Part shown: in pieces, positions 1 through 56,387 of the stretch
Layout: every line of letters begins with the position of its first letter
Position numbering within the stretch: position 1 is the stretch's first letter
Assembly (NCBI GenBank): GCA_023954035.1
Contig: JAMLIT010000024.1
Coordinates: forward strand, 1 to 56,387
Direction: 5' to 3'
Length of the DNA stretch: 56,387 nucleotides
Source: Burkholderiaceae bacterium
GTDB taxonomy: Bacteria; Pseudomonadota; Gammaproteobacteria; Burkholderiales; Burkholderiaceae_C
The notes under the pieces: model-generated
What the model was told of the DNA's origin: nothing
The model's database searches: none
Seen by the model: only the letters and a program-made list of their open reading frames with translations
Translations under genes and position numbers: made by a program

Positions 1-1631
1 ACGGCGCCGCCATAGATCACGCCGTTGCTGGGCTCGTCCACCATCACCGCCACAATGATGCGCGGCTTGTCGATGGGCGCCATGCCGGTGAACCAGGCGC
101 GGTACTTGGTGGTGGAGTAGCCCTTGCCCACCTGCTTGCGTGCGGTGCCCGATTTTCCGCCCACGGAATAACCCAGCGTCTGTGCCTTTTGCCCGGTTCC
201 GCCGGGGCCTGCAGCCATTTGCAGCATCTTGCGCACGGCGTCCGCCGTGCGTTGGGAGAAGACGGGAACGCCCACCGCCGGCACGTCCGACTTGAGCATG
301 GTGGCCGGAATGATCTGGCCGTTGTGCGCAAACACGGTGTACGAACGCGCCATCTGGAACAGGCTGGCCGAGAGTCCATAGCCATACGACATGGTGGCCT
401 GCTCGATAGGGCGCCAGGATTTGTAGGGCCGCAGTTTCCCGCTGACCACGCCGGGGAAGCTCAGCTGGGGCTTCTGGCCAAAACCGGCGGCCGAAAACGT
501 CTCCCACATTTCGCGCGCTGGCATTTGCATCGCCAGCTTGGTGGTGCCGACGTTGCTCGACTTCTGGATCACGCCCTCCACCGTCAGCACACCGTAGTTG
601 TGCGTGTCCGAGATGGTCGAGCCGGTGATCATCAGCCGGCCCGGCGTGGTGTCCACCAGCGTGCCGGGCTTGACGCGCCCGCTGTCGAGCGCCAGACCAA
701 TGGTGAAGGGCTTCATCGTCGAGCCGGGCTCGAAGGTGTCGGTGAGCGCGCGGTTGCGCAGTTGCTCGCCGCTCAAGTTGCGCCGCTTGTCGGGCACGAA
801 GCTGGGGTAATTGGCCAGGGCGAGCACTTCGCCGGTGACGGCATCGAGCACCACCACGCTGCCAGCCTTGGCCTTGTTGGCGATGACCTGGTCGCGCAAT
901 TTCTGGTAGGCGAAGAACTGCACCTTGCTGTCGATGGACAGCTGCATGTCGCGCCCGTCCACCGGCAGCAGGTCTTCGCCCACACCTTCGACCACCCGGC
1001 CCATGCGGTCCTTTATGACGCGGCGCGATCCGCTCTTGCCGGCAAGCAGGTCGTTGAAGGCCAGCTCCATGCCTTCCTGCCCCTTGTCTTCCACATTGGT
1101 AAAGCCCACGACATGGGCCGCAGCCTCGCCTTCGGGGTACTCGCGCTTGTATTCCTTGCGCTGGTAAATGCCCTTGATCTTGAGCGCAGCGATCTTCTGG
1201 CCGATATCCCAGTCCAGTTGGCGCTGCAGCCAGACGAAGGTCTTGTCTTCGACAGACAACTTTTCCATGAGCGATGCATAGGACGTGCCCAGCAGGCCGG
1301 CGAGCTGCTTGAGCTGGGCCCGTGCTTCGGGCGAGCTCTGCTCGACGTCTTCGGGAATCGCCCAAATGCTGGCGGCCGGGACGCTGGAGGCGAGGATGAA
1401 GCCGTTGCGGTCCAGAATCCGGCCGCGGTTGGCAGGCAGCTCGAGCGTACGTGCAAAGCGCACCTCGCCCTGGCGCTGAAAAAAGGCGTTGTTGATGACC
1501 TGCACGTAAGACGCGCGGGCACCGAGCGCAACAAACCCCAGCGCCACCATGGCGACGATGAATTTGCTGCGCCAGACGGGCGTCTTGCTCGCCAGCAAAG
1601 GGCTCATCGTGTAGCGCACACTGCGGCTCAT
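1..1631 (-). CDS. ftsI: Peptidoglycan D,D-transpeptidase FtsI (PBP3), 3' end missing
   Basis: Septal class B penicillin-binding protein that cross-links peptidoglycan at the division site. Translating the minus strand from the ATG at 1631 gives an open frame to the window edge (about 543 residues, no stop reached). It has an N-terminal membrane anchor at about residues 20-40, a class B dimerisation domain, then the transpeptidase motifs in order: STMK (active-site Ser about residue 303), SSN (about 359) and KSGT (about 492). These positions agree well with known FtsI proteins of about 580 residues. The start codon overlaps the ftsL stop as ATGA, so the two are translationally coupled. The remaining C-terminal residues, and presumably murE, lie before base 1. 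Confidence 0.95.
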   Translation of the reverse strand, partial: MSRSVRYTMSPLLASKTPVWRSKFIVAMVALGFVALGARASYVQVINNAFFQRQGEVRFARTLELPANRGRILDRNGFILASSVPAASIWAIPEDVEQSSPEARAQLKQLAGLLGTSYASLMEKLSVEDKTFVWLQRQLDWDIGQKIAALKIKGIYQRKEYKREYPEGEAAAHVVGFTNVEDKGQEGMELAFNDLLAGKSGSRRVIKDRMGRVVEGVGEDLLPVDGRDMQLSIDSKVQFFAYQKLRDQVIANKAKAGSVVVLDAVTGEVLALANYPSFVPDKRRNLSGEQLRNRALTDTFEPGSTMKPFTIGLALDSGRVKPGTLVDTTPGRLMITGSTISDTHNYGVLTVEGVIQKSSNVGTTKLAMQMPAREMWETFSAAGFGQKPQLSFPGVVSGKLRPYKSWRPIEQATMSYGYGLSASLFQMARSYTVFAHNGQIIPATMLKSDVPAVGVPVFSQRTADAVRKMLQMAAGPGGTGQKAQTLGYSVGGKSGTARKQVGKGYSTTKYRAWFTGMAPIDKPRIIVAVMVDEPSNGVIYGGA

Positions 1632-1954
1632 GGCGCCCCCCCGGCCGCCGAGGCAGCCGGCGCTGGCCCGGCCAGCGCAGCCGCAGCCGCCTCGGGCATC
1701 GAGATATAGCGGGTGATCGCCGGCGTGGCCGAGCGCATGTGAAGCTGAGCGCGCGCCAGGGCCTCGACGCGCAGCGGCGTTGCCTGGGCCCGCTTTTCCA
1801 CCTGGAGCCGGTCGTGCTCGGTGTCCAGACGGCGCATTTCGCCATGGGCGCGATCGAGCGCGGTGTAAAGCTGGCGCGACTCGTACTGGGTACGCACCAG
1901 ATACAAGGCACTGACGAGCACCAGCACGAACAACAAGAGATTCACCCGCGCCAC
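1628..1954 (-). CDS. ftsL: Cell division protein FtsL
   Basis: Small bitopic division protein that with FtsB and FtsQ activates the FtsWI septal synthase. The product is 108 residues: a short cytoplasmic start, one hydrophobic segment at about residues 4-20, then a periplasmic coiled-coil stretch rich in Arg, Glu and Leu, and an Ala/Pro tail. The start is GTG, 3 bases after the rsmH stop, and its stop overlaps the ftsI start. Sequence is poorly conserved in this family; the assignment rests on size, topology and its place between rsmH and ftsI. Confidence 0.9.
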   Translation of the reverse strand: MARVNLLLFVLVLVSALYLVRTQYESRQLYTALDRAHGEMRRLDTEHDRLQVEKRAQATPLRVEALARAQLHMRSATPAITRYISMPEAAAAALAGPAPAASAAGGAP

Positions 1955-1957
1955 GTT

Positions 1958-2884
1958 TTATGCCTCCGTGCGCCGGGCGACGCGCATGATGGCGCTGCGC
2001 GAGCGCGGGTTGGCGGCTACTTCGGCGGCACTGGGCCGCACCCGTGCCATCGCTTCCAGCTGCATGGCACGCGGCGGAGCAAAGGGCGCGCGCCGGTCAA
2101 ACACCTGTCTGGAATGCAGCGCAATGAACTGCTTGACGATGCGGTCTTCGAGCGAATGAAAGCTGATCACCACGAGCCGCCCACCGGGTTCCAGCACCTG
2201 CAGGCACGCTTCTAGCGCCTGTTGCAGCTCTTCAAGCTCGGCGTTGATGAAAATCCGAAGAGCCTGAAATGTGCGCGTTGCAGGGTTCTGGCCTGCCTCG
2301 CGGGTTTTGACCGCGCCAGCCACGAGATCGGCAAGTTCGGCGGTGCGGACCAGAGGACCGCGCTCCTGCCTCCGAGCAACAATCGCCTTTGCAATGGGGC
2401 CAGCAAACCGTTCTTCACCGTATTCACGTATCACCTCCGCTATCTTCTCGACCGGCGCGTCGGCCAGCCACTCGGCCGCGCTTTGGCCCCGCGTGGTGTC
2501 CATGCGCATGTCCAGTGGGCCGTCGAACCGAAAACTGAAGCCCCGCTCGGGCGAGTCGATCTGCGGGGAACTGATGCCCAGGTCCAGCAGCACCCCGGCG
2601 GCGCTCTGTGGAGGCAGATCCGCCAGCTCACGAAAACCGGCGTGACGAATGGAAAAACGCGCATCCTGGATGCGCGCTGCTTCTTGGATCGCTTCGGGGT
2701 CCTTGTCGAACGCCAGAAGCCTTGCCCCAGGCGGCAGCCGTGAGAGCAGGCGCCGCGAGTGCCCTCCCCGGCCAAACGTCGCGTCGATCCACAAACCATC
2801 GCCGCGGCCCGTCGCGTCAGCCAGCAGCGCATCCACCGCCTCATCAAGCAGCACGGTGGTGTGTTGCAGCGCAGGGGCTGTCAT
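1958..2884 (-). CDS. rsmH: 16S rRNA (cytosine(1402)-N(4))-methyltransferase RsmH
   Basis: SAM-dependent enzyme that methylates N4 of C1402 in the ribosomal P site (formerly MraW). It opens with the family signature [13 protein letters not shown], then the SAM site [11 protein letters not shown], and later the conserved [15 protein letters not shown] segment. Length of about 308 residues is normal. I place the start at the ATG at 2884. A TTG three codons upstream (2893) overlaps the mraZ stop and is a possible alternative. It is the second gene of the dcw cluster, 3 bases before ftsL. Confidence 0.96.
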
Positions 2885-2889
2885 GGCGG

Positions 2890-3321
2890 TCAAAACGAAA
2901 AATCCTTGAGCACGTCGGGCATTTCGCCCTGCACGGCCTGGGCTTCAAGGGCGTCGTAGGTGGCCTTGTCCCAAAGCTCGAAATGTCTGCCCATGCCGAG
3001 CAGCAAGACGTCGCGCGTGAGGCCTGCCGACTGGCGCAGTTCGGGCGACACCAGCACCCGGCCCGTTCCATCCATGTCCACATCCATGGCATTGCCCAGA
3101 AACATGCGTTTCCACCACTGGGCGGACATGGGCAACTGGGCAATGCGATCGCGAAACTGCTCCCACTCCGGGCGGGGAAACACCATCAGGCACCCGTGCG
3201 GATGCTTGGTGATGGTGAGCTGGCCTGCGGCGTCCGCGCTCAGCACGTCACGGTACCGGGTCGGCACGGAAAGCCGACCCTTGGCATCGAGACTGAGCGA
3301 CGAAGCGCCTTGAAAGACCAA
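2890..3321 (-). CDS. mraZ: Transcriptional regulator MraZ (dcw cluster repressor)
   Basis: Ring-forming AbrB-fold DNA-binding protein that controls its own dcw operon. The usual MraZ start ([16 protein letters not shown]) is found only if translation begins at a TTG at 3321, giving 143 residues, the family length. An AGGGGAA ribosome site lies 4 bases upstream of that TTG. The open frame extends to 3384, but the extra 21 residues are unlike MraZ and overlap the operator region. The two AbrB-like repeats are visible: [14 protein letters not shown], and later [13 protein letters not shown]. The stop overlaps an upstream TTG of rsmH. Confidence 0.95.
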
Positions 3322-3325
3322 TCCA

Positions 3326-3332
3326 TTCCCCT
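3326..3332 (-). promoter_or_regulatory. Ribosome binding site fixing the mraZ TTG start
   Basis: AGGGGAA on the minus strand, 4 bases before TTG at 3321. It supports the short MraZ rather than the longer frame. Confidence 0.6.
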
Positions 3333-3370
3333 GCTGCTGGGGGTGCGCCGCGCGCTCGAGGCCAAGCACG

Positions 3371-3406
3371 GCACTTTTCCCCACTTAATTGCACTTTTTT
3401 GCACTG
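3371..3406 (-). promoter_or_regulatory. MraZ operator: four AGTG boxes at exact 10-bp spacing
   Basis: On the minus strand the box AGTG occurs four times at exactly 10-bp steps (complement CACT at 3372, 3382, 3392 and 3402), each preceded by A-rich sequence, reading AAAAGTG in most copies. MraZ proteins are known to bind direct repeats of this kind (TGGG or AAAGTG types with 10-bp period) just upstream of mraZ. The array sits 50-85 bases before the mraZ start and overlaps the proposed -10 box, which fits autorepression. Confidence 0.8.
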
Positions 3407-3430
3407 TAGCAGGAAATACCTCGGGGACAA
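3403..3430 (-). promoter_or_regulatory. Candidate sigma-70 promoter of the dcw cluster
   Basis: Reading the minus strand: TTGTCC (3430-3425), a 16-base spacer, then TACAGT (3408-3403). Transcription would begin inside the MraZ box array. The boxes are imperfect, so this is a candidate only. Confidence 0.4.
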
Positions 3431-3591
3431 GGGGGTTTGCAACATCTTCTTGCAATGAAATCAAGGACTTAGGCGTGATTCCGCCGCCGGAATTCAGAAA
3501 AACCGTTGTACATGAAGCAGTTAGAGGCTTCACTGAAAGTAAAACCTCCGAGACGCTGTCGGGACTTGTGGCTCCCCACCTGCCCCCTGCG

Positions 3592-4908
3592 TCAGAGAAT
3601 GAAGCGCGAGAGGTCTTCGTCCTGGCTCAGCGCCTGCAGACGCTCGTCGACATAGGCCGCGTCGATGCGCACGGTCTGCCCGCTGCGGTGGGCGGCGTCA
3701 AAACTCACCTCGTCGAGCAGGCGCTCCATGACCGTTGCCAGGCGGCGCGCACCGATGTTCTCGGTGCGTTCATTGACCTCGAAGGCGATTTGCGCCAGCC
3801 GGGTGATGCCTTCCGGAGTGAACTCCAGCGCTACATCCTCGGTGGCCAGAAGCGCCTGGTACTGACGCACGAGCGAGGCGTCGGTCGCCATCAGGATGGC
3901 TTCGAAATCCTGCACGGACAAGGATTCCAGTTCGACGCGAATCGGAAACCGCCCCTGCAGCTCAGGGATCAGGTCGCTGGGCTTGGCGAGGTGAAAGGCG
4001 CCCGAGGCGATGAACAGAATGTGGTCCGTCTTGACAACGCCGTACTTGGTCGAGACGGTCGTGCCTTCCACCAGCGGCAGGAGGTCGCGCTGCACGCCCT
4101 GGCGCGACACGTCGGCACCGCTGACCTCCTGGCGCGTGGCCACCTTGTCGATCTCGTCGATGAAGACGATGCCGTTTTGCTCCGCGTTGGAGATGGCCTG
4201 GGTCTTGATCTCTTCCTCGTTGACCAGTTTGCCGGCTTCCTCGTCAACGAGCAGCCGCCGCGCTTCGGCAATCGCCAGGCGCCGTTTGCGGCGCTTCTCC
4301 TGGCCTATCTGGCTGAACATGCCGCGCAGCTGCTCGGCCATCTCCTCCATACCCTGCGGCCCCATGATTTCCAACTGCGGCCGCGCTTCCTGGACTTCGA
4401 TTTCAACTTCGCGCGCATCCAGCTCGCCCTCACGCAACTTCTTGCGAAAAACCTGGCGCGCCGTTCCGCCCTCGCTGACTTCACCGGTGCGGGCGGGCGG
4501 CAGCAGAGCGTCGAGAAGGCGCTCTTCTGCAGCATCTTCTGCTCGGGTGCGCACCTTGCGCATATGCAGTTCGCGTTGTTGCTTGACGGAAATCTCGGCC
4601 AGGTCGCGAATGATGGCGTCGACATCCTTGCCGACGTAGCCGACCTCGGTGAACTTTGTCGCCTCAACTTTCACAAAGGGAGCCTCGGCCAGCCGAGCCA
4701 GTCGGCGCGCGATTTCCGTCTTGCCCACGCCCGTGGGGCCAATCATCAAAATGTTCTTGGGCGTGATTTCGTGGCGCAGGTCGGCGGCCACCTGTTGGCG
4801 GCGCCAGCGGTTGCGCAGCGCTATGGCCACGGCGCGCTTGGCGTTGGCTTGGCCCACGATGTGGCGGTCGAGTTCGGAGACGATCTCCTGGGGGGTCATT
4901 GAAGACAT
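3592..4908 (-). CDS. hslU: HslU, ATPase subunit of the HslUV protease
   Basis: AAA+ unfoldase that feeds substrates into HslV in the cytoplasm. The protein (438 residues from ATG at 4908) begins [20 protein letters not shown]. It has Walker [10 protein letters not shown], the pore motif region GYVGKD, an inserted I-domain rich in charged residues (about 110-240), Walker B FIDEIDK and sensor residues near the C-terminus. It ends DEDLSRFIL, matching the HslU tail that docks into HslV. The frame stays open upstream to 5034, but that part is repeat DNA and not HslU. Downstream of hslV on the same strand, probably co-transcribed. Confidence 0.97.
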
Positions 4909-4925
4909 GAATTTTGCGTGTTTTT

Positions 4926-4975
4926 GGCCCCTAGCGCTTGATGGGAAAGCGCTAGCAGCTATCAATTTAATAGTA
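4926..4975 (-). repeat. Family A dispersed intergenic repeat, copy 1
   Basis: About 50 bp between hslV and hslU with the core TAGCTGCTAGCGCTT followed by a short spacer and AAGCGCTAG. It is AT-rich at one end and forms an imperfect hairpin. The same pattern recurs near 15601, 27623, 36280, 44008 and 53810, and inside a gene near 14101. Confidence 0.75.
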
Positions 4976-4991
4976 CTTGCCGCCCACCCGC

Positions 4992-5555
4992 TCAAAGCGT
5001 CTCGATGGTGTGCTGCATATTGGTGTAGATACACAGCTCGCCGGCGATCTCCAGCGACTTCTTCACTATCTCGGCCGGTGCCAGTTCGGTGTTCTGCAGC
5101 AAGGCCTTGGCGGCCGAATGGGCGTAGGCTCCGCCCGAACCGATGGCTACGATTCCCTGCTCGGGTTCGAGCACGTCGCCGTTGCCGGTGATGATGAGCG
5201 AGGCCTCCAGGTCGGCCACGGCCAGCATGGCTTCGAGCCGGCGCAGCACGCGGTCGGTGCGCCAGTCCTTGGTCAGCTCGATGGCGGCGCGCACGAGCTG
5301 GCCCTGGTGCTTCTCCAGCTTGGCCTCGAAGCGCTCAAACAGCGTAAATGCGTCGGCCGTGGCGCCAGCAAAACCGGCCAGCACCTTGCCATGGTGGAGC
5401 CTGCGCACCTTGCGGGCAGTCCCTTTGACGACGATGTTGCCCAGCGTGACCTGCCCGTCGCCGCCAATAGCGACTTGCATGCCGGCAGGCGTCTGGCGCC
5501 GGACACTCAAGATGGTGGTGCCGTGAAATACCGGCGAATTGTTTGAAGAATCCAT
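4992..5555 (-). CDS. hslV: HslV, peptidase subunit of the HslUV protease
   Basis: Threonine peptidase forming the double hexameric core of the bacterial proteasome-like HslUV complex. The start at ATG 5555 gives 187 residues. A 12-residue propeptide ends in His-Gly just before the catalytic Thr (T13 of the precursor, TTILSVRR), so self-processing should expose Thr1. Conserved GGDGQVTLG and [11 protein letters not shown] segments are present. The frame continues upstream to 5642 in sequence unlike HslV. Lies directly upstream of hslU. Confidence 0.97.
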
Positions 5556-5613
5556 AGCGCCGACAGATGGGGACAGCCGCCGTGTTTGCAAGCAGGCCGC
5601 GCTGCGCGCCGCC

Positions 5614-7350
5614 TCAGTCCTTTCGGGCGACCACCCAGGCATGCTCGTTGATGCCGACGACGTTGAAGAACACCGCGACGAGGCGGTGCAGGTTCAAGAA
5701 TTGCACCACCCGGCCGCGGCCCTGCTGCTCTGCCGTCCAGTTCAAGACGGAACCGGCGGCAAGAAAATCCATGCGGATCAGCCTGTCGCAGCGCACCTGC
5801 AGTGGCTGACGAGGGTCGGCCGGCTGCCCCAGCGCCTCCAGCAGCGCCGTGGCGTCGCCCTCGACCTCGCCGGACAAGCCGGGCGCTTCCGCTGCCAGAG
5901 GCGCGGGCGCACTGGGCTCGCCGCCCGCACCGGGCGCATCCCAATGGGAGCGCGCCATCAGGTCCGCGGAGGAGGCCGCAGCTTCCGTTGCCGGCGGGTC
6001 GCCTGCGTCGTCGCGGTAGCCGCAGCGCGGAGCCTGCCACGACGGCGGTGAAACTTCGTAGGTCACGCAATAGTCGAGCGCGACCATTTCAAACTCATCC
6101 GGCCGCCCCATCAGGCGCAGGGCCGCCATGCGCAAACGCCACCACTCGGGGTCCTGGCCACGCTCGCCCGACACCGTCTGTGCTTGCAGCACGGCCTGCA
6201 GGCGGTCGACGCCGGAAAACACGATCTGCCCGTCCTGTTCAGCCCAGCGGCCGAACTCGTTGGCCAGGGCTGAGACCGCCCCTGCGTCAATGGCGGCCAG
6301 ACGGGACCAGATCAGAGTCCAAGGCGATGCCGCCCGTCCCAGCGCTGCCTGCAGTGCGGCGACGCTCTGCTGCGTGAGCGTCGGGGGCGCGTTCCATGAG
6401 AAGTCGCGGCGAGCGGGCGGGGCAGCCTCGGATGGCTCCATCTGCAGGCCCAACTGCGCGGGCATGGAAAACCACAGGGGTGCAGAGCGGTCAAAGCGGG
6501 CCGCATAGCTGATGGCCAGGCTGTCGAATCGCTCCTGCTGCCCCGTGGCGCGGTACAGATCGAACAGCGTCATCCAGATTTCCAGCAGCGACGCGGGGTC
6601 ATCGTCGACGTGCTGCGCAAGGACCTCCTGCAAGCCAGCTTCGGCGCCTTCCTGATCGCCGTTGGCAAACCGGATGGCCGCCTCCTCCAGATCGGGTTCA
6701 TGCACAAATTTCTCCAGTTCGGGGGCGGCCGGTGTCCCTGCAGCCCGGATTTCCCCCGGCTCCTGCGGCTGCTGGGCGAGCGCGGCACTGCCAAAGGCCG
6801 CGATCGACATGCTGTCGTCGGCAAACAGGGGCGCAGCCGGTCCGCCGGGCTCGACCGCGCCCGGCAGGCCCATGGGAGCGGTGGGCGCAAAGGCCGAGCC
6901 ACCGGTCTGGGCGTCGGCGCGGTGGCTGGGGTCTGTTCTGGGGGGCTGCAAGCCCATGGGCTCGGTGGGCGCATCGGAGCTTTGCTTGCTCTTCCACCAC
7001 TGCATGGACATCTGCGCCTCAATCTCGTCGATCTTTTTGATCGTGACGGCCCGGTCGTCGGGCGAGGTGAGGCTGCTTTGAAAGAACGAGGGCCGCGCCG
7101 CCGGGTCTTCGACCCGTTGGCCGGTAAGCGCGTCGCGCTGGCGTAGCTTGCGCAGCTGATCGAATTCGCGCCGACGGACAAAGTCATTGCGGCGCTTGCG
7201 CTCGATCATTTCCTTGAGCATCTGCTTGCTGTACTGGCTCTCCCGATCGGCCTCGATCGAGTCCAGATCGGTCCAGTTGACCGTGGGGTTGCGAACAAAA
7301 CGCACAACCTTGGACAACAGACCGGTGGGTTGCGTTTCTTCCTTGCTCAT
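5614..7350 (-). CDS. Uncharacterised protein with C-terminal STAS-like domain
   Basis: A 578-residue acidic, soluble protein of unknown function. The start is taken as ATG 7350 ([12 protein letters not shown]). The N-terminal 60 residues are basic with [20 protein letters not shown] stretch at about 117 precedes a long low-complexity Ala/Pro/Glu linker. The middle part (about 225-430) looks helical, possibly repeat-like. The last 90 residues ([18 protein letters not shown], then [19 protein letters not shown]) read like a STAS domain of the MlaB/anti-anti-sigma type. It sits between dksA and hslV with a 29-base gap to dksA. Function is not established; the STAS call is by eye. Confidence 0.8.
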
Positions 7351-7379
7351 GCGCAACAGTTTACGAGCGCGGCAGTCCC

Positions 7380-8153
7380 TTAGTCACCAAACATTTTTTG
7401 CTTGAGTTCGCGGCGCTGCTGCGCTTCGAGCGAAAGCGTGGCCGTCGGGCGGGCCAACAAGCGCCCGACACCAATGGGTTCGCCGGTTTCGTCGCAGTAA
7501 CCGTACTCGCCCGCATCGATACGGGCGATGGATTGCTCGATTTTCTTGAGCAGCTTTCTCTCGCGGTCCCGCGTGCGCAACTCCAGCGCATGCTCTTCCT
7601 CGATCGTGGCCCGGTCGGCCGGGTCGGGAACGACGACGGTGTCCTCGCGCAGGTGCTCGGTCGTCTCGCCCGCGTTGTTGTGCATGTCCTGCTTGAGCAG
7701 CACCAGTTTGTGGCGAAAGAACGCCACTTGCTTTTCGTTCATGTATTCCGAATCGGGCATGGCCAGGATTTCGGCATCGCTCAGTTCTTCGGCCGACTTG
7801 GTCTTCCAGTTGTTGGCCAGCTTGCTGTCCTTCTTGGGCGGGGCCGCGGGCGCGACCATCTGCACCTGCGAAGGCGCGGGGGTCGAATAGCTCGACTTCG
7901 CTGCCGTCGAGGCCACAGACTGCGCCATGGAAGGCACGGTGAGCTGCGTCAGGCGCGACGAAGGGCGGGGGCTGCGCAGCACTCCGCCCGACGATACCGG
8001 AGCGGGCGCGGGCGCGGGCCGCACGTCCTTGGGCGCAGGCGCTGTTTTGGCGGAGGACTTCACAGGGGCCTTGGCCGCCGCCTTGGAAGCGGCGGTCTTT
8101 GCCGTGCTTGCGGCCTTGGCAGCCGGCTTGGGTTTGCTGGTCTGAGCGTTCAA
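7380..8153 (-). CDS. dksA: RNA polymerase-binding regulator DksA, Cys-poor type with long N-terminus
   Basis: Binds the RNA polymerase secondary channel and works with ppGpp. The C-terminal 150 residues are DksA: the coiled-coil tip DPADRA (about residue 177, the DxxDxA motif), then RDRERKLLKKIEQSI and the zinc-finger region. Only one of the four usual zinc Cys remains (GYCDETGEPIG, about 218); the other three are Thr, Ser and Ala. A 100-residue Lys/Ala/Pro-rich tail, about 257 residues in all against 150 in Escherichia coli, precedes the conserved part. Start is TTG 8153, chosen because GAGGAG lies 7 bases upstream. The N-terminal boundary is the least certain part. Confidence 0.93.
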   Translation of the reverse strand: MNAQTSKPKPAAKAASTAKTAASKAAAKAPVKSSAKTAPAPKDVRPAPAPAPVSSGGVLRSPRPSSRLTQLTVPSMAQSVASTAAKSSYSTPAPSQVQMVAPAAPPKKDSKLANNWKTKSAEELSDAEILAMPDSEYMNEKQVAFFRHKLVLLKQDMHNNAGETTEHLREDTVVVPDPADRATIEEEHALELRTRDRERKLLKKIEQSIARIDAGEYGYCDETGEPIGVGRLLARPTATLSLEAQQRRELKQKMFGD

Positions 8154-8160
8154 TTCCTGT

Positions 8161-8166
8161 CTCCTC
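8161..8166 (-). promoter_or_regulatory. Ribosome binding site for the TTG start of dksA
   Basis: GAGGAG on the minus strand, 7 bases before the TTG at 8153. No ATG lies near in frame, so this site decides the start. Confidence 0.5.
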
Positions 8167-8217
8167 GCAGTGCTGGGGGTCTCGCGGCTTGCGCGGGCCG
8201 GTGCTTACCGGGCCGCG

Positions 8218-8244
8218 ATTGTATCGACACCGGCTTGCTGTCGA
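8218..8244 (-). promoter_or_regulatory. Candidate dksA promoter
   Basis: Minus strand: TCGACA (8244-8239), 15-base spacer, TACAAT (8223-8218), about 65 bases before the dksA start. The short spacer lowers confidence. It lies in the 145-base gap after the CobW-like gene. Confidence 0.35.
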
Positions 8245-8298
8245 GCCGGCGTTGCCAAATACCCACAAACCCCGGCCACGGCCATCTCGAGCGGCTTC

Positions 8299-9366
8299 TC
8301 AGTGCGGCGTGAGGCACTGCTCCAGGCCCTGCTCGAGAATGTCGCGCGGCAAATCGATGCCGATGAAGACCATGCGGCTCTCGCGCAGCTCGCCCTTGGC
8401 CCAGGCAGGGCCCAGGTCGCTGCCCATGAGCTGGTGCACGCCCTGGAAAATCACCTTGCGGTCTGTTCCCGTCATGCAGAGAACACCCTTGTAGCGCAGC
8501 ATGCGCGGGCCGTAGACATTGACGATCGCACCGAGAAAATCTTCCAGCTTGGCCGGGTCGAAAGGTGTGGCGCTGCGGTACACAAAGCTTTTCACGTCGT
8601 CGTCGTGCCGGTGATGCTGCCCGTGCTGGTGCGAAGGATGACTGCAGTGCTCGCCGTGCGCATGGTCATGGTCATGGTCATGGTCATGGTCATGGTCATG
8701 GTCATCCCCCGCCTTCAGGAAGTCGGGATCGATGTCGAGCTTGGCGTTGAGGTTGAACCCGCGCAGGTCCAGCACTTCGCCTATCGGCACTTCGCCGAAA
8801 TGCACGGATTTGATGGGCGCACGCGGGTTCATGTGCTTGAGGCGGTGCGTCAAATCAGCCACGTCCTGCGCGCTGACCAGATCGGTCTTGGAGAGGAAGA
8901 TCTGGTCGGCAAAACCCACCTGGCGGCGCGCTTCTTGCCGCTGGTCGAGTTGCTGGGGGGCATGCACCGCGTCGACCAGGGTGACGATGGAATCGAGCAA
9001 GTAGGTCTCGGCGATTTCTTCATCCATAAAAAAGGTCTGTGCCACCGGGCCGGGGTCGGCGAGGCCAGTGGTCTCGATGACCACGCGGTCGAACTCGAGC
9101 AGGCCCTTGCGCCGCTTGGCGGCCAGCAACTGCAGGGTTTCGCGCAGGTCTTCTCGAATCGTGCAGCAAATGCAGCCGTTGCTCATCTGCACGATCTGCT
9201 CTTTGGATTCCGTGACCAGGATGTCGGTGTCGATGTTTTCTTCGCCGAACTCGTTCTCGATCACAGCGATCTTCTGGCCGTGGGCTTCACTCAGCAGGCG
9301 CTTGAGCAAGGTGGTTTTTCCCGAGCCGAGAAAGCCGGTGAGGATGGTGGCAGGGATGAGGGACAT
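8299..9366 (-). CDS. CobW/COG0523-family GTPase, candidate zinc metallochaperone
   Basis: G3E GTPase of 355 residues. Walker A GFLGSGKTT begins at residue 11; the metal-binding GCICC motif is at 64-68; the G-domain motif ETTGLADP and the base-recognition segment SKTD follow. A His/Asp-rich segment at about 220-258 contains a run of alternating Asp-His encoded by a hexanucleotide repeat, then more His residues. The C-terminal CobW domain follows (about 260-350). COG0523 proteins move metals, often zinc; cobalamin or nitrile hydratase roles have no support here. It lies upstream of dksA on the same strand, though the 145-base gap carries a candidate dksA promoter. Confidence 0.9.
   Translation of the reverse strand: MSLIPATILTGFLGSGKTTLLKRLLSEAHGQKIAVIENEFGEENIDTDILVTESKEQIVQMSNGCICCTIREDLRETLQLLAAKRRKGLLEFDRVVIETTGLADPGPVAQTFFMDEEIAETYLLDSIVTLVDAVHAPQQLDQRQEARRQVGFADQIFLSKTDLVSAQDVADLTHRLKHMNPRAPIKSVHFGEVPIGEVLDLRGFNLNAKLDIDPDFLKAGDDHDHDHDHDHDHDHAHGEHCSHPSHQHGQHHRHDDDVKSFVYRSATPFDPAKLEDFLGAIVNVYGPRMLRYKGVLCMTGTDRKVIFQGVHQLMGSDLGPAWAKGELRESRMVFIGIDLPRDILEQGLEQCLTPH
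8661..8705 (+). repeat. Hexanucleotide tandem repeat (CATGGT, 7.5 units)
   Basis: Forty-five bases of perfect CATGGT repeats inside the CobW-like gene. On the coding strand they specify alternating Asp and His. Loss or gain of a unit keeps the frame and changes the metal-binding tract by two residues. Confidence 0.95.
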
Positions 9367-9399
9367 GGCTGCGCTCTTTTGACTACGGAAGGGGAAAGT

Positions 9400-10344
9400 T
9401 TAGCGAGCCGGTTTCTTGCGCGCGCGCGGGTGCGCCGCGTCGTACACCTTGGCCAGGTGCTGGAAATCGAGCCTCGTATAGACCTGGGTGGTGGTGATGT
9501 TGGCATGCCCCAGCAGTTCCTGCACCGCGCGCAAATCACCGCTGGACTGCAGCAAATGGCTGGCAAACGAGTGGCGCAGCATGTGCGGGTGCACCGGCGT
9601 CGTGAGCCCGGCCGTGCCGCTGCGCTGGCGCAGTCGCTTCCAGACCGATTGCGCAGAGAGGCGCGTGCCGCGCAGTCCGGTGAACAGCGCCATGCCCTCC
9701 TGTGCGCCGCGCAGCGCCAGCCAGACGGCCAGGGCCTGGCGCGCCGCAGCGCCCAGCGGCAGGCTGCGCCGCTTGCCACCCTTGCCGAACACGTGCACTT
9801 CGCCCGACTCCAGGTCCAGCCAGCCGCGGCCTTCGCGCGCGGCGCCGTGCCCGGCGCTTAGGTCCAGGCCCACCAGTTCGCCCACCCGCAGGCCGCAGCC
9901 GTAGAGCAGCTCGACCATGGCGGCGTCGCGCGCCTCGAGCCAGGGGTCGGCGCCGGCGGCATGGAAATCCGCCAGCCGCACCGCGTCGTCCACGCCGAGC
10001 GCTTTGGGCAGCGGCCTGGCCGCCTTGGGGCCGCGCACGCCCTGCACAGGGTTGCTCGCGATCAGTCCCTGCCGCGCGGCCCAGGAGAAAAACCCACGCC
10101 AGCCCGAGAGAATGAGGGCGATGCCCCGGCTGCTGCGCCCCGCACCGTGCATTTGCGCGACAAAGCGGCGAATGTGCGCCGGCTGCAACTGCAATAGCCG
10201 GACGTTGACCACGCTCGCAAACTGCACGAGCTTTTCAAGGTCGAGCGCGTAGAGCGTGTGGGTGCGCGCTGCGAGGCGCTTTTCGACGCGCACATGCTCC
10301 AGATAGCGCTGGGCTTCAGGAGGCAGCCGCGCAGAGTCAATCAT
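9400..10344 (-). CDS. xerC: Tyrosine recombinase XerC
   Basis: Site-specific recombinase that with XerD resolves chromosome dimers at dif. The protein has 314 residues from ATG 10344, with a GGGAG site 7-8 bases upstream. It has the N-terminal SAM-like core-binding domain (about 8-100) and the catalytic domain with R153 (CGLRVGE), K188 (GKGGKRR), H254 and R257 (HMLRHSFA), H280 (LGHANI) and nucleophile Y289 (TQVYTRL). All catalytic residues are present. Its place after dapF and the DUF484 gene is the classical xerC locus, though a 160-base repeat separates it from the DUF484 gene. Confidence 0.95.
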   Translation of the reverse strand: MIDSARLPPEAQRYLEHVRVEKRLAARTHTLYALDLEKLVQFASVVNVRLLQLQPAHIRRFVAQMHGAGRSSRGIALILSGWRGFFSWAARQGLIASNPVQGVRGPKAARPLPKALGVDDAVRLADFHAAGADPWLEARDAAMVELLYGCGLRVGELVGLDLSAGHGAAREGRGWLDLESGEVHVFGKGGKRRSLPLGAAARQALAVWLALRGAQEGMALFTGLRGTRLSAQSVWKRLRQRSGTAGLTTPVHPHMLRHSFASHLLQSSGDLRAVQELLGHANITTTQVYTRLDFQHLAKVYDAAHPRARKKPAR

Positions 10345-10409
10345 GCGCGGACTCCCCTGCTTCCCAATGCTTCGAAGCGCCGTGCGCCGCCCACGGACCA
10401 TGCAAAGCG

Positions 10410-10502
10410 AGCAGCCCATGCCAGCGGCCACCGTGCAAGGGCCGCCCCGCAGCACCGGTGGCGTCCCCCTGAGGGGGAAGGCGCCAAAGGCGACTCAGGG
10501 GG
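10410..10502 (+). repeat. Family B GC-rich intergenic repeat, copy 1
   Basis: GC-rich segment between the DUF484 gene and xerC with the blocks CAGCGGCCACCGTGCAAGG, GCCGCCCCGC and GGTGGCGTCCCCCTGAGG. Matching blocks appear at about 14605-14780 (inverted) and 27840-28040. No reading frame is shared between copies. Confidence 0.7.
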
Positions 10503-10505
10503 CAT

Positions 10506-11216
10506 CTATTTCAACCGCTGCAGCGCCGCGCTGGCGAGCTCGGCCATGCGCGAGAGAAACTCCGTGCCCATGGTCGCCTCAAAGCGCTGGGCGTCCGGTG
10601 AGCCGAGCACCAGCAAACCAAAGGCCGGCGTGGCGCTGTCTATCGGGCCTTCGCGCAGCGGCAGCAAGGCCAGCGATTGCGCGGCCAGGCTGTCGCCCTC
10701 CTCGACCGCGACGCGGGGCAGCCAACTGGTCGGCTCGAACCCCAGGTTGGGTCCGCAAAACGGCATGGTGAGCGAGCTGGCAAAAGCGCGTACGTCGTCG
10801 CTAGCGTCCTGCGCGAAATCATGCTCCGCATGCTCGGGCGCGACGTCCCAGACGCGAATGGCGGTTTGCGGCACATCGAAATGCTTCTCGATACCGCACA
10901 CCACGGCCTGCGGCAGCGCTGCCGGCTGCTGCACGCGCTGCAGTTCGCAGCCCCAGGCGTGCACCTTGGCGGCAATGGCTTCGTTGTCGTGGCTGTTGCG
11001 CACCATTTCCATCACGCGCTGCTCCAGCGCCTTGATTTTTTCGCGCAGCATTTCGGCCTGGCGCTCTTGCAAGCTCACGGCGCGCTGGCCGTGCGCGCTG
11101 GCGATCTGCACGCTGGCGAGCACCTCGGCGTGGCGCTCGAAAAACTCTGGCGTGTTGGCCAGGAAATGGGCAATGTCGTCTTCGGTGATCGGAGACATCG
11201 GGGCGCTTTGGCTCAT
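10506..11216 (-). CDS. DUF484 family protein (YigA-like)
   Basis: Conserved 236-residue protein of unknown biochemical role, always near xerC. It starts with the family pattern [20 protein letters not shown], followed by a coiled coil (about 45-75) and a GAF-like C-terminal half ending in [17 protein letters not shown]. Its ATG overlaps the dapF stop (ATGA), indicating translational coupling. GAF-like folds suggest a sensory or interaction role, but this is inference. Confidence 0.9.
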
Positions 11217-12088
11217 AGGGGCTCAGGGATGTGAATGCGGCCTTCGAACACCGTCGTGGCCGGGCCGGTCATGAAAACGGAGTCGGCTGCGAGGCCGCTC
11301 CAGGCAATGGAGAGCTCGCCGCCGCGCGTTTGCACCCGCACCGGCGACGCGAGGTAGCCCATGCGAATGCCTGCCACGACCGCAGCGCAGGCGCCGCTGC
11401 CGCAGGCCAGCGTCTCCCCAGCGCCGCGCTCGTAGACGCGCAGACGCACGTGGTGCGGGTCGACTACTTGCAGAAAACCGGCATTGGCGCGCTCGGGGAA
11501 ACGGAAATGGTTGCCAATCAGCGGACCCAGCTCGGCGACCGGCGCGCTGTCCACGTCGTCCACCAGCATCACCGCGTGCGGATTGCCCATGGACAGCACG
11601 GCCACGTGCAGCAGCGTCTCCTGGCCCGGGCCTTCGCGCGTCAGTGGCCAGGTCTGCCATGTGCCTTCCGGCTGGGGTTGCAGGCCGGTCGCGGTAAATG
11701 GTGCCTGGAGTGGGTCAAAAATCGGGCGCCCCATATCCACGGTGACGCCGTCGGCGCCCAATTGCAGCACGATGGGACCGGCCAGCGTCTGCACGCGCAG
11801 GCTATCCTTGTCACTGAGCCCTTTGTCGCGCACGAAACGCGCAAAGCAGCGCGCGCCGTTGCCGCACTGCTGCACCTCGCCGCCGTCGGCGTTGTAGATC
11901 ACGTATTCAAAATCCAGGTCCGCACTGGGCGCCGGGCGCACGCACAGCACCTGGTCCGCGCCGACACCGAAGTGGCGATCGGCCAAAAAACGAATCTGCT
12001 CGGGCGAGAGCCGATAGCTGTCTGCCGTCTGATCGAGCACGACAAAATCGTTGCCCGCGCCCTGCATTTTGGTGAATGCGATTTCCAT
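11213..12088 (-). CDS. dapF: Diaminopimelate epimerase
   Basis: Converts LL- to meso-diaminopimelate for lysine and peptidoglycan synthesis. The start [15 protein letters not shown] at ATG 12088 is typical; the frame stays open to 12247 without family similarity. Both catalytic cysteines are present: C75 (QQCGNGARC) and C229 ([11 protein letters not shown]). The length of 291 residues is close to the usual 275. First gene of a dapF-DUF484-xerC string, divergent from the glutathione transferase gene across 97 bases. Confidence 0.97.
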
Positions 12089-12185
12089 GTCCGCAATTAT
12101 GGGTGCAGCCGCCGCGCCGGGAGCATCTGGCGGGTTCGGGTTAGGCTGCCGGGCATTGCACCGCCAAAGACAGGAAAGGACCCCC

Positions 12186-12890
12186 ATGACGAAACTCAGC
12201 GATTTCCCGATCACGAAGAAATGGCCGGCGCGCTTCCCGGACCGCATCCAGCTCTATTCGCTGCCCACGCCCAACGGCGTCAAGGCGTCCATCATGCTGG
12301 AGGAGACGGGCCTGGCGTACGAGCCCCATCTGGTGAGCTTTGACACCAACGACCAGATGTCGCCCGAATTCCTCTCGCTCAACCCCAACAACAAGATTCC
12401 GGCCCTCATCGACCCGAAGGGCCCGGGCGGTGAGCCCTTGGCGTTGTTTGAATCGGGCGCCATCCTCTGGTATCTGGCCGAGCGCACGGGTCGCTTCCTG
12501 CCCGAGGACGCGGCCGCGCGCATGCACACCCTGCAGTGGCTGATGTGGCAGGTGGGCGGGCTCGGGCCCATGGTGGGTCAGCTCGGTTTCTTCCACAAGT
12601 TTGCCGGCAAGGAGTACGAAGACAAGCGCCCGCGCGACCGCTATGTGGCCGAAACACGCCGCCTGCTGGGCGTACTCGACAAGCACCTCGAAGGCCGCGA
12701 ATGGATGCTGGGCAGCGACTACACCGTCGCCGACATCGCCGTCTTCCCCTGGGTGCGCAACCTGATCGGCTTCTATGGCGCGGGCGATCTGGTCCAGTTT
12801 GCGGATTTCCAGCAGGTGCAACGTGTGCTGGATGCCTTTGTCGCCCGGCCCGCGGTGGCGCGCGGTCTCCTGATTCCCGCGCGGGACTGA
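12186..12890 (+). CDS. Glutathione S-transferase, nu-class-like (YfcG/YghU type)
   Basis: Cytosolic thioredoxin-fold enzyme of 234 residues. The N-terminal domain reads [18 protein letters not shown], with the Thr-Pro-Asn typical of disulfide-reducing YfcG/YghU enzymes, then NPNNKIPAL and [13 protein letters not shown], the glutathione-binding segments. The all-helical C-terminal domain has [14 protein letters not shown], the N-capping and staple region. The start at 12186 follows a strong AGGAAAGGA site with a 5-base spacer. Divergent from dapF. Likely glutathione-disulfide oxidoreductase; substrate unknown. Confidence 0.93.
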
Positions 12891-12921
12891 CGTGCGGGCC
12901 TTCGGGTTTGATAATGGCCGC

Positions 12922-14598
12922 ATGACTCGCACCAGCCAATTGCTGCATCCGCAGCGCGAACCCGTTCCCGCCCTGTCCGCCGCGACCGTGCTCCTGGTGC
13001 GCGACGCACCGCACCCCGAAGGGGGCCTGCAGGTGCTGATGACGCGGCGCTCGGCCAAGGCCAGCTTTGCCCCCGGGGCTTACGTTTTCCCAGGCGGAGG
13101 GATTGACGCACTCGATTCCGACCCCACGACGCACGCCGCCTGCGCGCGCCGCCCCGGCCAGTCGGACGAGCAGCTCACGCAGGCGGTCGCCGCGATTCGA
13201 GAGAGTTTTGAGGAGTTGGGCCTTTTGCTCGCGCGGCGCGCCGATGGCGGCATGGCGGATGCCACCGACATTGCCGCGCTCGACCGCCACGCGCCCTTTG
13301 CCGCCCAGTGTGCGGCGCGCGGCCTGCGCCTGGCTGCGGACGAGGTCTTCGTGCTGGCCCGCTGGACCGGCGACCGCGACCTGCCCCGGCGCTTTGACGT
13401 GCCCTTCCTCATCGCCCGCATGCCCGAGAACCAAACACCCGTGGCTGACGAGGCCGAGCAGTTCGAGCCCGTGTGGGTGCGCCCGCAGGAGGCGCTCGAG
13501 CGCCACGCCGCCGGCGGCTTCTTCATGATTTACCCGACCATTCGCACACTGGAGCGGCTGGCCAAGTTCGATGGCGCGGACGCGTTGTTGGCCGCCTGCG
13601 CCAGTGGCACACCCCTGTGGACCAGCTGCCCGCGCGCCGGTTTGCTGGCGGGGAAAGAGGCCCGCTACATGGAAGACGAAATGCCCTATGGCGAGCTGGC
13701 CATGGTGTGCCCGGACGGGCAGATCGTCCATCCGCTCGACTGGCAGAACGAGCGGACGGTGCGGTTGCGCAAAAACCTGCAGCGCCTGACCGCGCCCAAC
13801 CCCGGCGTCATGACCGGCCCGGGCACCAACAGCTACCTGGTGGGCGATCCGTCCACCGGCTACATTGCCATCGATCCCGGCCCAGCGGATGCGCAGCACC
13901 TGGAAAAGCTCTGGCGCGCGGCCGGCGGCGACATCCGTTTCATCGTCTGCACGCACTCGCATCCCGACCACTCGCCGGGGGCCGCGCCGCTGCAGGCGCT
14001 GTGCGTGCAAGCGGGCCGCAGCGCCCCGCCCATCCTGGGCTTGCCCTCGGCCCCCACGGCGCGCGCCCACAGCCAGTTCACGCCCGAGCGTTTGCTACGG
14101 GATGGAGAGCTGCTAACGCTGACTGGACAAGCGCTGGAAGGCAAAATTACCCATACTTTGCAAGCCGTGCACACGCCAGGGCACGCCGCCAACCACCTGT
14201 GTCTGCTGCTGGTCGAAGACGCCTTGCTGTTCTCCGGCGACCACATCCTGAACGGCAGCACCACCGTCATCGACCCGCCCGACGGCAACATGGCCGACTA
14301 CCTCGATTCGCTCGACAAGCTGGACGCGCTGTGCGCTGAGCATGGCGTGGATTTCATCCTGCCCGCGCACGGCTACGTGCTGGGCGACGCGCGCGGTGCC
14401 ATTGCCAGACTCAAGGCGCACCGCCTGGCGCGCGAGGCCAAGGTGATTGCCGCGCTGCAGGCCCTGCCCGGCGGCAGCATGGACGACTGGGTGGCGCATG
14501 CGTACGGCGACGTGCCGCCGCGCATCTGGCCCGTGGCGCAGCGCTCGCTGCTGGCGCACATCGAACGTATTCGCTCGCTGGGCCCCGGAAATGATTGA
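12922..14598 (+). CDS. Nudix hydrolase / metallo-beta-lactamase (LACTB2-like) fusion
   Basis: A 558-residue two-domain protein. Residues about 20-230 form a Nudix-like domain: FPGGGID, then after an insert of some 25 residues the box core RESFEELGLLL (R93, E97, E98). The insert separates the leading Gly from the REx2EE part more than in the classical box. Residues about 275-530 are a metallo-beta-lactamase domain with HSHPDH (H345, H347, D349, H350), HTPGHAANH, SGDHIL and PAHGYV, and a C-terminal winged-helix-like segment as in LACTB2 ribonucleases. The start ATG 12922 gives MTRTSQLLHP. The substrates could be a nucleotide-linked or CoA compound and RNA, respectively; neither is shown. Confidence 0.9.
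   Translation: MTRTSQLLHPQREPVPALSAATVLLVRDAPHPEGGLQVLMTRRSAKASFAPGAYVFPGGGIDALDSDPTTHAACARRPGQSDEQLTQAVAAIRESFEELGLLLARRADGGMADATDIAALDRHAPFAAQCAARGLRLAADEVFVLARWTGDRDLPRRFDVPFLIARMPENQTPVADEAEQFEPVWVRPQEALERHAAGGFFMIYPTIRTLERLAKFDGADALLAACASGTPLWTSCPRAGLLAGKEARYMEDEMPYGELAMVCPDGQIVHPLDWQNERTVRLRKNLQRLTAPNPGVMTGPGTNSYLVGDPSTGYIAIDPGPADAQHLEKLWRAAGGDIRFIVCTHSHPDHSPGAAPLQALCVQAGRSAPPILGLPSAPTARAHSQFTPERLLRDGELLTLTGQALEGKITHTLQAVHTPGHAANHLCLLLVEDALLFSGDHILNGSTTVIDPPDGNMADYLDSLDKLDALCAEHGVDFILPAHGYVLGDARGAIARLKAHRLAREAKVIAALQALPGGSMDDWVAHAYGDVPPRIWPVAQRSLLAHIERIRSLGPGND
14101..14155 (+). repeat. Family A repeat-like segment inside a coding region
   Basis: Inside the Nudix/lactamase gene, AGCTGCTAACGCT, a 9-base spacer, AAGCGCTGGAAGGCAAAATT. 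This matches the family A intergenic repeat and is read in frame as part of a loop between the two metal-ligand motifs of the lactamase domain. Confidence 0.5.
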
Positions 14599-14604
14599 TA
14601 CCTG

Positions 14605-14780
14605 CTGAGCCGCTTCGCGTCCCGTGCGGCCTCCAGAGGCGGCTGCTCTTCGGGGCAGTCCAAGTCTGTGCAGGCGGGCTTGGAGCCGCGGCCCCTCAGC
14701 CCCAGGGGGAAGCCGCCCGTGCGGCGGGGCAGTCCTTGCACGGCGGCCGCTGATCTGGGCCGCGCCAGCTTTTTCCGCAG
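14605..14780 (-). repeat. Family B GC-rich intergenic repeat, copy 2
   Basis: Fills most of the 212-base gap before the S4 gene. It shares with the copies near 27840 and 47090 the blocks CCAGAGGCGGCTGCTCTTCG, GTCCAAGTCTGTGCAGGCGG and GGCTTGGAGCC. It also carries an inverted version of the block found at 10410. No gene is seen here. Confidence 0.7.
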
Positions 14781-14810
14781 CAAGTCGCGCATAGCGCACC
14801 GAACCAGAAC

Positions 14811-15599
14811 ATGCCAAGTCTCTCCTTCCCCTCAAACAACACCGAACGCCTCGCCAAGCGCGTGGCGGCTGAGCATGGCCTCTCGCGCAGCGCGGCCGAG
14901 CAGTACATCGAGGGCGGGTTTGTCAGCGTCGATGGCGCGCTGGCCGAGCTTCCGGGCACCCGTGTCGCGCCACAGCAGCGCGTGGTGGTTGCAGCAGACG
15001 CCAGCCTGGAAGCGCTGGAGCCCGTCACCATCTTGCTGCACAAGCCTCCCGGTTTCGAAGCCGGCCTCGGTGTGGCGCAAGAGGGCGCCGCTCACGGCAG
15101 CCGCAGCCAGGGCGATCGGCCGGCGGTTTCGCTGCTCAGCCCCAGGACCCACATGGAAGGCGACGCCGCCGGCAAGCGCGTGCTGATGCGACACTTTCGC
15201 CGTCTGGAATGCTTCACCCCGCTGCCCACCCCGGCCAGTGGCTTGGTGGTGTTCACGCAAGACCGGCGAATCGCTCGCAAGCTGGCCGAAGACATCGAGT
15301 CGCTTGAACAGGAATGCGTGGTTGAAGTGGCTGGCGATATTGCGGTGGGGGGGCTTCGCAAGCTCTGCCACGGCCTCTCGTTCAACGGCCGGCCGCTGCC
15401 GCCCATCAAGGTGAGTTGGCAGAGTGAAACGCAGCTGCGTTTTGCACTCAAGGGCATCCGGCCTGGCCAGATTCCTGACATGTGCGAGGCCGTGGGCTTG
15501 CGCGTCATGGCCATTCGGCGCATCCGCATCGGGCGCGTGCCGCTGGCCAAGGTGCCCATGGGGCAGTGGCGCTATCTGCAGCCATGGGAGAAGTTCTGA
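14811..15599 (+). CDS. S4-domain RNA pseudouridine synthase-like protein, catalytic Asp not visible
   Basis: A 262-residue member of the RsuA/RluB/E/F group by architecture. An S4 RNA-binding domain (about 10-60: RLAKRVAAEHGLSRSAAEQY, then FVSVDG) is followed by VTILLHKPPGFEAG, which in active enzymes is the xxxNKPxG segment. The catalytic region should read R-L-D-x-x-T/S-x-G-L, but here it is P137-L138-P139-T-P-A-S-G-L, so the nucleophilic Asp is replaced by Pro. The C-terminal part (QIPDMCEAVGLRVMAIRRIRIG) is typical of the family. It may be an RNA-binding protein without catalysis, or may use another residue. Its stop abuts a family A repeat. Confidence 0.85.
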   Translation: MPSLSFPSNNTERLAKRVAAEHGLSRSAAEQYIEGGFVSVDGALAELPGTRVAPQQRVVVAADASLEALEPVTILLHKPPGFEAGLGVAQEGAAHGSRSQGDRPAVSLLSPRTHMEGDAAGKRVLMRHFRRLECFTPLPTPASGLVVFTQDRRIARKLAEDIESLEQECVVEVAGDIAVGGLRKLCHGLSFNGRPLPPIKVSWQSETQLRFALKGIRPGQIPDMCEAVGLRVMAIRRIRIGRVPLAKVPMGQWRYLQPWEKF

Positions 15600-15600
15600 C

Positions 15601-15655
15601 GCTATTCAAAAGATAGCAGTCAGCGCTTTCTAGATAAGCGCTGGAGGCCATTTTC
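15601..15655 (+). repeat. Family A dispersed intergenic repeat, copy 2
   Basis: Begins one base after the stop of the S4 gene. Core TCAGCGCTTTCTAGATAAGC then GCTGGAGGCCATTTT. Lies between that gene and the 3' end of rnpB. Confidence 0.75.
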
Positions 15656-15682
15656 ACCTGAAATCCTGGCCTTGTAGGAATA

Positions 15683-16135
15683 AGTGTGAAGCGCGCCGAT
15701 AAGCCGGATTCTGTGCACCCGAACCCCCTTACGAAGGCTGGGCGTGACCGCCATTAATCTGGGCCGGGTGTCGCCACCACGGCTCGATGCTACCTACCCG
15801 CCAACTCTGCGGAACCACATCAACGTTGGCCTACTTGGTATTGCTGCGCGTAGAGATTGCCCGTTTCACCCAAGTCGCGTTCCGCGCCTTGGGTGGCTAT
15901 GGGGCTTCAGGCTTGCGCCTGAGCGTCTGGCTTGCGCCAGCCGGTGCCAGCTTGCGCTGGCTCCCCCATAGAGCACCCTTGGTGGCTGAAAACGACCTGA
16001 CTCGTCTCTGTTGCTCTAATCCTCACCTCACGGTGGGCAGCCGTTAGCTGCTACGCTGTCCTGTGCAGTCCGGACGTTCCTCCAGTGCCTGGTTTCCCAG
16101 ATTGCTACCGGCGGCGGTCTGGCGCGCTTCACCGG
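15683..16135 (-). ncRNA. rnpB: RNase P RNA (bacterial type A)
   Basis: Catalytic RNA of ribonuclease P, which matures tRNA 5' ends. On the minus strand the ends pair as a perfect P1 helix: GTGAAGCGCGCC at 16132-16121 with GGCGCGCTTCAC at 15697-15686. Conserved elements appear in order: GAGGAACGTCCGGAC (CR-I region, near 16082), GGGTAGGTAGCATCGAG in the middle, and CACAGAATCCGGCTTAT near the 3' end. Length is about 450 bases. The P12 region (15897-15971) is enlarged into a closing stem carrying three small hairpins with GCAA loops. Ends are estimated from the P1 helix. No clear terminator is seen downstream. Confidence 0.95.
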
Positions 16136-16187
16136 GGAATTATCACCGACCTGCGCCGTCTGTACTTGTTTCAGCCACCGACACACC

Positions 16188-16802
16188 ATGACGACCAGCC
16201 CCACCCATTTCGACACTGCCGCCCGCGATTGGGACCAGCGCCCCACGTCGCTGCAACTGGCCGCCGTGCCCGGGCGCCTGCTGGCGCGGCTGCCCTTGCA
16301 GGCCAGCGACCATGTGCTCGATTTCGGCGCGGGTACCGGGCTGCTGTCCACCGCCATTGCGCCGCAGGTGGCGCAGGTCACGGCGCTGGATATGTCGGCC
16401 GCCATGCTGCAGGTGCTGGATGAAAAGGGCTTTGCCAACATCACCACGCGCCAGCAAGACATCTTTGCGGGCCTGCCCGAGCAGTACCACGCCATCGTCA
16501 GCTGCATGGCAATGCACCACATTGCGGACACCGCCGCGCTCCTGCGCGCCTTTGCCGCCGCACTGCACAGCGGCGGGCGCATTGCCTTGGTAGACCTGGT
16601 CCAGGAGGACGGCAGCTTTCACGGCGACAAGGCCGCCAACGTGGACAAGGGCGTGCAGCACTTCGGCTTTGAGCCGGGCGCCTTGCAGGCGCTGGCGGAG
16701 CAGGCTGGCCTGATGGACATCGGCTTCAACGAAATCCTGCGGGTGCAGCAGCGCAATGGGCGGGCGTACCCGTTGTTCCTGATGACAGGGCGCAAGCCTT
16801 GA
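16188..16802 (+). CDS. Class I SAM-dependent methyltransferase
   Basis: Soluble methyltransferase of 204 residues and unknown substrate. Motif I VLDFGAGTGLLS (residues 43-54) binds SAM, followed by the acidic motif II region ALDMS and the post-I segment CMAMHHIADT. The C-terminal part ends PLFLMTGRKP. It lacks the size and features of EgtD (about 320 residues), so it is not a hercynine synthase. It lies downstream of rnpB on the opposite strand, 52 bases away, and before cysK. Confidence 0.85.
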   Translation: MTTSPTHFDTAARDWDQRPTSLQLAAVPGRLLARLPLQASDHVLDFGAGTGLLSTAIAPQVAQVTALDMSAAMLQVLDEKGFANITTRQQDIFAGLPEQYHAIVSCMAMHHIADTAALLRAFAAALHSGGRIALVDLVQEDGSFHGDKAANVDKGVQHFGFEPGALQALAEQAGLMDIGFNEILRVQQRNGRAYPLFLMTGRKP

Positions 16803-16930
16803 CCCCCTTGGAACTGGCCAACGACCGCACCAGCAAGGCCCCGATCTGCATATCCATATAGCGGAACGTGCAGAACAAGTGGTTCAGAATGAAAGGCACT
16901 GCTTTTCCACCCACGCTTTCAGGAGACACC

Positions 16931-17848
<918 letters not shown>

Positions 17849-17985
17849 GCCAGGCTGTTGGCCGCGTTTCACACAGCGTCGGCCAAGCGTCCTACAGCAG
17901 GCACCGGCCCGGTCCGCAACAATGGGATGACGCCCAAGCGCTGCGCACCCAGCGCCAGCGCGCGGCGGTTCAGACCCCGGTCCGC

Positions 17986-18750
17986 ATGCCTGCCCACTCT
18001 TCTTCCCTTCTTGCCTTCAAGGCGCTGACAGTCAACGTCCACAAGGGCTTTAGCACCTTCAATCGGCGCTTCGTGCTCCACGAACTGCGAGACGCCGTGC
18101 GCGCCGTCGGCACCGATCTGGTATTCCTGCAGGAAGTCCACGGCACGCACCGCACGCACGCCCAGCGCATTGCCAACTTTCCGCAGGTGCCGCAGTACGA
18201 GTTTCTGGCCGACGAAATCTGGCACCAGCACGCCTACGGCCGCAATGCGGTGTACGACAACGGCGACCACGGCAACGCGCTGCTGTCCAAATTTCCCATA
18301 GTGCACTACGAGAACCACGACATTTCGATCCGGGGCCCAGAGCGGCGCGGCATGTTGCATTGCGTGGTCCAGCCGCCGGGCCACCACCTGCCGGTGCATG
18401 CGATCTGCGTGCACCTGGGCCTGCAGGAGTCGCACCGCCAGCAGCAGCTGCAGCTGGCCTGCAAGCTGATCAATTCACTGCCCGCGCACGAGCCCGTGGT
18501 GATGGCGGGCGACTTCAACGACTGGCGCGGCCGCGCCCACAAGGTTTTGCGCGACGGTGCCGGGCTGAGCGAGGTGTTTCTGCAATCGCAAGGCCATGCC
18601 CGGCGCACCTTCCCCGCCTCGATGCCGGTGCTGGCGCTCGACCGGATCTACGTGCGCGACGCGACGGTGCATGCACCGCTGGTTCTGCCCAGGAAGCCTT
18701 GGGACCGGCTGTCCGACCATGCGCCGCTGGCAGCGGAGATTCATCTATGA
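17986..18750 (+). CDS. ybhP: Endonuclease/exonuclease/phosphatase family protein (YbhP-like)
   Basis: DNase I-fold hydrolase of 254 residues. Visible motifs: VNVHKGF (Asn), FLQEVHG (catalytic Glu ligand), GNALLSKFPI, AICVHLGL, MAGDFNDWRG (Asp/Asn pair) and LSDHAPLAAEI (terminal Asp-His). It precedes clsB and a ybhN-like gene, the same set as in the Escherichia coli ybhP-clsB-ybhN operon, which supports the symbol. Substrate is unknown; a phospholipid-related role is suggested only by context. Confidence 0.88.
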   Translation: MPAHSSSLLAFKALTVNVHKGFSTFNRRFVLHELRDAVRAVGTDLVFLQEVHGTHRTHAQRIANFPQVPQYEFLADEIWHQHAYGRNAVYDNGDHGNALLSKFPIVHYENHDISIRGPERRGMLHCVVQPPGHHLPVHAICVHLGLQESHRQQQLQLACKLINSLPAHEPVVMAGDFNDWRGRAHKVLRDGAGLSEVFLQSQGHARRTFPASMPVLALDRIYVRDATVHAPLVLPRKPWDRLSDHAPLAAEIHL

Positions 18751-18798
18751 CGGCCAGGCGCTCGGCACAAAATTCGCTGGCGCCTGGGCCCGCCCGGC

Positions 18799-18804
18799 AG
18801 GAGG
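18799..18804 (+). promoter_or_regulatory. Ribosome binding site choosing the clsB start
   Basis: A perfect AGGAGG. It is 1 base from the ATG at 18806 but 7 bases from the in-frame ATG at 18812, which is therefore preferred. Confidence 0.7.
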
Positions 18805-18811
18805 CATGCCC

Positions 18812-20074
18812 ATGAGCCGCCGCGTGCGCGCCCCGCGCTCGTCCCGCTGGGTCGAAGGCAACGACTTTGAACTGCTGGAGAACGGAGAGGAGTTCTTTCC
18901 GCGGGTCTTCGGTGCCATCGAGGCTGCGCAGCGCGAGGTGTGGCTGGAAACCTTCATTCTTTTTGACGACAAAGTCGGCCGCGCGCTGCACGCAGCCTTG
19001 CTGGGCGCAGCGCAGCGGGGGGTCGCGGTGCACGTGCTGGTGGACGGTTTTGGCTCTCCCGACCTGCCCGAGAACTACATTGGCCGCCTGGTCGAGGCCG
19101 GCGTGGTCTTTCGTACCTTCGACCCCGGAGCCAGCATTTTTGGCCAGCGGCTCAATGTCTTGCGCCGCATGCATCGAAAGATCGTGGTGGTCGACGGCGC
19201 GCTGGGATTCATCGGAGGCATCAATTATTCGGCCGACCATCTGGCCGATTTCGGGCCTGAAGCCAAGCAGGACTATGCCGTACAGGTGCGCGGCCCCATC
19301 GTCGCGCAAATGCACCGCTTCGTGCAGGACGCGGCCCAGGCGGCGCACCGGCAGGCCGCACCGCACCCGCCCGACGCGCCTTGCCTGCCGCCCGTGGGCG
19401 CGGCGGGCGCGATGTTCGTCACGCGGGACAACCACCGGCACAGGAACGACATCGAACGCCACTACCGCATTGCGCTGCGCAGCGCGCGCAGGCGCGTGGT
19501 GATTGCCAACGCCTACTTCTTCCCCGGCTACCGCTTCATCCGCGAGATGCGCCGCGCGGCGCGGCGCGGGGTAGACGTGCGTCTGATCCTGCAGGGCCAG
19601 CCCGACATGCCCATCGTCAAAACCGCTGCCAGCATGCTCTACGAGCACCTGGTCCGCGGCGGGGTGCGCGTTTTTGAATACTGCGACCGTCCGCTGCACG
19701 GCAAGGTCGCGCTGGTGGACGACGAGTGGTCCACGGTGGGCTCCAGCAACCTGGACCCGCTCTCCCTGGCACTCAATCTGGAAGCCAACGTGGTCATTCG
19801 CGACCGCACGTTCAACAACCATTTGCACAGGCGCCTGAGTGCGCTCATGGAACAGAGCTGCCGCAGCATTGCCCTGCCTCCCAAGGGGCGATGGGCGGGA
19901 CTGCGGCTGCTGCGCAGCTACCTGGTCTTTCACCTGATGCGCTGGTTTCCCACCTGGGCTGGCTGGCTGCCGCGCCACGAGCCCACCATTGCACTGGCCA
20001 AAGCGGCGGTGCAAGACGAGCAGGCCGACCCCGCCAATCCGCGCGAGACCGAGCGTCCGCGCGCAGCGGCCTGA
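18812..20074 (+). CDS. clsB: Cardiolipin synthase B
   Basis: Phospholipase D-family membrane-associated enzyme making cardiolipin or related lipids. The protein has 420 residues. Two HxKx4D motifs are intact: H121-K123-D128 (RMHRKIVVVDG) and H296-K298-D303 (PLHGKVALVDD), each followed by the Gly/Ser-Asn residues of the family (GGINYS, GSSNLD). There is no N-terminal membrane pair, as is typical of ClsB rather than ClsA. It is 61 bases after ybhP and 15 bases before ybhN. Confidence 0.93.
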   Translation: MSRRVRAPRSSRWVEGNDFELLENGEEFFPRVFGAIEAAQREVWLETFILFDDKVGRALHAALLGAAQRGVAVHVLVDGFGSPDLPENYIGRLVEAGVVFRTFDPGASIFGQRLNVLRRMHRKIVVVDGALGFIGGINYSADHLADFGPEAKQDYAVQVRGPIVAQMHRFVQDAAQAAHRQAAPHPPDAPCLPPVGAAGAMFVTRDNHRHRNDIERHYRIALRSARRRVVIANAYFFPGYRFIREMRRAARRGVDVRLILQGQPDMPIVKTAASMLYEHLVRGGVRVFEYCDRPLHGKVALVDDEWSTVGSSNLDPLSLALNLEANVVIRDRTFNNHLHRRLSALMEQSCRSIALPPKGRWAGLRLLRSYLVFHLMRWFPTWAGWLPRHEPTIALAKAAVQDEQADPANPRETERPRAAA

Positions 20075-20089
20075 AAAGGAGCTCCTCGC

Positions 20090-21163
20090 ATGGCGCTTGC
20101 AAGACCCACCGCGCCGGCAGCACCGGCGGTGCCGAGCGCGCCGTCCGCCCCATCGCGCTTGCGCCCAGCGCGCGGCGCTGCACGCACCCAGGGCCGCCGA
20201 AGCGACTCGAGCGGAGGCTGGGCACGGCTGCGGCAAAAGCCGTGGTGGCCCTGGGTGACGCGGGGCCTGGGCTTTGCATTTTTTTTGCTGGTGGCGTCGC
20301 TCATCGCGCACCAGGCGCGCAGTGTGGATTGGCCCGCCGTCTGGCAGGCGGTGCTGGCCTTGCCGACCCGCGTGCTCTGGGCAGGCGCGGCGCTGGCACT
20401 GCTGAGCCATTGCACCTACGGCAGTTTTGAATGGATCGGTCGGCATGTCACCGGACACTGTTTGGGCCGTGCCACCACGCTGGGCATCGCGATGACCAGC
20501 TACGGCTTTACCCTCAATCTGGGGTCGGTGATCGGCGGAGTGGGGGTGCGCTACCGGCTGTACAGCCGGCGCGGCATCGATCCCGGCACCATCGGCCAAG
20601 TGGTGGCCACCAGCATCCTGACCAACTGGATCGGTTACCTGCTCCTGGCGGCCGTCCTGCCTTGGTTCTGGGTGCCGCCCCCCGTGTTCGGCTGGAGCGC
20701 CAGCGCCCTGCAGTGGCGTACTGGAGGCGCGCTGCTGGCCCTGGCGCCACTGGGCTACCTGGCGCTGTGCCTGGCGCGGGGCGGCCGGCCGCTGGTCCTG
20801 CGCGGCCACTGCTTTGCCCTGCCGCTCTGGCCGCTGGCGCTGTGGCAGGTGGCGGTATCGTGCGCCAACTGGATGTTGATGGGCGCGGCCTTGTGGGTGG
20901 TTCTGCAGGGCCAGGTGCCCTACGCAGCAGCCGTCGCCACCGTGACGCTGGGCGCCGTGGCCGGATTGGTGCTGCGCGTGCCTGCCGGGCTGGGCGTGCT
21001 CGAATCGGTGGGCGTGGCGCTGCTGTCGAGCCAAGCGCTTTCCAAAACCGATGTGCTGGCCGCTCTGCTGGCCTACCGGGCGCTGTACTACTTCCTGCCC
21101 CTCGCTTTGGCGGGTTGTGCGTACGTGCTCCAGGAGTGGTTGCTGCGGGACAAAAGCGGATGA
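20090..21163 (+). CDS. ybhN: YbhN-like integral membrane protein (UPF0104 / LPG synthase TM family)
   Basis: Polytopic inner-membrane protein of 357 residues. After an Ala/Pro/Arg-rich cytoplasmic start (1-50), about eight hydrophobic segments are visible, with family marks such as GFTLNLGSVIGGVGVRYRL and YRALYYFLPLALAG. It belongs to the same superfamily as the transmembrane part of MprF, but lacks the aminoacyl transferase domain. Follows clsB with a GGAG site. Function unknown; flipping or handling of a lipid would fit the operon. Confidence 0.88.
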   Translation: MALARPTAPAAPAVPSAPSAPSRLRPARGAARTQGRRSDSSGGWARLRQKPWWPWVTRGLGFAFFLLVASLIAHQARSVDWPAVWQAVLALPTRVLWAGAALALLSHCTYGSFEWIGRHVTGHCLGRATTLGIAMTSYGFTLNLGSVIGGVGVRYRLYSRRGIDPGTIGQVVATSILTNWIGYLLLAAVLPWFWVPPPVFGWSASALQWRTGGALLALAPLGYLALCLARGGRPLVLRGHCFALPLWPLALWQVAVSCANWMLMGAALWVVLQGQVPYAAAVATVTLGAVAGLVLRVPAGLGVLESVGVALLSSQALSKTDVLAALLAYRALYYFLPLALAGCAYVLQEWLLRDKSG

Positions 21164-21170
21164 GACCCGG

Positions 21171-21653
21171 TCATCGCCGACCCCCGTGTTTCCCAGGACT
21201 TTTCGGGCCCGCAGCCCTCTTGCGGCGTGATTGTTTGCGCGGCGTGCCGCGCTGCAAGGCCAGGCGCAGCAGCACAGCGCCGACCAGCGCCACAATCGCG
21301 TGCTCCACGACCGCCGCCCAATGCCACTGCGCCTCGCTGATGAAAGGGAAACCTGGGACGTAGCGCACCTGGACAGAGCTTCCCTGGGTGAGATACCGAG
21401 GCGAGAAGTAGTCGCCTACCCGGCTCGTGTGGCCCTGCGCGAGGCTGCCATCGGGCAGGCGGAACTCGTAGCTGATCGTATAGAAATACCGATTGGGAAT
21501 CGCTTCGCCCCGGTCACCAAGTTGCCGGCGTACATGGGTAATCGTGCCAGGGGCCTCGGCACCCAGCCAGGCCACCAACGGCATGCCCAGCCCCCAGGCC
21601 AGGAGCAGCAGACCCAAGACTCCCAAAAAAACACGGCCGCTCAAGCCTTGCAC
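21171..21653 (-). CDS. Small membrane protein, DUF3592-like
   Basis: 160 residues: an N-terminal transmembrane segment (about 7-28), an extracytoplasmic beta-rich domain (PNRYFYTISYEFRLPDGS, YLTQGSSVQVRYVPGFP), a second hydrophobic segment (about 117-135) and a basic tail. This resembles DUF3592 proteins. The start is GTG at 21653, inside the end of the upstream gene (13-base overlap), so the pair is probably one unit. Convergent with ybhN with a 7-base gap. Function unknown. Confidence 0.72.
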   Translation of the reverse strand: MQGLSGRVFLGVLGLLLLAWGLGMPLVAWLGAEAPGTITHVRRQLGDRGEAIPNRYFYTISYEFRLPDGSLAQGHTSRVGDYFSPRYLTQGSSVQVRYVPGFPFISEAQWHWAAVVEHAIVALVGAVLLRLALQRGTPRKQSRRKRAAGPKSPGKHGGRR

Positions 21654-22213
21654 ATTCGTTCCACGCAGGCCCGAGCCTCGGGATAGGTGCTTGCGCTACA
21701 AAACACGGCCGCAAGCGTGCGCCAGCCATTGGTCAGAAAAATGGTTTGCCGAGCCTCGTCAAATCGCACCCGCTGCACACGCTTCCAGGGCACAAAGCTG
21801 CAGGCGCCACTGCGTGCAAGCACGCCTGCTCCTGCGGCGGCAAAGTTGCCTGTCGCCAAACCCAGGAGCACAGCCAACTGCGCAGCCTTGTGGGCCTTGG
21901 GCTCCTGCACTTCAGACAACACCCCACGGCCATCGAGCGTGAAAGCCATGGCAATGCGGTTGCCAAAATACAAAACCATCACGGCCAAGGCGCCCAGCAT
22001 GAGACACAGGTGCACGATGGCGAGCACGCCCAGCGTGGGGGCAATTCCGTCCCAGTCGCCTTCCAGGACGAATACCGCGCTCACCATCATGGAAACGAGC
22101 AGCCAGGTCATCAGAAAAACAGCGAATGTCTGGCGAAGCACGATGGGGGTGGTCAGCAAGGGGACTTCCACGGTCCAGTGCAGGCTTTCAGGCGGCGCAG
22201 GCGAGGATGGCAT
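21641..22213 (-). CDS. Membrane protein with C-terminal PH/YcxB-like segment
   Basis: 190 residues with two transmembrane segments (about 32-52 and 65-85), then a short soluble C-terminus including PWKRVQRVRFDEARQTIF, which reads like the membrane-associated YcxB or bacterial PH folds. The start is ATG 22213 (MPSSPAPPES); the frame continues to 22273 without support. Overlaps the downstream DUF3592-like gene by 13 bases. Function unknown. Confidence 0.68.
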   Translation of the reverse strand: MPSSPAPPESLHWTVEVPLLTTPIVLRQTFAVFLMTWLLVSMMVSAVFVLEGDWDGIAPTLGVLAIVHLCLMLGALAVMVLYFGNRIAMAFTLDGRGVLSEVQEPKAHKAAQLAVLLGLATGNFAAAGAGVLARSGACSFVPWKRVQRVRFDEARQTIFLTNGWRTLAAVFCSASTYPEARACVERMCKA

Positions 22214-22406
22214 GGCCCGATGGTATCCGGCGCTTGCGCACCGCGAGACCGCCAGACAACCGTTTGGCCACACAAGTGTGAGGAGCCCAACTTAAAGCGC
22301 CTCAAATGCCGCTTTGCAAGCGTTTGCACGGTAGACGTTTCATGTCTTTCGGCCGAGAATTCAAAATGTAACTTGTGTAATGAATCATCCACTCTAAAAG
22401 GAAAAA

Positions 22407-22871
22407 ATGAAATTCCAGAGACTTTTTTCTGCCGTTGTGCTCGCGTGTCTTGCATTTGCAAGCAGTTCCTTCAGCGTCCATGCTCAAAGCGGTACGAACC
22501 AGAAATCCGATGCAGAACGGCTGAAAACGCTGAACGAGCAAAAACGCAAGATCGACCGGGAAACCGAGCGCCGCACCGACCAGGTTCGCGATGGCCAAAA
22601 AGGACTGGCCAATTCGGGTGCGACACAAAAAAAGATCGAGCAGATTGAAAGAGAACAAAACGCTCGGAAAAAAGCGCTGGATGCCCATTACCGAAAGGGT
22701 TCGCAAAGCGGGGTGGTCGGGCTCGATGGCAAGCGCAAGGGGTCTGGCCAAACGACCAGCAAACCGCCGACCCCCGGAACAACGGGCGCGGAAGCAAAGA
22801 AAAATACTGTTCCGCAAAAATCTGAATATGTCGTGGGGACCGATGGCAAACTGAAAAAACGGGAACGCTGA
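22407..22871 (+). CDS. Small secreted coiled-coil protein of unknown function
   Basis: 154 residues. A clear signal peptide (MKFQRLFSAVVLACLAFASS, cleavage likely after VHA at residue 26) is followed by a very charged helix-forming region (about 33-95, rich in Lys, Glu, Arg and Gln) and a Gly/Lys/Thr-rich tail with two GLDGK/GTDGK motifs. An AAGGAA site lies 6 bases before the ATG. The gene and its leader are much more AT-rich than the neighbours and use more A-ending codons, which may mean later acquisition. I recognise no family. Confidence 0.75.
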   Translation: MKFQRLFSAVVLACLAFASSSFSVHAQSGTNQKSDAERLKTLNEQKRKIDRETERRTDQVRDGQKGLANSGATQKKIEQIEREQNARKKALDAHYRKGSQSGVVGLDGKRKGSGQTTSKPPTPGTTGAEAKKNTVPQKSEYVVGTDGKLKKRER

Positions 22872-23041
22872 TATTCAGCGCCCCCGACTGCGCCATTTCT
22901 GGACTGTTGAAAAAGAACCCTTAGGTGGCGGCCCTTCGGCCGCGCCTGGCGCCCACTTGGGCGAGCACCGCGGCGCCAAATGGATCGAAAATGGGCGGCT
23001 TCTGCTTTGTCCTTGTGTCCGATAGCTACGGGCCTACGTAC

Positions 23042-24772
23042 ATGATTCGCCTTTCAGAAATTCGGCTGCCGCTGCCTGCCCTGCCCTCCGAGCGCGGTGC
23101 ACACCCACTTGACGCCTTGCGCAACCAGGCCGCACAAGCGCTTGGCCTGGTCCACAGTGAGATCGCGGCGCTGCGGGTTTTCAAACGCAGCTTTGACGCG
23201 CGCAAGCGCGAACTGCTGGCGGTCTACATCGTGGACCTGCAATTGATTGACCCTGAGCAGGAAAACGCCCTGCTTGCACGCCATGCCGACAACCCGCATG
23301 TCCATCGCACCCCAGACATGCAATGGCGGCCGGTGGGCCGCGCGCCGAATTCGTTGCCCCAGCGCCCGGTCGTCGTCGGCTTTGGCCCCTGCGGCATGTT
23401 TGCCGCGCTGGTTCTGGCACAAATGGGGTTCAAACCCATTGTGCTGGAACGCGGAAAGGCCGTGCGCGAGCGCACCCAGGACACCTGGGCGCTGTGGCGC
23501 CGGCGCGAGCTGCATCCGGAGAGCAATGTGCAGTTCGGCGAAGGCGGCGCTGGCACGTTTTCCGACGGCAAGCTCTACAGTCAGATCAAGGATCCCCGCC
23601 ACCTGGGCCGCAAGGTGATGCAGGAGTTCGTGCAGGCTGGCGCTCCGGAGGAAATCCTCTACGCCGCGCACCCCCACATTGGCACCTTCAAACTCGTCAA
23701 GGTGGTGGAGACGCTGCGCGCGCAGATCATTGCACTGGGTGGAGAGGTGCGCTTTGGCCAGCGCGTCACCGATCTGATCATGGAGCCCACCCCGCGGGGC
23801 CGCCAGGTTGTCGGTCTGCGTGTTCTCGATCAGGCCACTGGCGCGTCGCAGGAGCTGCCTGCCTCCTGCGTCGTGCTGGCGCTCGGCCACAGCGCGCGGG
23901 ACACATTCGCCATGCTCTGTGACCGTGGTGTCGCCATGGAGGCCAAACCGTTCTCGATCGGTTTTCGCATCGAGCACCCGCAAGGTCTCATCGACCGCGC
24001 ACGCTGGGGCCGCCACGCCGGCCACCCGCTGCTGGGCGCGGCCGACTACAAGCTGGTGCACCACGCCGCCAGCGGTCGCACGGCCTACAGCTTCTGCATG
24101 TGCCCCGGCGGCACGGTGGTGGCAGCCACCAGCGAGCCGGGGCGCGTGGTGACCAACGGCATGAGTCAGTACTCGCGCAACGAGCGCAACGCCAACGCTG
24201 GGCTGGTAGTGGGCGTCACACCGGCGGACTACCCGCAGGACGCGGCGGCGTTTGAAGCCGCGCTGGGCGCGCACCACGGCGCCGCCGAGCAGCCCCGCGG
24301 CACAGCGCATCCGCTCTCGGGCATCGTGCTGCAGCGCCAGCTCGAATCGCACGCCTACGTGCTGGGCGGCAGCGACTACAGTGCGCCGGCGCAACTGGTT
24401 GGTGACTTTCTGGCCGGCCGCCCATCCAGCGGCATGGCCAGCGTGGCGCCCTCGTACCAGCCGGGCGTGCGGCCGGCGGACCTGTCCAGCGCCCTGCCCG
24501 GCTACGCGATTGATACGCTTCGTGAAGCCTTGCCGCGGTTCGGTCTAACGATCGATGGATTTGACATGCCGGACGCGGTCCTCACGGGGGTGGAAACCCG
24601 AACGTCGTCGCCGCTGCGCATGCACCGTGGCGAGGACTTGCAAAGCCCCAGCGCCACTGGCCTGTACCCGGCTGGCGAGGGCGCGGGCTACGCCGGCGGC
24701 ATCCTCTCGGCCGGAGTCGACGGCATCAAGGTCGGCGAAGCGGTGGCGCGCAGCCTGCTCCGCTTGGTATGA
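23042..24772 (+). CDS. NAD(P)/FAD-dependent oxidoreductase (COG2509 type)
   Basis: A 576-residue flavoprotein, start ATG 23042 (MIRLSEIRLPLP). An N-terminal region of about 100 residues precedes the Rossmann FAD site VVVGFGPCGMFAAL (G113, G115, G118). FGEGGAGTFSDGKLYSQI and GLYPAGEGAGYAGGILSAG, the second FAD-contact region, are typical of COG2509 dehydrogenases. The substrate is unknown in the family. Convergent with htpX. Confidence 0.88.
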   Translation: MIRLSEIRLPLPALPSERGAHPLDALRNQAAQALGLVHSEIAALRVFKRSFDARKRELLAVYIVDLQLIDPEQENALLARHADNPHVHRTPDMQWRPVGRAPNSLPQRPVVVGFGPCGMFAALVLAQMGFKPIVLERGKAVRERTQDTWALWRRRELHPESNVQFGEGGAGTFSDGKLYSQIKDPRHLGRKVMQEFVQAGAPEEILYAAHPHIGTFKLVKVVETLRAQIIALGGEVRFGQRVTDLIMEPTPRGRQVVGLRVLDQATGASQELPASCVVLALGHSARDTFAMLCDRGVAMEAKPFSIGFRIEHPQGLIDRARWGRHAGHPLLGAADYKLVHHAASGRTAYSFCMCPGGTVVAATSEPGRVVTNGMSQYSRNERNANAGLVVGVTPADYPQDAAAFEAALGAHHGAAEQPRGTAHPLSGIVLQRQLESHAYVLGGSDYSAPAQLVGDFLAGRPSSGMASVAPSYQPGVRPADLSSALPGYAIDTLREALPRFGLTIDGFDMPDAVLTGVETRTSSPLRMHRGEDLQSPSATGLYPAGEGAGYAGGILSAGVDGIKVGEAVARSLLRLV

Positions 24773-24820
24773 ACCAAGCTACCAGACGCGGCCGGCCGGC
24801 AGATTCCTCGCGCCGTCGGT

Positions 24821-25699
24821 TCAACCGTTTTGCTGCGCGGCCTGCAGGGCGGCAATGCGCTCTTCGATCGGCGGGTGGGTGGAAAAGAGCTTGCCAATGC
24901 CGCCGGCAATGCCCAGTGCCTGCATGCTCTTGGGCAGTTCGGCCGGATGCAGCCCGCCCAGGCGTGCCAAGGCGTTGATCATTGGCTGGCGCTGGCCCAT
25001 GAGTTGGGTGGAACCCGCGTCGGCGCGGAATTCGCGCTGGCGCGAGAACCAGGCGACCACGATCGCGGCCAGAAAGCCCAGCACGATATCGAGCACGATG
25101 GTGGTGGCGTAGTAACCGATGCCGGGGCCCGAGCGCTCACTGTTCTTGTTCAGGAAACCGTCGACCGCGTAGCCGATCACTCGCGAAAGGAACACGACGA
25201 AGGTATTCATCACGCCCTGGATCAGCGTCATGGTGACCATGTCACCGTTGGCTATGTGCGCCACCTCGTGGCCGATCACGGCCTTGACCTCTTCACGCGT
25301 CATGTTTTGCAGCAGGCCGGTGGAGACCGCTACCAGCGCGGAATTTTTGAACGCGCCGGTGGCAAAGGCATTGGGGTCGCCCTCGAAGATGCCGACTTCG
25401 GGCATGCCGATGCCGGCCTTCTCCGCAAAGCCGCGCACGGTCTCGACGATCCAGGCTTCGTCCTGGTTGCGCGGCTGGTCGATGACCTGCACGCCGGCGC
25501 TCCACTTGGCCATCGGCTTGCTGATCAAGAGCGAAATGATGGCGCCGCCAAAACCCATGATGAAGGCGAACACCAGAAGGCTGCCAAGGTTCAGGCCGTT
25601 GGCGCCGAGATAACGGTTGACGCCCAGCAGGCTGGCTACGATGCCCAGCACCACCACCACGGCCAGGTTGGTCATCAAGAACAGGGCGATACGTTTCAT
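24821..25699 (-). CDS. htpX: Membrane metalloprotease HtpX
   Basis: Heat-shock inner-membrane zinc endopeptidase for quality control of membrane proteins. The 292-residue product has two N-terminal transmembrane segments (about 5-25 and 38-58), the zinc site HEVAH (H144, E145, H148), two further hydrophobic segments (about 155-175 and 195-215), and a downstream Glu ligand in REFRADAGS. It ends with [17 protein letters not shown] site precedes ATG 25699. It lies 22 bases after the DUF3025 gene. Confidence 0.96.
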
Positions 25700-25721
25700 T
25701 CTGGCTCCACTAAAGAGTCGT

Positions 25722-26519
25722 TCAAAGGTCGGAGGAAGATGCGGCGTCAGCCGTCTTTTTCAAGGGGTGGCGCCGCGGACGAAACACCGTCACGTCATCA
25801 TAAAAGCCGGGCAGCTCGTTGGCCTGCCACCACCCCGGGATACCCAGCAGCGGCAGGGGGGCAAAGGGCTTGCTGGCAAGCCAGCCAGCGTCCAGGCGCA
25901 GCGCCAGATCGGCATCTTGAGCTGCTTCTGAATTCATAGCATTAAACGTAATCAGCACGTGCGCTGTAATGCTTTTTCTTGGACGCACTAGCTGCTCCAT
26001 CACAGCGTGGCCCACCAGTGTCACGCGGGCTTCACACCACAGCGCGCGCTGCCGCACGAAGAGTGCCTGCCAGTCGCGCGCCAGCAGGGCCTGCCAAAGA
26101 GCGGGCGGGGCCTCGAGCAGCGCGCCACTCTCGTCCAGCAGCGTACAGGCGTCGCGCAGCGGTCCTCGCACCGGGCCGACGCCCTGCGCGGCCAGTGCGC
26201 CGGCCTGCAACTCGTTCAGCCGCAGCTTGACCTGACCAAAACGCTGCCAGACCAGACCGTTGAAAAAGTCGTGCAGGTTGTTGCGCGTGGGCACGCAGCC
26301 GGTGTCGAAAATGAATTGCTCGTAGGCGGTTCCGGCCGGCAGTTCGGTGTGCTCTACGAAACGCAGCGGCGCGCCGCGTAGGGCATTGAGCGCCTCATGT
26401 ACCGGCTTGCCATCGGCCACCGCTTGCGCCAACGGCAAGCCAAGCGCACGCCAGGGCGCGAGCCAGGCCGCTTGCCAATCCACCTCGGAAAACGCAGCGG
26501 CTCGCGTTCGGCTGGCCAC
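25722..26519 (-). CDS. DUF3025 family protein
   Basis: A 265-residue protein of unknown function. Family marks: [39 protein letters not shown] and PLLGIPGWW, followed by [13 protein letters not shown]. The start is GTG 26519, the first in-frame start after the pyrC stop (16 bases), since the longer open frame up to 26735 runs antisense-free inside pyrC. A short AT-rich patch (25925-25975) encodes [12 protein letters not shown] and stands out from the rest. Between pyrC and htpX on one strand. Confidence 0.82.
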
Positions 26520-26535
26520 GCTTTTCTTCGAAGCG

Positions 26536-27594
26536 TCAGGTTTGGACGCGCCAGGCCAGCGCCTCGCCCGAGCGCAAGGGTTTGAGCTCGCCCTCCCCAA
26601 AGGCAAAGCTGGCCGGCGGCGTCCAGCGCTCACGCACCAGGGTGAGCTTTCCGGTGTTGCGCGGCAGGCCATAGAAGGCCGGGCCGTGGACGCTGGCAAA
26701 ACCTTCCAGCTTGTCGAGTGCTCCGGCTGCGTCAAAGGCCTCGGCGTACAGTTCGATGGCCGCGTGGGCCGTGTAGCAGCCGGCGCATCCGCTGGCGTGC
26801 TCTTTCAAATGCGCAGGATGCGGCGCACTGTCGGTGCCCAGGAAGAAGCGGTCGCTGCCGCTGGTGGCGGCCTGCACCAGCGCAAGACGGTGCTCCTCGC
26901 GCTTCAAGATCGGCAGACAGTAATAGTGCGGCCGAATTCCCCCCAGAAAGATGGCATTGCGGTTGTAGAGCAAGTGGTGCGCGGTGACGGTGGCGGCTGT
27001 GAACCGGCTGGCCTCCTGCACGTACTGCACGGCCTCGCGGGTGGTGATGTGCTCGAAGACGATTTTCAGCTCGGGAAAATCGCGCCGCAAAGGCATCAGC
27101 TGCTGCTCGATGAACACCGCTTCGCGGTCAAACAGGTCGATGTCCGGACTGGTGACTTCGCCGTGCACCAGCAGCGGCATGCCCGCCTTCTGCATGGCTT
27201 CGAGCGTGGCGTAGGTCTTGCGCAGCTCGGTAACCCCGGCATCGCTGTTGGTGGTGGCGCCTGCCGGGTAGAGCTTGGCTGCGACCACGCCAGCCTGCTT
27301 GGCGCGCGCGATTTCCTCCGGCGGCAGGTTGTCGGTGAGGTACAGCGTCATCAAGGGCTCGAATTCCACACCTTCCGGTACGGCTGCGAGGATGCGCTGC
27401 CTGTATTCCATTGCCTGCTGCGCCGTAGTCACAGGCGGGCGCAGGTTGGGCATGATGATGGCGCGGCCAAACTGCGCCGCCGTATGCGGCACCACGGTCA
27501 GCAGCGCCTCGCCATCGCGCACGTGCAGGTGCCAGTCGTCGGGGCGGGTGATGGTGAGGGTTTGGGGAGCGGAGGAAGGACTTTGCGCGGTCAT
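26536..27594 (-). CDS. pyrC: Dihydroorotase
   Basis: Zinc amidohydrolase of pyrimidine synthesis, closing carbamoyl-aspartate to dihydroorotate. The protein has 352 residues (ATG 27594). The metal site WHLHVRD (H22, H24) is followed by the carboxylated Lys in [13 protein letters not shown], His in LLVHGEV and FEHITT, and Asp in FLGTDSAPH. This is the short PyrC type found in proteobacteria. Followed by DUF3025 and htpX. Confidence 0.97.
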
Positions 27595-27622
27595 GCGGGA
27601 TATTGTCCCATCGTCCTTCACA

Positions 27623-27680
27623 CTATTGAATTAGTAGCTGCTAGCGCTTTCTCTATATGCGCTGGAGGAAGATTTGGCTT
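27623..27680 (+). repeat. Family A dispersed intergenic repeat, copy 3
   Basis: TAGTAGCTGCTAGCGCTTTC, then CTATATGCGCTGGAGG. It lies upstream of pyrC in a 452-base stretch (27595-28046) without genes, which also holds the inverted repeat at 27763 and a family B copy. Confidence 0.75.
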
Positions 27681-27762
27681 TATTTTTTTGACCTACGGCG
27701 CGCGATGTTGAACTACTGGCGCCCGAGTCCATGTCTTGCCAACGCCGTGCCCTGATTCCGGG

Positions 27763-27814
27763 ATTGGGGTCGGATCACGATTTCGAGCAGCTAAACTCGG
27801 GATCCGACCCCAAT
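27763..27814. repeat. 14-bp perfect inverted repeat, REP/RAYT-like hairpin
   Basis: ATTGGGGTCGGATC at 27763-27776 and its exact complement GATCCGACCCCAAT at 27801-27814. Similarity continues a few bases into the 24-base loop. Such elements resemble REP sequences mobilised by RAYT transposases, but no RAYT gene is in this window. Confidence 0.65.
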
Positions 27815-27839
27815 GCCTGCGTGTCGCGCTGACCGCAGG

Positions 27840-28040
27840 AACTGTCGCGGCCCAAACCAGCGGCCACCGCGCAAGGGCCGCCCCGCCGCGCTGGTGGCGT
27901 CCCCCTTGCGCATCGCGAAGCGAGGCTTAGAGAAGGGGCTGAGGACCGAGGCTCCAAGCCTGCCTGCGCAGGCTTGGACGGCTCCGAAGGGCTGCCGCCT
28001 CTGGCGCGGCTGCTCGGAGCGGCGCAGCCGCGCAGGCGGT
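27840..28040 (+). repeat. Family B GC-rich intergenic repeat, copy 3
   Basis: Contains CAGCGGCCACCGCGCAAGGG and GGTGGCGTCCCCCTTGC, like the copy at 10410, and CTCCAAGCCTGCCTGCGCAG plus GCCGCCTCTGGCG, like the inverted copies at 14605 and 47090. Runs to the end of gltL. Confidence 0.7.
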
Positions 28041-28046
28041 TGCCCC

Positions 28047-28784
28047 TCAATGCCCCAGGATCTTGTTGAGAAAATCCTTGGTGCGTGGCTGGCGCGCTTC
28101 GGCGTTGTTGAAGAACTCCTCGCGCGTGCAGTCCTCCAGAATCTTCCCGCCCACGTCCATGAAGATCACGCGGTGCGCCACCTTGCGGGCAAAGCCCATT
28201 TCGTGGGTAACGCACATCATGGTCATGCCCTCGTTGGCAAGGCCGACCATCACGTCGAGCACTTCGCCGACCATCTCCGGGTCGAGGGCCGAGGTCGGCT
28301 CGTCGAACAGCATGACGATGGGGTCCATGGACAGCGCGCGTGCAATGGCGACGCGCTGCTGCTGGCCGCCCGAGAGCTGGCCGGGAAATTTGTCCTTGTG
28401 CGCCGACAGGCCGACGCGGTCAAGCATCTTGAGGCCACGCGTTTTGGCTTCGTCCGCGCTGCGCCCCAGCACCTTGACCTGTGCGATGGTCAGATTCTCG
28501 GTTACCGAGAGGTGCGGGAACAGCTCGAAATGCTGGAACACCATGCCCACGCGACTGCGCAGCTTGGGCAGGTTGGTCTTGGGATCGTGCACGGGCACGC
28601 CATCGACCCAGATTTCGCCCTTCTGGAACGGTTCGAGCGCGTTGATGGTCTTGATGAGCGTGGACTTGCCCGAGCCCGAAGGGCCGCAGACGACGACCAC
28701 TTCGCCCTTCTGGATGCTGGTGGAGCAATCGGTCAGCACCTGAAAGCTGCCGTACCACTTGGAGACGTTTTTGAGTTCGATCAT
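28047..28784 (-). CDS. gltL: Amino-acid ABC transporter ATPase (glutamate/aspartate type)
   Basis: Cytoplasmic ATPase of a polar amino-acid importer, 245 residues. Walker [10 protein letters not shown] (about 34-42), Q-loop FQHFELFPH, signature [15 protein letters not shown], Walker [14 protein letters not shown] and switch His in CVTHEMGFA. Best fit is the GltL/GlnQ family; the Glu/Asp assignment follows from the neighbouring gltIJK-like genes. It lies 9 bases after gltK and is the last gene of the operon. Confidence 0.92.
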
Positions 28785-28793
28785 GAGAAGCCC

Positions 28794-29465
28794 TCAGCGG
28801 ACAATGGCAATCTTGCGATGCAGCCGTTTGACGGCCCAGGACAGCGCAAAACAAATGACGAAGTAGACGACGGCTGCCGCCAGGTAGGCCTCGATCGGAC
28901 GGCCGAAGTTCTTGCCGGCAATCTCAAAGCCCTTGAGCATGTCGTAGGCGCCGATGGCGTAGACCAGCGAGGTGTCCTGGAACAGGATGATGGTTTGTGT
29001 CAGCAGCACGGGCAGCATGTTGCGAAACGCCTGCGGCAGGATGATGAGCTTCATGTTCTGCCCGTAGGTCATGCCCATGGCCATGCCGGCAAACACCTGG
29101 CCGCGCGCAATCGACTGGATACCGGCGCGCATGATTTCGCTGAAGTACGCGGCCTCGAACGCAATAAAGGTCACCACCGCCGAGGTTTCTGCGCCAATCG
29201 GCCGGCCGATGATCGCGGGCATGAGCAGGAAGAACCACAAAATCACCATCACCAGCGGGATGCTACGCATGCCGTTGACGTAAATGACCGCTGGCGCCAT
29301 CAGCCACTTGCGGCCCGAAAGCCGCATCAGCGCCAGCAGGGTGCCGAAAATCACGCCGCCAATCGTGGCCACCACGGTCAGCATGACACTGAAGTACAGG
29401 CCTTTGAGCACGAAGTTGCTCAGCAGGTCCCAGTTGTAGAACGAGAAGTCCAGGGCAAGCTTCAT
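28794..29465 (-). CDS. gltK: Amino-acid ABC transporter permease GltK-like
   Basis: Inner-membrane permease of 223 residues and about five transmembrane segments. The HisM-family coupling region is clear: EAAYFSEIMRAGIQSIARGQ followed by GMTYGQNMKLIILPQAFRNM. The start is ATG 29465, one base after the gltJ stop; the frame continues upstream only as an overlap with gltJ. Confidence 0.93.
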   Translation of the reverse strand: MKLALDFSFYNWDLLSNFVLKGLYFSVMLTVVATIGGVIFGTLLALMRLSGRKWLMAPAVIYVNGMRSIPLVMVILWFFLLMPAIIGRPIGAETSAVVTFIAFEAAYFSEIMRAGIQSIARGQVFAGMAMGMTYGQNMKLIILPQAFRNMLPVLLTQTIILFQDTSLVYAIGAYDMLKGFEIAGKNFGRPIEAYLAAAVVYFVICFALSWAVKRLHRKIAIVR

Positions 29466-29466
29466 G

Positions 29467-30222
29467 TCAGTGCCCCCCGGCGCTGGCAGCGGCAATGAAG
29501 CCCGGCACGCGCGAGCGCTTCTCGATGAAGGCCATGACGCGGTTGATGGCGAAGGCCGACACCACATACAGCCCCGTCACTGCCAGATAAATCTCCACGC
29601 CGCGCGAGGTTTCCTCCTGCGCCTGCATGGCGAACATGGTCAGCTCGGCCACCGAGACGGCAAAGGCAACGGACGAGTTCTTGAAAATGTTCATGGTCTC
29701 GCTGGTAAGCGGCGGAACGATGATGCGCAGCGCCATGGGCAGCAGCACGTAGCGGTAGGTCTGAAAGGTGGTGAAACCCATCGCCATGCCCGCATAGCGC
29801 TGGCCGCGCGGAAGCGACTCGAGCCCGGAGCGCACCTGCTCGGCAATGCGCGCCGAAGTGAACAGACCCAGCGCAAAGACCACCAGCACGAACCCCGGCA
29901 CGCGCTGCAGCGACGGGAAAAAAGACGGCAGCACGTGGTACCAGAGGAACAACTGCACCAGCAGTGGAATATTGCGAAACAGCTCCACCCAGGCATTGCC
30001 CAGGCGCACCACCCACAGCCGCCCTTGCAGCGTACGCAGCGTACCGACCACGCCGCCCAAGAGCAGCGCCAGCGCCAGCGAAAGCAGCGACACCGACACC
30101 GTCCAGCCCCAGGCGGAGAGCAGCCAATCGAGGTAGGTCACGTCGCCGCCCTTGCCGAAGCACCCAGGCACGTCGGTCTGACTCAGGGTGTCCGTACAGA
30201 ACACCTGCCAATCCCAGCTCAT
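29467..30222 (-). CDS. gltJ: Amino-acid ABC transporter permease GltJ-like
   Basis: Second permease subunit, 251 residues from ATG 30222 (MSWDWQVFC). About five transmembrane segments, a periplasmic loop with FCTDTLSQTDVPGCFGKGG as in GltJ proteins, and the coupling loop TSARIAEQVRSGLESLPRGQ. It is separated from gltI by a hairpin that can act as a partial terminator. Confidence 0.92.
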   Translation of the reverse strand: MSWDWQVFCTDTLSQTDVPGCFGKGGDVTYLDWLLSAWGWTVSVSLLSLALALLLGGVVGTLRTLQGRLWVVRLGNAWVELFRNIPLLVQLFLWYHVLPSFFPSLQRVPGFVLVVFALGLFTSARIAEQVRSGLESLPRGQRYAGMAMGFTTFQTYRYVLLPMALRIIVPPLTSETMNIFKNSSVAFAVSVAELTMFAMQAQEETSRGVEIYLAVTGLYVVSAFAINRVMAFIEKRSRVPGFIAAASAGGH

Positions 30223-30257
30223 AGCATTCCTTTGAGTTCGCGGTCCAGCCGCGCCAC

Positions 30258-30297
30258 GAAAAAGCCCCCCCGAACCGCTGGCTCGAAGGGGGCTGGG
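30258..30297 (-). terminator. Intercistronic hairpin between gltI and gltJ
   Basis: On the minus strand AGCCCCC, a 14-base loop region, GGGGGGGCT, then TTTTTC. It lies between the binding-protein and permease genes. Such attenuators commonly keep binding protein in excess over the membrane parts; that role is inferred. Confidence 0.75.
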
Positions 30298-30310
30298 AGT
30301 ACTTTGCGCC

Positions 30311-31210
30311 TTACTTCTTGGCGTAGTCTTCCATCGGCTTGTCGTTCGGATTCGCCCACGCTTCCTTGGTCGCGTCGGACATCGGCAGGCCAATCTTGGT
30401 ATTGGTAGGCGGCACGGGCTGCATGAACCACTTGTCGTAGAGCTTGGCCAGCGAACCATCAGCAATCTGGCGCTTGATGGAGTCGTCCACGGCCTTCTTG
30501 AACGCCGGGTCGTCCTTGCGCATCATGCAGGCGATGGGTTCCACCGACAGCACTTCCCCTACGATTTTGTAGTCGGCGGGGTTCTTAGCCTTGGAGATGT
30601 TGGCTGCCAGGATGGAGCCGTCCATCACAAACGCATCGGCGCGGCCGGTTTCCACCATCAGGAAGCTGTCGGCGTGGTCCTTGCCATAGACCTCCTTGAA
30701 GTCCAGGTTGCCTGCGCGCTCGTTCTTGCGCAGCGTTTGCACCGAGGTCGTGCCGGTGGTGGTGGCGACCGTGCGGCCCTTGAGATCCTTGATGGAGTTG
30801 ATGCCCGAGTTGGCCTTCACGGCCATGCGCACTTCTTCCACGTAGGTGGTGACGGCAAAGGCCACGTCCTTCTGGCGCGCGGCATTGTTGGTGGTGGAGC
30901 CGCATTCAAGGTCCACGGTACCGTTGGTCACCAGCGGGATGCGATTTTGCGAAGTGACGGGCTGGTACTTGACGTCCAGCTTGGCCAGGCCCAGCTGCTT
31001 CTGGATGTCGTCCAGAATGCGCTCGCCCATTTCGGTGTGAAAGCCCACGTACTTGCCATTGCCCAGCGTATACGACAGGCCGGAGGACTCGCGCACGCCG
31101 AGCGTGACACTGCCCGAGTTCTTGATTTTGGCCAAGGTATCGCCGGCTTGCGCGAATGCGCTGCCGGCAGCCAGTGCCACGATGGCCGCAGCCAACAGAT
31201 GTTTCTTCAT
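30311..31210 (-). CDS. gltI: Glutamate/aspartate-type periplasmic binding protein
   Basis: Type 3 solute-binding protein, 299 residues. The signal peptide MKKHLLAAAIVALAAGSAFA is cleaved after residue 20. Family marks: SGLSYTLGNGKYVGFHTEM, QPVTSQNRIPLVTNGTVDLE, CGSTTNNAARQKDVAF and YDKWFMQPVPP. These match GltI, which delivers Glu/Asp to GltJKL. A strong AAGGAGA site lies 6 bases before ATG. First gene of gltIJKL, and preceded on the same strand by a paralogous binding protein. Confidence 0.92.
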   Translation of the reverse strand: MKKHLLAAAIVALAAGSAFAQAGDTLAKIKNSGSVTLGVRESSGLSYTLGNGKYVGFHTEMGERILDDIQKQLGLAKLDVKYQPVTSQNRIPLVTNGTVDLECGSTTNNAARQKDVAFAVTTYVEEVRMAVKANSGINSIKDLKGRTVATTTGTTSVQTLRKNERAGNLDFKEVYGKDHADSFLMVETGRADAFVMDGSILAANISKAKNPADYKIVGEVLSVEPIACMMRKDDPAFKKAVDDSIKRQIADGSLAKLYDKWFMQPVPPTNTKIGLPMSDATKEAWANPNDKPMEDYAKK

Positions 31211-31292
31211 GCTTTGTCTCCTTGGGGTATGTGCCTGAAACGGCGGATTTTAGGGGGATCGGCAGCTTTCGCCGGCCCACTCTTGGTGAAAT

Positions 31293-32186
31293 TCAGAAGG
31301 GGACCTTGTCGGTCGGGTATTTCCAGAAGTCGCGCATCAGGTAGTTGACCGGGAGGTTCAGCGAACGGTTTTGCGGCGGGATGGGTCGCTGAAACCATTT
31401 GTCGTATATGGCGTAGATTTCTCGGGTCGTGATCAGGCGCCGCATTTCATCGTCGACCAGCTTCTTGAACGCCGCATCGCCCGGCGCCAGCATGATGGCC
31501 AGCGGCTCGGTGGTCACGAACCGCCCCACCACCTTGAGCGCCTGCGGATTCGGGCGTCCTGCGTTCAGGCCATAGAGCAGCACGTCGTCCATGACGAAGG
31601 CGTCGGCCTCGCCCTTTTCCACCATCTCGACAGCTCGGTTGTGGTCGGGTGCCTCAACGATGTTCAGGCCCATCAGATGCGCGCGGTTGGCCTGCTGCAC
31701 GGCACCCAAGGGAGTCGAGCCTTTGGTGGAGACCACCGTTTTTCCGGTCAAATCCTCCAGCCGGCTGGCCGAGCTGGCAGCGGGCACCAGCAGGCGCGCG
31801 CCGGTGATGTAGTGTGGGATCGTGAAGGCGACCCGCTTGCGGCGCTCGGCGTTGTTCGTGGTCGACCCGCATTCCATGTCGGCCTTGCCTTGCGCCACCG
31901 TGTCGACGCGATTGGCCGAGGTGACCGGTACCAGTTCGACCGCCATGTCCTTCTTGCCGGTCTGTCTGCGCACGGTGTCTGCAAGATGCAGGCACAAGTC
32001 CATCGCATAGCCAATGGGTCGACCGGTTTTTTCGTCCACGTAGGAGAAAGGCACCGAGGACTCGCGGTAGGCAATCACCAGCTTGCCGCCCGAGAGCACC
32101 CGCTCCAGTACGCCGGGCGCTGCCAGGCACGAAGCACTGGCGGCGCTGCCCAAGACCAACCAGGCCAGACGAGTGAGAAGCTTCAT
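31293..32186 (-). CDS. Second GltI-like solute-binding protein
   Basis: 297 residues from ATG 32186. The signal peptide (about 1-23) ends SCLAA. It shares the gltI landmarks (SVPFSYVDEKTGRPIGYAMD, CGSTTNNAERRKRVAF, YDKWFQRPIPP) but is clearly divergent. It probably feeds the same GltJKL permease with a different dicarboxylic amino acid, or acts as a receptor. It lies 82 bases before gltI and 109 bases after the LysR gene, same strand. The frame continues upstream to 32366 without signal-peptide sense. Confidence 0.87.
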   Translation of the reverse strand: MKLLTRLAWLVLGSAASASCLAAPGVLERVLSGGKLVIAYRESSVPFSYVDEKTGRPIGYAMDLCLHLADTVRRQTGKKDMAVELVPVTSANRVDTVAQGKADMECGSTTNNAERRKRVAFTIPHYITGARLLVPAASSASRLEDLTGKTVVSTKGSTPLGAVQQANRAHLMGLNIVEAPDHNRAVEMVEKGEADAFVMDDVLLYGLNAGRPNPQALKVVGRFVTTEPLAIMLAPGDAAFKKLVDDEMRRLITTREIYAIYDKWFQRPIPPQNRSLNLPVNYLMRDFWKYPTDKVPF

Positions 32187-32295
32187 GATGTGCGGACTGC
32201 TGCAGCCGGTGAGACGCGAGGAGTGGAGGCGGCGAATGTACGGGCGTGCCCTGCGGGCATCCAATGCCAATTGCGCGCGTGAACATGCAAAACAA

Positions 32296-33237
32296 TCATG
32301 AAGGGGCGACCGCGCCTTTTTGCTCGCACAGGAAATCCCACAGTGCGTCGCGCTTGCTGCGTCCACCCTCGCGGGCGCTGGGGCGTTCGCGGCAAATGCG
32401 CACGTCCATGGTCATTTTCAGCCCCGGCAACTCGGGTGGCGCTGCGCTGACGAGTCGACGTGCGCGCAAGTCCTTCTTGACCGCGCTGAGCGGAAGGAAG
32501 GCGATGCCGTGGCCTTCGAGGGCCATGGCCTTGAGACCCTCGGCCATATCGGTTTCGTACATCCGATCGAGGTGCAGAGGCACGGGCGATTCCTTCAGAA
32601 GCAACTCGGTGAGCCGCCCCAGATAGGCGCCCGGTGCATAGGCCAGATAGGGAAGCGGACTCGCCGTGCTGCCGGGCAGACAGTACAAAGGGCGTCCATC
32701 GGCTCCCGGCCGCACATAGGGCGCAAGCACTTCCTGGCCGAGGCTCAGCATTTCGTAGCGGTTGGTGTCGAGCTGAAAAGGCTGGGAAGCATGGTGGTAT
32801 GTGACCAGCAAATCGCAACTGCCCTCCACCAGCCGCATCACCGCGTCGTGCACGTTCAGCGCAATCAAACGGCTCTTGAACGGCCCGAAACGCTCGCGCA
32901 TGCGCGAGACCCATTCAGGGAAAAAGGTGAAGGCCAGCGTATGCGGCACCGCGAACTCGATCATGTCCTGACTGGAAGTGCCGTGCGCGCGCAGCACGGC
33001 GCGGGTGCTGTGCAGCGCCTGCAGCATTTCGATGGACTGCTCATACAGCGTGCGGCCGGCAGGCGTCAGGCGCGTCGGGTACGAGCTGCGATCCACCAGA
33101 TCCGTGCCCGCCCAGGCCTCAAGCGCCTGGATGCGGCGCGAGAACGCAGGCTGCGTGACATGGCGCAGCTGGGCCGAGCGGCTGAAACTGCGCGTCTCGG
33201 CCAGACTCACGAAATCTTCGAGCCATTTGGTTTCCAT
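32296..33237 (-). CDS. LysR-family regulator, HypT/YjiE-like
   Basis: 313 residues from ATG 33237. N-terminal winged helix-turn-helix: METKWLEDFVSLAETRSFSR, then HVTQPAFSRRIQALE. The effector domain follows (about 90-300) with GSCDLLVTYHHA and GHGIAFLPLSAV. The opening and the helix-turn-helix resemble HypT/YjiE rather than CysB or GcvA types. It lies upstream of two binding-protein genes and gltJKL on the same strand, and divergent from a TRAP transporter over 128 bases; it may control either. Ligand unknown. Confidence 0.88.
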   Translation of the reverse strand: METKWLEDFVSLAETRSFSRSAQLRHVTQPAFSRRIQALEAWAGTDLVDRSSYPTRLTPAGRTLYEQSIEMLQALHSTRAVLRAHGTSSQDMIEFAVPHTLAFTFFPEWVSRMRERFGPFKSRLIALNVHDAVMRLVEGSCDLLVTYHHASQPFQLDTNRYEMLSLGQEVLAPYVRPGADGRPLYCLPGSTASPLPYLAYAPGAYLGRLTELLLKESPVPLHLDRMYETDMAEGLKAMALEGHGIAFLPLSAVKKDLRARRLVSAAPPELPGLKMTMDVRICRERPSAREGGRSKRDALWDFLCEQKGAVAPS

Positions 33238-33365
33238 CGCGGCGATTATCTGCTCAGGCATGCCGCTTTCGCACGCAGCTGTTGCGTTCCACGCATAATG
33301 TTTTGCGCCCACGTCGCCGCGCCCTGTGCGCTGAACTGGCGTCTCTGTTTTGCTCCTTCTTTTGC

Positions 33366-33875
33366 ATGTCTTCACCCGAACCACCTCCGCCATCGCCCGA
33401 TGGCGACACCCCACGCTCGCTTGCCCTGGAAGACTGGCTCACCGTGCTGACCATGGCGGGTCTCGCCCTCGTCACCTTTGCCAACGTGCTGGTGCGCTAT
33501 TTCACCGACGCCTCCTTTGCCTGGACCGAGGAGTTCTCGGTGTTTCTGATGATTGTGCTGGCCCTGGTGGGCGGCTCGGCCGCTGTAGCGCGCGATCGGC
33601 ATATCCGGATTGAGTTCTTTTCCAGCAGCGGCAGCGCAGTGCGCCGGCGGCGTCTGGCGCAGCTGGGCGCCCTGATGGTCGCGGTGCTGTTCACGTTGAT
33701 GGCGGCGCTGAGCGTGCGCCTGGTGTGGGACGACTACCGCTATGGCGAGACCTCGCCGGGGATTGGTGTGCCGCAGTGGTGGTACTCGATATGGTTCCCC
33801 CTCCTCACCGCGCTGATCGCCCTGCGCGCGCTGGGCTTGCTGCTGCGCATCTCCCGCCGCACACCCGCGCCATGA
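33366..33875 (+). CDS. dctQ: TRAP transporter small permease DctQ
   Basis: 169 residues from ATG 33366; upstream frame lacks support. Four transmembrane segments with the DctQ landmarks FANVLVRYFTDASFAWTEEF, then ARDRHIRIEFF. It couples the periplasmic binding protein to DctM in a sodium-driven importer of organic acids. Its stop overlaps the dctM start (ATGA). Confidence 0.9.
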   Translation: MSSPEPPPPSPDGDTPRSLALEDWLTVLTMAGLALVTFANVLVRYFTDASFAWTEEFSVFLMIVLALVGGSAAVARDRHIRIEFFSSSGSAVRRRRLAQLGALMVAVLFTLMAALSVRLVWDDYRYGETSPGIGVPQWWYSIWFPLLTALIALRALGLLLRISRRTPAP

Positions 33876-35170
33876 TTGCAAGCCTGCTGTTTGCCGCCTT
33901 CGCGGTGTTTTTGCTGGCGGGCGTGCCTGTAGGTGCGGCGTTGGGTCTGGCCGGGGCTGCCGCGATTGCGCTGGCCAACCAGCAAACGCAGTGGTTCGGA
34001 CTGCTGGCGGTGCCGCAGAATTTCTACGCCGGCCTGGGCAAGTACCCGCTGCTGGCCATTCCGATGTTTGTGCTGGTCGGCTCGATATTCGACCGTTCTG
34101 GCGTGGCGGCGCGCCTCGTGAACCTGGCTGTGGCCATGGTCGGGCGCGGGCCCGGCATGCTGCCCTTGGTGGCGATTGGCGTGGCCATGTTCCTGGGCGG
34201 CATTTCGGGTTCAGGCCCGGCCACCGCTGCGGCCATTGGCGGCGTCATGCTGCTGGCCATGCAGCGCGCCGGATACCCGCCTGCCTTTTCGGCCAGCGTG
34301 GTGGCGGCCGCCGCCTCGACCGACATCCTGATCCCGCCTTCGGTCGCCTTCATCGTCTATTCGGTGTTGGTGCCCGGTGCTTCGGTGCCGGCACTGTTCG
34401 CCGCAGGCCTGGTGCCGGGCATGCTGGCCGGGTTGGCGCTGGCCATTCCCACGGTATGGCTGGCGCGGCGCCACCGCATGGGGCAGCTCGAAGCCGATTT
34501 GCCGCGCCCACCGTTTTGGCGCAGCCTGCGCGAAGCCAGCTGGGGGCTGGCCGCACCGGTGCTGATTCTGGGCGGTATGCGCGCGGGCTGGTTCACACCG
34601 ACCGAGGCGGCTGTGGTGGCGGTGTTCTATGGCTTGTTTGTCGGCATGGTCATTTACCGGACCATTCGGGTGCGCGACCTGTTCGTCATCCTGCGCGAGT
34701 CGGGCGAGCTGTCGGCGGTGATTTTGCTGGTCGTGTCGCTCGCCGCCATTTTTGCCTTCTCGCTCTCGACGCTGGGCGTGATCGACCCGATCACCAACGC
34801 CATCGTGCACTCCGGGCTGGGCGAAGGTGCGGTGCTGGCGATGATCATTCTGATGCTGATCGTGCTGGGCATGTTCCTCGACGGCATCTCCATCTTCCTC
34901 ATCTTCGTGCCGCTGATGATGCCGATCCTGCGCCACTACCAGTGGGACCCGGTGTGGTTTGGCGTGATCCTCACCCTCAACGTCGCCATCGGCCAGTTCA
35001 CTCCGCCGATGGCGGTGAACCTGATGGTCTCGAGCCGCATTGCCGGCGTGCGCATGGAAGACACGACGCGCTGGGTGCTGTGGCTGGTGGGCGCCATGTG
35101 CGTTGCCATGCTGTGCGTCATCGTCTGGCCGCAACTGGCCCTCTGGCTGCCCCACACCCTGGGTTACTGA
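33872..35170 (+). CDS. dctM: TRAP transporter large permease DctM
   Basis: 432 residues, about 12 transmembrane segments. Family marks: GKYPLLAIPMFVLVGSIFDR, ISGSGPATAAAIGGVMLLAM, AAAASTDILIPPSVAFIVY and GQFTPPMAVNL. Moves organic acids with sodium. Translationally coupled to dctQ and 23 bases before dctP. Confidence 0.95.
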   Translation: MIASLLFAAFAVFLLAGVPVGAALGLAGAAAIALANQQTQWFGLLAVPQNFYAGLGKYPLLAIPMFVLVGSIFDRSGVAARLVNLAVAMVGRGPGMLPLVAIGVAMFLGGISGSGPATAAAIGGVMLLAMQRAGYPPAFSASVVAAAASTDILIPPSVAFIVYSVLVPGASVPALFAAGLVPGMLAGLALAIPTVWLARRHRMGQLEADLPRPPFWRSLREASWGLAAPVLILGGMRAGWFTPTEAAVVAVFYGLFVGMVIYRTIRVRDLFVILRESGELSAVILLVVSLAAIFAFSLSTLGVIDPITNAIVHSGLGEGAVLAMIILMLIVLGMFLDGISIFLIFVPLMMPILRHYQWDPVWFGVILTLNVAIGQFTPPMAVNLMVSSRIAGVRMEDTTRWVLWLVGAMCVAMLCVIVWPQLALWLPHTLGY

Positions 35171-35193
35171 TTTTTCACAAGGAGACTGAAACC

Positions 35194-36231
35194 ATGAAAC
35201 TGCGTACCTTCCTCACCTCGGCCGTGGCCGCCGCCGCTGCGCTGGCCTTCAGCGCGCCCGCCGCGCTGGCGCAGAGCAACTACAAGAGCGAGTACCGCAT
35301 GTCGCTGGTGCTGGGCACAGCCTTCCCCTGGGGCAAGGGCGGCGAACTGTGGGCCAACAAGGTGCGCGAGCGCACCAACGGTCGCATCAACATCAAGCTC
35401 TACCCCGGCGTGTCCTTGATCCAGGGCGACCAGACGCGCGAGTTTTCCGCGCTGCGCCAGGGCGTGATCGACATGGCCATTGGCTCGACCATCAACTGGT
35501 CGCCACAGGTCAAGCAGCTCAACCTGTTCTCGCTGCCCTTCCTGATGCCCGACTACGCCGCCATTGACGCGCTGACCCAAGGCGAGGTCGGCAAGAGCTT
35601 GTTCACCACGCTGGACAAAGCCGGCGTGGTCCCGCTTGCCTGGGGCGAGAACGGCTACCGCGAAATCTCCAACTCCAAGCACCCCATCAAGACCCCGGCG
35701 GACCTGAAAGGCATGAAGATTCGCGTCGTCGGCTCGCCGCTGTTTCTCGACACCTTCACCGCCCTGGGCGCCAACCCGACGCAGATGAGCTGGGCCGACG
35801 CACAACCCGCCATGGCCAGCGGCGCCGTCGATGGACAAGAGAACCCCCTCGCCATCTTCACCGCCGCCAAGCTGCACAGCGTGGCGCAGAAGTACCTGAC
35901 GCTCTGGGGCTACATTGCCGACCCGCTGATTTACGTCGTCAACAAGGAAGTGTGGAACAGCTGGACCCCTGCCGACCGCGAAATCGTTCGCCAGGCCGCC
36001 ATCGAAGCCGGCAAGGAGGAAATCGCGCTGGCCCGCAAGGGCGTGATTGAAGCCGACAAGCCCCTGCTCAAGCAGATCGAAGGCCTGGGCGTCACCGTCA
36101 CGCAACTCACCCCCGCCGAGCGCGACGCCTTCGTGCAGGCCACGCGCCCGGTCTACAACAAGTGGAAGGGCCAGGTAGGAGCTGACTTGGTGAACATGGC
36201 CGAGAAAGCGATTGCGGCGCGCAAGCAGTAA
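35194..36231 (+). CDS. dctP: TRAP transporter substrate-binding protein DctP
   Basis: 345-residue periplasmic protein; signal peptide cleaved after ALA (residue 26). DctP-family marks: GTAFPWGKGGELWANKVRER, GVSLIQGDQTREFSALRQG, the substrate-contact segment LKGMKIRVVGSPLF and GAVDGQENPLAI. The substrate cannot be read from sequence; dicarboxylates or related acids are usual. Strong AAGGAGA site. A rho-independent terminator follows. Confidence 0.93.
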   Translation: MKLRTFLTSAVAAAAALAFSAPAALAQSNYKSEYRMSLVLGTAFPWGKGGELWANKVRERTNGRINIKLYPGVSLIQGDQTREFSALRQGVIDMAIGSTINWSPQVKQLNLFSLPFLMPDYAAIDALTQGEVGKSLFTTLDKAGVVPLAWGENGYREISNSKHPIKTPADLKGMKIRVVGSPLFLDTFTALGANPTQMSWADAQPAMASGAVDGQENPLAIFTAAKLHSVAQKYLTLWGYIADPLIYVVNKEVWNSWTPADREIVRQAAIEAGKEEIALARKGVIEADKPLLKQIEGLGVTVTQLTPAERDAFVQATRPVYNKWKGQVGADLVNMAEKAIAARKQ

Positions 36232-36254
36232 GCACTGCTGCGCTGCGAGCCATC

Positions 36255-36279
36255 AACCCCGCTGCGGCGGGGTTTTCTT
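36255..36279 (+). terminator. Rho-independent terminator of dctQMP
   Basis: AACCCCGC, 4-base loop, GCGGGGTT followed by TTCTTATTTT, 24 bases after the dctP stop. Confidence 0.88.
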
Positions 36280-36330
36280 ATTTTGATAGCTGAAACTTCT
36301 TGACTGGTAAGCGCTAGACCGGTTTTTGAC
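36280..36330 (+). repeat. Family A intergenic repeat, degenerate copy 4
   Basis: GATAGCTGAAAC, a short spacer, GGTAAGCGCTAGACC. The TAG stop codon of the ABC exporter gene (minus strand, 36316-36314) is within the repeat core. Confidence 0.55.
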
Positions 36331-38143
36331 CACTATTTTGCTGCAACGCCCACATCTGCGCATAGCGCCCGCCCGCGGCCAAAAGCTCGGCGTGGGTGCC
36401 GCGCTCGACGATGCGCCCGCCATCCATCACCAGGATCTGGTGCGCGTCGACCACGGTGGAGAGGCGGTGCGCGATGACCAGCGTGGTTTTGCCGCGCGCG
36501 ACGCTGCGCAGCTCGGCCTGGATGGCGCGCTCGTTGGCCGAATCAAGTGCCGAGGTGGCTTCGTCGAACACCAGGATGGGCGGGTTCTTGAGCAGGGTGC
36601 GGGCAATCGCCACGCGCTGCTTTTCGCCGCCCGAGAGCTTCAAACCGCGCTCACCCACCATGGTGTCGTAGCCCTTGGGCGTACTGGCGATGAAGTCATG
36701 GATGTGCGCGGCGCGCGCCGCCTGCTCGACCTTCTGCTGCGTGGCGCCCGGCCGGCCGTAGGCGATGTTGTAGGCCACGGTGTCGTTGAACAGCACGGTG
36801 TCTTGCGGCACGATGCCCAGCGCCTCGCGCACGCTGGCCTGTGTCACATCGCGCATCTCCTGCCCGGCGATGGTGATGCGGCCCTGCTGGATGTCGTAGA
36901 AGCGAAACAGCAGCCGCGCCAGGGTGGACTTGCCGGCGCCAGACGGCCCGACCACGGCCACCGTCTTGCCGGCAGGAATCTCAAAACTCACGCCGCGCAG
37001 AATGGGGCGGTCAGCCTCGTAGGCAAAGTGCACGTCTTCAAAGCGCAGGGCCGGGCTGCTGCTGTGCGAAAGCACCAAGGGCTCGGCGCCCGGCGCATCG
37101 GCCACTTCGCGCTCGCGGTCCATCAGCGTGAACATCTTGTCCAGGTCGGTCAGGTTCTGCTTGATTTCGCGGTAGATCACGCCAAAGAAGTTCAGCGGGA
37201 TGTAGAGCTGGATCATGAAGGCGTTGACCATCACCAGGTCGCCCAGTGTCATGCTGCCATTGGCGACACCCTGCGTGGCGCGCCACAGCATGGCCACCAG
37301 CGTGGTGGCGATGATGGCCTGCTGGCCGGCGTTGAGCATGGACAAGGTGCTCTGGCTCTTGAGCCGCGCGCGGCGCAGGCCCTCCAGGCTTTCGTCGTAG
37401 CGCAGCGCCTCGAAGTCTTCGTTGTTGAAGTACTTCACCGTCTCGTAGTTGAGAAGCGAATCGACCGCCTTGGTGTGCGCGGCCGAATCGAGCAGGTTGG
37501 CCTCGCGCCGGAACTTGGTGCGCCACTCCGTCACCACCACGGTGTAGCTGATGTAGAGCACCAGCGCGGCCAGCGTGATCCAGACGAACCACATATCGAA
37601 CTGGTTGCCCAGCACCGAGAGCACCAGCACCACCTCGACCAGGGTGGAGACGATGTTGAACAACGCAAACGACACCAGCGACTCGATGCCGCGCACGCCG
37701 CGCTCGATGTCGCGCGTCATGCCGCCGGTCTGGCGCTCCAGGTGAAAGCGCAGCGACAGGCCGTGCAGATGCCGAAACGTCTCCAGCGCAATCGAGCGCG
37801 CCGCGCCCTGCGTGGCCTTGGCAAACACCAGCTCGCGCAGCTCCGTGAACATCGAGGTCATCAGCCGCAGCGCGCCATAACCCAGCAGCAGCGCCACGGG
37901 AACGACCAGAAGCGCGGTGGCGCCTCCGGGCGGCAGTTGCATCGCATCCACCAGGCGCTTCAATACCAACGGCACGCCCACGTTCGACAACTTGGCGCCC
38001 AACATGAAGGCGAGCGCTGCGGCCACACGCCCCTTGTAGCGCCACAAATAGGGCACGAGCCGCCCAAGCGTCGCCCAATCGGAGCGGGTGCGGGGCTGGC
38101 CGTCGGTCGGTGCTGGGGGAGGAGAATCGCCGTGGTGGCGCAT
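36314..38143 (-). CDS. Atm1-type ABC exporter (fused permease and ATPase)
   Basis: 609-residue half-transporter from ATG 38143. About six transmembrane segments (35-320) and a nucleotide-binding domain with Walker A GPSGAGKST, signature LSGGEKQRVAIARTL, Walker B ILVFDEATSALD and switch IAHRLST. The segment NYETVKYFNNEDFEALRYDE is a mark of the Atm1/ABCB6/HMT1 family, which exports glutathione or heavy-metal-glutathione conjugates. A role in metal or thiol handling is likely. Divergent from a thioesterase gene over only 42 bases. The longer frame upstream runs antisense to that gene. Confidence 0.92.
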   Translation of the reverse strand: MRHHGDSPPPAPTDGQPRTRSDWATLGRLVPYLWRYKGRVAAALAFMLGAKLSNVGVPLVLKRLVDAMQLPPGGATALLVVPVALLLGYGALRLMTSMFTELRELVFAKATQGAARSIALETFRHLHGLSLRFHLERQTGGMTRDIERGVRGIESLVSFALFNIVSTLVEVVLVLSVLGNQFDMWFVWITLAALVLYISYTVVVTEWRTKFRREANLLDSAAHTKAVDSLLNYETVKYFNNEDFEALRYDESLEGLRRARLKSQSTLSMLNAGQQAIIATTLVAMLWRATQGVANGSMTLGDLVMVNAFMIQLYIPLNFFGVIYREIKQNLTDLDKMFTLMDREREVADAPGAEPLVLSHSSSPALRFEDVHFAYEADRPILRGVSFEIPAGKTVAVVGPSGAGKSTLARLLFRFYDIQQGRITIAGQEMRDVTQASVREALGIVPQDTVLFNDTVAYNIAYGRPGATQQKVEQAARAAHIHDFIASTPKGYDTMVGERGLKLSGGEKQRVAIARTLLKNPPILVFDEATSALDSANERAIQAELRSVARGKTTLVIAHRLSTVVDAHQILVMDGGRIVERGTHAELLAAGGRYAQMWALQQNSGQKPV

Positions 38144-38185
38144 TGGGGGACAATTCGTCGTGTTGAATCCAACCGATTGTTGCCC

Positions 38186-38608
38186 ATGCACGAACTGCCC
38201 GTCTTGCCGCCGCTTGCCTTGCCCTCCAACCACGAACTGGTGCTCAAGGTGATTCCGCTGCCCGCGGACACCAATGGGAACGGCGACATCTTCGGCGGCT
38301 GGGTCATGGCCCAGGTGGACCTGGCCGGCTCGGTGCTGCCGGCGCGCTACATCCGCGGCCGCATGGCGACGGTGGCGGTGAACGAATTCATCTTCAAGCA
38401 ACCGGTGCGCGTTGGCGACATCTTGTCCTTCTTCTCGCACGTCACTCGCATCGGCCGCACTTCCATTACCGTGGAAGTGGAGGTGTATGCCGAGCGACGC
38501 GCCGGCGACAGCGGCGAGTACCGCAAGGTGACCGAGGCGCGTGTCACCTACGTGGCCATTGATGCGGACGGGCGGCCGCGGGCGATCGTGTTGCCAAGCG
38601 CGGTCTGA
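38186..38608 (+). CDS. Acyl-CoA thioesterase, YciA type
   Basis: 140-residue hotdog-fold enzyme that hydrolyses acyl-CoA. Start ATG 38186. Visible: NGNGDIFGGWVMAQVDLAG with the catalytic Asp, then VNEFIFKQPVRVGDILSFF and TEARVTYVAID. Same length as YciA. Convergent with a TetR gene. A longer plus-strand frame reaching back to 36326 is the antisense shadow of the ABC exporter. Confidence 0.92.
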   Translation: MHELPVLPPLALPSNHELVLKVIPLPADTNGNGDIFGGWVMAQVDLAGSVLPARYIRGRMATVAVNEFIFKQPVRVGDILSFFSHVTRIGRTSITVEVEVYAERRAGDSGEYRKVTEARVTYVAIDADGRPRAIVLPSAV

Positions 38609-38625
38609 GCCCGCTCGCTGCGGGC
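38609..38625. terminator. Short hairpin between convergent genes
   Basis: GCCCGC, 5-base loop, GCGGGC between the thioesterase and the TetR gene. There is no clear T run on either strand, so activity as a terminator is uncertain. Confidence 0.35.
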
Positions 38626-38627
38626 AG

Positions 38628-39323
38628 TCAGGCGCGCCCCGAGGGGCAAGAGCGCTGGGTCCTGGGAGCGCCCGCACTTTGCGCCGGGCTGGCCAAAAAG
38701 AGCGCCAGCGCCTGATCCGTCAGCTCATCGAGTGAGCGGGCGCCGCCAGGCTTGAACCACTGCACCGACCAATTGAGCGCGCCCAGAATGAACAGGCGCG
38801 CGGTGGCCGGCGCGGCCCTGAGAACACCTTGGCCGTGCAGCGCGTCGAGCACGGGGGTCCAGCAGGCTTCGTAGGCGTCGGTGAGGGCAGCGATCTCCTG
38901 GCGCTGGGCCGGGGTGAGCGAACGCCATTCATAGAGCATCACCGGGATGAAATCGGCGCGCGGCCCGTGCAGCACCTCGAAGTGCTGGCGCACCAGACTG
39001 CTCAGCTGCTCGCGCGCGCTGGCGCCCTGCGGCAATGCGGCCAGCGCGTCCTTCTGACTTTGCGTGGCGAACGCCATGCCCTCCTGTACCACCACGTGGA
39101 GCAAGGCGTTCTTGCTCTCGAAATGGTAGAAAGGCGAGCCGCTGCGCATGCCCACGGCAGCTGCAATGTCGCGCGTACTGGTGCCCTCAAACCCCTTGGC
39201 ACGAAACAGGCGCGCCGCCGCTTCGATCAGCTGGCGGCGCCGGTTGCCTTCGTCCAGATCGGCGCGCTGCTTGGGGGGCCGGCCGCGCTTTTTCGGCGTA
39301 TCGGGCGCAAGTGATGTCGGCAT
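38628..39323 (-). CDS. TetR/AcrR-family transcriptional regulator
   Basis: 231 residues. A basic start (KKRGRPPKQRADLDEGNRRR) precedes the helix-turn-helix (GFEGTSTRDIAAAVGMRSG, then PFYHFESKNALL). A helical ligand domain of the TetR type follows. ATG at 39323. A palindrome at 39353 lies 30 bases upstream and could be its own operator. Likely effector is an acyl-CoA or drug-like compound; not determinable here. Confidence 0.9.
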   Translation of the reverse strand: MPTSLAPDTPKKRGRPPKQRADLDEGNRRRQLIEAAARLFRAKGFEGTSTRDIAAAVGMRSGSPFYHFESKNALLHVVVQEGMAFATQSQKDALAALPQGASAREQLSSLVRQHFEVLHGPRADFIPVMLYEWRSLTPAQRQEIAALTDAYEACWTPVLDALHGQGVLRAAPATARLFILGALNWSVQWFKPGGARSLDELTDQALALFLASPAQSAGAPRTQRSCPSGRA

Positions 39324-39352
39324 GCGGCGAACTTAGCAAAGCCGACATACTT

Positions 39353-39368
39353 AAGCAAGCAGTTGCTT
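39353..39368. promoter_or_regulatory. Candidate TetR operator palindrome
   Basis: AAGCAA, 4 bases (GCAG), TTGCTT. Lies between the TetR gene and the bactofilin gene, 30 bases before the TetR start. Confidence 0.5.
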
Positions 39369-39415
39369 TGTGAAAGTCCTTCGCGCTGAATCTACCCGGC
39401 GCCGAACCCCACCGC

Positions 39416-39916
39416 TCAAGCGGCCGCAGACACCGGTTCCACCTGCCGGGGTTTGGGCGCGGCGCGCACGCTGGTGCCCACGTCAATTTCGCCGGAAAGC
39501 TGGCCGCCTTCTTCCACCACCAGCTTGCCGTAGCGGATCTTGCCGCTGACTTTGCCCGTGCTGAAGATGACGAGCTTTTGGCGCACGGTGAGCGATCCGT
39601 CGAAGCTGCCGCGGATTTCGGCAATGTCAATTTCCGCCGATCCGCGAAACGCTCCTTCCTCGGAAATCTGGATGACGCGCGAATCCATCGTTGCTTCTAC
39701 TGTGCCTTCCACGACCAGGGTGTCGCAATCGGTGATCTCCACGCCCTTGAGCTTGATGTTGGGCCCGACGGTCAGCTTGCTGCCGGCGCTGCCCGCTGCC
39801 GCAGGAGAGACCACACTCGGGGGCGGCTGCGTAGGCATCGGGGCGGGGGCGCTGGCATGGCGCGGCTGAAAAGACTCGGGTTCACGTTTGCCAAAAAACG
39901 GGGTTTGCACGGCCAT
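39416..39916 (-). CDS. Bactofilin (polymer-forming cytoskeletal protein)
   Basis: 166 residues from ATG 39916, chosen because AGGAGG lies 4 bases upstream. An N-terminal disordered Pro/Ala/Ser part (1-48) precedes the beta-helical bactofilin domain (about 50-150) with repeating hydrophobic turns such as SFDGSLTVRQKLVIFSTG and GKLVVEEGGQLSGEI. Bactofilins polymerise at the membrane to localise wall or polar functions. The frame upstream to 39985 is not supported. Upstream of the TetR gene on the same strand. Confidence 0.9.
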   Translation of the reverse strand: MAVQTPFFGKREPESFQPRHASAPAPMPTQPPPSVVSPAAAGSAGSKLTVGPNIKLKGVEITDCDTLVVEGTVEATMDSRVIQISEEGAFRGSAEIDIAEIRGSFDGSLTVRQKLVIFSTGKVSGKIRYGKLVVEEGGQLSGEIDVGTSVRAAPKPRQVEPVSAAA

Positions 39917-40070
39917 CGGACCTCCTGATTGAACAAGCGCCGATCGTAGGAAGGCGCAAGCCGCGGCCCGCGCAGCCAGGCGCAAGTTGCGTAAGCAAAC
40001 GGTTCAATGCTTGCATGCGCTTGCATCCTTTGCGCCGGCTCACACCGCGTTACCGCATGTGCCGTGCCGC

Positions 40071-40568
40071 TCAGGAAACGATGTATGCCCCGGCTCCCGT
40101 CGCCATCAAGGTTCCATCGGGGCCAAAAAACTCCATGCGGGTGCTGGCGACGCGCGAACCCAGGCGCAGCACCTTGGCATGCAATTCGAAATGCTCGCCG
40201 ATGCCGGGGCGCAGATAGTCCACCCGCAAGTCGATGGTGCCCAGGCGCGTAAAGCGGTGCAGACGCTGCGAGGGCGGTTCGTCCATGTGCTTGGCGCCCA
40301 CGGCAGCCATGACGGCCAGGCCGCCCATGGCGTCGAGCCCGGCGCTGATCGCGCCGCCATGGACCCGGTTGTAGGCATAGTGGCCCACCAGCTCGGGACG
40401 CATGTCGATGCGCCCAATGGCGCCATCGGCGTGCAAGGACAGCACCTTGAGGCCGAGCACCTGATTAAAGACAATTTTTTCTTCGAAAATTTCCTTCAAG
40501 GCATCGATGAACGCTGCTTCCAGGACGGGAGCCGGGCGAGGTGGGGTCGGATTTTTTGGCGGATTCAT
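40071..40568 (-). CDS. Hotdog thioesterase, PaaI/YigI-like
   Basis: 165 residues. The hotdog core is visible: AYNRVHGGAISAGLDAMGGL (HGG motif), followed by LRVDYLRPGIGEHFELHAKV and ending GAGAYIVS. Likely acyl-CoA thioesterase with unknown substrate. It is 46 bases downstream of senC on the same strand and may be read from the same transcript; no functional link to selenium is evident. Confidence 0.87.
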   Translation of the reverse strand: MNPPKNPTPPRPAPVLEAAFIDALKEIFEEKIVFNQVLGLKVLSLHADGAIGRIDMRPELVGHYAYNRVHGGAISAGLDAMGGLAVMAAVGAKHMDEPPSQRLHRFTRLGTIDLRVDYLRPGIGEHFELHAKVLRLGSRVASTRMEFFGPDGTLMATGAGAYIVS

Positions 40569-40614
40569 AATTCAATGCTAGTGCAAGGCGTCGGCGCAAG
40601 TGCTCGTCGGGCCT

Positions 40615-41688
40615 TCAGCGCAGCCTCAATCGTCCCGACCCGCCCGAGACCATTTCGCCGATTTGCGCCGCAGCGCCAAAGCCATGGCGCTCAAACACTG
40701 CCAGCACATCGGTCACAGCGCTGGCAGCGCACGACACCAGCAGGCCGCCGCTGGTCTGCGGGTCGGTGAGCAGGGCGCGGTCGGCGGCGGAAAAATCCGG
40801 CGGCAAGTCGACTTGCGCACCATAGCCGTCCCAGTTGCGCCCCGAGGCGCCCGTCACCGTTCCCTGCGCAGCCAGCTCGCGCACGCCGGGCAGCAGCGGT
40901 ACCTTGACCCAGTCGATGGCGACATCCGCCCGGGCGCCGCGCGCCAGCTCCAGCGCGTGGCCGGCCAGGCCGAAACCGGTGACGTCGGTCAGAGCGTGCA
41001 CGCCGGCCAGCGCCGCCAGGTCGGGGCCAGGAGTATTGAGCTTCGTGGTCACCGCAATCATCTGTTCGTAGCCCGCTTCGGACAGCAGCCCTTTTTTCAG
41101 TGCTGCCGACATCACCCCCACGCCCAAGGGCTTGCCGAGAATGAGCTGGTCGCCCACCCGCGCGTCCGAATTGCGCTTGATTTTCTTCGGGTGCACGACA
41201 CCGAGCGCCACCAGACCATAGATCGCCTCTACCGAATCGATGGTGTGGCCGCCGGCAATCGGGATCCCTGCCTCGCGGCAGACCGATTCGCCGCCTTCGA
41301 GAATCTTGCCGATCACCTCGGTGGACAGCACGTTGACCGGCATGCCAACCAGCGCCAGCGCAAAAATCGGCGTGCCACCCATGGCATAGACATCGCTGAT
41401 CGCGTTCGTCGCGGCGATGCGGCCGAACTGGTAGGGGTCGTCGACGATGGGCATGAAGAAGTCGGTCGTGGCAATCACCGCAATGTCGTCCGACAACTGG
41501 TAGACCGCAGCGTCGTCTGCGGTCTCCAGCCCCACCAGGAGCTGGGGCGGCACCGGCATCTTGTTGGTGTTTTTCAGTATCTCGCTGAGTACCCCCGGCG
41601 CAATCTTGCAGCCGCAACCGCCGCCATGCGAGAGCGAAGTCAGGCGGGGGCTTGAGGAAGCCTTGGGGATTGAGGGTTCAGCAGTCAT
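40615..41688 (-). CDS. senC: Selenophosphate synthase (SelD/SenC), part of selenoneine cluster
   Basis: ATP-dependent enzyme making selenophosphate from selenide. 357 residues. The active-site segment HGGGCGCKIAPG carries a normal Cys (TGC codons, no in-frame UGA) at the position that is Sec or Cys in SelD. Other marks: ETADDAAVYQL, TTDFFMPIVDDPYQFGRIAA, the dominant GGHTIDSVEAIYG and LTDPQTSGGLLV. In the selenocysteine pathway selD sits with selA, selB or mnmH; none is here. Instead its start lies inside the end of the senB-like gene (11-base overlap), as expected for SenC. It could also serve selenoprotein or seleno-tRNA synthesis. Confidence 0.93.
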   Translation of the reverse strand: MTAEPSIPKASSSPRLTSLSHGGGCGCKIAPGVLSEILKNTNKMPVPPQLLVGLETADDAAVYQLSDDIAVIATTDFFMPIVDDPYQFGRIAATNAISDVYAMGGTPIFALALVGMPVNVLSTEVIGKILEGGESVCREAGIPIAGGHTIDSVEAIYGLVALGVVHPKKIKRNSDARVGDQLILGKPLGVGVMSAALKKGLLSEAGYEQMIAVTTKLNTPGPDLAALAGVHALTDVTGFGLAGHALELARGARADVAIDWVKVPLLPGVRELAAQGTVTGASGRNWDGYGAQVDLPPDFSAADRALLTDPQTSGGLLVSCAASAVTDVLAVFERHGFGAAAQIGEMVSGGSGRLRLR

Positions 41689-42658
41689 CGGTTGATTTCT
41701 CCAGCAGTTCGTTCAACAAGGCCAGCAAAGTGGCGCGCTCGCGCGCCGGCTCAAACAGCGGCGCCCGCAGCGCGCACTGGGCGGCCAAATGCGCCAGTAT
41801 GGCCGGCTCGGCCCGGCAGCGCTCGAGCCACGCCGCGAGCGCTGCCGAATCGCCAACGTCGAAATAGCCGCCGTAGTCAGCCCCCAGCATGCCGACGTTG
41901 CCGGAAATTCGGCTCGCCAGCACCGGCGTGCCGCTGCGCACCGCTTCCATCACGACGTGCGCCCCACCCTCCATGCGGCTCGGGTGTACCAGCACATGCG
42001 CGCGCTGAATGCGCCGCCGCGTCGCCTCGTGGGACAGTGCGCCGAGCCAGCGGTAGGTCGGAACACAATGTGCCAGCACTGCGGCCTCCTGCCCAAGCGC
42101 TTCTTCCAGCGGCGCGCCCACATGGTCGAGAAGAATGTCCGGGTGGCCCGCCAGGCGCCGTGCGGCTTCGAAGTAAGTGCGTGGTGATTTCTCCTCACGC
42201 AGGTGGCCCACCATCAGCGCGCGCAGAGGGTTCGGCGCTTTGGCAAGGCGCTTGCGTGCGGAGCAGGACTGAAAGCACACCACCGCCTTGGCGCGGACTT
42301 CGGGCGGCAGGTCCAGCACCGCCTTTTCGTGCAACACGATGAGCCGGTCTGCCAATTGCACGGACATTTGCGCGCTGGCGTCGGTGGCAAGGTCGCGGTA
42401 CAAATCCGTGCCGGTCAGCACCACGACGAGTGGCCGCGTGGGGGCCGCGCGCGCAAAGCGCTCAATGGACGGTGCCGAGCGGCGCGCGTGCAAGGCCACC
42501 AGCAGATCGGCGCGCGGACTGCTGGCGTCCCATGCATTCGTGATCCGGACCCGATAATGGTCCGCAAGCAGCCGCGACCATCGCTTTGCGGTCTGCCAAT
42601 TGCCATTGTTGGCGTCGGCAAGCGCAGGCGTGACGAGACACAGTTCAGGAAGGGCCAT
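41678..42658 (-). CDS. senB: Selenosugar synthase SenB-like glycosyltransferase (TIGR04348 type)
   Basis: GT-B fold enzyme of 326 residues, start ATG 42658 (MALPELCLVTPALADANNGN). That opening, with NWQTAKRWSRLL, is the mark of the TIGR04348 glycosyltransferases, which include SenB. SenB uses selenophosphate and a UDP-sugar to make a seleno-sugar. The C-terminal domain has RALMVGHLREEKSP, HPSRMEGGAHVVMEAVRSG and PVLASRISGN, the nucleotide-sugar binding region. It overlaps senC by 11 bases and diverges from senA with overlapping start codons. The activity is inferred from family and locus, not from visible catalytic residues. Confidence 0.88.
   Translation of the reverse strand: MALPELCLVTPALADANNGNWQTAKRWSRLLADHYRVRITNAWDASSPRADLLVALHARRSAPSIERFARAAPTRPLVVVLTGTDLYRDLATDASAQMSVQLADRLIVLHEKAVLDLPPEVRAKAVVCFQSCSARKRLAKAPNPLRALMVGHLREEKSPRTYFEAARRLAGHPDILLDHVGAPLEEALGQEAAVLAHCVPTYRWLGALSHEATRRRIQRAHVLVHPSRMEGGAHVVMEAVRSGTPVLASRISGNVGMLGADYGGYFDVGDSAALAAWLERCRAEPAILAHLAAQCALRAPLFEPARERATLLALLNELLEKSTDDC
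42647..42654 (+). promoter_or_regulatory. Ribosome binding site of senA within senB
   Basis: AGGAAGGG just before the ATG at 42657. It lies in the first bases of the antisense senB coding region, because the two genes have no intergenic space. Confidence 0.5.
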
Positions 42659-43934
42659 GCAACTGCTTATACAGGCACACGCGCCAACGCGCAGGCCCGC
42701 ACCCGGAGCTGCGGACAGCCCAGGGCTGCGCATCCGCAGCGCGGATGCTGAGCAAATCGCCCTGGCCCTGCGCGAGGGCCGCGAGCAGTTGCTGGCGATG
42801 TTCTCCGGCTTCGAGGCGGCCCTTGGCACCCAGGGGCTTGCCATTGCTTTCGATCCGGTGCTGAACCTGCCGCTGTGGGAGCTGGGCCACATCGGCTGGT
42901 TCGAAGAGTGGTGGATTCGCCGCAACCCCGAGCGCACACGCGGTACGCACTGCAGCGCTGCTCTGCACTGCCTTGACTCGCTATTGCCTGGGGCCGATGC
43001 GCTTTACGACTCGTCGAACGTCCCGCATGCCACGCGCTGGCGTCTGGCGTTGCCGGATGCGGACGCGACACGCGCCTACCTTGCACGGGTGCGCGAGCAA
43101 ACCCTGGCGCTGCTGCCGACGGGCGCGGCCGATGCCCAGGCGCTCTATTTCTTTCGGCTGGCGCTTCTGCACGAGGACATGCACCGCGAGGCCTGGTTCA
43201 TGATGGCGCAGCACCTGAACATCGAGCTTGGCCTTGCTCGGCCTGAAGCCTGCGGCGCGCTGCCTCAGGACCCAGGCGAATGGGCGGTGCCCGGTGGTGC
43301 GCGGCGCGTGGGCGGCGGCGCTGAAGGGTTCTCTTTCGACAACGAACTGCAAGCCCATACGCCTTTCGTTGAACCCTTTCGAATGGACCGCGCTGCCATG
43401 ACCTGGCGGCGCTACCTGCCCTTTGTGCAAGCCGGCGGCTACGACGACGCAGGACTGTGGACGCCCGAAGGCTGGCAATGGCGTCAGCAGCACAGCGATG
43501 GCATGCCTTTGCATACGCGGATCGCAGACGGCGAATGGCAGCAGCGGCGCTTTGGCCACTGGAGAGTGCTGAACCAAGACACTCCGGCCATGCACCTGAG
43601 CGCGCACGAAGCCGCCGCCTGGTGCCGCTTTGCCGGACGCCGGCTACCCACGGAATTCGAGTGGGAGAGCGCAGCGCGCCTGGCAGCCGAGCAGACCGAA
43701 GCCTTTGATTGGGGCCGGGTGTGGGAATGGACGGCCAGCGCGTTCGCACCCTACGCCGGTTTTGCGCCGCACCCGTACCGTGACTATTCGGCGCCATTTT
43801 TCGACGGTCGGCCGGTGCTGCGCGGCGGCTCTTTTGCCACCCATGCGCGCATGCTGCATCCAGCCTACCGCAATTACTTCACCGCGGACCGGCGGGACGT
43901 GTTTGCAGGCTTTCGCTCGTGCGCCATGGGCTGA
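42657..43934 (+). CDS. senA: Selenoneine synthase SenA-like (EgtB-type iron enzyme)
   Basis: Two-domain protein of 425 residues. The N-terminal DinB-like domain carries the three iron His ligands of the EgtB family: H78 (ELGHIGWFEEWW), and H172 and H176 in the HxxxHxE motif HEDMHRE. The C-terminal half is an FGE-sulfatase fold: GRRLPTEFEWESAA, WEWTASAFAPYAGF and RGGSFATHARMLHPAYRN, ending GFRSCAMG. EgtB joins sulfur to hercynine; SenA is the relative that joins selenium from the selenosugar. SenA over EgtB is chosen because senB and senC are adjacent and no egtA, egtC or egtD is present. Alternative: an ordinary ergothioneine EgtB. Confidence 0.88.
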   Translation: MQLLIQAHAPTRRPAPGAADSPGLRIRSADAEQIALALREGREQLLAMFSGFEAALGTQGLAIAFDPVLNLPLWELGHIGWFEEWWIRRNPERTRGTHCSAALHCLDSLLPGADALYDSSNVPHATRWRLALPDADATRAYLARVREQTLALLPTGAADAQALYFFRLALLHEDMHREAWFMMAQHLNIELGLARPEACGALPQDPGEWAVPGGARRVGGGAEGFSFDNELQAHTPFVEPFRMDRAAMTWRRYLPFVQAGGYDDAGLWTPEGWQWRQQHSDGMPLHTRIADGEWQQRRFGHWRVLNQDTPAMHLSAHEAAAWCRFAGRRLPTEFEWESAARLAAEQTEAFDWGRVWEWTASAFAPYAGFAPHPYRDYSAPFFDGRPVLRGGSFATHARMLHPAYRNYFTADRRDVFAGFRSCAMG

Positions 43935-44007
43935 GCCAAGCGCCGGATCAAACAATGCCGGCGCCCAAATACAGTTGCGCCGCTCAAAGCTGCAATCCAC
44001 ATCGAGA

Positions 44008-44066
44008 GCTATTATTTATATAGCTAACAGCGCCTATGAATAGAGCGCTAGAGGCCATTTTTACTC
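44008..44066 (+). repeat. Family A dispersed intergenic repeat, copy 5
   Basis: AGCTATTATTTATATAGCTA followed by ACAGCGCCTATGAATAGAGC and GCTAGAGGCCATTTTTA. It abuts the stop of the crotonase gene and closes the 130-base gap after senA. Confidence 0.7.
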
Positions 44067-44862
44067 AAAATTTACCATGTCTGCCGGCGCCTTGGGCAAA
44101 GCGCGCTGCGCCGCGCAAGGCGTCTGCCAGACAGGCTCGCCCACCTTGCCATTCCTGCAGCAGCGCCTCGGCGGTGGCCAGTCCGTCCTGAGCGAGCACG
44201 CTGGCCCGGTCCGCGCGCAGGGTTCGCTGAGGAAAGACAACCAGGCTGCGCGCCAGTTCCAGGGCAGCCTCCAGCGATTGCCCGGGCGCAACGACGCGGT
44301 TGCACAGGCCAATGGCCAGGGCCTCGGTCGCGTCGACCTTGCGCCCGGTCAGAATCAAATCCAGGGCCCGCCCCAGTCCAATCAGACGCGGTAAACGCAC
44401 CGTGCCGCCATCGATCAGCGGCACGCCAAAGCGGCGGCAATAGACGCCCATGTACGCGTCTGATTCCATCACCCGCAGGTCGCACCACAGCGCCAGTTCC
44501 ATGCCACCCGCCACGGCGGCGCCCGCGACGGCGGCAATGACGGGTTTGGACAACTGCAGCCGACTCGGGCCCATCGGGGCTTCAGGCTGCGCCTGGCCGG
44601 GATCAAAGTCGAGGGCTTGGGCCAGCGCCTCGGGGTCGGTCCCCTGGGCCCCCAAGACGGCCGCCGCCTGCAGGTCCCAGCCGGCGCAAAAGTGCCCGCC
44701 CGCGCCGTAAAACACCGCCACGTCGGCGCCGTCGTCCTGCTCGAAAGCGACGAACGCCGCGTGCAGGGCCTGGGCGCTCGCGCGGTCCACCGCATTGCGC
44801 ACCTGAGGACGGCTGAGTGTCACGAGCGTGACGCGGTCGAATTTTTCGGTGTAGACGTTCAT
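44065..44862 (-). CDS. Enoyl-CoA hydratase/isomerase (crotonase) family protein
   Basis: Crotonase-fold enzyme of 265 residues acting on acyl-CoA. Start ATG 44862 (MNVYTEKFDRVTL); a GTG four codons upstream (44874) is also possible. First oxyanion segment GGHFCAGWDLQAA, second AAVAGAAVAGGMELALWCDL, then RRFGVPLIDGGTVRLPRLIG. The catalytic Glu pair of true hydratases is not obvious, so hydratase, isomerase or another crotonase reaction is possible. Divergent from livH; part of an acyl-CoA block. Confidence 0.87.
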   Translation of the reverse strand: MNVYTEKFDRVTLVTLSRPQVRNAVDRASAQALHAAFVAFEQDDGADVAVFYGAGGHFCAGWDLQAAAVLGAQGTDPEALAQALDFDPGQAQPEAPMGPSRLQLSKPVIAAVAGAAVAGGMELALWCDLRVMESDAYMGVYCRRFGVPLIDGGTVRLPRLIGLGRALDLILTGRKVDATEALAIGLCNRVVAPGQSLEAALELARSLVVFPQRTLRADRASVLAQDGLATAEALLQEWQGGRACLADALRGAARFAQGAGRHGKF

Positions 44863-44972
44863 GGTGTTCTGCACGACATTTCGGCCGACGCTCTTGGGGT
44901 TAGCCCCCGCTTGCCGTATGCCCGGGGTGCGGGCACATTATTTATGCAAAGTCGGTGCTTTGCAAAACTACC

Positions 44973-44976
44973 GGAG
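44973..44976 (+). promoter_or_regulatory. Ribosome binding site choosing the livH GTG start
   Basis: GGAG, 5 bases before GTG at 44982. The longer frame from 44955 has no such site. Confidence 0.5.
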
Positions 44977-44981
44977 ACTTC

Positions 44982-45857
44982 GTGCAGTTCCTGCAATTGT
45001 TGGTCAGCGGCATCTCTCAGGGCTGCATCTACGGATTAATCGCACTCGGTTTCGTTCTTATTTACAAGGCGACCGAAGCCGTGAGCTTTGCCCAGGGCGA
45101 GCTGATGATGCTGGGCGCGTTTTGCGGCCTGGCGCTGATGACCGTGCTGGGCTTTCCGTTCTGGCTGGCGGTACCGGCCACCATCGTGGCCATGGGCCTG
45201 TTTGGCGTGGTGCTCGAGCGCGTCGTCATCCGCCCCATTCTTGGCCAGCCCCTGTTTTCCATCGTGATGCTGACCATTGGCGTGGGCTACGTGCTTCGCG
45301 GCCTGGTCACCATGATTCCAGGCATCGGCACCGAGACCCACACCCTCCCCGTGCCGTACAAGGACATGCCGTTGCGGGTGGGCGAACTGGTGCTAAGCGC
45401 CGAGCAGGTGGTGGTGATCGGCGCCACGGCGGTGCTGTGCCTGCTGCTGTACGCGATGTTTCGCTTCAGCAAGCTGGGCGTGGCCATGCAGGCAGCATCA
45501 CAAAACCAGCTCGCCGCCTACTACATGGGCATTCCGGTGCAGCGCCTGAACGGCCTGGCATGGGGGCTGGCAGCGGCCGTTGCCGCGGTGGCAGGCCTGC
45601 TGCTCGCGCCCATCACCTTCGTGCACGCGAACATGGGCTTCATTGGTCTCAAGGCCTTCCCCGCCGCCGTCGTGGGCGGCTTTGGGAGCCTGCCGGGTGC
45701 CATCGTCGGCGGCCTGGTCATTGGCATGGTCGAATCGCTCTCCGGTTTTTATCTGCCCGAAGGCGTGAAGGACGTCGCGCCGTACATCGTGGTGCTGATC
45801 ATGTTGATGGTCAGACCCAACGGCTTGTTTGGCGAACGCTTGAGCAAGAAAGTATAG
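44982..45857 (+). CDS. livH: Liv-type ABC transporter permease LivH
   Basis: 291-residue inner-membrane permease with about eight segments. LivH marks: SGISQGCIYGLIALGFVLIY, EAVSFAQGELMMLGAF, and GLKAFPAAVVGGFGSLPGA near the end. Works with livM, livG, livF and one or both of the binding proteins at 51159 and 52563. The wider gene set (acyl-CoA synthetase, thiolase, FadB) suggests a carboxylic acid substrate rather than leucine. Confidence 0.93.
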   Translation: MQFLQLLVSGISQGCIYGLIALGFVLIYKATEAVSFAQGELMMLGAFCGLALMTVLGFPFWLAVPATIVAMGLFGVVLERVVIRPILGQPLFSIVMLTIGVGYVLRGLVTMIPGIGTETHTLPVPYKDMPLRVGELVLSAEQVVVIGATAVLCLLLYAMFRFSKLGVAMQAASQNQLAAYYMGIPVQRLNGLAWGLAAAVAAVAGLLLAPITFVHANMGFIGLKAFPAAVVGGFGSLPGAIVGGLVIGMVESLSGFYLPEGVKDVAPYIVVLIMLMVRPNGLFGERLSKKV

Positions 45858-45859
45858 GA

Positions 45860-46005
45860 ATGGCACTCCCCCGATGCGCCTTCGGCGCCTCCCCCGCAAG
45901 GGGGCGATACCAGTGGCCCGGCAAAGCCGGCTCCACGGTATCCCTGGTATTGGGCAGCGCCGGTTGCACGCGCCATGGGCCATGGACCAGCAGGGCGATG
46001 CACTG
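45860..46005 (+). repeat. GC-rich repeat between livH and livM (family B, type 2)
   Basis: Contains CGCCTTCGGCGCCTCCCCC, GCCCGGCAAAGCCGG and CCTGGTATTGGGCAGCGCC. The last two blocks recur at 55190-55330 (ACTGGCAAAGCCAG, CTGGTATTGGTCAGCGCC). It separates two genes that normally overlap or touch. Confidence 0.65.
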
Positions 46006-46007
46006 AT

Positions 46008-47084
46008 ATGCGTTTTCTCTTCAAAACTTCCTATTCGCAGGACCTGCGGCTGGCCAAACACGGCGGGCATTTGTTTTGGTATGGGCTGCTGGGGATTGCG
46101 CTCCTGGCGGCCCCTTGGTTCACTCCGGAATACTGGTTGGCGCAGCTCACCTTTGTGCTCATTTACGCCATCGTCGGTCTGGGCTTGATGCTGCTGGCCG
46201 GCTTCACCGGTTTGTTCTCGCTCGGGCACGCGGCCTTTGTGGGCGTGGGGGCGTACACGCAGGCAGTGCTCACCGGCATGGGCTGGCCTTTTCTGCTTTC
46301 ACTGGCATGTGCGGCGGGCATTTCCGCAGCGGTGGGTGTCATCGTGGGGTTGCCCGCGATGCGGGTCAAGGGCATTTACCTGGGCATGGCAACGCTGGCT
46401 TTCGGCTTCATCGTGGAAGAAGGTTTCGCCCGCTGGGAAAGCGTGACCGGAGGCAATTCGGGCAAGACGGTCTTGATGCCCGAAGTCTTTGGCGTGCCGC
46501 TCGACTCGGCCATGGCGTTTTATTTTCTGTGCCTGGTCATCACGGTGGCCTGCACGCTGATCATCCTCAACCTGCTGCGTTCACCGACTGGACGAGCGTT
46601 CGTCGCCATTCGCGATTCGGAGATTTCGGCGCAGAGCATGGGCATCCACCTGGCGTACTACAAGACCCTGTCGTTCGGCCTCTCGGCCGCATTCGCCGGC
46701 ATCGGCGGCGCACTGTATGCGCACAAGCTGCAGTTCATCTCGCCAGACCAGTTCAGCATTTTGCAATCCATCGACCTGCTGCTGATGATTGTCATTGGCG
46801 GCCTGGGCTCGGTGCATGGCGCTTTCCTTGGGGCGATCTTTCTGATCTCCATGCCCCAACTCATTGCGCTGGGCAAAGACTGGCTGCCCGATTCCGTTGG
46901 CCAGTCGCCCGGCCTGCAGGGCCTGGTGTACGGCGTGGTACTGATCAGCTTTGTGCTGTTCGAACCCATGGGGCTCTATGGCCGCTGGCTCAAGGTGCGC
47001 ACCTGGCTGCAGATGTTCCCGTTCTATCGCCAGGGAATGTTCAAGCGGCAGAAGTCTTTTCAGAAGTCGGACAGATTGAGATGA
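46008..47084 (+). CDS. livM: Liv-type ABC transporter permease LivM
   Basis: 358-residue permease, ATG 46008. About nine membrane segments; marks GLGLMLLAGFTGLFSLGHAA, GLPAMRVKGIYLGMATLAFG and IVIGGLGSVHGAFLGAIF. The second membrane subunit with LivH. Separated from livG by 268 bases of repeat DNA. Confidence 0.93.
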   Translation: MRFLFKTSYSQDLRLAKHGGHLFWYGLLGIALLAAPWFTPEYWLAQLTFVLIYAIVGLGLMLLAGFTGLFSLGHAAFVGVGAYTQAVLTGMGWPFLLSLACAAGISAAVGVIVGLPAMRVKGIYLGMATLAFGFIVEEGFARWESVTGGNSGKTVLMPEVFGVPLDSAMAFYFLCLVITVACTLIILNLLRSPTGRAFVAIRDSEISAQSMGIHLAYYKTLSFGLSAAFAGIGGALYAHKLQFISPDQFSILQSIDLLLMIVIGGLGSVHGAFLGAIFLISMPQLIALGKDWLPDSVGQSPGLQGLVYGVVLISFVLFEPMGLYGRWLKVRTWLQMFPFYRQGMFKRQKSFQKSDRLR

Positions 47085-47089
47085 AACAC

Positions 47090-47345
47090 TCCCCGAGTCG
47101 CTTCGCGCCGCCATGCAGCCGCCAGAGTCGGCAGCCCTTCGGGAATGTCCAAGCCTGCAGAGGCAGGCTTGGAGCCGCACCCCTGCGCCCCGCTCTCGCC
47201 TCGCTGCGCGATGCGGGAGGGAGACGCCCCCGGCGCCCGGGGTGCAGACAACATCGGTATGTCGCGGCCGCGGCCACTGTGCGGGGGGCACTGGCTGCGG
47301 TCTCGCCCTTTTCGTGGGCTGTGGGTGGCGCAAAGCGCTATGGAC
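47090..47345 (+). repeat. GC-rich repeat between livM and livG (family B)
   Basis: Shares with the copies at 14605 and 27840 the blocks GCCAGAGTCGGCAGCCCTTC, GTCCAAGCCTGCAGAGGCAG and GCTTGGAGCC. A hairpin-forming part (CTCGCTGCGCGATGCGGGAG) resembles one in the 49035 copy. No gene found. Confidence 0.65.
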
Positions 47346-47352
47346 AACTGAA

Positions 47353-48213
47353 ATGACCGCTAGCGTTTCCACCATGGCCGACGAAATCCTGCTCAGCGCC
47401 AAAAACCTCAGCGTACGCTTTGGCGGCGTGCTGGCGGTCAGCGATGTGAGCTTCGACGTGCGCCGGGGCGAAGTATTTACGCTGATCGGCCCCAACGGTG
47501 CCGGCAAGACCACCGTGTTCAATCTCATCAGCCGCATCTACACCCCCACGGCGGGCCACATCGAATGGTCGGGACCGGACGGCCCCATCATGCTGACCCA
47601 GCAACCCCCGCATACAGTCGCCGGGCTGGGCATTGCGCGCACCTTCCAGAACATCGAGTTGTTCGAGCACGCCAGTGTGCTGCACAACCTGCTGATTGGC
47701 CGCCACACCCGCCGCCAAACCGGCTTGTGGGCCGACATGCTGTTCACCGGGCGCGTACGGCGCGCCGAGATACGGGCCCGCGAGAAGGCCGAGGAAGTCA
47801 TCGACTTTCTCGACTTGCAGCATTACCGAGACACCCTGGTGGCGGGGCTCCCCTATGGCGTTCGCAAGGTGGTGGAACTGGCGCGCGCGCTGTGCACCGA
47901 GCCGCAACTGCTGCTGCTCGACGAACCTTCGTCGGGACTGAACGTAGAGGAAACCGAAGACATGGCGTTCTGGATCCAGGATATCCAGCAGGAGCTGGGT
48001 ATTTCAGTGCTGATGGTGGAGCACGACATGACGCTGGTCTCCAAGGTCTCCGACCGGGTGCTGGCCATGAACCAGGGCGAGCTGGTTGCGTTGGGCACGC
48101 CACACGAGGTGCAGGCCCACCCGGGCGTGATCGAGGCCTATCTGGGCAGCATCGACGAAGTCACCAGCCTGCGCCGCCCCGCCGGCAGCGCGCCCCTGCG
48201 GAGCGCAGCATGA
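47353..48213 (+). CDS. livG: Liv-type ABC transporter ATPase LivG
   Basis: 286-residue ATPase from ATG 47353 (ATG 47374 also possible). Walker A GPNGAGKTT, Q-loop ARTFQNIELFEH, a degenerate signature LPYGVRKVVELARAL as normal in LivG, Walker B LLLLDEPSSGLN and switch VEHDMTLV. Its stop overlaps the livF start (ATGA). Confidence 0.93.
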   Translation: MTASVSTMADEILLSAKNLSVRFGGVLAVSDVSFDVRRGEVFTLIGPNGAGKTTVFNLISRIYTPTAGHIEWSGPDGPIMLTQQPPHTVAGLGIARTFQNIELFEHASVLHNLLIGRHTRRQTGLWADMLFTGRVRRAEIRAREKAEEVIDFLDLQHYRDTLVAGLPYGVRKVVELARALCTEPQLLLLDEPSSGLNVEETEDMAFWIQDIQQELGISVLMVEHDMTLVSKVSDRVLAMNQGELVALGTPHEVQAHPGVIEAYLGSIDEVTSLRRPAGSAPLRSAA

Positions 48214-49031
48214 TGATGATCGCCCCCACGCCCTTGAGCAGTGCGCTGCCCGGCGGAGCGCTTGCGCCGCTCTTGCGTTTGCAAAACGTGGAGAGCGCCT
48301 ACGGTCCGATCAAAGCAATCCGCGGGGTGAGCCTGCAGGTGCAACCGGGCGAGATTGCGGCCGTTTTGGGCAGCAACGGCGCCGGCAAGACGACCATTCT
48401 GAAAACCATTTCCGGCATCCTGGATCCCCGCCGCGGCAGCGTGGAGTTCGATGGCGCCGACATCACCGCCCACGACCCCGCCGCCATCGTGCGCCGAGGC
48501 ATGGTGCATGTGCCCGAGGGGCGCGAGGTCTTTGCTCTGCTGCCGGTGCGCGAAAACCTGCTCATGGGCGCCTACACCCGCAGCGACGGCGACGCCGTGG
48601 CGCGCGACCTGGAACTGGTCTACAGCTATTTTCCCATTCTGCGCGAGCGTTCCAACCAGGAGGCGGGCCTGCTCTCCGGCGGTCAACAGCAAATGCTGGC
48701 GATCTCGCGCGCACTCATGGCCGCGCCGAAACTGATCCTGCTCGACGAGCCCAGCCTGGGGTTGTCGCCGCGCCTGACCAAGGAAATTTTCGAGATCGTG
48801 GTGCGCATCAACCGGGAACGCGGCACCACCATCTTGCTGGTGGAGCAAAACGCCAACATGGCGCTCAACGCGGCCGACTATGGCTATGTGCTGGAAAACG
48901 GCCGCATCGTCATGGAAGACACCTGCGCCAACCTGCGCGAGAAGGACGACATCAAGGAGTTCTACCTGGGCATGAAGGACCAGGGCGTACGTGGCGAGCG
49001 GCGGTGGAAGAAGAAGAAAACATGGAGATAG
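48210..49031 (+). CDS. livF: Liv-type ABC transporter ATPase LivF
   Basis: 273-residue ATPase; three consecutive ATG codons at 48210-48218 make the exact start uncertain. Walker A GSNGAGKTT, HVPEGREVFALLPVRENLLM, signature LSGGQQQMLAISRAL, Walker B LILLDEPSLGLSP and VEQNANMALNAAD, typical of LivF. Unusual: a basic tail (RRWKKKKTWR) beyond the usual end, possibly read into repeat DNA. Confidence 0.93.
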   Translation: MMMIAPTPLSSALPGGALAPLLRLQNVESAYGPIKAIRGVSLQVQPGEIAAVLGSNGAGKTTILKTISGILDPRRGSVEFDGADITAHDPAAIVRRGMVHVPEGREVFALLPVRENLLMGAYTRSDGDAVARDLELVYSYFPILRERSNQEAGLLSGGQQQMLAISRALMAAPKLILLDEPSLGLSPRLTKEIFEIVVRINRERGTTILLVEQNANMALNAADYGYVLENGRIVMEDTCANLREKDDIKEFYLGMKDQGVRGERRWKKKKTWR

Positions 49032-49034
49032 CAC

Positions 49035-49200
49035 GGATGAAGCTCCCCCCTGCGGCGCTGCGCGCATCCCCCTCTCTCCCACCTCGCTGCGCGAGGTGGG
49101 AGGGGGACGCTCCCAGCGCGGCGGGGCGGCGCGGCCGGCCAAGGCCCTTGCGCGGGAGCACTGGTGTTGGCCCCGCCTGTTTGATGGGCTGCGCCCAATG
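49035..49200 (+). repeat. GC-rich repeat between livF and the acyl-CoA synthetase gene (family B)
   Basis: Includes a strong stem (CTCCCACCTCGC with GCGAGGTGGGAG) and GGCGGGGCGGCGCGGCCGG. It resembles the second half of the copy at 47090. No gene found. Confidence 0.6.
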
Positions 49201-49223
49201 TGCAGCGCTTTGGGTCACTTGAA

Positions 49224-51080
49224 ATGTCAAATCTCTGGAACTTAGACCATATCCAACCTGCCGGCACCGACGTGCTGGCCGGCGACACCGTTCCCGCGAT
49301 GTTTTGGAACGCCGTGGCCGAGCGGGGGTCCAGGGTATGGATGCGCCAGAAGCACATGGGCATCTGGAAGAGCTGGACTTGGGACCAGACCGCCGATGCT
49401 GTGCGCGAGATCGCTGGCGGGCTGATGGCATTGGGGCTGGCACCGGGCGAGTGCGCATCCATCCTCTCCAACACCACCATCGAATGGGTGCTGTGCGATC
49501 TGGCGGTGCTGGCCTGCGGCGGTGTCTCCAACGGCATCTATCCCACCGATGCCGCCAGCCAGGTGCAGTATTTGTGCGAAGACTCGGCCACGCGCGTGCT
49601 GTTTGTGGAAAACGACGAGCAGCTCGACAAGGCGCTGGAGGTGCGGGATCGACTGCCTTCCTTGCGCAAGATCGTGGTCATCGACATGGAAGGCCTGCGC
49701 GGCCTCGACGAGGCCGACGTCATCGGCCTGGACGCCCTGCGCGAACTGGGCCGCGGCTACCTGCAGCAGCATGCGGGAGAACTCGAGCGGCGCACTGCCG
49801 CCTGCCAACCGGGCGATCTGGCGATTCTGGTCTACACATCAGGGACCACCGGAAAACCCAAAGGCGCAATGCACACGCATGGCGCCATCACCTACACCTT
49901 GCGCGGCTACAACACCCTGATTGCCCGCAACGACAACGACGAGGCCATGTGTTTTCTGCCGCTGTGCCACATTGCCGAGCGCATGGGCGGTGAGTATTTT
50001 TCGCTCTACACCGGCAACAAGCTCAACTTCGTCGAAAACCCCGATACCGTGCCAGAGAACGTGCGCGAGATTGCGCCCACGGTGTTCACCGCCGTGCCCC
50101 GTGTGTGGGAAAAGTTTTATTCCGGGGTCATGATTTCTCTCAAGGAATCGACGCGCTTGCAGCAGCTTGCCTATGCCTGGGCCATTGGCGTGGGCACGCG
50201 CATTGCCGATCGCGTTTTGACCGGCGAAGCCGTCAGCACCGGCCTCAAGCTGCGTTTTTATCTCGCGCGCTGGCTGGTACTGGACAACGTGCGCAAGCTC
50301 ATCGGCATCCACAAGGCGCGTTTCCTTGTCACCGGCGCCGCGCCGATTTCGCCTGAACTGGTGAAGTGGTACCTGGCGCTCGGCGTGCCCATGCTCGAAG
50401 TCTGGGGCATGACGGAAACCTGCGGCGCCGCCACCGGCGTACCGGCGAGCCGCATGAAGCCGGGCTCCATCGGGCCTGCGGCGCAGTTCAACGAGGTGCG
50501 CATTGCCGAGGGCACCGGCGAAATCCTGGTGCGCGGCCCGAACGTGTTCAAGGGCTACCTGAACCAGCCCGAGAAGACTGCGGAAACCATCGACGCCGAC
50601 GGTTGGCTGCACACCGGCGACGTGGGCACGATGGATGCGGACGGCTATTTTCGTATCACCGACCGCATGAAGGACATCATCATCACGGCGGGCGGCAAAA
50701 ACGTGACACCGAGCGAGCTGGAAAACGAGCTCAAATTCAGCCCCTACGTGACCGACGCCGTGGTGATTGGCGACAAGCGCCCTTACCTGACCGCGATTGT
50801 CATGATTGACCAGGAAAACGTCGAAAAATTCGCACAGGACAACGACGTGCCGTTTTCCAACTACGCCAGTCTCACGCGCACCAGCGAGGTCCAGGCGCTG
50901 ATCCAGGCCGAACTCGACCGCGTCAATGCGAAGTTCGCGCGCGTTGAGCAAATCAAGAAATTCTTCCTCCTCGACACCCAGCTGACCGCCGAGGACGAAG
51001 AACTCACACCCACCATGAAGCTCAAGCGCAAGCTGGTCGAGAACAAGTACGCGCCGCAGATTGACGCCATGTACCGTTGA
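49224..51080 (+). CDS. Long-chain-type acyl-CoA synthetase (AMP-binding)
   Basis: ANL-superfamily ligase of 618 residues that activates a carboxylic acid to its CoA ester through an acyl-AMP. Start ATG 49224 (MSNLWNLDHIQP). ATP/AMP motif YTSGTTGKPKGAMHTHG (about 206), VWGMTETCGAATG, the hinge GWLHTGDVGTMDADGYFRIT, and catalytic Lys region TPSELENELKF. Architecture matches FadD15-like long-chain or related synthetases. Between the liv genes and the binding-protein genes, it fits activation of the imported acid. Confidence 0.92.
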   Translation: MSNLWNLDHIQPAGTDVLAGDTVPAMFWNAVAERGSRVWMRQKHMGIWKSWTWDQTADAVREIAGGLMALGLAPGECASILSNTTIEWVLCDLAVLACGGVSNGIYPTDAASQVQYLCEDSATRVLFVENDEQLDKALEVRDRLPSLRKIVVIDMEGLRGLDEADVIGLDALRELGRGYLQQHAGELERRTAACQPGDLAILVYTSGTTGKPKGAMHTHGAITYTLRGYNTLIARNDNDEAMCFLPLCHIAERMGGEYFSLYTGNKLNFVENPDTVPENVREIAPTVFTAVPRVWEKFYSGVMISLKESTRLQQLAYAWAIGVGTRIADRVLTGEAVSTGLKLRFYLARWLVLDNVRKLIGIHKARFLVTGAAPISPELVKWYLALGVPMLEVWGMTETCGAATGVPASRMKPGSIGPAAQFNEVRIAEGTGEILVRGPNVFKGYLNQPEKTAETIDADGWLHTGDVGTMDADGYFRITDRMKDIIITAGGKNVTPSELENELKFSPYVTDAVVIGDKRPYLTAIVMIDQENVEKFAQDNDVPFSNYASLTRTSEVQALIQAELDRVNAKFARVEQIKKFFLLDTQLTAEDEELTPTMKLKRKLVENKYAPQIDAMYR

Positions 51081-51158
51081 TCGCAACGTCGTCAGCGAAC
51101 TTGCCCGTGGCGTGAAAGTTGCCGCAATTTATTACTGTGCACCCAAGGAGACAAAACT

Positions 51159-52325
51159 ATGAAACTTCGCTACTTCGCAGCCCTGGCATTTGCCCTGGGC
51201 ACCACGGGCGCGGCCCTCGCCCAGGCGCAGCAAGGGGTCACCAAGGACACCATTACGCTGGGCACCATCCAGGATTTTTCGGGCCCGCTCGCCGGTTGGG
51301 GCAAGGAGGTGCGCCAAGGCATGATGCTGCGGCTGGACGAGGCGAACGAGCAGGGCGGCGTGAACGGCCGCAAGCTCGAACTGAAGGTGGAAGATTCAGG
51401 CTACGACCCCAAGCGCGCTGTGCTCGCTGCGCAGAAGCTGGTGAACCAGGAAAAGATTTTCATGATGCTCGGCCATATCGGCACGGCACAGAACATGGCC
51501 GCCATGCCGGTCCAGTTTTCCAAGAACGTCATCAACTTCTTCCCCCTGACGGCAGCGCGTGAAATGTACGAGCCCTTCCACCGGCTGAAGTACGCCTATG
51601 CTGCTCCCTATTACGACCAGATCCGCCTGGTGTTGCCAAAGCTCGCAAAGGAAAAGAACGCGAAGAAGGTCTGCATCATTTACCAGGACGACGAATTTGG
51701 GCTGGAGGTGATGCGGGGCGGCGAGACTGCACTCAAAGCCATGGGGATGGAGTACACAGAGAAGACATCCTTCAAGCGCGGCGCCACCGACTTCTCTTCG
51801 CAAGTCGCCAAGATGAAGGCAGCCCATTGTGATTTGGTGGTCTTGGGAACGATCATCCGCGAGACGATCGGCACGATCGGCGAGTCGCGCAAGACAGGCT
51901 TCAATCCGGTCTTCCTGGGCTCGCAAGCCGCCTACACCGACCTGATCCACAAACTTGGAGGCAAGGCCATGGATGGTCTCTACGCAACCATGGCGATGCA
52001 AAACCCCTACGTCGACGATGAATCACAACCCATCCGCTTCTGGGCCAACAAGTACAAGACCAAGTACAACGACGACCCAGGGGTATTCTCGACCTATGGC
52101 TACTCCATCATGGACGCGTTCATCCATGCGGCAGAAAAGGCCGGGAAGAACCTCAATACCGACAGCTTCATCAAAGCCATGGACACCATGGTGATGCCAC
52201 CCAACATTTTCGGTAGCGCCGAATACAGTTACGGCCCGCAGAAGCGCTTGGGCAGCGACCTCTCGCGTCTCTCACAAATTCAGAACGGCAAGTGGAAGGT
52301 CGTGTCCGACTACATCAAGCCCTGA
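51159..52325 (+). CDS. Liv-type substrate-binding protein, copy 1
   Basis: Periplasmic type 1 binding protein (Peripla_BP_6) of 388 residues; signal peptide cleaved after ALA (about residue 21). Marks: GVTKDTITLGTIQDFSGPLA, NEQGGVNGRKLELKVEDSGY, GHIGTAQNMAAMPVQF, then QVAKMKAAHCDLVVLG. CAAGGAGACAAA precedes the ATG. It has its own terminator and a near-identical copy follows at 52563 (same length, no gaps, about four in five residues identical by eye). Ligand unknown. Confidence 0.92.
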   Translation: MKLRYFAALAFALGTTGAALAQAQQGVTKDTITLGTIQDFSGPLAGWGKEVRQGMMLRLDEANEQGGVNGRKLELKVEDSGYDPKRAVLAAQKLVNQEKIFMMLGHIGTAQNMAAMPVQFSKNVINFFPLTAAREMYEPFHRLKYAYAAPYYDQIRLVLPKLAKEKNAKKVCIIYQDDEFGLEVMRGGETALKAMGMEYTEKTSFKRGATDFSSQVAKMKAAHCDLVVLGTIIRETIGTIGESRKTGFNPVFLGSQAAYTDLIHKLGGKAMDGLYATMAMQNPYVDDESQPIRFWANKYKTKYNDDPGVFSTYGYSIMDAFIHAAEKAGKNLNTDSFIKAMDTMVMPPNIFGSAEYSYGPQKRLGSDLSRLSQIQNGKWKVVSDYIKP

Positions 52326-52344
52326 GCGCCCCAGCCACCAGAGC

Positions 52345-52371
52345 AAGCCGCCCCGCCCGGGCGGCTTTTTT
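52345..52371 (+). terminator. Rho-independent terminator after binding protein copy 1
   Basis: GCCGCCC, 5-base loop, GGGCGGC followed by TTTTTT, about 20 bases after the stop. Confidence 0.9.
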
Positions 52372-52562
52372 GTTGGCTGGCGCATTCAGGCAGTCCATTG
52401 GGTCAACCATCGCCGCGACAGGCCACAACTTCATCACCCACCCAGAACCACGCGGGGCAATACGCGCGGCAATCGATGCGCTGATCGGGTCCTTATTAGG
52501 GAAACCGCCCGTGCTCTGAGCGTTGCCTCGCTTTATAACGGTTCAAACAAGGAGACAAAGCC

Positions 52563-53729
52563 ATGAAACTTCACCACCTCGCCGCCCTGGCGTTCGCATT
52601 GGGCACTTCGGGCGCCGCTATGGCACAAGCCCAGCAAGGCGTCACCAAGGACACCATCACACTGGGTTCCATCCAAGATTTGTCAGGACCGCTGGCCGGT
52701 TTTGGCAAACAGGTGCGCCTGGGCATGATGCTGCGCGTGGACGAGGCCAACGAGCAGGGTGGAGTGAACGGCCGCCAGCTCGAACTCAAGGTGGAGGACT
52801 CGGGCTACGACCCCAAGCGCGCCGTGCTGGCTGCGCAAAAGCTCGTGAACCAGGACAAGATTTTCATGATGGTCGGCCACATCGGCACAGCGCAGAACAT
52901 GGCCGCAATGCCGGTTCAGTTTGCGAAGAACGTCATCAACTTCTTCCCGGTGACGGCCGCGCGGGAAATGTACGAGCCGTTCAACCGGCTCAAGTACGCG
53001 TTTGCCGCCACCTACTACGACCAGATTCGCATGGCGCTTCCCAAGTTGGTGAAGGAGAAGAACGCGAAAAAAGTTTGCACCATTTACCAGGATGACGAAT
53101 TCGGCCTGGAAGTGGAGCGCGGTGGTGAAGCCGCCCTGAAAACCATGGGCATGGAATACGCCGAGAAGACTTCGTTCAAGCGCGGTGCGACCGATTTTTC
53201 TTCGCAGGTCGCCAAGATGAAATCTGCCGGATGTGATTTTGTGGTGCTGGGCACCATCATCCGCGAGACCATTGGCACCATCGGGGAGTCGCGCAAGACC
53301 GGCTTCAATCCCACCTTCCTCGGCTCCAGCGCAGCCTATACCGACCTGATCCACAAGCTTGGCGGCAAGGCCATGGACGGGCTGTACGCCACCATGACGG
53401 TGCAAAACCCCTACCTGGACGAGACTTCGCAACCGATTCGCTTCTGGGCCAACAAGTACAAAACCAAGTTCAATGAAGACCCGGCGGTGTTCTCGGTGTA
53501 TGGCTACCTGATCATTGATTCGTTCATCCGCGCAGCACAAGCCGCCGGCAAGAATCTGACTACCGACAGCTTCATCAAGGTCATGGACACCATGGTGTAT
53601 CCGCCGGACATCTTCGGCAGCGCCGAAGCCAAATTCGGTCCACAAAAGCGCCTGGGCAGCAATCTGTCGCGCATCTCGCAAATCCAGGATGGCAAGTGGA
53701 AAGTGGTGTCGGACTACGTCCAGCCCTGA
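52563..53729 (+). CDS. Liv-type substrate-binding protein, copy 2
   Basis: Same family and length (388 residues) as the preceding gene, with the same signal-peptide pattern and ribosome site (CAAGGAGACAAA). Differences cluster in short stretches, for example YAFAATYYDQ versus YAYAAPYYDQ and QNPYLDETSQP versus QNPYVDDESQP, near likely ligand-lobe positions. A 237-base gap separates them, enough for its own promoter. Probably a tandem duplication allowing different ligand range or expression. Confidence 0.92.
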   Translation: MKLHHLAALAFALGTSGAAMAQAQQGVTKDTITLGSIQDLSGPLAGFGKQVRLGMMLRVDEANEQGGVNGRQLELKVEDSGYDPKRAVLAAQKLVNQDKIFMMVGHIGTAQNMAAMPVQFAKNVINFFPVTAAREMYEPFNRLKYAFAATYYDQIRMALPKLVKEKNAKKVCTIYQDDEFGLEVERGGEAALKTMGMEYAEKTSFKRGATDFSSQVAKMKSAGCDFVVLGTIIRETIGTIGESRKTGFNPTFLGSSAAYTDLIHKLGGKAMDGLYATMTVQNPYLDETSQPIRFWANKYKTKFNEDPAVFSVYGYLIIDSFIRAAQAAGKNLTTDSFIKVMDTMVYPPDIFGSAEAKFGPQKRLGSNLSRISQIQDGKWKVVSDYVQP

Positions 53730-53763
53730 CCCCGCCGCCACGGCAAGCCGGAAAATCGAATCC

Positions 53764-53788
53764 AACCGCCCTCCGGGGCGGTTTTTTT
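53764..53788 (+). terminator. Rho-independent terminator after binding protein copy 2
   Basis: AACCGCCC, 3-4 base loop, GGGCGGTT followed by seven T, 34 bases after the stop. Confidence 0.92.
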
Positions 53789-53809
53789 CTTCTGCGCCCC
53801 GTCTCCGTT

Positions 53810-53862
53810 ATGCTATCTCTTTCATAGCTATAGAAGCTTATTGAATAAGCGATAAAGACTGA
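53810..53862 (+). repeat. Family A intergenic repeat, degenerate copy 6
   Basis: CATAGCTATAGAAGC, TTATTGAATAAGCGATAAAG. AT-rich relative to surroundings; lies in the 252-base gap before the thiolase gene. Confidence 0.55.
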
Positions 53863-53981
53863 TTATTGTTGATTTTTTCGGACGTTTGCCTATCGGATCG
53901 AAGACCGAAGTCAGATTTAAGAAAAGCGTCCGCTCTGTAAAACTATACTCAAGCGTCCAGCCCAACAGGAGACTTTCCCCC

Positions 53982-55187
<1,206 letters not shown>

Positions 55188-55189
55188 CC

Positions 55190-55330
55190 CCCCTGCGCCG
55201 CTGCGCGGCTTCCCCCCAGGGGGACGGCTCCAGCGGACTGGCAAAGCCAGATCCGCGGTGCCGCTGGTATTGGTCAGCGCCACGCTCAACGAACGAAACC
55301 GCGCACGCTGCAGTGCGCCTACTGAACAAG
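55190..55330 (+). repeat. GC-rich repeat between thiolase and fadB-like genes (family B, type 2)
   Basis: Contains CTGCGCCGCTGCGCGGCTTC, ACTGGCAAAGCCAG and CTGGTATTGGTCAGCGCC, close to the element at 45860. Confidence 0.65.
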
Positions 55331-55340
55331 AGACACCACC

Positions 55341-56387
55341 ATGCAAACCATTCGCTACGAACTTCTGGATGCCGCAGGCGGCAAGGTCGCGCTGGTCACG
55401 TTTGACGAGGCCAACTCCCCCGTCAACACGATGTGCCGCCAATGGCAGGACGATCTCGTCGAACTTGTGAAGCAGGTGCAGCTTGACCGCCCTCAGCTGT
55501 CCGGCATAGTCTTGGCGTCTGCCAAGACCAGCTTTTTCGCTGGCGCCGACCTCAAGGCCACCATGCGAGGCACGGCGGACGACGCGCAGGCAGGCTTTGC
55601 CGTCATCGAGCGCATGAAGCAGCAGTTTCGCACGCTGGAAACCCTGGGCATTCCGGTGGTGGCGTGCCTCAATGGCGCGGCGCTGGGGGGTGGCTGGGAA
55701 GTGGCACTGATTGCCCACCACCGCATTGCGCTCGACAACCCGCGCATTCAGTTTGGCCTGCCCGAAGTCACGCTGGGCCTGATCCCCGGCGCCACCGGCA
55801 TCACCAAGATGACGCGGCTGCTCGGCCTGATGGGGGCGCAGCCCTATCTGCTGGAAGGCAAACTCTTTAACCCACAAGATGCCGTCAAACTCGGCCTGGT
55901 GCACGCCACCGTCGCGACGCCGGACGAGCTGCTGCCAGCAGCCCTCGCCTGGATTGCTGCCAACCCCAAGGCGCAGCAGCCCTGGGACGACAAAAACTAC
56001 AAAATCCCCGGTGGCACGCCCGCGAATCCCAAAATCGCCAACGCCCTGATCGTGGCGCCCGCCATGCTCAAGAAAACCACGCGCGGGCGCTACCCGGCCC
56101 CAGAGGCGGCGCTGGCCTGCATGGTCGAAGGCGCGCTGGTGGATTACGACACGGCGCTGCGCATCGAGAGCCGGGCACTGGCCAAAGTCATGAGCGGCCA
56201 GGTGGCGCGCAACATGGTCAGCGCCTTTTTCTTCGACCTGAACGCGGTGAAAAGCGGCCGCTCGCGCCCCGGCAACGCGTCGCGCGGCAAGCTGTCCAAG
56301 GTGGGCGTGCTCGGCGCCGGCATGATGGGCGCGGGCATCGCCTGGGCGCAGGCCAGCAAAGGGATTGCCACGGTTCTTAAAGATGTG
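55341..56387 (+). CDS. FadB-like 3-hydroxyacyl-CoA dehydrogenase/enoyl-CoA hydratase, 3' end missing
   Basis: Multifunctional beta-oxidation enzyme, cut by the window edge after 349 codons. Residues 1-200 are a crotonase domain: SFFAGADLKATM, LNGAALGGGWEVALIAHHRI and PEVTLGLIPGATG with the catalytic Glu region. From about 312 a Rossmann NAD site begins (VGVLGAGMMGAGIAWAQA). The start is ATG 55341 (MQTIRYELLDAAG). Follows the thiolase gene, as usual for fadBA-type pairs. Confidence 0.93.
   Translation, partial: MQTIRYELLDAAGGKVALVTFDEANSPVNTMCRQWQDDLVELVKQVQLDRPQLSGIVLASAKTSFFAGADLKATMRGTADDAQAGFAVIERMKQQFRTLETLGIPVVACLNGAALGGGWEVALIAHHRIALDNPRIQFGLPEVTLGLIPGATGITKMTRLLGLMGAQPYLLEGKLFNPQDAVKLGLVHATVATPDELLPAALAWIAANPKAQQPWDDKNYKIPGGTPANPKIANALIVAPAMLKKTTRGRYPAPEAALACMVEGALVDYDTALRIESRALAKVMSGQVARNMVSAFFFDLNAVKSGRSRPGNASRGKLSKVGVLGAGMMGAGIAWAQASKGIATVLKDV

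Follow-up and report, generated by a model that had tools for sequence, protein, structure and literature searches.

Few pathways deliberately put selenium into a small molecule, and one of them, the sen pathway, is already known and is common in the family examined here, where SenB scores over its cut-off in 110 of 299 genomes drawn. Among the closest described systems is the sen gene set from Variovorax paradoxus (Kayrouz et al. 2022), considered here as it appears in PMC9814287 and in later papers. The chemistry assigned below to SenA, SenB and SenC is taken from the published V. paradoxus work. According to this scheme, SenC would use selenide and ATP to form selenophosphate, and SenB would combine the selenium of selenophosphate with a UDP-sugar to give a selenosugar. 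The iron-dependent, EgtB-like SenA would then bond the selenium of the selenosugar to hercynine provided by the EgtD of the genome, and the resulting selenoxide would fall apart and, following reduction, yield selenoneine, an antioxidant. The SenB of V. paradoxus is available as 8FBX (PMC10702425), and residues N20, T23, K158 and E231 are important in published SenB mutants. The introduction of PMC11929427 has SenB reducing selenate, contrary to the structural papers.

Here we describe a locus with these three genes in a stretch of 56,387 nucleotides, the window, which is contig JAMLIT010000024.1 of the Burkholderiaceae bacterium assembly GCA_023954035.1. The locus is a further case of a known pathway, already named in NCBI models, and its sequence makes it almost certainly a selenoneine (sen) biosynthesis cassette. 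What the analysis adds is the wiring at the level of the genome, with hercynine shared with the ergothioneine pathway and selenophosphate apparently shared with tRNA modification.

Gene content and layout

Positions 40615-43934 are filled exactly by three intact open reading frames, senC, senB and senA (Table 1), and the gene contents and overlaps described in the first-pass annotation are found as it gave them. In particular, senB and senC overlap by 11 bases, while the ATG codons of senA and senB, two genes arranged head to head, have 2 bases in common. Longer forms of 419 and 444 amino acids, starting from upstream GTG and TTG codons, are proposed by the program that listed the open reading frames. 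As in the window, senA is divergent from senB in 54 of the 57 loci in which both genes were found (80 loci examined), and the CATG geometry of the start codons is possible in 18 of these 54 divergent pairs, the window counted.

Table 1. Features of the sen locus, in positions of the window
Feature	Position	Strand	Description
Inserted sen stretch	40503..44019		Extent judged by relative G007, where the thioesterase and crotonase genes of the two flanks adjoin without sen genes between them
senC / selD	40615..41688	-	357 aa; selenide, water dikinase, Cys form; predicted selenophosphate maker
senB	41678..42658	-	326 aa; ATG start at 42658; predicted Se-glycosyltransferase (selenosugar synthase)
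AGGAAGG	42647..42653	+	Likely senA ribosome-binding site, opposite senB codons 2-4; use inferred
CATG	42656..42659		Start codons of senB (-) and senA (+), head to head and overlapping; from sequence
senA	42657..43934	+	425 aa; ATG start at 42657; predicted selenoneine synthase, non-haem iron, EgtB-like

Anti-Shine-Dalgarno pairing upstream of senA is stronger than the mean of its own shuffles in 18/18 CATG loci, and upstream of senB in 10/18. Specifically for the window, a TATAAG ends 7 bases 5′ of the senB ATG and a Shine-Dalgarno sequence is not clear, a combination that is no more than suggestive of a leaderless senB transcript; boxes resembling TATAA at this spacing occur in the window and in a few other loci, and not in all 18. 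A scan of positions 42300-44100 returned one promoter-like site (0.3 expected) and one terminator-like site (1.5 expected), neither of them placed for senA or senB.

Assignment of SenA, SenB and SenC

Chance as the source of the family matches is excluded by the NCBIfam E-values. SenA matches the SenA model NF041186 with 484.7 bits (cut-off 420, E 2.4e-145), whereas the 258 bits that it obtains with the EgtB model TIGR03440 lie below the cut-off of 360 and leave it outside the ergothioneine EgtB family. In a search of PDB sequences it matches the solved SenA 8ryz, which we take to be the V. paradoxus enzyme, with 389.8 bits and 51% identity over 404 aligned positions, against 140.6 bits for the best solved EgtB. 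The phylogenetic tree places it with 8ryz and most of the senB-linked SenAs (support 98/93), with the EgtB rows on one side of a branch (99/94) and the EgtB of the same genome inside the EgtB clade (100/100). Moreover, 20 positions separate SenA from EgtB rows, and the window protein has the SenA residue at every one. An identity of SenA with EgtB is thus rejected on the EgtB score, the tree placement and the separating positions. The three iron-ligand histidines put forward in the first-pass annotation, H78, H172 and H176, are indeed present at those positions, but they are common to 37/37 SenA and 16/16 EgtB rows, so that they are not diagnostic and were rejected as support for SenA.

SenB lies inside TIGR04348, with 439.9 bits (cut-off 300, E 4.2e-132). 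This membership and the tree position of SenA were the two tests set beforehand as able to refute the call, and neither refuted it. Its best PDB match is the solved SenB 8jjq (365.7 bits). N20, T23, K157 and E230, corresponding to the published N20, T23, K158 and E231, are invariant in 15 aligned SenBs, and the EGGAHV motif stands at position 230. The selenophosphate synthetase gene adjoins senB, as in a sen cluster. SenC matches NF002098 with 535.9 bits (cut-off 299; SelD model E 3.5e-161) and TIGR00476 with 429.1 bits (cut-off 125), and carries the loop SHGGGCGCK, whose CGCK is identical in the best solved match, 3u0o (331.8 bits).

Partner genes in the rest of the genome

A search of the genome, which the first-pass annotation had proposed, found egtD on another contig (G000:C13:31351-32238; 377.5 bits, cut-off 290.9), beside an egtB of the ergothioneine type (L003:7264-8523) whose product scores 573.3 bits with TIGR03440 and is 52% identical to the solved EgtB 8qf6. 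Accidental formation of some selenoneine by this host EgtB is conceivable. The presence of egtD, together with the curated models and the SenA tree, supports the call of a selenoneine pathway. The earlier list of missing genes refers to the window only: egtD, egtB and mnmH are present genome-wide, the latter also on a contig other than that of the sen genes, while selA was not found in a genome-wide search.

The proposed search for a second selD was also run, and a single SelD over the cut-off was found, both in the window genome (G000) and in its relative G012, each with an MnmH over the cut-off. G012 has 3 contigs and is rated 100% complete; the window genome is an 89.5%-complete assembly of 76 contigs, from which a second selD could be absent. 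The assignment of SenC to the selenophosphate synthase family stands, but the protein does not look like an extra SelD private to the pathway, as it is the only one found.

Among 60 genomes searched, EgtD is over the cut-off in 15/15 SenA-positive and 13/45 SenA-negative genomes (Fisher p 7e-7, relatedness not corrected for). This count bears on the possibility that the locus serves another selenometabolite, with the selenosugars of SenB used as such or passed to another acceptor and selenoneine a minor product. Such a use would agree with the six UDP-sugars accepted by the published SenB (PMC10891094) and with the 23 of 80 SenB loci that have no SenA of at least 150 bits in the stretch examined, some of them at contig ends. 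It is nevertheless very unlikely for the window, where senA stands head to head with senB, given that the source of hercynine is present in every SenA-positive genome. Hardly credible at all is that SenA is an ergothioneine EgtB lying by chance beside a glycosyltransferase and a selD, in a locus without selenoneine. SenA and EgtB are homologous, they share the iron histidines and the EgtB model does detect SenA; however, it does so below its own cut-off while the SenA cut-off is exceeded, the tree speaks against it, and the genome has a separate EgtB beside egtD.

Probable insertion of the cassette and proposed displacement of the ancestral selD

The three sen genes lie between two genes that adjoin each other in relatives G007 and G021. 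When the window is compared by blastn with the corresponding sites, the two matched parts are separated by 112 bases in L200 and by 160 bases in L201, and senA, senB and senC have no tblastn match at 1e-5 in these empty sites, which were observed in two genomes only. A search for the crotonase in 14 genus members left 10 without a match at 1e-60 and two with 58-61% matches only. Most likely, the sen cassette would have entered an ancestor of the species between the thioesterase and crotonase genes. Base composition gives no sign of a recent foreign origin, the G+C content of the cluster (about 0.65-0.67) being within that of its surroundings (0.60-0.68).

Of the 18 genus members whose SelD exceeds the cut-off, 15 encode it beside mnmH. 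The exceptions are G000, G012 and G018, in which the mnmH-side selD is absent from its usual place and no SelD other than a sen-type one exceeds the cut-off. In the SelD tree SenC nests among sen-cluster SelDs and not with the mnmH-linked SelD of the genus (AU test p 0.001). The 28 sen-linked rows of this tree do not form one clade (7 changes, one row on the other side), and the sen side also takes in SelDs that are mnmH-linked (three) or unlinked (four, including that of G018). This genome keeps senC alone at the syntenic place, and senB was not found in it; G032 has a sen-type SelD without SenB.

From tree and synteny we infer that the ancestral selD, located beside mnmH, subsequently gave way to the selD of the cassette. 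The general reading that we consider probable is that of a mobile sen cassette whose SelD can take over as the sole SelD: the native mnmH-side copy is lost, SenC becomes necessary for both selenoneine and tRNA 2-selenouridine, and senC is left as an orphan where senA and senB are lost, in G018 and separately in G032. As no other SelD was found in the genome, SenC would most likely supply selenophosphate to SenB and to the tRNA selenouridine synthase MnmH.

Alternatively, senC could be the selD of the lineage, already at the site as in G018, with senA and senB added beside it later. The solitary senC of G018 at the syntenic place is what this order of events would leave, and the trees of the flanking genes do not firmly order the window, G012 and G018. 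It remains doubtful, however, because the SenC of the window, G012 and G018 nests among sen-cluster SelDs of other genera, and because SenC and SenA overlap in their closest foreign relatives (loci L073 and L143), as expected if both arrived together. In addition, the SelD tree joins G018 with the sen-bearing G012 (100/86), which would make G018 a case of loss, although the grouping may be affected by exchange between G000 and G012. The mnmH-side selD is lost in either order, whether senA and senB came late or were lost in G018.

Arrival of the whole cassette and displacement of the native gene would mean that a housekeeping copy was replaced by the enzyme of an accessory pathway, which we regard as likely here, and this reading predicts that deletion of senC abolishes 2-selenouridine as well as selenoneine. 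A report of such a displacement was not found in the literature on selenoneine and selenophosphate synthetase, covered mostly without full texts or subscription papers.

Comparison with known systems

OvsA, the selenoxide synthase of the ovoselenol pathway, is likewise a selenium-using relative of EgtB and matches SenA with 145.1 bits. It is, however, only 31% identical to SenA. The window protein belongs to a SenA clade of 32 rows (99/98), from which OvsA and five SenA-model matches of other families are excluded; the branch of OvsA is long. Ovoselenol itself is mentioned among bacterial selenometabolites in PMC13188914. The ergothioneine pathway of EgtB and EgtD resembles the sen pathway in the homology of EgtB to SenA, in the iron histidines and in the substrate hercynine, and differs in that the window genome has an EgtB of its own beside egtD, on another contig. 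With respect to the SelD-MnmH pair, which is the norm of the genus, the window genome retains MnmH itself, whereas it lacks the copy of selD beside mnmH, as do G012 and G018, and in all three the one SelD over the cut-off is of the sen type. The sen cluster of V. paradoxus has the same three enzymes, whose window copies are all above the curated cut-offs.

Identity of the sen genes

The first-pass annotation had described a selenoneine cluster with senA, senB and senC, a reading that proves correct in the light of NCBIfam models, PDB comparisons and phylogeny: the locus is a genuine, ordinary sen cluster. Specifically, SenC scores 535.9 bits with the NCBIfam SelD models (cut-off 299), SenB 439.9 bits with TIGR04348, the NCBIfam model for selenosugar synthase SenB (cut-off 300), and SenA 484.7 bits with NF041186, the one for selenoneine synthase SenA (cut-off 420), while its score with the NCBIfam EgtB model (258 bits) falls under the cut-off of 360. 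In the PDB comparison, the top match of the window SenA is the solved SenA (389.8 bits), with the best EgtB reaching only 140.6, and the solved SenB matches the window SenB with 365.7 bits.

Features of the window and of compared genomes
Feature	Position	Strand	Remarks
sen cluster	40615-43934		three genes, all intact
senC	41688 down to 40615	minus	357 aa
senB	42658 down to 41678	minus	326 aa; 11-base overlap with senC
senA	42657-43934	plus	425 aa
CATG	42656-42659		senA and senB ATG codons overlap head to head
AT-rich stretch	44000-44075		just downstream of senA
AT-rich stretch, genome G018	L185 11395-11460		matching place, without senA and senB
SelD with in-frame TGA	G040:C28:17953-18882
SelD with in-frame TGA	G047:C2:222109-223050
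RNase P RNA, bacterial class A	15684-16130	minus	Rfam RF00010, 196.6 bits

The positions assigned to the SenA histidine ligands, H78, H172 and H176, were exactly right. In the alignment, all 37 SenA rows, all 16 EgtB rows and the single OvsA row carry these residues, and the trio therefore marks an iron enzyme without telling which. Twenty further positions do separate the two families, being conserved across 95% or more of the 37 SenA rows and shared by no more than 10% of the 16 EgtB rows; the window SenA, itself among the 37, has the SenA residue at all of them (20/20). Whether the protein groups with SenA or with EgtB enzymes had been set as a test of the annotation: in a 54-row tree, where the OvsA and EgtB 4x8b rows are long-branched and of unsure placement, it lies in a 28-row clade (98/93) that also holds the solved SenA and the majority of the senB-linked SenAs displayed, and the genome's other SenA homologue lies among 15 EgtB rows including the solved EgtB 8qf6 (100/100). 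With regard to SenB, excerpts of PMC10891094 report mutagenesis covering N20, T23, K158 and E231 and give EGGAHV as a motif; the window equivalents are N20, T23, K157 and E230, invariant across 15 aligned SenBs, and EGGAHV is also present. The active loop of SenC is of the Cys form, as aligned with the same loop in 3u0o.

Selenium and ergothioneine genes in the genome

The assembly, in which the window forms contig C17, totals 3.33 Mb and is 89.5% complete. The genome searches proposed by the first-pass annotation located egtD on contig C13 (377.5 bits, cut-off 290.9), with a canonical EgtB immediately after it (573.3 bits, cut-off 360), and returned one SelD only, with no second copy found in the 89.5%-complete assembly; likewise, no selA was found in it. 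mnmH is located on contig C6 (353.7 bits). With egtD, EgtB, mnmH and a single SelD, the genome is predicted to support the synthesis of ergothioneine as well as selenoneine from hercynine, and the use of selenium in tRNA.

In a sample of 60 genomes that includes the window's own, SenA is over cut-off in 15, and EgtD in 15/15 of these vs 13/45 others (Fisher p 7e-7, kinship ignored). One SelD over cut-off is present in 13 of the 15 SenA genomes; G037 has none, and in G046 two contig-end pieces overlap on the model, which makes one or two genes. MnmH is over cut-off in 14/15, with two pieces below it in G034. On these counts, it appears to be the norm among the sampled genomes for a single SelD to serve both SenB and MnmH. 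Two SelDs, in G040 and G047, both of which carry SenA, contain an in-frame TGA, probably selenocysteine.

Gene order and overlapping start codons

A collection of species genomes was scanned with a 15-row SenB alignment; of 581 confirmed stretches, the best 80 were kept as loci for comparison. senA (at least 150 bits) and senB are both present in 57 loci, divergent in 54 of them, with a SelD match behind senB in 43 of these; in the other 23 of the 80, senA is unseen within the stretch examined, some of these being contig ends. In eight loci (L095, L097, L100, L112, L114, L122, L126 and L131) a distant SelD, 32-35% identical to the window SenC, lies about 1.2-1.3 kb behind senB; in the relatives G031, G034 and G038, the SelD is located inside open frames of 769-851 codons and is thus probably part of a fusion protein.

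The CATG overlap of the window was surveyed together with 53 of these divergent pairs and is possible in 18/54, the CATG pair being not found, or the starts unassignable, in the other 36. At the 18 CATG loci, the DNA preceding senA always beats the mean of its own shuffles at anti-Shine-Dalgarno binding (18/18), as does that preceding senB in 10/18 (paired p 0.0003 for the contrast, kinship ignored). A ribosome site of senA thus appears to lie opposite the first senB codons, and we infer that it is used. senB shows no clear Shine-Dalgarno-like site and may be leaderless.

Likely displacement of the housekeeping selD

Among 18 genus members with a SelD over cut-off, own genome included, SelD lies within a few kb of mnmH in 15, the exceptions being the window's genome (G000), G012 and G018. 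The window SenC is 98% identical to the SelD of G012 and 93% to that of G018, and 61-64% to the 15 mnmH-side SelDs. For SelDs from sen clusters in other genera the figure is mostly 67-81%, the remaining minority standing at 32-35%. A tree was built from 57 chosen SelDs, leaving out those at 32-35%. In it, the 15 mnmH-side SelDs form a single clade (100/99), and those of the three exceptions fall among sen-linked SelDs, beside one of a Variovorax MAG; constraining the three with the 15 changes the fit by -66 log-likelihood units (p-AU 0.001). The split is not clean: the 28 sen-linked rows require seven changes, one of them (G057) falls across the divide, and three mnmH-linked and four unlinked SelDs, that of G018 among the latter, lie with the sen rows. 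At the mnmH site of the three genomes, the same upstream gene neighbours mnmH with at most 86 bases between, the place where selD stands in G007 and G013. Taken together, trees and gene neighbourhoods suggest that a sen-type selD likely displaced the housekeeping selD, an event of which no report was found in the open literature searched, mostly by listing.

Probable insertion, loss and exchange of the sen cassette

The thioesterase and crotonase genes flanking the window cluster are adjacent, without sen genes, in G007 and G021, with 112 and 160 bases, respectively, between the matched parts. A close crotonase match was found only in these two of the 14 genus members searched; 10 gave none at 1e-60 and two gave matches of 58-61%. 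G018 has both flanks and senC at this site (senC DNA 88% identical), senA and senB are absent at the locus, the crotonase-side match resumes about 250 bases on, and no SenB was found in this genome, rated 95% complete. No SenB was found either in G032, of another genus, which has a sen-side SelD and mnmH elsewhere. Trees built from the flanks give no firm branching order for the three species; a loss of senAB in G018 is therefore the likely explanation rather than a certain one, with late gain of senAB in the species of the window and of G012 less likely. Just downstream of senA, the window has an AT-rich stretch similar to one in G018; repeats of about 100 bases elsewhere also match between genomes.

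In the comparison with G012 (locus L150), 300-base bins over 40,101-43,700 are 97.3-99.7% identical, except 40,401-40,700 (82.6%); outside, identity is 69-92% over 43,701-48,800 and 56-91% before 40,100. Such high identity amid lower-identity DNA suggests a recent exchange of the cassette between the two species, later than their split. Patches of 93-98% occur in other stretches too, and exchange is therefore not peculiar to the sen locus. Two members of the same genus, G003 and G023, carry a distant SenA (loci L148 and L149, 42-43% identical) about 2 kb or less from egtD, retain selD beside mnmH, and showed no EgtB-level match in the 60-genome search; they are reported here as a separate sen acquisition, with ergothioneine possibly absent.

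Comparison with known selenoneine clusters

According to PMC9814287 and to excerpts of PMC10702425 and PMC10891094, SenC makes selenophosphate, SenB a selenosugar, and SenA joins the latter with hercynine toward selenoneine, a step followed, in the excerpt of PMC10702425, by selenoxide elimination and reduction. In the portion of PMC11448449 consulted, the bacterial role of selenoneine is called unclear and the SelD of V. paradoxus goes by the name SenC. The window cluster is of this known kind, SenB being over cut-off in 110/299 genomes drawn from the family, and its added interest resides in the likely displacement of a housekeeping selD and in the sen-type SelDs that occur without SenB in two genomes.
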